Positions 1-30,386 of a stretch of 30,386 nt of DNA are shown here, piece by piece. The notes beneath the pieces were generated by a model, which worked only from the letters and a program-made list of their open reading frames with translations, had not been told where the DNA came from and made no database searches. This DNA is from a virus. Position 1 is the first letter of the stretch. Each line of letters opens with the position of its first letter. The position numbers and the translations under genes are program-made. The stretch spans positions 1 through 30,386 of IMG/VR virus record IMGVR_UViG_3300032156_000056. The stretch is one strand, 5' to 3'.

Positions 1-96
1 CGGAGGACATTGGGCGATGTCTTTCATGGAGCGCCCCGTCCGCGCCCTCAAAAATTTCAAATCAAATCGAAGCAAATCCTTTTTCAGGATTGATTT

Positions 97-180
97 TTAT
101 AACTCCCGGAAATTTGTAAAGCGAGAGGAAACTTTTGAGTGTCCTTTTCGGCTGAATTTCCGGGAGAATTTGTTTTTCAT
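97..180 (-). CDS. Tiny basic peptide ORF (27 aa), doubtful
   Basis: A 27-codon frame starts at ATG 180 behind a purine-rich GAGAGGAAAAAA stretch and ends at TAA 97-99. It sits just downstream of a good minus-strand promoter (209-236). The peptide is rich in Lys, Arg and Ser. The frame runs across a 12-bp inverted repeat (103-114 and 155-166), so the transcript could equally be a structured non-coding RNA or an untranslated leader of a gene beyond the window. I recognise no family. Confidence 0.22.
   Translation of the reverse strand: MKNKFSRKFSRKGHSKVSSRFTNFREL
103..166. repeat. 12-bp perfect inverted repeat
   Basis: CTCCCGGAAATT (103-114) is matched by AATTTCCGGGAG (155-166) with a 40-nt spacer. 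On the plus strand the right arm is followed by a T-rich stretch (171-188), so it could end rightward transcription entering from outside the window. On the minus strand no T tract follows. Confidence 0.5.
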
Positions 181-208
181 TTTTTTCCTCTCTCTTTACA
201 ATTTTCAG

Positions 209-236
209 ATTTTACCGATATAAAAAAATAAGTCAA
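209..236 (-). promoter_or_regulatory. Sigma70-like promoter, leftward
   Basis: On the minus strand TTGACT (231-236) is followed after 16 nt by TAAAAT (209-214). It lies directly after the stop of the 91-residue gene and fires towards the left edge. The 27-codon ORF at 97-180 begins about 25 nt downstream. Confidence 0.5.
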
Positions 237-246
237 GGGAAATATT

Positions 247-522
247 TTATTTTCCGGCGAAGAGTCCAAATCTTCGCATATCCACGGCTTTCATTTTGGC
301 GGTGTAGATTTCCAATTTTCCGTCTTCAATTTCCGCAATTATTTCGCCGTCCGGAATTTCCATTAAAGGCGTTAAATCCCTCGTAATTGGCACTTCCGAG
401 GCGCCGTCAATCACGATGAGAAGTGCAAGAATATCGGTCGAGGAATCGCCGATTATCCACGCCTCTTTTCCCCGGACCAGAGCGTAATTATTTTTTTTTG
501 TTTTTAGGATTTTTGTCCGCAT
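247..522 (-). CDS. Hypothetical 91-aa partner of the XRE regulator
   Basis: This small protein of unrecognised family has a basic N-terminus (MRTKILKTKK) and then a compact alternating beta/alpha-like stretch with several acidic residues. It starts at ATG 522, inside the 3' end of the XRE gene, overlapping it by 35 nt in another frame. The overlap implies co-transcription and probable translational coupling. An XRE regulator overlapping a small unknown protein resembles toxin-antitoxin or immunity gene pairs, but no toxin motif is visible here. No separate promoter is seen. A later in-frame start is possible. Confidence 0.6.
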   Translation of the reverse strand: MRTKILKTKKNNYALVRGKEAWIIGDSSTDILALLIVIDGASEVPITRDLTPLMEIPDGEIIAEIEDGKLEIYTAKMKAVDMRRFGLFAGK

Positions 523-721
523 TTTTAAACTGAACCTCTATTTCTTTTTTCATGGCGCGGCCGATCCGGGAAATGTAATCAATGCTGAAATTCATTTCTC
601 CGCGCTCGATTTTAGAGATGAATCTCTGCGCGATTCCTGCGCGGCCGGCGAGTTGCACCTGCGTCATGCGTAACTTTTTGCGGAGGGCGCGGACGCGCCC
701 TCCGAATTCTTTTCGATTCAC
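488..721 (-). CDS. XRE-family HTH regulator, HipB-like (77 aa)
   Basis: This is a small DNA-binding protein. Residues about 10-60 form an XRE/Cro-type helix-turn-helix, with TQVQLAGRAGIAQRFISKIE carrying the recognition helix and the FISxxERG signature typical of HipB-like antitoxins and phage repressors. The tail is Lys/Asn-rich. The open frame extends much further upstream, but that part runs through a terminator and an antisense-like reading of an Ala-rich repeat. I therefore choose GTG 721, which has AAAGGA about 6 nt upstream. It overlaps the 91-aa gene by 35 nt. A 9-bp inverted repeat lies at codons 7-14 and could be an autoregulatory operator or mRNA hairpin. Confidence 0.8.
   Translation of the reverse strand: MNRKEFGGRVRALRKKLRMTQVQLAGRAGIAQRFISKIERGEMNFSIDYISRIGRAMKKEIEVQFKNADKNPKNKKK
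682..703. promoter_or_regulatory. Dyad inside the 5' end of the XRE gene
   Basis: GGAGGGCGC (682-690) and GCGCCCTCC (695-703) form a perfect 9-bp inverted repeat with a GGAC spacer, 18 nt inside the XRE coding start. It is either a symmetrical operator for the regulator itself or an mRNA hairpin that limits translation. Confidence 0.4.
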
Positions 722-752
722 GGGGATTCCTTTAAAAAAACGCCTCGAATTT

Positions 753-786
753 AAAAAAGCCCTGCCCGCCGGAGTAGACGGGCAGG
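753..786 (-). terminator. Rho-independent terminator
   Basis: An 8-bp stem (CCTGCCCG at 761-768 with CGGGCAGG at 779-786) and a 10-nt loop are followed on the minus strand by GC and six Ts (753-758). It separates the Ala-rich remnant from the XRE gene. A perfect 14-bp palindrome, GCCGCCGCGGCGGC (791-804), lies just upstream. Confidence 0.75.
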
Positions 787-920
787 ACGCGCCGCCGCGG
801 CGGCTATAGGTCATTCTTTTTCGAAAACTTTCTCGATAATTTTCACAAGGTCGAGTTCCGCTGCCTTTGCTGACCTCGCCGCCCTCCCCGCCGCCTCCGC
901 AGCCGCCTCCGCAGTCGCCT

Positions 921-1076
921 TCTCCGTCTCCCACGCGGCATTCCACGCGGCATTCACCTCCGCCTCCGCCGTCTCCGCAGCCGCCCCCAGCGTCGCCCTC
1001 TCCGTCTCCCACGCGGCATTCCACGCGGCATTCCACGCTGCCTCCGCCGCCTCCGCAGCCGCCCACGCGGCTGTTG
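921..1076. repeat. Two tandem 78-bp repeats
   Basis: The segments 921-998 and 999-1076 are imperfect direct copies. Each begins TCTCCGTCTCCCACGCGGCA and carries a doubled CACGCGGCATTC-like core. The period of 26 codons keeps the Ala-rich minus frame open. Confidence 0.75.
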
Positions 1077-1097
1077 TCCGCGGCCTATTCCGCGGAC
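1076..1097. repeat. 8-bp inverted repeat
   Basis: GTCCGCGG (1076-1083) and CCGCGGAC (1090-1097) flank a 6-nt loop that holds the TAG interrupting the Ala-rich gene. It could fold as a hairpin in the minus-strand transcript. Confidence 0.45.
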
Positions 1098-1107
1098 GTA
1101 ATTTTCC

Positions 1108-1156
1108 AAAAGGCGCCCGGCTTATACCAGAGCGGCGGCATGCCGCACCGGGCGCC
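1108..1156 (-). terminator. Terminator-like hairpin after the 191-aa gene
   Basis: A 9-bp outer stem (GGCGCCCGG 1112-1120 with CCGGGCGCC 1148-1156) encloses a perfect 12-bp palindrome, GCGGCATGCCGC (1135-1146). On the minus strand it is followed by four Ts. It lies 8 nt after the stop at 1165. The T tract is short, so termination may be partial. Confidence 0.5.
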
Positions 1157-1164
1157 CGACTTAT

Positions 1165-1740
1165 TTACTTTGCAAATTCAAATTCCCCGATTGTTTGACC
1201 GCCCGGGAGAGTTTGTCGAAAAACATTTTTCAGCAGGCGGCGCGTTTTGCGCCCGTCTTCCAAAATCAAAGAAACAGAGTCTTTGATTTCCGCGCAACCG
1301 TTCCGGTCGCGCGCCGTTGACATGCGCTTGACGACGATTCGGGTAACGCGGAGAACCGAATCGTTTGGATTCCACTTTCCAAATGAGCCGTTCTTCCGCC
1401 ATTCGACGACGCGAAGAGGAATCGCCGCACCCTCATAAAGAACCTGCTCATCGGCGCGCCACGCGCGCAGGGCGGCGAGGGTATCCGCCGCCGCCGTCTC
1501 CTCGGCCGATTCGGGGACGAATCCCTCCGCCGCCGCCTCGGCGAGTTCCGAGACGTCGAAATATTTCGTCTCGTTGAACCGGCTACCGGTATGATGCCAC
1601 GCCTCGGGGACGAGAAGCTCTAAAACGGCGGCGCTCTTACATTTTAGAATACGCGCCGCCGCCGTAGCGGTCACGAACCCGTCCCGCTCCGCCGCCGCGG
1701 CCGAATTCGACCTCGAGTAATCGCTCTTATAGCCTGCCAT
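1165..1740 (-). CDS. Hypothetical protein, possible N-terminal HTH (191 aa)
   Basis: I cannot name a family. The N-terminus (MAGYKSDYSRSNSAAAAERD) and a following segment TATAAARILKCKSAAV with EAWHHTGSRFN look like an AlpA/MerR-type helix-turn-helix fold followed by a beta region. The centre is Ala/Glu-rich, probably helical. The C-terminal half is basic and mixed alpha/beta. The start at 1740 is preferred over 1758 because AAAGGAG lies 8 nt upstream of it. The gene is first in a unit driven by the strong promoter at 1790-1817 and is followed at once by a terminator-like hairpin, so it looks like an independently expressed accessory gene. Confidence 0.7.
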   Translation of the reverse strand: MAGYKSDYSRSNSAAAAERDGFVTATAAARILKCKSAAVLELLVPEAWHHTGSRFNETKYFDVSELAEAAAEGFVPESAEETAAADTLAALRAWRADEQVLYEGAAIPLRVVEWRKNGSFGKWNPNDSVLRVTRIVVKRMSTARDRNGCAEIKDSVSLILEDGRKTRRLLKNVFRQTLPGGQTIGEFEFAK

Positions 1741-1789
1741 CTTTTTCACTCCTTTCATCTTTTCAATTTCCCCCTCTCTTCTTCATTAG

Positions 1790-1817
1790 ATTATAACATA
1801 TAGATAGTATTCGTCAA
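1790..1817 (-). promoter_or_regulatory. Strong sigma70-like promoter
   Basis: On the minus strand TTGACG (1812-1817), a 16-nt AT-rich spacer and a perfect TATAAT (1790-1795) stand about 50 nt upstream of ATG 1740. The surroundings are very AT-rich. It follows the tail-operon terminator, so the accessory genes have their own transcription. Nothing else is seen between 1820 and 1935. Confidence 0.8.
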
Positions 1818-1937
1818 GTGGTAAAATAATATTTTTTAAAATTATTATTATGGCCGGAAGCCCCTTATTTCAAGCGCTTTTCGGCGGGCGGGGGAGTGAA
1901 AAAACAAATTATTTTGTTTTTGTCGGCAAAAAATAAT

Positions 1938-1991
1938 AAAAAAAAGCCGCCCGCGACGGGTATCTCGGGCCTCGCGGCCCCGGGCGGCTTT
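1938..1991 (-). terminator. Rho-independent terminator ending the tail operon
   Basis: An 11-bp stem (AAAGCCGCCCG 1943-1953 with CGGGCGGCTTT 1981-1991) is followed on the minus strand by a long T-rich run. It begins 12 nt after the stop of the last tail gene. Because the stem arms end in A/T runs it may act in both directions. Confidence 0.85.
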
Positions 1992-2002
1992 ATGAGTTTT
2001 TT

Positions 2003-2323
2003 CTACTCCGAGAATTTTTCGATTTGGATGAAAAAAGAAGTCCATCGCCGGTCGAGTTCCTCGCTATATGCTCCCGTGGCCGGGTCGGCGGTTACGAGAA
2101 ATACCCGGTTTGCTGCGAGCAAAATAAATTTCGCCTCGTCTTGCGAAAGTTGCTCCGCGCGCTCGAATCGTCCGCGGACGTCGTGCGCTTTCCGAAACGC
2201 AACGGCGGCGATCGCTCCGGAGCGTTTCGCCACGCGGAGAAATTCCAAACCCATCGCGAAAAACTCCGGAGTCATTTCCGGCAGTTCTTTTTTTTCTTCC
2301 TTTTCTCCCGTCATTTTTTCCAT
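2003..2323 (-). CDS. Hypothetical small protein at the end of the tail operon (106 aa)
   Basis: This is an unrecognised soluble helical protein. It has a Lys/Glu-rich start, then MTPEFFAMGLEFLRVAKRSG, and a C-terminal segment ending in FFIQIEKFSE. I start it at ATG 2323, which has AGGGA about 8 nt upstream. A longer frame back to 2398 lacks a ribosome site and overlaps the gene before it. It is the last gene before the tail terminator, a place where phages often carry small tail-tip or accessory proteins. Confidence 0.6.
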   Translation of the reverse strand: MEKMTGEKEEKKELPEMTPEFFAMGLEFLRVAKRSGAIAAVAFRKAHDVRGRFERAEQLSQDEAKFILLAANRVFLVTADPATGAYSEELDRRWTSFFIQIEKFSE

Positions 2324-2342
2324 TTCAATTTCCCTAAAAATT

Positions 2343-3479
2343 TTAAACAAGTTCGGTTTGCAAATCTCCCAAGTGATCAATCGTAACTCTCCACGCAACC
2401 GGAATTTCCGAGTCGTCCCAGAGAATCAGGCCGCAGGTATTCGTTGTGCATTCGATATCCCCCTTCGTCATGACGTCCCCTGTTTCCATATCCACGCCGA
2501 ACATCTTTTCGCCCACCTCCGCCGTGAATTTTACAACGTCAATATCCGTTACGAAATGCCAACCCTCCGCGGATAGCGCGGGGTCAAGCGTCGGGTCATG
2601 CGGCCAGACAGGGTCAACCGCCGCCGGCGGCGCAACCCAAACATATGGAATCACGCACCACGGCCGCCAGTTCACGCTCTCGTAGGGCTCGTGCTGGCTC
2701 ATCGTATTCGCCACGCTGGAGTCAAAACCAAGAGTCGTTTTAATTTTGTAGCCCCACGCGCTCGGCGCGGCCGTCAGGTCGTCGAGCGTGAGATACAGCC
2801 GGCCGTCGTGCCATTCGTCCATGTAAAATTTCGCATCGTGCCGAATCGAAACCTTCGTATAAATATCGTCGTCAACAGTCCGCCCCATCTCGTCGTCCGG
2901 GGCGAGATAGAAGACGTCGCCGAGTTGCCCGATTTTCCCCGTCGCCACCGCCACGTCGGATATCGTCCACTCCGTCCGCTTCGGCCTTTCAACGACAATC
3001 ACCCAGCCGCCATAATCAATCTGTCCGCCGCCGCCGACCGGGTTCCCGCTCCAGCCCTCGCCGCCGAGGCCCGGAGAAAAACTCTCGTTGAGCGTCATCA
3101 TCAGCCGGTAAGCCGCCTCGCCCGCTTCGCCGGGCGGCGTTGTGTATGTATCTTCATCCCAGGGAAGGTCGGTTGATACGGGAGAACCGGGGATCCATTC
3201 TTCTTCTTTTTCATAACCGATTCCGGGATTGAGTTCGGAATCGCCCGGAAGGGCGCGCACGAGAATCATGTCGTCTATCCGGCCTTCCTGCTTGTCGGAT
3301 TCCCTGCGAATCGGACTTCCGGCATGAGGGACGGCGTCCCGTTCATATTTGTCATCGGATATCGGCACGTCGGAACCGGGCGTCAGACGGTCGGGAAGAT
3401 TGCCGATTCGTTCTTTCACGCGGTCGAGTTGCGCGACCGCGCGCGCGAATTCTCTGCCTAGTGTCCTGATATCGCTCAT
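2343..3479 (-). CDS. Putative tail tip or fibre-like structural protein (378 aa)
   Basis: The N-terminus (MSDIRTLGREFARAVAQLDR, to about residue 30) is an amphipathic helix, suited to trimerisation or anchoring. The rest is rich in Asp, Gly, Pro and Trp with beta-strand character and no known motif. The start at 3479 overlaps the stop of the hub-like gene by ATGA, showing coupling. Upstream codons back to 3566 only overlap that gene in another frame. Position after the hub-like protein suggests a tail-tip or receptor-facing component. This is inference from position and composition. Confidence 0.6.
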   Translation of the reverse strand: MSDIRTLGREFARAVAQLDRVKERIGNLPDRLTPGSDVPISDDKYERDAVPHAGSPIRRESDKQEGRIDDMILVRALPGDSELNPGIGYEKEEEWIPGSPVSTDLPWDEDTYTTPPGEAGEAAYRLMMTLNESFSPGLGGEGWSGNPVGGGGQIDYGGWVIVVERPKRTEWTISDVAVATGKIGQLGDVFYLAPDDEMGRTVDDDIYTKVSIRHDAKFYMDEWHDGRLYLTLDDLTAAPSAWGYKIKTTLGFDSSVANTMSQHEPYESVNWRPWCVIPYVWVAPPAAVDPVWPHDPTLDPALSAEGWHFVTDIDVVKFTAEVGEKMFGVDMETGDVMTKGDIECTTNTCGLILWDDSEIPVAWRVTIDHLGDLQTELV

Positions 3480-5554
3480 AGCCGCACCTCTCTTGCGCTC
3501 ATTTTGGTAACGTCCAATTCGAGGAACGCCGTTTCGATTGTAGTCGTGCCCTCGACAAAATTCCATTGCACCGAGGAAATAATCGTGTTCACAATTTTCG
3601 GCTGGACGCCGCTTCGGATATTGCGGACGAATTTGCCGCAGATCCCAAAATGCCCGATGCGGCGGTCAACCACCTTCACCGCGGCGCGCTCCTTCGAATA
3701 CCAAACCTTCGCGAGGGCCATGATTTCGCGCAGGCGGTCGCGGTCGTCGCGGAGAATATACCAGCCGACCATCTCGTTCGGCTCGCCCGGAAGCTCCGTC
3801 CCGGAGGGCCTGTAGCGATTGACGTATCCGTCCTCGCGCAGTCCGATGATTGTCCCCGGCGCGATATACCAAAATTCGGCGTCCGGGATGGTAATGACGA
3901 GCGTCTTCGTCGCCTCCGTCCGCGGCGCCTTCTTTATGTTTTCTACGACTTGTATCGGATGGTCGGTCTCCATAAACACGGTTGCAATCATCGTCTTGTA
4001 ATCATACTCAGGGCGATATTTAGAGTGCGGGTCATTATCGTCCCATTGCATATGATTGAGCGCGAATATATGCGGCGCCGGATTGAAGTCGGCGAGGACG
4101 GCCATCTCCCTGTCAACCATGCGGACGTTCGCGGAAGGCCGCGCCATTTCCTTGTCCATTTTGTTTATGAAAAAATAAATATCGCCGTGTTCCGGGTCTT
4201 TGCAAATAACAAACGGTTCAAGATATTCCGGCTCCTGTTCTTCTTTGGTCGTTTCTTTTTTGAGCGGAAGGAATCGCTCGAATCCCTTGGCAAACATCCA
4301 CGAGGGCTTCGCCTCGATATCCGACGGACGCGCCTTGCCCTCCTCGGGGCTGCCGGAATAAATAATATTTCCCGAATCGTCGAATCCAAAAGATACAGCG
4401 CTTTTGTTTTCGCCGTTGCCGTATCCGGCCTTCCAGTCCCAGTCCCTCGGCGCTCGAAAGAATCGGTAAACACGTTCATATTCATCTTTCGCGCGGTCGA
4501 GATCCGACTCCGCTTTGTATGCCGTTTCGTCCGCAGCGACCCAGCCCTCCTCGATATTCAGGTCGTTGAAGGAAAGAGAAAAACACGTCTTCGCATTTTG
4601 TCCGCGAATGATTATTTTATTGAACATTGTCGAAGCGCTGCGCGTGAACATGACGTCGCGTTTGCGGATGTCCGCGCCGATGTTGATATCAAACGGCTGA
4701 CCGTTCGGCACGAGCGAGACATGGCCATATCCCGTGTCTTCGCCGGTGATGGAGAAGACGACTATTTCAATATTTCCAGCCTGCGATATTTGGCACCGCC
4801 AGGCGAGGCCGCGGCGGCGGTCAATGAGTTTGTCGAGCGCCTGCTTCAGCGTGAGACCCTCATATGAGAATGTCTGCTCGATGTGCGCAAGTTGGTCAAG
4901 TTGGCCGGTGATTTTGAACGTAACTTCCTCGGGTCCGAATTTCTCAAGCAGGTATTCTGCGATTTGGCGATAATTCCAAACGGCGCCCTCTCGCGAAAAA
5001 ACATAAACGTCACCGTGCTCGGCAGTCGAGCGATTGCCCAAAAGACGGCGGCCGTGTTTCGACCTCATGTTGAAATCCGGAGTCGCGCCGATGTCTATCA
5101 CGGCGCTGTTCTGCCAGCAGTATGCGCCGGTGATGGGCGTGCGGTCGAGCAGGTGCTCGAGGCCGTAGGCGGTGTATCTTTCGATTCCGGAGGGATCGTA
5201 TTTCGTTCCTTCAATTTCCTCGCCGTGGTCAACAATGATTCCGTGCCAGGCGTTCTGAATCGTATAGACGCTCGATATGCTCTGAATCCGAACGTAATGG
5301 TTCAGGTAGTTATGCGGGCGCTCCTGCGCGAATGCGTTCTTGTCTTCGCGCTTCTGCATTCCGTAAAAGTAAGCGAGTTCCGCCTTGGGAACGATTGGCG
5401 ATATTGTCTCCGCGCACATGATTGGCATCATATATCGCACGAGCGTCCACTGGTCCGCCCACGCGGCCTTGACCCAAACCCAGGCATAACGCCGGTCGAA
5501 AATCCAAGCGCCGCTCGGAAGAGAGTCAACTTTTACCTGTGCATTTGTTGGCAT
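3476..5554 (-). CDS. Large tail protein, probable hub or tip component (692 aa)
   Basis: This is the largest protein of the tail module. The first 280 residues are mixed alpha/beta, with a segment YEGLTLKQALDKLIDRRRGL that recalls the short domain repeats found in phage hub or tip proteins that process tail-tip assembly. The middle is charged (Lys/Glu-rich linker near residues 430-445) and the C-terminus is beta-rich. ATG 5554 directly follows the stop of the upstream gene (TAAATG), and its stop overlaps the next start by ATGA. Size and position fit a hub like lambda J or T4 gp27, but no catalytic motif is visible. Function is inferred from size and position. Confidence 0.6.
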   Translation of the reverse strand: MPTNAQVKVDSLPSGAWIFDRRYAWVWVKAAWADQWTLVRYMMPIMCAETISPIVPKAELAYFYGMQKREDKNAFAQERPHNYLNHYVRIQSISSVYTIQNAWHGIIVDHGEEIEGTKYDPSGIERYTAYGLEHLLDRTPITGAYCWQNSAVIDIGATPDFNMRSKHGRRLLGNRSTAEHGDVYVFSREGAVWNYRQIAEYLLEKFGPEEVTFKITGQLDQLAHIEQTFSYEGLTLKQALDKLIDRRRGLAWRCQISQAGNIEIVVFSITGEDTGYGHVSLVPNGQPFDINIGADIRKRDVMFTRSASTMFNKIIIRGQNAKTCFSLSFNDLNIEEGWVAADETAYKAESDLDRAKDEYERVYRFFRAPRDWDWKAGYGNGENKSAVSFGFDDSGNIIYSGSPEEGKARPSDIEAKPSWMFAKGFERFLPLKKETTKEEQEPEYLEPFVICKDPEHGDIYFFINKMDKEMARPSANVRMVDREMAVLADFNPAPHIFALNHMQWDDNDPHSKYRPEYDYKTMIATVFMETDHPIQVVENIKKAPRTEATKTLVITIPDAEFWYIAPGTIIGLREDGYVNRYRPSGTELPGEPNEMVGWYILRDDRDRLREIMALAKVWYSKERAAVKVVDRRIGHFGICGKFVRNIRSGVQPKIVNTIISSVQWNFVEGTTTIETAFLELDVTKMSAREVRL

Positions 5555-6427
5555 TTACATCTCGTCATAAAATTCGTCAAGCGCTGTAAGTTGCGCGAAT
5601 TTTTCCAAAGCGATTTTGACATCCGGAGTCGGCGGGCCGTCCACGTCGGCGATGACGGTGTATATGGTCGCGTTGTCGGACGGATACCAGCCCTCTCCGA
5701 CGACGAACCGCCGCACCCGCACGAGCACCTTGAGCGTCGTCCCATCTCCGAACTCGCTCGATTCCCAATGTAATTTAGCCACGCCGTCCGCCTTGATTAT
5801 AGTTTCGTTGTAGGTCGGTGTTGCATTGCCATCTGGATTCACGCCGTTGGAGGTGAACCATACCGCCCAGTTGGTCGCCTGGTCGTCTCCGTCCTTCGGG
5901 TATGCGTAATAGGCGTCCACAACCATCTTCCCATTCGCGCCCGCGACGGCGAGAATGACATCCGGCGCCGAGGGCGAATTGGCGAACGCTCCCTCGTCAT
6001 GGGTAACTATCATCCATGACGAGATATTTTTACTAACAACGCCGAATTTATTTCTTTTCCGTAAAATGAAATAATAAAATTCCCACTCATCGAGCGCCGC
6101 CGTTTCGTGCGGCAGGGAGGCGAATGTTTCCCACGGGGCTTCCGTGTCCGGGTCCGGCTCCGCGCCGACTCCGCGGTAGAGTTCATATCGTTCGTCGGCG
6201 TCGTTTGCGACGCGGTGAATGCCCTTCATTTCGCCCGCGCGCGCGGCAAGAAATCCGAATCCGCCTTTCATTTCGGCGAGACGGCTTTCGAGAACCTCAA
6301 CGATTCCGAATCTTCCCTTCATTTCAGCGAGGACGGAATTGAGGACGTCGAACGTCCCCCAGAGCCGCGCCTTCTGGTAGGCGTAGAGCAGGAAATATCC
6401 TTTCATTTCGGCCGTGTGCGATGTCAT
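5555..6427 (-). CDS. Tail structural protein with N-terminal EMKG repeats (290 aa)
   Basis: The first 75 residues hold four copies of an EMKG motif (about residues 7, 35, 52 and 66), each in an A/G-EMKG-x-F-like context separated by helical segments. After that comes a domain beginning ERYELYRGVGAEPDP that resembles a fibronectin-like or tail beta-sandwich. The C-terminal third is also beta-rich. ATG 6427 overlaps the preceding stop (ATGA); the longer frame starts with GTG 6445 and is less likely. It lies between two paralogous tail proteins and the large hub-like protein, so a tail-tip role is likely. Confidence 0.6.
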   Translation of the reverse strand: MTSHTAEMKGYFLLYAYQKARLWGTFDVLNSVLAEMKGRFGIVEVLESRLAEMKGGFGFLAARAGEMKGIHRVANDADERYELYRGVGAEPDPDTEAPWETFASLPHETAALDEWEFYYFILRKRNKFGVVSKNISSWMIVTHDEGAFANSPSAPDVILAVAGANGKMVVDAYYAYPKDGDDQATNWAVWFTSNGVNPDGNATPTYNETIIKADGVAKLHWESSEFGDGTTLKVLVRVRRFVVGEGWYPSDNATIYTVIADVDGPPTPDVKIALEKFAQLTALDEFYDEM

Positions 6428-7473
6428 GCGGAATCGTATCCCCACTTGATGTAGTTGTAAACGCTCGGCTCGTTCTCCGCCGCCTCCGGAATTTCGCGTT
6501 CTATCCAGACGCCGTAAATATATCCGGCGACGAGGGTTCCGATATTCAGACCCTCGCTCGATGCGATGCCGTTTGACCAGGCGACGCCGCCCGGCGCCGA
6601 GCCCTCGCCTGCTCCGGTCTTGTCCGTGAAATATCCGGCCGGCTGCGCCGAGGGCGCTTCTTTCGCGATCCGGATTCCCGGCACCGCGTCTACTGTGTCG
6701 GTCGCCGCGCCGGCCGCCGCGGTTGTTCCGCCCATCTCCCTGCCGGTGGCGGGGACGGTGAGGACGGTCGAAGTCCTCGACGAATAATAGACCTTCTCGC
6801 GGATGGTTCCACCGCTCGTCTTGATGAGCGCGAATCCGCTGTCCGGCCAGTCGCTAAAATCACCGCTCGATATTTCGATTGTCCCCGCGCCGGAAGCGCC
6901 GAGTTGCGCCACGTCCGAAACGCGCTGCGTGCCGAGGGTGCCTATCCATGCCTTGAGCACGGTAACGGACCCGGCGGAATCGTTCTTCAAACAGAAACAG
7001 CGATGTTCCAAATCCCCGGCGGCGGCCTCCGCGGAATCCACGTTGTCGAATCCGGGGAGGTTGTTGAGCAAGAGGACGAGCGTCATTGTCTCAGTGCCGG
7101 AGAGGTCTGATGCGGAAACGCGCGAGACAATGACGAATTTGTTGGCGTCGTCCCCGTCCGGGAACATCTTGGTCTCGCCGTTTGCGATGTTAACCGCGGC
7201 GCCGTAGGAGGAAGAACCGGGCGCCTTGTATCTCAGAGAGCCGGTGGTCGGCGCGTCAATGTAGGCCGTGCCCGCGCCGTTGTTGCCGGAAAATAGAACC
7301 ACTACAGCGTAGCCGCTGAATATACTCGACGGCGAATATCCTATCATGTTGACGAGCGAGGCCGCGCGGTATTTTCCGAGGGAAAGATTCGGGTCGGCCT
7401 GAGCGCCGCCGTCCGAAGCCGCGCCGGTCAGATAAGGCCGTATGGAATCGGGGCCTGTTTTTTGTTCTGCCAT
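6424..7473 (-). CDS. Tail protein, paralogue of the upstream gene (349 aa)
   Basis: This is a beta-rich structural protein of unrecognised family. It is clearly paralogous to the gene just upstream (7483-8514): both begin with GPD then YLTGAASDGGAQ and NLSLGKYR. Both also carry SAEAAAGD followed by RCFC(L/M)KN in the middle, WPDSGFA, and a C-terminal YGxWI(E/K)R segment. ATG 7473 has GGAGG about 6 nt upstream. The pair probably arose by tandem duplication and may form a mixed ring or alternate subunits at the tail tip. Their first 65 coding nucleotides of the conserved block remain nearly identical although the rest has diverged. Confidence 0.7.
   Translation of the reverse strand: MAEQKTGPDSIRPYLTGAASDGGAQADPNLSLGKYRAASLVNMIGYSPSSIFSGYAVVVLFSGNNGAGTAYIDAPTTGSLRYKAPGSSSYGAAVNIANGETKMFPDGDDANKFVIVSRVSASDLSGTETMTLVLLLNNLPGFDNVDSAEAAAGDLEHRCFCLKNDSAGSVTVLKAWIGTLGTQRVSDVAQLGASGAGTIEISSGDFSDWPDSGFALIKTSGGTIREKVYYSSRTSTVLTVPATGREMGGTTAAAGAATDTVDAVPGIRIAKEAPSAQPAGYFTDKTGAGEGSAPGGVAWSNGIASSEGLNIGTLVAGYIYGVWIEREIPEAAENEPSVYNYIKWGYDSA
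7370..7434. repeat. 65-nt block shared by the paralogues (copy 2; copy 1 at 8411-8475)
   Basis: Positions 7370-7434 and 8411-8475 match at 63 of 65 bases by eye, whereas the rest of the two genes is far more diverged. The block encodes the YLTGAASDGGAQ-NLSLGKY segment. Confidence 0.8.
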
Positions 7474-7482
7474 AAATTCCTC

Positions 7483-8514
7483 CTATGCGGCTGAAAAGCC
7501 GCACTTAATAAAATTCCGAATTGTTTTTTGATTTTTCATCGTCGGCGGCGCGAGGCGCTTAATCCAAATGCCGTAAATACCCTCATCCGGAAGAGACGGG
7601 AGAGTCGCGATATAAAGGCCGCTCCGCGCGGTTATACTAGTCACCCAAGTGACGGCCGCCGGCTCCGAGCCCTCGCCGTCGCCCGTCTTGTCCTGAAAAA
7701 CTCCCGGCGGAGAAGGCGACTCCCCACCAATCGCTATCCCCGGAACCGGAATGATGGAGTCGTCGGGCCTGCCCATGCTCGCCGTGGTGTCGAGCAGTCC
7801 GCGGCCTCCGGAGGGGACGTAGAGAATTTTATTCGTGCGCTCCCTGAAATAAACGATTTCTCGCAGCGAACCATCTGCGCGAATGATTCGCGCGAATCCT
7901 GAATCAGGCCAGCTGGACAGGTCGAAGCGGTATATTTCTATTTCTCCGGCGCCATCATCCGGAAGTTGCCCCTCGCTTGGCACCCGCGCATATCCGAGCG
8001 GGCCGAGCCAAAGGCAAATGTTTGCAAGGGTGTTCGCGCCTTCGTTTTTCATGCAGAAACAACGATATTCGGCGTCGCCCGCGGCGGCCTCCGCCGAGGA
8101 TACCTCGTCGAGCGCTATAACATTATTCGCGTCTTCGGTCAGAGTAACAGTTACCACGGCGGAGGTGTCGCCGAGGCGCTGAATGCGGATGTATTTGTCG
8201 CGGCCGGATGCGGCATAGAGAACCTTCACCGCGCCGGAAACATAAACCCACGGCCCGTAATCGTCCTCGCCCGGGGCCTTCCAGCGGAAGTTGCGAAAAC
8301 TCTGTTGAACGTATCCCGTTCCCGTGCCATTTGCGCCGGCGGTAAATGAAATGAGAAAATTTTCAGTCGTATAATCGGCGTTGAGTTGGAGAACCTCAGT
8401 GCTCGAGCGATATTTTCCGAGGGAAAGATTCGGGTCGGTCTGCGCGCCGCCGTCCGAAGCCGCGCCGGTCAGATAGAATCGCAGGGCATCAGGTCCTTTT
8501 TGAATCTCGAACAT
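7483..8514 (-). CDS. Tail protein, paralogue of the downstream gene (343 aa)
   Basis: This is the first member of the tandem pair. It has the same architecture as 6424-7473: an N-terminal conserved block with YLTGAASDGGAQ, a central SAEAAAGDAEYRCFC segment, an EIEIYRFDLSSWPDSGFA stretch, and a C-terminal YGIWIKR. Two ATG codons stand in tandem. I use 8514, which has GGAGG 4 nt upstream; 8517 is the alternative. It shares bases with the stop of the FN3-like gene. Long beta-strand-rich segments and no membrane segment suit a virion component. The exact role is unknown. Confidence 0.7.
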   Translation of the reverse strand: MFEIQKGPDALRFYLTGAASDGGAQTDPNLSLGKYRSSTEVLQLNADYTTENFLISFTAGANGTGTGYVQQSFRNFRWKAPGEDDYGPWVYVSGAVKVLYAASGRDKYIRIQRLGDTSAVVTVTLTEDANNVIALDEVSSAEAAAGDAEYRCFCMKNEGANTLANICLWLGPLGYARVPSEGQLPDDGAGEIEIYRFDLSSWPDSGFARIIRADGSLREIVYFRERTNKILYVPSGGRGLLDTTASMGRPDDSIIPVPGIAIGGESPSPPGVFQDKTGDGEGSEPAAVTWVTSITARSGLYIATLPSLPDEGIYGIWIKRLAPPTMKNQKTIRNFIKCGFSAA

Positions 8515-9056
8515 CATGCCTCCGAGATTGTTATTTTATAGGTGTCCGCGTTGAATGAATACTTTACGTCGGGGATGTCAGGATGTCTGACCATGAGCGC
8601 CGAATATTCGTTGAGCGTCGAGGAATTCCCGTTTGTTCCGACGGCGGTAACGCGGAGTTTGTGGACGACGCAGTCGGCGAGTTTTTCCGTTTGATATTTG
8701 AAATTCGAACGGCCATCGTCATAGAAGCGCGCAATCTCGACCCAGGCGCTGTCCACGTATTGCTCGACCTTATAATAGTCCGTTCCCGTCGAGCAAGCCC
8801 ATTCGAGCGTGAAATATGGAGGGAAGACCTCGAACGTTTCGCCCATGTCCGCCGTGAATACGGAGACGACCGCCTGGCCGCCATATTCAAGGGGGAGAAC
8901 GTATTCGGTCGCCTGCGTGATTGCCGCGCGGTAACCATTGACATAGACGTAATAGATTGTGCCGGCGCCCTCGTCGTCCCAGGAAATGAGCCACGAGTTC
9001 TCATCCATCTGTTGCGGCTCGTTCATGGAGACGGGATATTCGTATTCAGTCGTCAT
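8514..9056 (-). CDS. FN3/Ig-like tail protein (180 aa)
   Basis: Two beta-sandwich units follow one another. The first (residues about 15-75) has TIYYVYVNGYRAAIT with alternating hydrophobics. The second (about 78-155) has FTLEWACSTGTDYYKVEQY, then WVEIARF and HKLRVTAVGTNGNSS, the classic strand pattern of a fibronectin type III domain. ATG 9056 shares bases with the preceding stop (TAATG). FN3-like proteins are common on phage tails and capsids, where they may bind host surface polymers weakly. A virion decoration or tip role is inferred. Confidence 0.65.
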   Translation of the reverse strand: MTTEYEYPVSMNEPQQMDENSWLISWDDEGAGTIYYVYVNGYRAAITQATEYVLPLEYGGQAVVSVFTADMGETFEVFPPYFTLEWACSTGTDYYKVEQYVDSAWVEIARFYDDGRSNFKYQTEKLADCVVHKLRVTAVGTNGNSSTLNEYSALMVRHPDIPDVKYSFNADTYKITISEA

Positions 9057-9448
9057 TATGCAATCTCCGTTGACTGGACAGTAATGTCGAATATGAGCAG
9101 ATATTTCTTGTTGGTCGAGACGCCGCCGGTTGCGGTTTCCACTTTCATTGGCAGGCGGCGGCGCACTTCAAGTATACCCACGTTCGTGAATGATTGCCCG
9201 TGGTCGTCATATATTGTCTGGAGAGTTCCTTCGAGCGCCTTCAAGTTCGTCATCCACGTTACGGTTGCCGCGGCGTCGTCCGCGTCCACGCTCGCCTCGA
9301 TGACGACCGGCTCCGCGCGTTTGCCTTCTTTTTTGTAGCCGACGCCGTCAACGCCCGGGCGCGTTATTTCCGAGAGGCGTTCGCCCATCGGATTCGCCGG
9401 CCATTTAACGGAAATGAACTGGTAGGTGCCGATTTTAGAGGCGGTCAT
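9056..9448 (-). CDS. Tail protein downstream of tape measure (130 aa)
   Basis: This is a compact beta-rich protein. It opens with MTASKIGTYQFISVKWP and has NPMGERLSEITRPGVDG, a pattern that resembles the N-terminal part of tail proteins related to the DNA-circularisation or baseplate adaptor families. ATG 9448 has AGGAA about 7 nt upstream. It is the first gene after the tape measure and its stop overlaps the FN3-like start. In siphoviruses this place is usually taken by the distal tail or adaptor protein. The family match is weak, so treat it as positional. Confidence 0.55.
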   Translation of the reverse strand: MTASKIGTYQFISVKWPANPMGERLSEITRPGVDGVGYKKEGKRAEPVVIEASVDADDAAATVTWMTNLKALEGTLQTIYDDHGQSFTNVGILEVRRRLPMKVETATGGVSTNKKYLLIFDITVQSTEIA

Positions 9449-9475
9449 AATAAATTCCTGAATTCAATAAATTTT

Positions 9476-10840
9476 TCATTCTAATCCTGAGTTAATATCA
9501 ATGATATTTCGGGGTTTAAGTTCGTTGGATTTGTTTAACGTATCGGTCAATTCTTTTGTTGCTTTGGCATTTTCTTTCAAAATTTCTTTTAATTCGAAAA
9601 ATTCCAATTTTTTTTCAGCCATTTTTTCCGCTTCTTCCGGAGGATAGGATTCCATCCAATAAATATTTTTCAAGCCCTGTTTCGCTTTTTCTCTCGGAGA
9701 AATCGTTTCGCCTTTGCCCCAAAGATCGATGTCGCTAAGTTGTTCATGTATCATTGCGCCGAATTTTTCTGGCCCAGACAATCTAGATTCCGCCGCCAAC
9801 CATTCTTTTTCAACTAAATTTTTATATTTTTCTTTGGTCAATTCTTTTTGCCCAAAAACTTCCGCCATCCTTATATCTGATTGAACCTTGACCGCTTGAA
9901 TCCCGAGCATATCCCTATAAGGCGATTCTCCTATAACTCCGGAAACGCCCTCTTGAAAAATATTTTCGGCCCTCGCTCTCCGAAGTTCTTGCGCGATTTC
10001 CTTCGGTCTGCCGGTCAGCAACTTTTCGAATTTCGCGCGATTATTTATTTCGGACAATGAACTTACTTGCCCCCCCTCTTGAAGTTGCGAAAGCAAGAGT
10101 CCCATCGTTTCGTCAAATGTGCCTATTCCGGCGCCTGTTATTTCCCCTATTGCTTTCCAGCCGGATTTTTCCATTTTAGTTCCAAATTTTCCGGAACGGC
10201 TGATTATGACGCGAGCCGTGTCCATGACATCCCCAACCGACATCGTAGGATTCAATTTCCTTACCCAGCCGGCTGTTTCGGCGTATTGAGTCGTCACGTC
10301 AATGTCTTGAGAACCGATATCGAATACGCGCGCTTTCGCGGCTTCCCCTGTAAGTTCTTTTATTACCCCGGGCGCCGCTTCCGGCAAAACTCCGCGGATA
10401 GTTTGGCGAACCTGAGTCGCTTCGGTCGGAGAAATATATGGAATCTTTTTTGAAATGTCGAACATTTCTTTTTCTATTTTTTTAATATCCGCCAAATCGG
10501 CGGTTGTCGCCAAGCTTTTTAATATATAACCATGAAATTCCTCAAATACTTTCTTCCCATCCTCAACTTCTCCTTTCCATTTTCTATAGGCCTCGCGGAC
10601 AATTCCTATGCCCGCCGCTATGCTTCCCACGCCGGTTAACATCCCCGCTACCTTCATAAATCCCTGCGTCATCTTTTCGGCATCCATCACATTCTCGGAA
10701 GCCGTCTGTTTGCTTTCGCGGGCGGTTTTTTTCAGGCCGCCGATGACCTCTTCCTGCTTCGATATGACCTGCTCATATTTACGCAGGAGGTCGGCCGCAT
10801 CGCCGGACATAGTAATTTTTACCGCGTCCTGTTCCCCCAT
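9476..10840 (-). CDS. Tape measure protein (454 aa)
   Basis: This protein sets tail length and is ejected with the DNA. Residues 1-60 are helical and charged (AADLLRKYEQVISKQEEVIG), typical of the start of tape measure proteins. A hydrophobic Gly-rich segment follows (MKVAGMLTGVGSIAAGIGIV, about 62-81), a likely membrane-inserting part. The remainder is almost wholly helical with Lys/Glu-rich coiled-coil character. Using the general relation of about 0.15 nm per residue, the tail would be near 70 nm, short for a siphovirus. ATG 10840 follows the upstream stop directly. The gene is noticeably more AT-rich than its neighbours, especially at the 3' end. Confidence 0.8.
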   Translation of the reverse strand: MGEQDAVKITMSGDAADLLRKYEQVISKQEEVIGGLKKTARESKQTASENVMDAEKMTQGFMKVAGMLTGVGSIAAGIGIVREAYRKWKGEVEDGKKVFEEFHGYILKSLATTADLADIKKIEKEMFDISKKIPYISPTEATQVRQTIRGVLPEAAPGVIKELTGEAAKARVFDIGSQDIDVTTQYAETAGWVRKLNPTMSVGDVMDTARVIISRSGKFGTKMEKSGWKAIGEITGAGIGTFDETMGLLLSQLQEGGQVSSLSEINNRAKFEKLLTGRPKEIAQELRRARAENIFQEGVSGVIGESPYRDMLGIQAVKVQSDIRMAEVFGQKELTKEKYKNLVEKEWLAAESRLSGPEKFGAMIHEQLSDIDLWGKGETISPREKAKQGLKNIYWMESYPPEEAEKMAEKKLEFFELKEILKENAKATKELTDTLNKSNELKPRNIIDINSGLE

Positions 10841-10841
10841 G

Positions 10842-11411
10842 TTATGCCGTCACTTTCCGCCGCCGCCGGCCGCCTGATTTTTTCATTTCGGAAACAATTT
10901 CTTCCTTCACGAGTTTGACAAGATGTTCTTTTTCTTGATCGTTTATCGCGGATATCATTTCCTGAAACGACTTTTTGGATTCCGGACTGTAGCCCGCCGT
11001 CGAATACACCATCTTCTGCGCATGCTTGAAACTGACTTTTTTCAATTTCATAATTACAAACGTCTGTTCGCGCAGATATTGAGCCGTATATTGCGGAGGC
11101 CGGCCGTATTTCAGGGAGAGTTCGACGGTCGCGCTGTGGCGTTTGCCGGTAATCTTGTAACGACCGGCGTGAAGAATGCGGTCCCGCAGCGCGCCGGTGA
11201 TAACTAGAGGAAGCCCGCCTTTGCGTTTGCGCTTCTTATAGACATCCGGATACCGCACATATGCGCCCCTCGTGAAATGGATACTCGCATATTTCTTGTG
11301 CCAATATTCAAGGGCCTGCTTGATGGCTTTTTTTATGACTCCAAGGGCGCGTTCGCGCTCCATCTTTTCAAATATTCCGGTTTCCTTAACGTCGAATTGC
11401 ATTGGAAACAT
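10842..11411 (-). CDS. Tail completion protein, HK97 gp10/Mu G/lambda Z-like (189 aa)
   Basis: This is a basic protein with an N-terminal helix, a central VYKKRKRKGGLPLVITGALRD segment in which a Lys-rich loop precedes a TGAL motif, then a beta region with LKYGRPPQYTAQYLRE. The pattern 'basic loop, TGxLRxxI, SxxxYAxxxxxG' is that of the phage virion-morphogenesis/HK97 gp10 group, which joins tail to head. The C-terminus ends in a run of Arg/Lys. ATG 11411 is chosen for its strong GAGGAG site. A 14-codon longer frame begins at 11453. In most phages this gene lies before the tube gene; here it stands between the chaperone and tape measure. Confidence 0.6.
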   Translation of the reverse strand: MFPMQFDVKETGIFEKMERERALGVIKKAIKQALEYWHKKYASIHFTRGAYVRYPDVYKKRKRKGGLPLVITGALRDRILHAGRYKITGKRHSATVELSLKYGRPPQYTAQYLREQTFVIMKLKKVSFKHAQKMVYSTAGYSPESKKSFQEMISAINDQEKEHLVKLVKEEIVSEMKKSGGRRRRKVTA

Positions 11412-11482
11412 CAACGTCTCCTCTTTTGGAGATATCCGCACTCCTCGCGCCATAACAACATCATCAGTTGGTCAATATTCAT
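11411..11482 (-). CDS. Tiny ORF before the completion protein (23 aa)
   Basis: ATG 11482 has CGGAG about 7 nt upstream, and the frame ends with a TGA sharing its A with ATG 11411. The peptide (MNIDQLMMLLWREECGYLQK start) is hydrophobic then basic. It may be a real small protein, a coupling peptide, or the leftover second half of a tail assembly chaperone (a lambda T equivalent). It is too short to judge by composition. Confidence 0.35.
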   Translation of the reverse strand: MNIDQLMMLLWREECGYLQKRRR

Positions 11483-11534
11483 AACTATCTCCGAGCCATT
11501 TCAAATCAGCGAACGTCGGAAAATAATCAGGCAT
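11472..11534 (-). CDS. Tiny ORF overlapping the chaperone stop (20 aa)
   Basis: ATG 11534 overlaps the TGA of the chaperone-like gene (TGATG). The peptide is MPDYFPTFADLKWLGDSYEY. The same frame is open backwards to the A10 run at 11597-11606, so a -1 shift there would append 41 residues that end with this peptide. It may be translated by re-initiation, by frameshift, or not at all. Confidence 0.35.
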   Translation of the reverse strand: MPDYFPTFADLKWLGDSYEY

Positions 11535-12310
11535 CAACCCCGCCCTCCATCGGAGGAAGTTGAGCCACCGGGGATGGCAGAGCGTTCTCCGTCCGCTTTT
11601 TTTTTTGCCGCCGCCTCCATTTCGAGAAGCACCGCGCTGATTGCGGGCATGTCAATCAACGCGCCGAGAATCGAAATAAGATTATCCGTGCCGAGAATTC
11701 CCAGAAGATTCGCCTCGTCTTTTCCGAGCCGGTAATTCAGACCGAGCGCCTGCAAGGCGATCTCCATCTGTTCCGAATAATTGAGATAGACATGCTTCTC
11801 TTTCGGTTCTTCGCCCCGCGGAACCGAGTCGTTCCAGAAATCCCGCCAGACCCGTTCGGCGTCGGCCCAGAGCCGCGCGTATTTCTCCCCGACCCGCGCG
11901 AGAACCTTGCCCTCCGGCCCGAATATAAGGGACTGCGGCAGGCGCGTCCCCTCCGGGAAAGCCCGCGCAATCGGGACCAGCCATTCGCCGCCGTCGCCGA
12001 GAATAACCGGATGCCCGCCGATGGAGTCCTCCCGTTCGAGGTCTTTCGGTCCGGGGCGGTTTGCGTTCTCCGCGCCGACCCAATATTTTCCGCAGAGCGA
12101 TTGAGCCCAAGTTTGCTTTTCCGGATAATAACCGATACTCGCGCCTACTCCGCTGCGCGCGATGACTACCCCGCCGATTCCATCCGGCCCGGTATTCACT
12201 CCGCAGCATCCGAGATTGTCCATCGAGACGATTCCATCGAGCCCCGCTTCGTCGATGTCCTTCGCTAAAATCCCTTTTTTCTCCGGGAAATAATAAAGAA
12301 AACCCGTCAT
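11534..12310 (-). CDS. Probable tail assembly chaperone (G-like), possible recoding at A10
   Basis: It lies between the tail tube and the tape measure region, the place of the tail assembly chaperones that coat the tape measure before tube polymerisation. The family is not recognisable by sequence. The first 60 residues are Gly-rich (MTGFLYYFPEKKGILAKDID start), the middle has the helix KYARLWADAERVWRDFWND, and a helical C-terminal part includes MEIALQALGL. The start is placed at 12310 because AGGAG is about 9 nt upstream; 12319 would leave no spacing. Near the 3' end a run of ten As (11597-11606) precedes a low-complexity Gly/Ser tail in frame. Both alternative frames stay open past it, which is unusual and typical of a programmed slip or a homopolymer error. 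Confidence 0.55.
   Translation of the reverse strand: MTGFLYYFPEKKGILAKDIDEAGLDGIVSMDNLGCCGVNTGPDGIGGVVIARSGVGASIGYYPEKQTWAQSLCGKYWVGAENANRPGPKDLEREDSIGGHPVILGDGGEWLVPIARAFPEGTRLPQSLIFGPEGKVLARVGEKYARLWADAERVWRDFWNDSVPRGEEPKEKHVYLNYSEQMEIALQALGLNYRLGKDEANLLGILGTDNLISILGALIDMPAISAVLLEMEAAAKKKADGERSAIPGGSTSSDGGRG
11597..11606 (-). promoter_or_regulatory. A10 slippage run in the chaperone-like gene
   Basis: Ten consecutive As on the minus strand lie 20 codons before the stop. In-frame reading gives a Gly/Ser-rich tail. One A fewer gives a 22-residue tail (RTENALPSPVAQLPPMEGG then VDA and stop). One A more gives a 41-residue tail ending in the MPDYF peptide. Runs of this length promote both ribosomal and RNA polymerase slippage. 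Confidence 0.5.
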
Positions 12311-12322
12311 GTTTTTCATCTC

Positions 12323-13228
12323 CTACTCTATTTTGACGGCGGTTCCGATTACCAGCGGCGCGTTCGTGCCGTCGTAAATCGGCGTTATCCGGACGTTCAT
12401 GTCCGCCACCGCCCCGTCTCCGCCGCCGGCTGACTCAAGCGAGATACGTCCGTCGTCTACCGTGAACGAGATGTGCTCGGAAACATTATCCGCCGCGCGG
12501 GAGCCGAGCTTGTCCATCTTGCGCAGATACACGACGGAATTCGTCGCGGTCTGCTTATTTCCAAGTATGCCTAGCGTCTGAAGAAGTTCCATGTCCGTGC
12601 ACCTGAACGTAATCGAGGGCTGGACGCGCATGATTGCGGCGAACTTCGGCCAGACGTGCCCGTCCTCGAACTGAACAACCGGCTGAATGCCAAAATCAAC
12701 TTGAACGTCCTGAACGCCCGTGAACGGCGTGCCGTTGATGGAAATGGGACCGCATACGAAACCTAGGTCGGCGAGCGGCGTCCCGGCAAGGGCCTTCTGT
12801 TTCTCGAACTTCACCGGGTCATTCGTGCCGTTGTAAGTTGCTATCACGTCGAGATTGATGTTCGCCGGGCGGTCCATCCCCGCGGATATCGTGCGCGGTA
12901 TGACGATGCCCTCGGAGACGGTCATCTTGACGTGCTGGGTGCTCCCGAGCCGCGTTCCGCCCTCCTGCAACTGCTGGAAGTAGGCGAGAACGCTCGGGTT
13001 TATCTTGAGTCCGGTGATGCCGATTGCGGCGAGAATCGTCGAGAGTTTCGTCGAAGAGAATGACAAGGCCGGCGCCTGGCTGCCGACGCCGACGAATTGG
13101 TTATAGACCAAACCGCCCGCGTTCTGCAGAACTTCATTTGCCGCGGCGTTTACCCGGAAATCAGTTACCTGGTCAATCCACGGGGTGTTCGTATTGACGT
13201 TGACGCCGAAAATCGTAAATGCTTTCAT
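12323..13228 (-). CDS. Major tail tube protein (301 aa)
   Basis: This forms the tube of stacked rings around the tape measure. The sequence is beta-rich throughout with few charged clusters. The N-terminus is MKAFTIFGVNVNTNTPWIDQ; mid segments such as DVQVDFGIQPVVQFEDGHVW and PSITFRCTDMELLQTLG are typical of tube proteins, where a central beta-sandwich packs around the ring. The C-terminus holds a further strand set (MNVRITPIYDGT). ATG 13228 has AAGGAG about 8 nt upstream. Placement after a terminator-like gene and before the chaperone gives strong support. It is larger than gpV of lambda (246 aa). Confidence 0.7.
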   Translation of the reverse strand: MKAFTIFGVNVNTNTPWIDQVTDFRVNAAANEVLQNAGGLVYNQFVGVGSQAPALSFSSTKLSTILAAIGITGLKINPSVLAYFQQLQEGGTRLGSTQHVKMTVSEGIVIPRTISAGMDRPANINLDVIATYNGTNDPVKFEKQKALAGTPLADLGFVCGPISINGTPFTGVQDVQVDFGIQPVVQFEDGHVWPKFAAIMRVQPSITFRCTDMELLQTLGILGNKQTATNSVVYLRKMDKLGSRAADNVSEHISFTVDDGRISLESAGGGDGAVADMNVRITPIYDGTNAPLVIGTAVKIE

Positions 13229-13246
13229 TTCAAATCTCCTTCTTTT

Positions 13247-14686
13247 TTATGGGCCCCATTCGACCGCCCATTTTTCCCGATAATAAAAGTCAACGGAATT
13301 TGTTCCGGTTTTGCGTTCGTTTTTGGCGTTTCGGGTTGGACCTTCGACTTGCGCCACATTGTGAATTGATAGATGCGTGCCCTTCCCGGCGAGCTCCCAC
13401 ATTTCGGTAATGATGGCGCCGAGAATATTGTCGAATTCAGTTCTCGCGTTGATATGGGAATCGCGATATGCCTCCGATATGTCCGCCTCGAAGGTGAGCT
13501 CGAGGGAGCCGCGCCCCATGCGGTAGTTGCGGGCGCCGCCGGCGATGATGGAATCCTCCCTACCCGTTCTCTCGATAAGCGCGAAAGGTCGATCAATCTC
13601 GTCGCCGTCGAGGGCGTATTCATGGATGAAGGCCTTGGCCGCCGCGGCGTTGTCCACGCCGCACCACGTCTGGAAAGTAGCGCAGTTCGACAGGAGGTCT
13701 TTTAGGAGATAAACCGACTTGTTCAGGTCGCCGGTGAATACAATGTTCCCGCTCGATGCGGCCGGGGTTACTCGCGCAATGATCCCCGGCGGCGATTCAT
13801 TTCCCGACGTGTCAACTGAGACGCAATGCAACTCGAATTCGGTGCCGTTGACAAGGCCGCTTTTCGTGTAAGCGCTTCCGACGATGGGGTTGGATATGTC
13901 AGTCCACTTCGTCCATTCGTCAACGTCCTGGGCCTTCCTAATGCGTCCGTATACGCGGATGACCAGGAGGTCTTCGTCGTCCGGGATGGCGATGAGTTCG
14001 ATGGAGATTGTTCCATCGGAGGCATCGGTTACCTCGAATTCGGCGAGGCCCGGGGCTTCGCTTTCCGTCGGGATATATGTTCCTTCGAATTCTGTCCCGT
14101 TCGAGCCATATCCTATCCCGAAAAGAACATTCGCTTCCGCCGGTGCTTCAAAATTCCCCTCGAATTCTTCCTCGGAGCCGAAAAGGACTCCATCTTCCAC
14201 GTCGTTCTGACTCGGCGCAACGAAAGTTCCGGGGACGCCATTGACAGTATCATCTTCGAGAACATTAGAGGGAAAGGGATAATCCGGGACCGATGGAACA
14301 TATTCGCCCTCGAACTCGGTCCCGTTTGACCCATAACCAACGGGAGCGAGGACATCGGACTCGGCGGGAGAAACAAGGTTGCCCTCTTCTAAACTATTCG
14401 CGCCGAAATCTATTCCATCTCGAACGTTATCTTCGATTACCGGAACATAAACGCCTGGAACGTTATCCACCGTATCAATCGTCAGGACGTTTTCCACTTC
14501 GGGGAAGTCGGGCACGTAAATCTGAAACGGCGAGTCCGGTTCGCTCGCCTCCGACATGTTCGGGCGGTAATCCGCGTCGCAAATAAAAGTTTTCACCTCG
14601 GATATTGCGCTTAACATGTTCGGGGGGTAATCCGCGTCGCAAATAAAAGTTTTCACCTCGGATATTGCGTTTAATTTGATAGCCAT
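13247..14686 (-). CDS. Tail terminator-like protein with N-terminal repeats and FN3-like domain (479 aa)
   Basis: Four parts can be seen. Residues about 5-44 are two near-identical 20-residue units containing AISEVKTFICDADY. Residues 58-206 are two repeats of about 75 residues with YGSNGTEFEG and VL-DTV-VPG motifs, a pattern shared with phage fibre and spike linkers. Residues 213-308 look like one FN3 domain (WTKWTDIS, NGTEFELHCVSVDTSGNESP). Residues 320-479 resemble a tail terminator (lambda U/minor tail family), with KDLLSNCATFQTWCGV at the start and a beta-rich end. The last part sits directly before the tube gene, as expected for a terminator. Such a large N-terminal extension is unusual. 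ATG 14686 shares bases with the spike stop (TAATG). Confidence 0.6.
   Translation of the reverse strand: MAIKLNAISEVKTFICDADYPPNMLSAISEVKTFICDADYRPNMSEASEPDSPFQIYVPDFPEVENVLTIDTVDNVPGVYVPVIEDNVRDGIDFGANSLEEGNLVSPAESDVLAPVGYGSNGTEFEGEYVPSVPDYPFPSNVLEDDTVNGVPGTFVAPSQNDVEDGVLFGSEEEFEGNFEAPAEANVLFGIGYGSNGTEFEGTYIPTESEAPGLAEFEVTDASDGTISIELIAIPDDEDLLVIRVYGRIRKAQDVDEWTKWTDISNPIVGSAYTKSGLVNGTEFELHCVSVDTSGNESPPGIIARVTPAASSGNIVFTGDLNKSVYLLKDLLSNCATFQTWCGVDNAAAAKAFIHEYALDGDEIDRPFALIERTGREDSIIAGGARNYRMGRGSLELTFEADISEAYRDSHINARTEFDNILGAIITEMWELAGKGTHLSIHNVAQVEGPTRNAKNERKTGTNSVDFYYREKWAVEWGP
14555..14674. repeat. Two tandem 60-bp repeats
   Basis: The 60-bp units 14555-14614 and 14615-14674 differ at only two positions. 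They encode 20 residues each in the N-terminus of the terminator-like protein. The near identity points to a very recent duplication. Confidence 0.95.
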
Positions 14687-16296
14687 TAGATTGTTGCTCC
14701 GTTGTAAGCGAACAGTCGCGCCACGTAATCCCGGCCTTCAACTATTCCTGCCAGTTGCATCTTGCAATATCTCGTTGCCGCAGGGTCAACACTCACGCCG
14801 TTTGTGCCTTCTACGCCCGAACTCGACGGGTTTGCTGTTCCCATTGCGCTCCAGTCGCCGGAAGATTCAGGGTCTTTGCCGGAGATGTAATTGCTGGAGT
14901 ATGTCCACGCAAGTCCAGCGTCATAATACGTTCCGGTTGCCCATGAATCCTTGCACTGTTCGAGCAAGTAGAAAATCTGATTATCTGAATGCGTAGCCGC
15001 AACCGTGCCATACGCACCTCGCGTGCAGCCTGTCAACTGGCCGCCTGCCTTACCCGTGTATGTAATCAGTTCGGAGTCCACGAGTATGGCTCCGCTGGCA
15101 GGGATTGTGCCAATCTCGCCATCGTAATCAATCGTGGTCTCGATTGTGTCAAGCGGTTCATTGAGTCGCCCGCCAATATCTCTGTTCATAAGAGCAAGGC
15201 GATATTGTGCCGTTCCGCTGTTCGCTCCATATCCGCCGGTGTCCCGCGTTCCAACCTTCCATGCGAAGGTCGGCGTTGCGTCTGCGCACTTGCCGAGCGG
15301 ATAGACATTGATTGCCTTTTCAGGAGTCAATACTGAAAGATTTTGGTATGCTCCGGCAGAAGGAGAAGCGTCGTCATAATCAGCGTTGTAAATATCTTTT
15401 TGTGCAAACAGAAGGTAATCCGGACTACCAAGATTCTTCGCGGGACTTACATCCTGCAGACGGAAATCGCCTGCCCCTGCATCAACGAAAAGCGGGTCTT
15501 GCTCGATGGAATCAATGTCCAGTCCTGTGGCTGCATCCCACGCTGCCAATGAATCATATGTAGTTGCACCCATCCGCCCTAAATGGCCACCACCTGAAAT
15601 ATAATAGTTATTGCGGTATGCAATACTTCCAGTTGCCGTGGCTCCAGGGCCATAAAATCCATATTGGCCATTACCTACATAAAAGACATTATTTTTCATG
15701 TCTGTGTGGTTATTAGAATACTGGGGAGCGGAAATGGCTTTATCATTCAGATAAAAAGTATTATTGACGATTGGACAAATATAAGAACCTGCCCCAAGAT
15801 GGTAAATACCCTCAACATTCTGGTTGAACTCACAAGCGGAAATTATGCCCCTTATTGTACTATAATCATTGTAACAATGGAGGTGTACTCCTATCATCAA
15901 TCCTTCAAATATACACCTTGTTATCCATATACTATTTGCTGTATAAATGACTGATACAAATCCATTACCACCTCCTTGAAATTTAATCCCTTCAATCCTT
16001 AAACATCTTGCTCCGGCGGTGAGGGTGCCGGTTATTCTATTACCGCTTGCTCCGGTCATAATCGGAAAATCAGCCATGTCTTCTTTATTGCTTCTTAAAG
16101 TAAGCGGGAATATTGTTGTAGGAGCCAAGCCATCATTGAAAGTCACATTCTCAGTATAAGTCGCGCTATTCTGTATCTCGCCAATAACCGGCTCCGTGAA
16201 CGCTGCTGAACCGTAAGTTGACCACACCCACGCAGCAAAGGCAGCGATTGTAGTGAAATCCCCACCGCCGGCGGCTATGATTGTCTTTATAGGCAT
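14686..16296 (-). CDS. Beta-helix spike-like protein (536 aa)
   Basis: This is a probable right-handed parallel beta-helix, the fold of many tail spikes and depolymerases. It opens with TIIAAGGGDFTTIAAFAAWV, the usual capping start of these proteins. Short rungs such as ITRCIFEGLMIGVHLHCYND and IVNNTFYLNDKAISAPQYSN follow. It then has DPLFVDAGAGDFRLQ with SPAKNLG near residues 267-290, a signature found at the end of many pectate-lyase-like helices. The C-terminal 240 residues are beta-rich and Gly/Ser-rich. No catalytic residues can be assigned. ATG 16296 has GGAG about 8 nt upstream. The 5' half (15.6-16.3 kb) is much more AT-rich than the 3' half, suggesting exchange. Confidence 0.7.
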   Translation of the reverse strand: MPIKTIIAAGGGDFTTIAAFAAWVWSTYGSAAFTEPVIGEIQNSATYTENVTFNDGLAPTTIFPLTLRSNKEDMADFPIMTGASGNRITGTLTAGARCLRIEGIKFQGGGNGFVSVIYTANSIWITRCIFEGLMIGVHLHCYNDYSTIRGIISACEFNQNVEGIYHLGAGSYICPIVNNTFYLNDKAISAPQYSNNHTDMKNNVFYVGNGQYGFYGPGATATGSIAYRNNYYISGGGHLGRMGATTYDSLAAWDAATGLDIDSIEQDPLFVDAGAGDFRLQDVSPAKNLGSPDYLLFAQKDIYNADYDDASPSAGAYQNLSVLTPEKAINVYPLGKCADATPTFAWKVGTRDTGGYGANSGTAQYRLALMNRDIGGRLNEPLDTIETTIDYDGEIGTIPASGAILVDSELITYTGKAGGQLTGCTRGAYGTVAATHSDNQIFYLLEQCKDSWATGTYYDAGLAWTYSSNYISGKDPESSGDWSAMGTANPSSSGVEGTNGVSVDPAATRYCKMQLAGIVEGRDYVARLFAYNGATI

Positions 16297-16298
16297 AG

Positions 16299-16715
16299 TT
16301 ATTTCTCCACTGCAACGGCGGTCAAATTCTTGACTTCCGCCAGTTTGATTTTCAAATCTGAAATAAGTTTCACAATTGTCGGGTCAACAGATTTCTCGCT
16401 CGCAAGAAACTGCTCACCCATTTCCGCAAGTTTCGCCATGCGTGTTTTTATCGTTGTCTGTTCATGAATTGCCTTTTCTTCTGCCGTCAATTCCCCTGCA
16501 TTCCAATGTTCTGCGGAGAGTGGAGCAAGGGCTTTCCCGTCCCAACGATATTTGTTCTTGGGAATATCTGCCATAACATCCAACTCAAGGTCAAGGTCAA
16601 TAAAATCAAATATCGTTTTCTCAAACTCCGAAGGCGGAACTGGCTGTATCCCGCTGATATGCCCATCGTATCCGTAACTCCCGACGCCACCTTTTTTCAT
16701 TATGCGAAGTTTCAT
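16299..16715 (-). CDS. Hypothetical protein next to the spike (138 aa)
   Basis: The first 26 residues (MKLRIMKKGGVGSYGYDGHI then SGIQPV) are almost identical to the start of the 193-residue frame at 17074-17655. The middle has FDLELDVMADIPKNKYRWDG-like text, rich in acidic and aromatic residues. The C-terminus is a coiled-coil-like helix (MAKLAEMGEQFLASEKSVDP). ATG 16715 overlaps the upstream stop (ATGA). A small protein just before a spike could be a spike chaperone or adaptor, but no family is recognised. Confidence 0.65.
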   Translation of the reverse strand: MKLRIMKKGGVGSYGYDGHISGIQPVPPSEFEKTIFDFIDLDLELDVMADIPKNKYRWDGKALAPLSAEHWNAGELTAEEKAIHEQTTIKTRMAKLAEMGEQFLASEKSVDPTIVKLISDLKIKLAEVKNLTAVAVEK

Positions 16716-16891
16716 TTTATCTCCCTCGTTTCGTCATCCTGCGCAAACATGATGCACTCTTCTTGACTCTCCCAGCACCGCGTCTCCATGTCATAAATCA
16801 ACTTCTTGCCGAGATTGCATTTCCCCCTTGCAATGTCGAAATTCGGACATGATGCTATCAACTTTCCGTCATTGTCATACTTCGCGCAATA
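16638..16891. repeat. Duplicated gene-junction block, copy 1 (copy 2 at 17578-17831)
   Basis: The two blocks lie 940-943 bp apart. Each holds the end of a Cys-rich reading frame, an ATGA stop/start overlap and the first 26 codons of the next frame. The stretch 16690-16717 is an exact match to 17630-17657, and the rest is clearly related at DNA and protein level. Confidence 0.85.
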
Positions 16892-16897
16892 CTTCAT
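16712..16897 (-). CDS. Cys-rich small protein, paralogue of the C-terminal domain of the 269-aa protein (61 aa)
   Basis: Cys residues lie at 4, 17, 27, 41 and 48. The whole chain aligns with residues about 211-269 of the protein at 17652-18461, sharing C-A-x6-DG, CPxFD, the following Cys, I(V)YD, ECIM/KCIM and DD(E/K)TRE. It is therefore a stand-alone copy of that domain, probably metal-binding or disulphide-bonded. ATG 16897 overlaps the preceding small gene (ATGA), and its stop overlaps the next start likewise. Function is unknown; two Cys of the longer copy are missing (Phe replaces one in CIMF). Confidence 0.7.
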   Translation of the reverse strand: MKYCAKYDNDGKLIASCPNFDIARGKCNLGKKLIYDMETRCWESQEECIMFAQDDETREIK

Positions 16898-17073
16898 AAC
16901 TCTTTACCTTTCAACACCTCGTCTATTGCCTCGCCGAGTTCTGCCTGCACGTTTATTGATTCTACTATCGCCTGCGCCGCTACCTTCGAAGCCACGTATT
17001 GCGCCCATAGATAGAGAAACTCCTTTTCGTCTTCAGGGAGAACCCAAACCTGCATTAGAACTACTTTGTGCAT
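16894..17073 (-). CDS. Small protein in the membrane/lysis-like cassette (59 aa)
   Basis: ATG 17073 directly follows a TAA and has AAGGAG about 8 nt upstream. The frame ends with a TGA that overlaps the next start by ATGA. The sequence opens MHKVVLMQVWVLPEDEKEFL and continues as one helix with Ala, Val, Glu and Gln. Tight packing at both ends, a good ribosome site and a clean composition make it a real gene. I recognise no family. Confidence 0.65.
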   Translation of the reverse strand: MHKVVLMQVWVLPEDEKEFLYLWAQYVASKVAAQAIVESINVQAELGEAIDEVLKGKEL

Positions 17074-17655
17074 TTATACTCCTTTATGCACGGGAAATTT
17101 CTTCGCAACTGCTTCGTTCAGCCAGCCAACATTCAAATTCGAAATTTCCTTTTTCGCGGGCGATTTACTGCCCGTCAATTCTACCGCGTTTATCAATTCA
17201 AATATTTTCTTGCCCCACGAATACTTTGTAATAAACCCAACGCCCGTGCCTGATACAATTATCCCAATACCAAGAGTAAGCATCTGTTCCCAAATAGATT
17301 TTCCGGCCATTTTTATCTCTTGCCTCAAACCTCCGATAACCTGCTGTATGTTCGCATACGCAGCAAGCCCTTGCTCAATGGTCATTTCGCCGGACGCAAT
17401 TTTGCCCTGTATCGCCGCCGCCTCCGCGTTCAACTCGTCTATCTGCGCCGCGATTATTCGCACATGTTCCCGCCCCTCGGGGTCAAGAAGAGACGCAAGG
17501 AAAGCACAAGACGCGAACGATAGAATAAGAACCATCAGAACCGTAAGAATGCCATATCTCATTTCATCTATCTCCCAAACCGGTTGCATTCCTGATATAT
17601 GCCCATCGTATCCAAAATTACCTACTGTGCCTTTTTTCATTATGCGAAGTTTCAT
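17074..17655 (-). CDS. Two-TM membrane protein with duplicated N-terminal leader (193 aa)
   Basis: Residues 1-26 copy the start of the 138-aa protein (MKLRIMKKGTVGNFGYDGHI then SGMQPV). A hydrophobic segment follows at about 33-56 (ILTVLMVLILSFASC, possibly a lipoprotein signal with Cys at about 50), then a helical region (60-120), a second hydrophobic segment (126-144) and a basic tail. ATG 17562 (residue 32) has GGGAG about 9 nt upstream and may be the genuine start; the leader would then be a relic of the duplication. Two membrane segments and the context of small membrane genes suggest a holin-like or other lysis role, but no family is matched. Confidence 0.6.
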   Translation of the reverse strand: MKLRIMKKGTVGNFGYDGHISGMQPVWEIDEMRYGILTVLMVLILSFASCAFLASLLDPEGREHVRIIAAQIDELNAEAAAIQGKIASGEMTIEQGLAAYANIQQVIGGLRQEIKMAGKSIWEQMLTLGIGIIVSGTGVGFITKYSWGKKIFELINAVELTGSKSPAKKEISNLNVGWLNEAVAKKFPVHKGV

Positions 17656-18461
17656 TTCATCTCCCTCGTTTTATCATCACGCGCACACATGATGCACTTC
17701 TCCCGGCATTCCCAACGGTTGAGAGAAATGTCATAAACGATTGGTTTGATTGACTGGCAGATTTCTTTTTCCCTGTCAAAACATGGGCAAACATTTACAA
17801 TCCTTCCGTCCATCGTCCTCTCGGCGCAGACGATGTTATTTTTCTCCGCAGTAAAATCCGCCAAATTTATAAACGGAAAATCTCTCACCGAACTCCCGCG
17901 CGTGGCATTGAGTATGGAGATATTGTTCCGCGCCGCGAATTCCGCCAGCAGAGCGAAATGCCGCAGTATCTCCGGCTTCGAGGGATATTCGCGCGTGTCC
18001 TGCGCCGGTTTGTAGAAATGGCCGCAGTCGTTGAGCTCCACGCCGGCCATGATGATGGGATTCGCGCCCATGAGATAGGCGAGATTGAGAGCCGCCATCG
18101 CAACGGTATGCGAATGAAAGAGCCCGCCTTTCCAATTCGGGGAAATGATGCAGTCCCCGGGCCCGGGGATATACCGCGGGAAAATATTCACGGGCAAATC
18201 ATCGGCGACCCTGCCCTCCGCGGGCGCGAACTTTTCGGCGACACTCTTATGTATCAAGTCCTTGAATCTGTCATATGCGGGCGGGTCAACCCAAAGATAA
18301 TAATCGGGGTCGAAGGCGCGCAATATTCCATTAACGCCGATGGTGATGAATTCGTGCGCGCGACCGAAGTCGAATTCCGCCATGCCCGGCCCGCATCCGA
18401 GCACGAGAATCGGCTGCCCCCTGTGTCGCCCCTCGATGGGTAGGAAATTCAACTTCTTCAT
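17652..18461 (-). CDS. Probable DUF115/sugar-transferase-like Rossmann protein with Cys-rich tail (269 aa)
   Basis: Residues about 1-200 form an alpha/beta domain: PILVLGCGPGM (18-27, nucleotide-binding Gly loop), FITIGVNGI, DYYLWVDPP, then GGLFHSHTVAMAALNLAYLM and PIIMAGVELND. This set recalls DUF115/MptE-like and GT42 sialyltransferase-like proteins, which bind CMP- or similar nucleotide sugars. Residues 211-269 are a Cys-rich domain (Cys at 212, 225, 227, 235, 252, 256, 259) duplicated as a free gene at 16712-16897. The start overlaps the upstream stop by ATGA. It could modify a host surface sugar or a virion protein. The family call is moderate; the donor and acceptor are unknown. Confidence 0.6.
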   Translation of the reverse strand: MKKLNFLPIEGRHRGQPILVLGCGPGMAEFDFGRAHEFITIGVNGILRAFDPDYYLWVDPPAYDRFKDLIHKSVAEKFAPAEGRVADDLPVNIFPRYIPGPGDCIISPNWKGGLFHSHTVAMAALNLAYLMGANPIIMAGVELNDCGHFYKPAQDTREYPSKPEILRHFALLAEFAARNNISILNATRGSSVRDFPFINLADFTAEKNNIVCAERTMDGRIVNVCPCFDREKEICQSIKPIVYDISLNRWECREKCIMCARDDKTREMK

Positions 18462-19165
18462 TTCTTGTTGACCGCCTCGTGTATGTCTCGAATAGTGCCG
18501 GAGACGCTTGATTTGGCCACGCCTTCCGTGATTATGCTTTTTATTTTTTCGCGACTTTCCGGAAACGCTCCCTGAATATTTTCAAGAATTTTTGACATGG
18601 TCGCGCCGGCTTCGGCGTTCTCATCGGCCGCCGCCAGATTGTCCTCCGCCTCATTTGTTTTCTGCTTCGCCTGCTTCGTTTTTCGCCAAAGTTGTATCGC
18701 GCCGCCGACCGCTATGATTATCCCAGTCAGCGCCTCCCAGGGAACGCGGGCCTTTTCCGCTATGGATTCGGGTATTATTTTCTTTGCCGCGGCCGCCATA
18801 CTATTTTTCAAAAGGGCGATTTCGCGCGTGAGGTCCGAGTAATACTTGACGTTCTCGCTCGAATACTCGACGGGGGAGTCGGGCGCGCCGATAAATTCGG
18901 CGGCCGCAGAAAAACAATTCTTGGCGTCATCGAGCGCGACCAGCGCCACGGTATTGTTCTCATTGACCGCCAATATCCCCACATCGAGCGCCTTCAATCC
19001 CAGCGCCTGCGTCTGTTGCACCTGAGCCGGTATGCAGCCGGCAAAAAGAAAAAGAACCAACGCCGCGAAAAAAACAGAACAAGGCGCGAAGCAACTCCTA
19101 TTGGTTGACGGCTCGTAGGCGGGCACGACGTCCTGGGGAATGCCTGCAAAGAAAACTTTTTTCAT
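18458..19165 (-). CDS. Putative lipoprotein with a second membrane segment (235 aa)
   Basis: After a 30-residue polar start comes a hydrophobic run VFFAALVLFLFAGC with a lipobox-like LFAGC (Cys about 44), followed by helical polar sequence. A second hydrophobic stretch sits at about residues 146-161 (TGIIIAVGGAIQLW), then a Lys/Glu/Ala coiled coil. A lipoprotein with an inner membrane part and coiled coil could span the envelope, as spanins do, although no spanin family is matched. The polar start before the signal is longer than usual, so the start may be wrong. The stop overlaps the next start. Confidence 0.55.
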   Translation of the reverse strand: MKKVFFAGIPQDVVPAYEPSTNRSCFAPCSVFFAALVLFLFAGCIPAQVQQTQALGLKALDVGILAVNENNTVALVALDDAKNCFSAAAEFIGAPDSPVEYSSENVKYYSDLTREIALLKNSMAAAAKKIIPESIAEKARVPWEALTGIIIAVGGAIQLWRKTKQAKQKTNEAEDNLAAADENAEAGATMSKILENIQGAFPESREKIKSIITEGVAKSSVSGTIRDIHEAVNKK

Positions 19166-19168
19166 TGT

Positions 19169-19492
19169 TCAATCCTCCGATTTGAGTTTTTCTATGTCCT
19201 TGTCGAGTTCTTTGATTTTGATTTCGTGTTCCGCCTGCCTAATCGCAATGACCTGCCGATGGTCGGCGCAGGCCGTCTTGAAGGCGTCCACCTTCTCATA
19301 GACCCGCGTAAACTGCTGCGCGACATCGCTCTGTATGGCGTCAATCTTGCGGGATAGCCCCGGCATGGAGCGTTCCTTGATTTCCTTTATGTCCCTCGAT
19401 TGTCCGTTCAGGGTCAACTTGATTGTCGCGTAAACTACGCCCGCAGAAAATATCACCGTCAATCCGGATGTCAGCCATGGTGTCCAGTCCAT
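19169..19492 (-). CDS. Small membrane protein with coiled coil, holin- or spanin-like (107 aa)
   Basis: An N-terminal hydrophobic segment (about residues 5-27, WLTSGLTVIFSAGVVYATIK) is followed by a long charged helix (SRKIDAIQSDVAQQFTRVYE) that continues to the C-terminus as a coiled coil. One short N-terminal anchor with a long helix facing outward is the layout of i-spanins and some XhlA-type proteins. ATG 19492 has AAGGG about 7 nt upstream and follows the connector gene by one base. It heads the membrane-protein cassette, but no endolysin is near. Confidence 0.6.
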   Translation of the reverse strand: MDWTPWLTSGLTVIFSAGVVYATIKLTLNGQSRDIKEIKERSMPGLSRKIDAIQSDVAQQFTRVYEKVDAFKTACADHRQVIAIRQAEHEIKIKELDKDIEKLKSED

Positions 19493-19493
19493 A

Positions 19494-19856
19494 TTATCCC
19501 TTCTCCATGCGATAGTTCGTCTTGCTTTTCTCGACCGCCGATGTCCGCTTGAGTTGCAGGGCGGCTTGAATGGATGTCAATTCCATTATTTCATCAACGA
19601 TGTATTTGACGGATTCAATCTCAACCTCGTCGTCCGGGAGCGGATTCGGGACGTCCGCTATCTTCACGCGCAGAATCCCGCCCTCCGCGATGAACCTGCC
19701 GTCAATATGTTCGTCTTCGGAAATCGAATAGGGACTCCAGCGAGCGGTAATGGTCTTCTCCGCCCCGCCCTGCGGTGTATATTTGACCGAGTCCCCGAAC
19801 CGCTCATAGAGCAGAGCAAGGGGAGTTCCGCCGAAGTTGTCTCGAAAATCGCTCAT
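19494..19856 (-). CDS. Head-tail connector, lambda FII-like (120 aa)
   Basis: This is a small beta-rich protein: SVKYTPQGGAEKTITARWSP, then GILRVKIADVP, then a conserved DDEVEIESVKYIVDEIME segment. The pattern of a short beta-barrel with 'P-x-x-D-x-V/I-x-x-x-x-x-x-Y-x-V' matches the FII/head-tail joining group that caps the portal and neck for tail attachment. Length (120) agrees with lambda FII (117). ATG 19856 has AAGGA about 7 nt upstream. It follows the terminator that closes the head operon and so begins the next segment by read-through or an unseen promoter. Confidence 0.65.
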   Translation of the reverse strand: MSDFRDNFGGTPLALLYERFGDSVKYTPQGGAEKTITARWSPYSISEDEHIDGRFIAEGGILRVKIADVPNPLPDDEVEIESVKYIVDEIMELTSIQAALQLKRTSAVEKSKTNYRMEKG

Positions 19857-19872
19857 CGCCTTCCTTAACCGG

Positions 19873-19906
19873 AAAAACCCCGGCGGGTTTTTGAGGCCCG
19901 CCGGGG
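19873..19906 (-). terminator. Rho-independent terminator between head genes and connector
   Basis: A perfect 10-bp GC-rich stem (CCCCGGCGGG 19878-19887 with CCCGCCGGGG 19897-19906) with a 9-nt loop is followed on the minus strand by TTTTT (19873-19877). It would lower transcription past the abundant capsid proteins. Confidence 0.9.
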
Positions 19907-19920
19907 CGTTTGGAAAAAGT

Positions 19921-21591
19921 TTACGCTATGGGAATCGCGAGGACGAAAATGTCCGCCGCGCCGATTGCGCTGAAGGTCGCGACAATCGTTCCAGCCGCCG
20001 CCACCTCGTCGTATTCGGCAATGATCTTGTCGAATGCTACCCGTGCGTCGTCCGTGCCGCCCTTGGCGACCGCGCCCGTGAAGGCGCTGGAGCCGTTCTT
20101 CAGGGTGATGTTCGCCGCGTTTGTATCGCGCGCGACCATCCAGGCGTCCACGACCTTGACCTTGCGGGTCGCCGTCCAGACCGTATTGTCTCCGCCGCCG
20201 GTTGCCGCGGAGCAGATTTTGTGGATGAGGACCGGCACGCCCGCTTCTGCGGAGGCCGTTTCGTCAAGGTCTATCGCGCCGATGTCGAGGCCTTCGATGC
20301 CTTCCGAGGAGACCACTCTCCAGCGGAGCGCCGAGCCGAGATTGACCGCGACGAGCAGGGCGTGGTCGCCCGTGTCGTCGAATACCAGGGTCGTGCGTCC
20401 CGCCGCATTGATGGCCTGCGCAACGGTCACGGTTATCGCGCCGTTGTCGGTTTTCATGTGCAGGAGAATCGCCTGGCCCAGATATGTCGGAATGGCGAGC
20501 GTTCTTGCTTCGGCGCCGGCGGAAACCAGCGCGCAGTTACCGCTGGAGGTAACGGGGATGGCTCCGCTTGCGCCCGGGTCGGTGATGACCGTATCGAGGT
20601 CGCTCTTGTCGCCGGTGATCCCGACGCAACCTTCCTGCCCGACGAGCCGCCACGCCAGGTTGGCGCCGTTGTACACGCCGATGAACAACGCCATGTCTCC
20701 GGCGTCGTCAAACGTGATGACCGTGTTGCCCGCCTGATTGAAGGCCGAGGCGAACGTTACGGCGCAGTCGCCGCCGTCCGTCTTCAATTCGAGCAGCAAC
20801 TGCTGGCCCGCGAAGGTAGGAATCGCGACCGTCCGCGTTTCCGCGCCGGCCGTGACGAGCGGGCAATATCCGGAATTCGTTATCGGAATCGCCTTGACGG
20901 TATTGCCCGGGTCGGCTATCGCTTCCGCGGTCGTTTTCTTGACGAGGGTGAGCGCGCCCGTGAGCCCGAGAGTCGCGTCTCCGGAGACCGCCACTTCCTC
21001 GTAAGAATTGCCGTCGGCGACGATTATCTTCCCCGCCGTGTAAGCGAGGACTCCGACGTCGCCCATGTCGCTGAGGTCGCCGAGCGAACCCGCGACCGCA
21101 CCGCCGATGAACGGAAAATGCTTCAGCGTTTCCGCGCGAACATAGCCGAACGTTACGAAGACGCTCGTGATGCTCTGCCACGTCGGTGTGGCGTCAGTCG
21201 GCTCTATCAGCGCCGAGCCGACCGTGTAGGCCGCGCTGACCTTGACCGTCTGGCTGTCCTGAATCTGGATCTTGTCCCCGCACTTCACCTGCGTCGCCGC
21301 ATTCAAGGCGAATTCGACGGCGATGTTCGGAGTGGGGAGCATGAACTTCATCAGCCGCGCCGGGTCGGTCGCCGCCTGTTCTTCCCACGCGATGAGCGGG
21401 ATGAATCCCACGTCATTCGTGGAGACCGGGATTATCGGATATGAAGCGATGTCCGTGTAATCCCGGAGTTTGCAAATCTCGCCCTGCTTGATTGCCTGAG
21501 TCGAGCCCGCCTGAACGGGGAGATTCAGGAATATGGGCGTGGTTTTTCCGTCGTAACACTTGTACTCCGGAATTTTGTTTCTCGCAGCCAT
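19921..21591 (-). CDS. Probable capsid decoration protein with two tandem C-terminal repeats (556 aa)
   Basis: Residues 1-150 are a beta-rich domain suitable for a gpD-type decoration function, with IPVSTNDVGFIPL and later VKVSAAYTVGSAL. Residues about 226-324 and 336-434 are two copies of a roughly 110-residue unit sharing DPG-IP-TxSG, SAGAEARTLAIPT (TAGAETRTVAIPT in the first), Q-I(L)LL-KTD, FDD(A/T)GD and RxV. The last 120 residues are another beta domain with ATRKVKVVDAWMVARDTNAA. The gene directly follows the major capsid gene, and ATG 21591 has AGGAG about 8 nt upstream. The alternative is a head fibre. The large size compared with lambda D (110 aa) is the unusual point. Confidence 0.65.
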   Translation of the reverse strand: MAARNKIPEYKCYDGKTTPIFLNLPVQAGSTQAIKQGEICKLRDYTDIASYPIIPVSTNDVGFIPLIAWEEQAATDPARLMKFMLPTPNIAVEFALNAATQVKCGDKIQIQDSQTVKVSAAYTVGSALIEPTDATPTWQSITSVFVTFGYVRAETLKHFPFIGGAVAGSLGDLSDMGDVGVLAYTAGKIIVADGNSYEEVAVSGDATLGLTGALTLVKKTTAEAIADPGNTVKAIPITNSGYCPLVTAGAETRTVAIPTFAGQQLLLELKTDGGDCAVTFASAFNQAGNTVITFDDAGDMALFIGVYNGANLAWRLVGQEGCVGITGDKSDLDTVITDPGASGAIPVTSSGNCALVSAGAEARTLAIPTYLGQAILLHMKTDNGAITVTVAQAINAAGRTTLVFDDTGDHALLVAVNLGSALRWRVVSSEGIEGLDIGAIDLDETASAEAGVPVLIHKICSAATGGGDNTVWTATRKVKVVDAWMVARDTNAANITLKNGSSAFTGAVAKGGTDDARVAFDKIIAEYDEVAAAGTIVATFSAIGAADIFVLAIPIA

Positions 21592-21658
21592 TTCTTTTTC
21601 TCCTACTTTATTTTTTGAAAGTTTTCAAAGCACGATTCCGGATTGGTTACGGTTCCGG

Positions 21659-23218
21659 TTACGCCGTGTTCTTGACGAAGAACATGTTCGAGAGCGCGAC
21701 GACGTCAATGCAGAAACTCCCTATCCAGAGGGAGATGATGTCGCGCAAGGCCATCTCGCCGCCGGTCATCTTCGGGACGACTTCGACCGGCCAGATTTCC
21801 TTTTCGTAGAACTGCTGCGCCGGGTCGCCCGCGAACCACGTGGTCGCGGCGCCGCCGTAGGTCGCCACGAGCGGATGGCTCAGGACAACAGGAGCCGCGC
21901 CGAGCATTCCGCCCGGTCCGTAAGGATTCGGGAGGAAGAACTGCCCGGAGGCCGACGGCGCATAGATCGAATTAACGATCTTCCACGCGGTCGCCTGCAG
22001 CGCGCTCGGGACCAGCAGAACCTTGAGGGCGGCGAGAACGTAGGTGCCGTCCATCAGCTTCATCGCATCGAGCCGCGCCTTGACGTTGTCTATGTCCGTC
22101 TCGTTTGCGAGCGCGTTCGATTCGACCAGGTTGAGGTTGCCGCGGTTGTCCGCGACCGTCGTGTAGAAGGCCGCCGTGCCGTTGTCGTTTCCGGGGCGTG
22201 CGATGTACCGGCCGTCGAGCGCGGCGGAATCGCATATCCGGGCGAGGCGGAACTGGGCGCGCTTGCTCTTCAATTGGCGCGTCAGCGAAGTGAGGTAAAC
22301 CTGCACCCTGCCGAGCCGGTCGAATATCGAGTTCTCGCGGGTCTGCGAGATGGCCGCGCCGGCCTTTTTGTAACTCGTCTTGACGGAGATCATCGAGCCG
22401 CCGAGCATCGGGTAGAGGTCCCCTTCCTTGACGAACCGGACGCCGTCCTCCGTTTCCACTTCCGGCAGCGTCTCTTCCGCCGCGTTGGAGAGGATGATGG
22501 TGACGAGCTGGTCGGTGATGTCCGGTTGCTGGTCATACACCTTGGTCAGGAGGTAGGTCAGCACCGATTGAATCGCCACGTTGGCGCTCGACGCCGTTAC
22601 CGTCCTCACCGACGGGCTGCCGCCGGCTTCGTCGTGGATTCGCAGGAGGCCCGTCTTTTCTCTCAAGGCCTCGGTGATTTCCCGGAGGGAAAGTTCGTGG
22701 CCGAGCTCCGAATGCTTTATGACGCTTTTCGCGGCGCGTTTGTAAAGCGCCCGGTCCTGCCGGGGCTCGCTGAAAATGCTCACGATTTCCTGTCTCGAGA
22801 GGATTGCGTCGGGGTCGGCCGGCATCGCGGAGAGAAGAATGTTTCCTCTCTGCTCGTCGGCGACCGCCGTAGCGGCCGTCGAGGCCTTCACGAGTTCCAT
22901 CGCTTTTTCCGCGATTTTGCGCTGCGCCTCTTCGGCGGTGATTTTCGCGTCGCCCGCGAGTTCCGCGGCATATTCAAGAATGCCCGCCTTGACCTTGTCG
23001 TTCGCCGTCGCCACCGCCGCCCTGGCCGTGCCGAGTATCAGCGAGGAACGCGCGAATGACCTCTGCGCGCCGTCGTTGTCCGCGGCGGGTTTGGGCGCCT
23101 GGGCCTGCGCCTGCGCGGTTTGAAGGTCGTCGAAAATCTTTCGCATAACCTTCTTCGTTGCTTCATCGAGTTTCTCCGGGTCTGTTCCCAAACTCCGGAG
23201 CCATGTTTCGAAATTCAT
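21659..23218 (-). CDS. Major capsid protein, HK97-like fold, with N-terminal scaffold region (519 aa)
   Basis: It builds the icosahedral head. Residues 1-150 are helical and rich in Ala, Gln and Lys (including AQAQAQAPKPAADNDGAQRS), as in the delta/scaffold region that the adjacent protease removes. The mature part from about residue 200 has PDITDQLVTIILSN, EVETEDGVRFVKEGDLYPML (the E-loop region) and a C-terminal beta-rich domain with WFAGDPAQQFYEKEIWPVEV, all in the order expected for the HK97 fold. ATG 23218 has AAGGAG about 5 nt upstream. Protease before and decoration after support the call. Confidence 0.85.
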   Translation of the reverse strand: MNFETWLRSLGTDPEKLDEATKKVMRKIFDDLQTAQAQAQAPKPAADNDGAQRSFARSSLILGTARAAVATANDKVKAGILEYAAELAGDAKITAEEAQRKIAEKAMELVKASTAATAVADEQRGNILLSAMPADPDAILSRQEIVSIFSEPRQDRALYKRAAKSVIKHSELGHELSLREITEALREKTGLLRIHDEAGGSPSVRTVTASSANVAIQSVLTYLLTKVYDQQPDITDQLVTIILSNAAEETLPEVETEDGVRFVKEGDLYPMLGGSMISVKTSYKKAGAAISQTRENSIFDRLGRVQVYLTSLTRQLKSKRAQFRLARICDSAALDGRYIARPGNDNGTAAFYTTVADNRGNLNLVESNALANETDIDNVKARLDAMKLMDGTYVLAALKVLLVPSALQATAWKIVNSIYAPSASGQFFLPNPYGPGGMLGAAPVVLSHPLVATYGGAATTWFAGDPAQQFYEKEIWPVEVVPKMTGGEMALRDIISLWIGSFCIDVVALSNMFFVKNTA

Positions 23219-23241
23219 GCTTCTCTCCTTGAAAAAATTTC

Positions 23242-23910
23242 CTAAAATAATTTGAGATGAACGCGCGTCAGCGGCGGAAGATTAAATCCCTTTTCCGCCC
23301 CCTCCCGGTCGTCTCCGGCAACTTCCACCGCACCCGGGTCTTCAGACCTCCCGAGCGACTCGGAATCCGCGCCGACCGCAACCGTGCTCCATTCAAAAAG
23401 ATTCCACTGCGTCGTGAACTTTACCGGGCCGACGAGGCCCATTGCTTTGTCCGTTTCCCCCTCGGGGATAAGGCGCTCGCGTTTCGGAATGAATCCGACG
23501 GAGGCGGCCTTGAGAAATCCGCGTTCGATCTTTCCCCAAACCCGGGCAGAAAATTCGTCATCAACGTCGAATTTGGCCAGAGCGATGAGTTTGTCCGCTT
23601 CCGGGTAAATCTTCAAGGACGTCCCCACGACGTTCAACGGATGATGCTGGTGCTGCGCGAGGATGACGGGGTTGCGCCGATATTCCTTCAATATCACGCC
23701 CTTCATCGAGAGCACGCGGGGAGGGCCGAAATAATCGTCTTTCACCGGCGCCTCGGTGGCGATGATAAACTCGGCCGTGTGCGCCTTTGCATCAATCGAG
23801 GCTATTCGGATTCCGCCTTCGATTTTCTCGTCCGGCGAATACATCCGGTAAATGACCCCTCGTTTCTGGGTCGCCTTTAATTTCAGATCTGAATCCTCAT
23901 TCTTGGACAT
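23242..23910 (-). CDS. HK97-family prohead protease (222 aa)
   Basis: This serine protease cleaves the scaffold part of the capsid protein during maturation. The family pattern is clear: beta strand SIDAKAHTAEFII-like text, YRRNPVILAQHQHHPLNVVG (about 78-95; His 87-90 includes the likely catalytic one), then GFLKAASVGFIPKRE (131-144; Ser about 137) and NLFEWSTVAVGADSE (170-184). ATG 23910 has CGGAGGA about 8 nt upstream and overlaps the portal gene by 14 nt. The C-terminal 35 residues are acidic and probably disordered. Confidence 0.85.
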   Translation of the reverse strand: MSKNEDSDLKLKATQKRGVIYRMYSPDEKIEGGIRIASIDAKAHTAEFIIATEAPVKDDYFGPPRVLSMKGVILKEYRRNPVILAQHQHHPLNVVGTSLKIYPEADKLIALAKFDVDDEFSARVWGKIERGFLKAASVGFIPKRERLIPEGETDKAMGLVGPVKFTTQWNLFEWSTVAVGADSESLGRSEDPGAVEVAGDDREGAEKGFNLPPLTRVHLKLF

Positions 23911-25492
23911 TTGCGTCCTCCGTGCTTTTGGGGGGGTTCTGTTTCCCGTTTTTCGAATCGCTTTTGGCTTCGAGGCCGAGGCGTTTGCGTTCTTCCTGTT
24001 CCCTCAATTCCGCCTTGAGTTTGTTGTCCTGCACCGTTTCCCAGTCGGCGCCTATCTTGCCGGCCTCCTCGACGACGCTCTGGACATTTCCTTCCATGCG
24101 CTTGACCGCGGCGTCGGCGTCGTTGTTCGGGTCCCATGAGGGCTTGACGTAACGCTGCCAGCGCGGCTCCACCTGCCGATAAACGGGGTCGCCGAGGGAC
24201 ATGGAAAGCGCCCACATGGCCCATTCCCAGATGGGCGTCAATATGGATTCCGCGAAAAGATTAAACTCGATTTCATACTCGACAAAATCCTCGATGCCGG
24301 AAACGCGGGTCGCGGAGAAATTCGCGGCGCCGTAATTGTTCGAAACGCGCTCGAACGAGCGCCCAATGCCGAGGCCGATATCGCGGTCGTGCGAAATCAA
24401 AAACTTTTCATAATTCGCGCCGGGCCGGTCGCTGTTGACGACTTGCAAGTCCTCGTTTTGTTCGAGGTAATGAACGAGCCGCTTCGGATTGGCGACGGTT
24501 GACCGTTTGCTTGTGTTTGTATTATCCCCGCCAAATGCCGTATCCCCTTCCATGGTCGTTTGCGCTTTGTCGGGATTATTCAATTTGAAAAACCATGCAA
24601 TATCCGCTTCCAATTTTTTCCGCTGCAATTCCGAGTCCTTATAGTCGGCCACGTCGTTCAAGAGGACAAGCGCGCGCTGGAGCCACGGGATTTCGCGCGA
24701 GGCGCTCTCGCGGTGCGGGTCGAAGAAGAAGACCATCTGGGGCAGTCCGAATTCATTTCGCGCTGAAACAAATTCATATTCAATGGACCCGGCGAGGCCG
24801 TAAGGGTGTTTCATGGCGACCCAGTAGCCGTCGAGTTCTCCGGAAGATTTAAATTGAATTCCGCCCACGATGTTGTCCCTGTTTTGCAGGGAGGGCGGCG
24901 TTCCGATGCATTCCGGTTCGATGATTCGGCATTGGAACGGTATCGAGCGGCCCACCGCGCCGGAGAAGCGCAGGAATACTCCGCCGTCAACCTTCGCGTG
25001 CCGGAAGGCAAGCCGCATGTATTGCAGGAAAGTCCGCGTCCTTCGCCAGTCCAAGTCCTTGCTTCCCGCCTTCGCGACTTTTTCACGCCAGAAATATTCG
25101 GCGTTATCAATGACGTCCTTGACGCGCTCCGACTGGAGCGGCTGCGCCTTCAAATAACTTGGTGGGATTTTCGCCTGAACGCTTATGCTTGGACCGATGA
25201 CGTTCGATATTTCTTTTAATACAAGACCGCCCGCCTTGGCGTCGTTGTCAACGAGCAGGCGGGAACGCGCGCGCATCGTCGGGAGAACGTGAAGAAGTTC
25301 CGCGTCCGCCGATAGGGAAAACATGTCCCAGCCCGGCCGTCTCCGTGATTCATTGCTTGATTGGAAATGGCGCATGATGAAATTCTGCGCGACCATGCGC
25401 TGTTCTCGTTCCCTGACGTCGAGGGACTGAAGGACTTCTTTTTTGATTTTGCTTCGGACTTTGGAAGTGTTGAGAAAATCAAAAAGTCCCAT
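23897..25492 (-). CDS. Portal protein, lambda gpB-like (531 aa)
   Basis: It forms the dodecameric DNA entry channel at one head vertex. Features of the lambda family include the conserved opening in which RARSRLLVDNDAKAGGLV precedes an IVGPSI-like strand. VDGGVFLRF, CRIIEPECIGTPP and the central FFFDPHRESASREIPWLQRA follow, and then a helical region ending in NYGAANFSATRV, a well-known portal signature before the stem and crown. The C-terminus is acidic-basic and disordered. ATG 25492 shares bases with the gpW-like stop and has GGAGG 8 nt upstream; a GTG 25495 is less likely. Confidence 0.88.
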   Translation of the reverse strand: MGLFDFLNTSKVRSKIKKEVLQSLDVREREQRMVAQNFIMRHFQSSNESRRRPGWDMFSLSADAELLHVLPTMRARSRLLVDNDAKAGGLVLKEISNVIGPSISVQAKIPPSYLKAQPLQSERVKDVIDNAEYFWREKVAKAGSKDLDWRRTRTFLQYMRLAFRHAKVDGGVFLRFSGAVGRSIPFQCRIIEPECIGTPPSLQNRDNIVGGIQFKSSGELDGYWVAMKHPYGLAGSIEYEFVSARNEFGLPQMVFFFDPHRESASREIPWLQRALVLLNDVADYKDSELQRKKLEADIAWFFKLNNPDKAQTTMEGDTAFGGDNTNTSKRSTVANPKRLVHYLEQNEDLQVVNSDRPGANYEKFLISHDRDIGLGIGRSFERVSNNYGAANFSATRVSGIEDFVEYEIEFNLFAESILTPIWEWAMWALSMSLGDPVYRQVEPRWQRYVKPSWDPNNDADAAVKRMEGNVQSVVEEAGKIGADWETVQDNKLKAELREQEERKRLGLEAKSDSKNGKQNPPKSTEDANVQE

Positions 25493-25746
25493 CACACTTC
25501 CTCCGCCTGGCTGCGCCGCGTTCCGCGGGAAGCCGTGTTCTCATAACCCTGAATGTGGTCGAGCAGTTTTTCGAAGCTGTCGCGCATGGCCATCGAGGAG
25601 CCGCCGTCGCCTTCCGAGGCCGGAAATTTCATCAACTCGATTTGTCCGAGAATGATTTGTTTGCGCGCCTCTTCGTAACTGCCGGCGTCAAAGGCCGTCT
25701 GAGCCGCCGTCAGGTATGCTTCTATCGTCGCGAGCGTTGCTGCCAT
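25492..25746 (-). CDS. Head-tail joining protein, gpW-like (84 aa)
   Basis: This is a short helical protein immediately before the portal gene, where lambda has gpW. It starts MAATLATIEAYLTAAQTAFD, continues with YEEARKQIILGQIELMKFP (a helix rich in small residues and a Gly/Pro-Ala turn), and ends in a charged helix. The size (lambda W is 68 aa) and order W-portal agree. Start 25746 is preferred over 25770 because AAAGGGG lies about 6 nt upstream, and the longer version would overlap the terminator. Its stop overlaps the portal start. Confidence 0.6.
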   Translation of the reverse strand: MAATLATIEAYLTAAQTAFDAGSYEEARKQIILGQIELMKFPASEGDGGSSMAMRDSFEKLLDHIQGYENTASRGTRRSQAEEV

Positions 25747-25770
25747 TAAACCCCTTTCATCGCAGCCCAT

Positions 25771-25813
25771 AAAAAAAGAGGCAGGTTAGTGGGTTGGCAC
25801 CAACCTGCCTCTT
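25771..25813 (-). terminator. Attenuator-like terminator in the head-operon leader
   Basis: A 12-bp perfect stem (AAGAGGCAGGTT 25776-25787 with AACCTGCCTCTT 25802-25813), an A-C mismatch and 3 more pairs carry a GGTTGG loop. Seven Ts follow on the minus strand (25771-25777). It is only about 130 nt after a strong promoter and 25 nt before the gpW-like start, so it must be read through for head-gene expression. Confidence 0.9.
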
Positions 25814-25827
25814 ATTATTTCATGGGC

Positions 25828-25853
25828 GTTCCCGCCGGCGTCCCGGGAGGAAC
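25828..25853 (-). promoter_or_regulatory. GC-rich hairpin in the leader
   Basis: On the minus strand GTTCCTCCCGG pairs with CCGGCGGGAAC with one mismatch and a GACG loop. Together with the following terminator stem it makes a two-hairpin leader, the arrangement of many attenuators. Confidence 0.5.
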
Positions 25854-25911
25854 AATTTTTTCAATTCGCTACATTACTTTTTTCTTAAAAATAATTTTCA
25901 TGTTCCATAAA

Positions 25912-25940
25912 AAAATACAACAAGAATGATTTTTTGTCAA
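25912..25940 (-). promoter_or_regulatory. Strong sigma70-like promoter of the head operon
   Basis: TTGACA (25935-25940 on the minus strand), exactly 17 nt, then TATTTT (25912-25917). Flanks are very AT-rich. The -35 box is 10 nt downstream of a perfect palindrome (25951-25966). Confidence 0.8.
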
Positions 25941-25950
25941 ATCCAAATCC

Positions 25951-25966
25951 TGTCAGGCGTCTGACA
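25951..25966. promoter_or_regulatory. Palindromic operator-like site upstream of the promoter
   Basis: TGTCAG and CTGACA arms flank a 4-nt spacer. The site is centred about 20 bp upstream of the -35 hexamer, a usual place for an activator. The half-site TGACA also recurs within the -35 box itself. Confidence 0.5.
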
Positions 25967-26032
25967 AAATTAAAAAAGTTGAAAAAATATTAAATTTGCG
26001 GCGCTATTTATATATACTTCGTGGTTTGGCTG

Positions 26033-26091
26033 AAAAAAAAACGAAACTTGAGCGGGAAAATCAAGTCCGAATTTTCCATCTAACCTCAAGT
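26033..26091 (-). terminator. Two-part terminator ending the terminase operon
   Basis: Outer 7-bp stem (ACTTGAG 26046-26052 with CTCAAGT 26085-26091) and inner 7-bp stem (GGAAAAT 26055-26061 with ATTTTCC 26071-26077) are followed on the minus strand by TTCG and nine Ts (26033-26041). It begins 15 nt after the stop of the zinc-ribbon gene. Confidence 0.85.
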
Positions 26092-26105
26092 AAAGTTTGC
26101 AAAAT

Positions 26106-26489
26106 TTAATTTATTTTCTTCTCCCGCGCGATAAATAACATCTGGCATCGCAAGCAAAGCATTTCACGGTCTTGGATTAACAGGTCGCCTTCCCTTGCCA
26201 ACTGTCGTGTCGTCAAGACCACGCACGCTTTCGTCATGCGGTCCTGCAGAACGCGCGCCCCGCACTTCGGACATTCGTGCAGGTCCGCCGGCCCCTTCCA
26301 GTCAATTATCGGTTTCGGCTTTTCCTCCTTTTTCGCTTCGTTTTTTTCTTCGCGATTCACCGTCTCCGGAGTCGCCGGCGTCTTCATCGCCGGGTCTTCT
26401 GCCATGACGTCCGGCTCCTGGTGCATCACCCGCGGAACATTCGTCTCCATTCCTATCGGCTTGCCTCTGTTATCTCTGTTCTTGCTCAT
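26106..26489 (-). CDS. Zinc-ribbon protein after the terminase (127 aa)
   Basis: Cys pairs CPKC (73-76) and CLRC (112-115) make a zinc ribbon, with a basic and hydrophobic connection between. The first 60 residues are polar, Lys/Glu/Pro-rich and probably disordered. ATG 26489 has AAAGGAG about 9 nt upstream, and the gene follows TerL by 12 nt. Small zinc proteins beside terminase genes may help the terminase dock or bind DNA, but none with this exact layout is known to me. It is the last gene before the strong terminator. Confidence 0.7.
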   Translation of the reverse strand: MSKNRDNRGKPIGMETNVPRVMHQEPDVMAEDPAMKTPATPETVNREEKNEAKKEEKPKPIIDWKGPADLHECPKCGARVLQDRMTKACVVLTTRQLAREGDLLIQDREMLCLRCQMLFIAREKKIN

Positions 26490-26501
26490 TACCCTCTCCT
26501 T

Positions 26502-28493
26502 TCATAAAGTTGTTTCTTTTTTTTCCTCGTTCAATCCCGTCCGTGGGGGCTTCGCGCCCAGCGCGCGAGCCATCGCCCACGAATAAACCTCAGCGTCGAA
26601 TGGATGGTTATATGGGTCTTCTTGCACCCATTCCGCTTTTTCGCGATTCTTCTCGTCGAAGTCAACGATTCTTTTTTCCGCGCATAACCCGCGCGCGTAT
26701 TCGCGCGGCGTGTCGTGCGGCAAATGCCAGAACCCGTTCTGCCCGGGCCGCACCCGCAATTGGTCATGCACCTCGCTCTTGGCCAGGTCGGTGTCAATGT
26801 GCCACAAAAAGACGCCGGCCTTTTGAAGTTGCGAAACCTTAACGATTCCCTCGTCGAGCGTTGGCTCGCCTTTTATCGGACGCCACGTTTTGATGCCGTA
26901 GTTGCGGGCGAAACGATAAACCTGATAATCCCCTCCGGAGACCACCCTGCGCTTCATTTTGGTTGTAGCCTGCCAGCCCGAGTCAATGCCGACCGCGCGG
27001 ATGTTAAATTCCTTCCCCTCCGAATCCTGCCACCCGGGCATCAGCCATGCGCGGATATGTTCGAGCGCCTTGTATATCGCATCCGGGTCGCTCGGGTTCG
27101 GATAGGTATAGGGTATCAGATATCCGAGCCGCCATGACCGCAGAAGGAAACCCTCTTCGTCCAGTTCCCATGCGTCGAATATCGCGACCATATCGCGCTT
27201 GTGAATGTCTATGCCGCCTGTTACGCAAGTTGAATTCGAATTGTATTTGAATGGGAGCCGGGTTTTGCGTCCGCTCTTGTAATCTGAATATTTGATATGC
27301 TCGAGGACCGCCTCGACGGATATCTCGCTTGAATCGAGGAGCCGCCCCTCGTAGGGGAGCGCCCAGGTGAATTGATACACCGCCTTGAGATTCGCGTCCG
27401 TGGGCATGAGGCGGGCGCGGAATTCCGTCTCCGCTATGTCCGCCATAGTGGTCAAGGGTGAATGCATCTTGTTCCAGCGCACTCCAAAAGTATTTGTTTT
27501 GGGGGCCTCCCCTTGAACGACGCCGTTTCTGTCCACCGTTTGGCCCTTCGAAACGAGGACGGGATTTTTCAGGGCGGCCAATCGGTGTTCTTCTGACCAA
27601 ATTGATGTGCACTTCTGGCAAGAATACCCGGCCGTCTCGCGCGCCTCGACCACAGTCGCCGCCGATTGATAGCCAATAAAATTTTCGCGCTGCGGAAATA
27701 CGTATTCGCCGCACAAGGGGCAGCGCAGAAATATCCGCGTATCCGTGCCGAATTCGGTGATTTCCTTATTGATACGCCCTTCTTTGATAGACATGGTGCA
27801 CTCCGCGAACGTTCGGGCGCGGTCGCCGAAGGCGTGAGTTCGCGTCTCGACCTGCGTTACCGGGTCGGCCTCGCGGCTTACCTTGCCCGCAAGGTCCATC
27901 TTATCAACCTCCGTAAGAGAGACGATCCGGGAAGTGTAATGCGACCGCTGAACGTCACCGCCGCCCGCGCCCATGAAACGCAACATGGCGCCGTTGCGGA
28001 ATCGAATCGCCATGAACTGTCCGCGCCGCGAACCCGCCCCGAACGTCGGCAGATATTCAGCGTATCGCGTCCGCTCGATGACCGGTCTCAAACGTTCCTC
28101 GAATATCCCGCGCGCGAGTTCGACGACGGGGACGCCGATGATAACCGTCTCGCCGACTTCGAATAGGTGATAGAGAATCGGAATGACGAATATGATGAGC
28201 GTCTTGCCAGATTGCGAAGCGCCGGACGCGAACAGCCGACGATAGCGGCCGTGAGACATTACGTCGAATATCAAGGCAGAAAACGGCATGAAGTCGCACC
28301 GGAACGGCAGGCCCTCCCGGGGCCCGTCCGGCAGGTATATTTCCTGCTCGGCGAATTCGCGATACGTCCGCAACCGCCGCGGCCGGAGGCGGGCGAAAAA
28401 CTTTGAAATAGGATGGCGAGGGAGGATCTTCTTCCGGGGTGGGCGAAGGCCGCTCAAGAAATTGGAAATAATATTTTGCAACCCGGGCATCAT
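26502..28493 (-). CDS. terL: Terminase large subunit, GpA family (663 aa)
   Basis: It is the packaging ATPase and genome-end nuclease. Numbered from ATG 28493, Walker A is GASQSGKT (about 91-98), Walker B is the IVSLTEVDKMD segment (190-200), and a zinc ribbon is formed by CPLC (258-261) and CQKC (292-295), a hallmark of the GpA/GP2 type. The nuclease part has GGIDIHKRD (Asp about 429), GIDSGW (Asp about 504) and a C-terminal NHPFDAEVYSWA (Asp about 633). The start at 28493 has AAGGA about 8 nt upstream and overlaps TerS (ATATGATG); a longer frame from 28523 lacks a ribosome site. Confidence 0.93.
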   Translation of the reverse strand: MMPGLQNIISNFLSGLRPPRKKILPRHPISKFFARLRPRRLRTYREFAEQEIYLPDGPREGLPFRCDFMPFSALIFDVMSHGRYRRLFASGASQSGKTLIIFVIPILYHLFEVGETVIIGVPVVELARGIFEERLRPVIERTRYAEYLPTFGAGSRRGQFMAIRFRNGAMLRFMGAGGGDVQRSHYTSRIVSLTEVDKMDLAGKVSREADPVTQVETRTHAFGDRARTFAECTMSIKEGRINKEITEFGTDTRIFLRCPLCGEYVFPQRENFIGYQSAATVVEARETAGYSCQKCTSIWSEEHRLAALKNPVLVSKGQTVDRNGVVQGEAPKTNTFGVRWNKMHSPLTTMADIAETEFRARLMPTDANLKAVYQFTWALPYEGRLLDSSEISVEAVLEHIKYSDYKSGRKTRLPFKYNSNSTCVTGGIDIHKRDMVAIFDAWELDEEGFLLRSWRLGYLIPYTYPNPSDPDAIYKALEHIRAWLMPGWQDSEGKEFNIRAVGIDSGWQATTKMKRRVVSGGDYQVYRFARNYGIKTWRPIKGEPTLDEGIVKVSQLQKAGVFLWHIDTDLAKSEVHDQLRVRPGQNGFWHLPHDTPREYARGLCAEKRIVDFDEKNREKAEWVQEDPYNHPFDAEVYSWAMARALGAKPPRTGLNEEKKETTL

Positions 28494-29059
28494 ATAGATG
28501 TTCCTTGAAGCAGTTTCTTCCATTCAGTTTCGGCGTCGTCTATCGCCTCACGAATATCGTTTCCCACTACCGTGCCGTGCGCCTTTTCGATGATTTCGCA
28601 ACGAAGCCGAAAGACCTCGGCGACCTTTGCGAGTTGCATCGCCAGTTCCTCCGCGTCCACGAGGCGCCCCTCCTCGATGTCATTATTGCGCTGGAGGGTG
28701 CGCAGTTTTTCTTTTCTCGTCGCCTCGTCGAGCTCTTCGAGTTCCGTGCGCGGGCGTTCTTTTATTTCGTTTTTTATTTTCCAGTCAATTATTTCAATCA
28801 GGTCATATGTGCCGTCTTCATTGCGCGGGCAGGCGTTCTTGGAAAACCAAAGCCCGACCGCCTGAGGCGTGACTTTAAAAATTTTTGCGATCGCGCGGGT
28901 GGAAAGTTTGGCGAGGTCTCCGTAGTATCCCGCCGCGATGACCGCCCTGTGGAGCATGGGGATTTTCCCGGCGAAGGCAAGTTGCATGGCTGTTTCCCAT
29001 TCCTTCTTCGAATCTGAACTCGACTTTGGGATTTCCGTTTTCTTGGGCTTTTTCTTCAT
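28490..29059 (-). CDS. terS: Terminase small subunit, Nu1-like (189 aa)
   Basis: It recognises viral DNA and recruits the large subunit. Residues about 52-95 form a winged helix-turn-helix (LSTRAIAKIFKVTPQAVGLW, then WFSKNACPRNEDGTYDLIEI). This is followed by a long charged helix (ELEELDEATRKEKLRTLQRN) for oligomerisation and a C-terminal helical part that would contact TerL. The order matches lambda Nu1 (181 aa). ATG 29059 has GAGAGG about 3-8 nt upstream. The stop overlaps the TerL start. Confidence 0.82.
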   Translation of the reverse strand: MKKKPKKTEIPKSSSDSKKEWETAMQLAFAGKIPMLHRAVIAAGYYGDLAKLSTRAIAKIFKVTPQAVGLWFSKNACPRNEDGTYDLIEIIDWKIKNEIKERPRTELEELDEATRKEKLRTLQRNNDIEEGRLVDAEELAMQLAKVAEVFRLRCEIIEKAHGTVVGNDIREAIDDAETEWKKLLQGTSI

Positions 29060-29078
29060 TTCCTCTCTGCTTTATTAT

Positions 29079-29549
29079 TTATTTTTTCCTTGTCGAGATT
29101 TTCTTATTGTAATTTTTTACCATCAATTTAATTATTTTTCGTCTGCCAATAAGAATATTCGAAGTCGGCATGTATCCACATTGTTCATAAAATGACGAGG
29201 GGTCTCCCGTGGATTGGTCAGTCTTGCTTCTTATGACATCTGGATTTAATAATTTCAACATTTTCTTTCCTATACCCATACCTCTGCAATTACCATCTAT
29301 TAAAAGATGATACAAAACATTATTGGGACGCTTGACGCCCCATGCAATTATTCTTTTATTTTTTATAGCAATCCAAGTGCTTCCATGTCGTAAATAATAA
29401 TGGTGTTGTTGTTTGGTTACAAAATAATCATCGCTCGCGTTCTCTTCGTTTTTCATTCCTCGCCCGGAGAGCCAGTAATCTACGAATGATTTTATTTTAT
29501 CAAAATCTTTCAAATTGGCGCGGCGGAAAATTATTTTCTTATCAGGCAT
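29079..29549 (-). CDS. GNAT-family acetyltransferase-like protein (156 aa)
   Basis: This is a GNAT fold protein that would transfer an acyl group from an acyl-CoA. It starts MPDKKIIFRRANLKDFDKIK. Motif A, CRGMGIGKKM, lies at about residues 88-97 (Q/RxxGxG/A pyrophosphate loop) and SSFYEQCGYM (about 118-127) is the usual end of the domain. ATG 29549 has GGAGAG about 6 nt upstream. In the sequence as given the ParB reading frame runs into this gene without a stop, but the proper ParB frame ends at 29531, overlapping this start by 19 nt. The gene is strikingly AT-rich, unlike the ParB part, so it was probably acquired separately. Mom-like DNA modification is a possibility, not shown. Confidence 0.75.
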   Translation of the reverse strand: MPDKKIIFRRANLKDFDKIKSFVDYWLSGRGMKNEENASDDYFVTKQQHHYYLRHGSTWIAIKNKRIIAWGVKRPNNVLYHLLIDGNCRGMGIGKKMLKLLNPDVIRSKTDQSTGDPSSFYEQCGYMPTSNILIGRRKIIKLMVKNYNKKISTRKK

Positions 29550-30176
29550 AATAATCTCTCCGTTGGCGTGTCGCCCTTTTGTTTTTGCAGGGCTTTTTCT
29601 ATTTCCTTTTTTTTGTTTATCCGTAACGACGAAAGTCATGTATAGCAATGGTTTTTGTATGCTATTTAAATTTTTCTCCGTGAATTTTTTAATCCACAAT
29701 TTATCAAATCTTAAAGATTTTTGTTCTTCGGGGAAATTCTTTTGAATATCATCGAGCATTCCATCGAGGTCCGGCGTAAATTCCCCTTGCAATTCCGGAT
29801 TGTTCGCCGCCACATTCGCCGCCTTCTCGAATGCCTCTGGCCAATCAACCTCGCGGACGTGGAAACGAACGCCGGTCGGCAGGACCATTGAGCCATAACG
29901 TTCGCGCGAAACGAATTCAGCGCCCGCAGTGCCGAGCTCGACCTTATAATAGTCGCTCCAGTCAATACTCGTCATTGCCTTCGGGCCAAGCGCCTCGCGC
30001 CGCTGGTTCGCGCAGATGACGTTCTTCGTCCGCCGATTGACCACGAAGCCGGAGAGGTCGCCGAAGACGCGCACTGAACGCTTCAGCGCGTTCAGCGCGT
30101 CCGCCGAAATGCGGCGAGGGTTGTATTTTGGAGTTTGGTATTCGGAAATCGAATTTTGCTTTTTCTTTTTGGACAT
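29531..30176 (-). CDS. ParB/sulfiredoxin-domain protein, frame disrupted at an A8 run
   Basis: Residues about 15-66 have the ParB-like pattern: NPRRI, spaced Leu/Ile helix positions, FVVNRRTKNVICANQRREAL (usually GHQR in relatives). A helical segment and NVAANNPELQGEF follow. Proteins of this kind lie beside terminases in many phages and are linked to nucleic-acid binding or modification. ATG 30176 has AAGGAGG about 5 nt upstream. At an A8 run (29607-29614) the given frame continues into GNAT. If the run were A7, it would instead read TDKQKKEIEKALQKQKGDTP and stop at 29531, which looks like the normal ParB C-terminus. The extra A may be a mutation, a slippage site or a sequencing error. Confidence 0.7.
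29607..29614 (-). promoter_or_regulatory. A8 run, frame-change point between ParB and GNAT
   Basis: Eight As on the minus strand. Reading straight through fuses ParB to GNAT; with one A fewer the ParB gene ends normally and overlaps GNAT by 19 nt. Compare the A10 run at 11597-11606, where one A fewer also gives a more protein-like tail. Confidence 0.6.
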
Positions 30177-30220
30177 ATTTCCTCCTTCATTTTTTTAAGG
30201 GATAATTGAATTTATTCGCA

Positions 30221-30321
30221 GGCGCTGGGGCGCCCTCGAAACGCCGCTGGACGCTTCGTGCGGGGAGCCGCCCGGGGCGCGTCCTCTTCCACGGTCGAAC
30301 CGCCGGGCCGCCCCACGCACG
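30221..30321. repeat. GC-rich palindromic element upstream of ParB
   Basis: A hairpin GGCGC-TGGG-GCGCC (30221-30234) is followed by a long imperfect palindrome 30257-30321: CGTGC/GCACG, GGGG/CCCC and GCCCGG/CCGGGC stems around an inner CGGT-CGA-ACCG hairpin. The element is much more GC-rich than its AT-rich flanks. It may be a structured RNA, a packaging or attachment site, or a dispersed palindromic repeat. The remaining bases to 30386 show no gene that I can support. Confidence 0.6.
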
Positions 30322-30386
30322 GGCAGGTCGTATGTAAAGTGGATTTATAAGGTTAAGTGCGCACAAAAATAGCGAACTACCGCGAC

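Follow-up and report, generated by a model that had tools for sequence, protein, structure and literature searches.

The locus lies within a window formed by one whole IMG/VR record, IMGVR_UViG_3300032156_000056, of 30,386 bases, and all genes studied around it are on the minus strand. Its central feature is a gene junction present in two places. The outer copy, copy A (17578..17837), comprises the Cys-rich tail of a 269-aa protein, a stop/start overlap and the first 26 codons of a 193-aa frame; the inner copy, copy B (16638..16897), comprises a free 61-codon Cys-rich gene, the stop/start overlap and the first 26 codons of a 138-aa frame. Read along the minus strand, the genes run from the chimeric 269-aa ORF (17652-18461) through the 193-aa frame (17074..17655), a 59-aa ORF between the copies (16894..17073) for which family searches gave no match of note, and the free 61-aa gene (16712..16897), which is the Cys part of copy B, to the 138-aa frame with its leader (16299..16715), which had no family match above noise. 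The latter precedes a 536-aa DUF5123/beta-helix-like frame (14686..16296), by its sequence a probable tail fibre protein, situated inside a stretch of low third-position GC content (GC3).

The two copies align codon by codon over 260 nt with zero gaps and 97 mismatches, giving 63% nucleotide identity over their full length, and a direct-repeat search paired 16638-16774 with 17578-17714 at 78% over 137 nt. Their local alignment scores 78; the best of 200 shuffles reached 20. The sequence-only reading, that a gene junction is present twice, is thereby borne out, along with its description of the contents: the last 58 codons of the Cys-rich frame match residue for residue at 43% amino acid identity (E 2.7e-15 within the window), the first 26 codons of the next frame give a 26-residue leader match at 85%, and the ATGA overlap is seen at both junctions, with one Cys-rich part being indeed the free 61-residue gene. 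Of the proposed spacing of 940–943 bp, a constant offset of 940 holds throughout the alignment and an offset of 943 was not found. In each copy the end of the upstream frame reads TRE(I/M)K, followed by ATGA and then MKLRIMKKG; the codons of the frame end contain GAGGGAG, a Shine-Dalgarno-like sequence at good spacing in both, so that the block carries not only the stop, the start and both gene ends, as had been claimed, but also a likely ribosome site. Residues C4, C17, C27 and C48 of the 61-aa protein are common to both copies. The flanks are wholly different at the two places, and in five additional nucleotide comparisons the flanking bodies showed no homology above shuffles. With 97 mismatches in 260 nt the copies are old, and if they have recombined, this was not recent for most of their length.

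At the outer place, the Cys part forms the C-terminal tail of the chimeric ORF, whose codons 1-208 (17838..18461) encode a domain resembling MptE and sialyltransferases. The description of its host as sugar-transferase-like holds weakly, as the 269-aa ORF matches PF01973 (MptE-like) at E 7.5e-6 and 26.3 bits, below the curated cut-off of 34.6, phrog_4603 (alpha-2,3-sialyltransferase) at E 3e-7 and TIGR04437 WaaZ at E 2.3e-5, far under the model cut-off; the first 200 residues are thus only weakly assignable as sugar-transferase-like. A tblastn search of 50,697 phage records returned a sole homologue of the transferase, from a 462-kb uncultured phage, at 24% identity. This protein of 264 residues aligns to residues 14-202 and has 4 residues left thereafter, whereas the 269-aa ORF has 67 more. 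Because the homologue ends where the tail begins, the Cys part seems to have been added to the transferase, one remote homologue being thin evidence for this. Structure models of the transferase ORF (mean pLDDT 34) and of the 61-aa protein (mean pLDDT 58) were unusable.

The 193-aa frame downstream of copy A consists of the leader, a short link and then MRYGILTVLMVLILSFASC, a possible lipoprotein signal. The leader is in frame with this hydrophobic stretch, which ends FASC, the lipobox being judged by eye, and the product is possibly membrane-lipoprotein-like. An ATG at 17562, with GGGAG upstream, is a possible start of its own for this gene. On the other side of the chimeric ORF, a 235-aa frame (18458-19165) has about 30 residues followed by a hydrophobic stretch ending FAGC, an arrangement like that of the 193-aa frame with its fused leader, the two sharing no sequence similarity.

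The wider genome appears to be that of a divergent tailed phage with low similarity to known phages. Its large terminase subunit has a profile match to PF20454/PF05876, its portal to PF05136, and its head protease matches phage families; a 519-aa frame after the protease is, by its position only, the probable capsid protein. Against the 50,697 phage records the terminase reached 26.5% identity, the best among the matches listed, and the probable capsid protein had no tblastn match. Scans of the window for tRNAs and Rfam families found none, and a sequence search against solved structures gave no meaningful match. Among other features, a GC-rich 78-bp tandem repeat (864-1068) encodes a Gly/Cys-rich N-terminal extension of a helix-turn-helix regulator frame (488-1066), an extension that may be untranslated, and a 296-aa frame (5555-6445) carries AEMKG/GEMKG four times in its N-terminal part at roughly regular spacing.

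Relatives that carry the junction, or that have or lack the outer insertion, were found neither in scans of viral contigs and genome contigs nor among phage and plasmid records. These searches depend on exact-word seeds or on moderate similarity, and near records may be left out of them; the portal and terminase alignments proved too divergent for scan seeding. Leader DNA patterns together with protein and alignment scans of viral contigs yielded only four distant terminase relatives (L013-L016, 32-39%). When 34 window proteins were compared with these four loci by tblastn, the Cys and transferase parts were unmatched and the 138-aa protein reached a best E of 0.34; the transferase was absent from the whole records of L013, L015 and L016, the L014 record being left out. 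Neither the transferase nor the terminase had a relative in the genome contigs. In the phage records, tblastn gave zero matches for the 138-aa, 61-aa, 193-aa and 235-aa proteins and two for the fibre protein, covering a small part of it only, and the 61-aa protein had no match in plasmid records.

Third-position composition places a border close to the outer copy. A two-change-point model delimits a low-GC3 stretch on the minus strand at 14074..17885 (left support 17930-17786, right 14107-13993), with GC3 of 0.67, 0.48 and 0.70 before, within and after it, running from codon 193 of the 269-aa ORF to codon 205 of a 479-aa ORF, and both best borders fall within ORFs. A model with a single change point puts the break at codon 219 of the 269-aa ORF (support codons 179-226), GC3 being about 0.67 ahead of it and 0.47 beyond; the gain is 34.8, and the highest among 300 permutations was 8.9. 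The Cys tail itself (35/61) does not differ significantly in GC3 from the transferase part (145/208; p 0.089). The left border, placed within about 48 codons, could reflect gene class rather than origin. A 454-aa gene (9476-10840), by position probably the tape measure, and a 365-aa frame (29079-30176) are likewise low in GC3, and therefore low GC3 alone is no proof of foreign origin. The N-terminal part of the 365-aa frame is ParB-like (phrog_620) and is joined to a GNAT acetyltransferase domain (PF13508). The 479-aa gene carries, close to its 5' end, a 60-bp tandem repeat (14554-14673, approximately codons 5-44) whose two copies are 97% alike, a young in-frame duplication.

The conservation between the copies is concentrated around the start codon, which raises the question of selection on the RNA. 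The core extends from 50 nt before the start codon to 26 nt from it (17630..17705 in copy A, with GAGGGAG at 17661-17667; 16690..16765 in copy B, with GAGGGAG at 16721-16727) and is identical at 66 of 76 positions (87%). In 21-nt windows, most of the Cys part has an identity of about 0.4-0.6; the value peaks at 1.0 at the start codon, falls to 0.57 some 22 nt into the leader and is then higher again at GYDGH. A conserved translation-initiation element, its core kept by RNA-level selection, would fit this peak, the well-spaced GAGGGAG in both copies and the scarcity of silent changes: of the 43 codons at which both copies encode one and the same degenerate amino acid, 16 differ silently, with 1/15 in a core chosen by eye and 15/28 outside it (Fisher p 0.003, the window having been picked after the data were seen). 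A permutation scan, whose best block (Cys codon 57 through leader codon 8) shows 0/10 silent differences, brings the corrected p to 0.10, making conservation of the core at the DNA level suggestive only. The folds of the two cores are not clearly unusual either (z -0.92 and -1.80) and match no Rfam family, although the same 5-bp stem covering the ribosome site and start codon is predicted in both. The nearest known counterparts are the start-associated sequences of Cluster K phages, which are 13 bp in length with 11-19 copies per genome, recur where different genes have their ribosome site and start codon, as here, and sometimes include the upstream stop (PMC3203893). The present junction differs in having two copies and coding homology reaching far beyond the start, and the 30 other starts in the window do not repeat the core (mean 25.5/76 identical, maximum 33/76). 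On the whole such an element is an improbable explanation.

A simple, old tandem duplication of some 940 bp, in which all but the two gene ends have since decayed and which played no part in gene exchange, is unlikely on the whole while deserving serious weight. The copies are in direct orientation at a short distance, and the phage has other local duplications, namely the neighbouring 344-aa and 349-aa proteins with 44% amino acid identity and the 60-bp repeat at 14554-14673. Against it, homology leaves no trace outside the junction: the lipoprotein body scores 11 against the 138-aa body (shuffle mean 10.6), as does the 59-aa ORF against the transferase part adjoining the Cys tail (shuffle maximum 14); it also leaves the composition border inside the chimeric ORF unexplained. 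A template/variable pair of the diversity-generating retroelement type, suggested by two direct copies that differ by point changes close to a fibre module, can be virtually discounted: adenine is involved in 30/97 mismatches of one copy and 30/97 of the other, so the differences are not adenine-directed, they are spread through two frames, and none of the window proteins scanned was recognised as a reverse transcriptase.

The balance of these observations tips slightly towards the duplicated gene boundary marking the left edge of a tail-fibre module of low GC3 that the phage gained through ordinary mosaicism, and the junction resembles a trace of the well-known exchange of genes among phages more than it does a new system. 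The inner place would be an ordinary pair of genes ahead of the probable fibre gene, and at the outer place the junction would have been pasted between two complete genes, one sugar-transferase-like and the other membrane-lipoprotein-like, producing two in-frame fusions, a Cys tail on the transferase and a leader on the lipoprotein. The most likely route would be recombination at or near the boundary as the low-GC3 module entered or was rearranged, with the boundary either providing the homology used for the exchange or being copied along with the module. Transfer of the module, recombination as the cause, the lipoprotein nature of the 193-aa product and continuing use of the boundary as a joint are what we infer, and the boundary perhaps served as a short homologous joint. 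Since the block keeps frames, ribosome site and overlap as one unit, both genes stay translatable after any exchange inside it; a simulated crossover between the copies gave an intact gene pair of 269 aa and 138 aa at 260 of 261 points, a result nearly implied by the gap-free register.

The proposal that the block could act as a homologous joint for gene shuffling is plausible and partly supported. A stronger form, in which the junction is a reusable splice cassette that allows genes to be swapped on either side with translational coupling kept, is decidedly improbable, and if true its cost would be the Cys tail and leader left on the joined genes. Tandem paralogues of 349 aa and 344 aa elsewhere in the window (6424-8517), 44% identical, have a 98-nt 5' stretch that is 86% identical, with silent differences at 68/150 codons of shared degenerate amino acids overall but at 1/20 in codons 15-35 (permutation p 0.008). 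Their conserved block starts after the first codons, so an explanation by the ribosome site does not fit that pair, and local exchange between neighbours, or selection on 5' coding sequence, may act in this phage.

Conserved boundary sequences have been described in lambdoid phages. Short sequences of this kind in phage mosaicism are also named by Pope et al. in their work on Cluster I mycobacteriophages, and resemble the junction in placing homology at module borders as a proposed guide for exchange, the comparison there being between phages and here between two places in one genome (PMC3029335). The closest parallel in that account is Island3, in which genes 67 and 68 have about 60 bp in common at their 3' ends and for which Brujita, a close relative, shows the single recombinant copy, a case tied by the authors to conserved boundary sequences (Pope et al., 2011; PMC3029335). 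As here, neighbouring and otherwise unrelated genes have a short homology at a gene end, and an exchange there can insert or delete the intervening gene with frames kept, the logic proposed for the present junction as well. Unlike the Island3/Brujita case, the junction spans 260 bp across both stop and start, is old, and had no relative found in the searches.

Without relatives that vary at the seam, the junction opens no new mechanism. Phage genomes are mosaics, and their seams usually lack homology. Given this, examples in which a gene boundary is a possible joint are informative, and the junction described here shows a seam that leaves protein fusions behind, a tail on one gene and a leader on the next.
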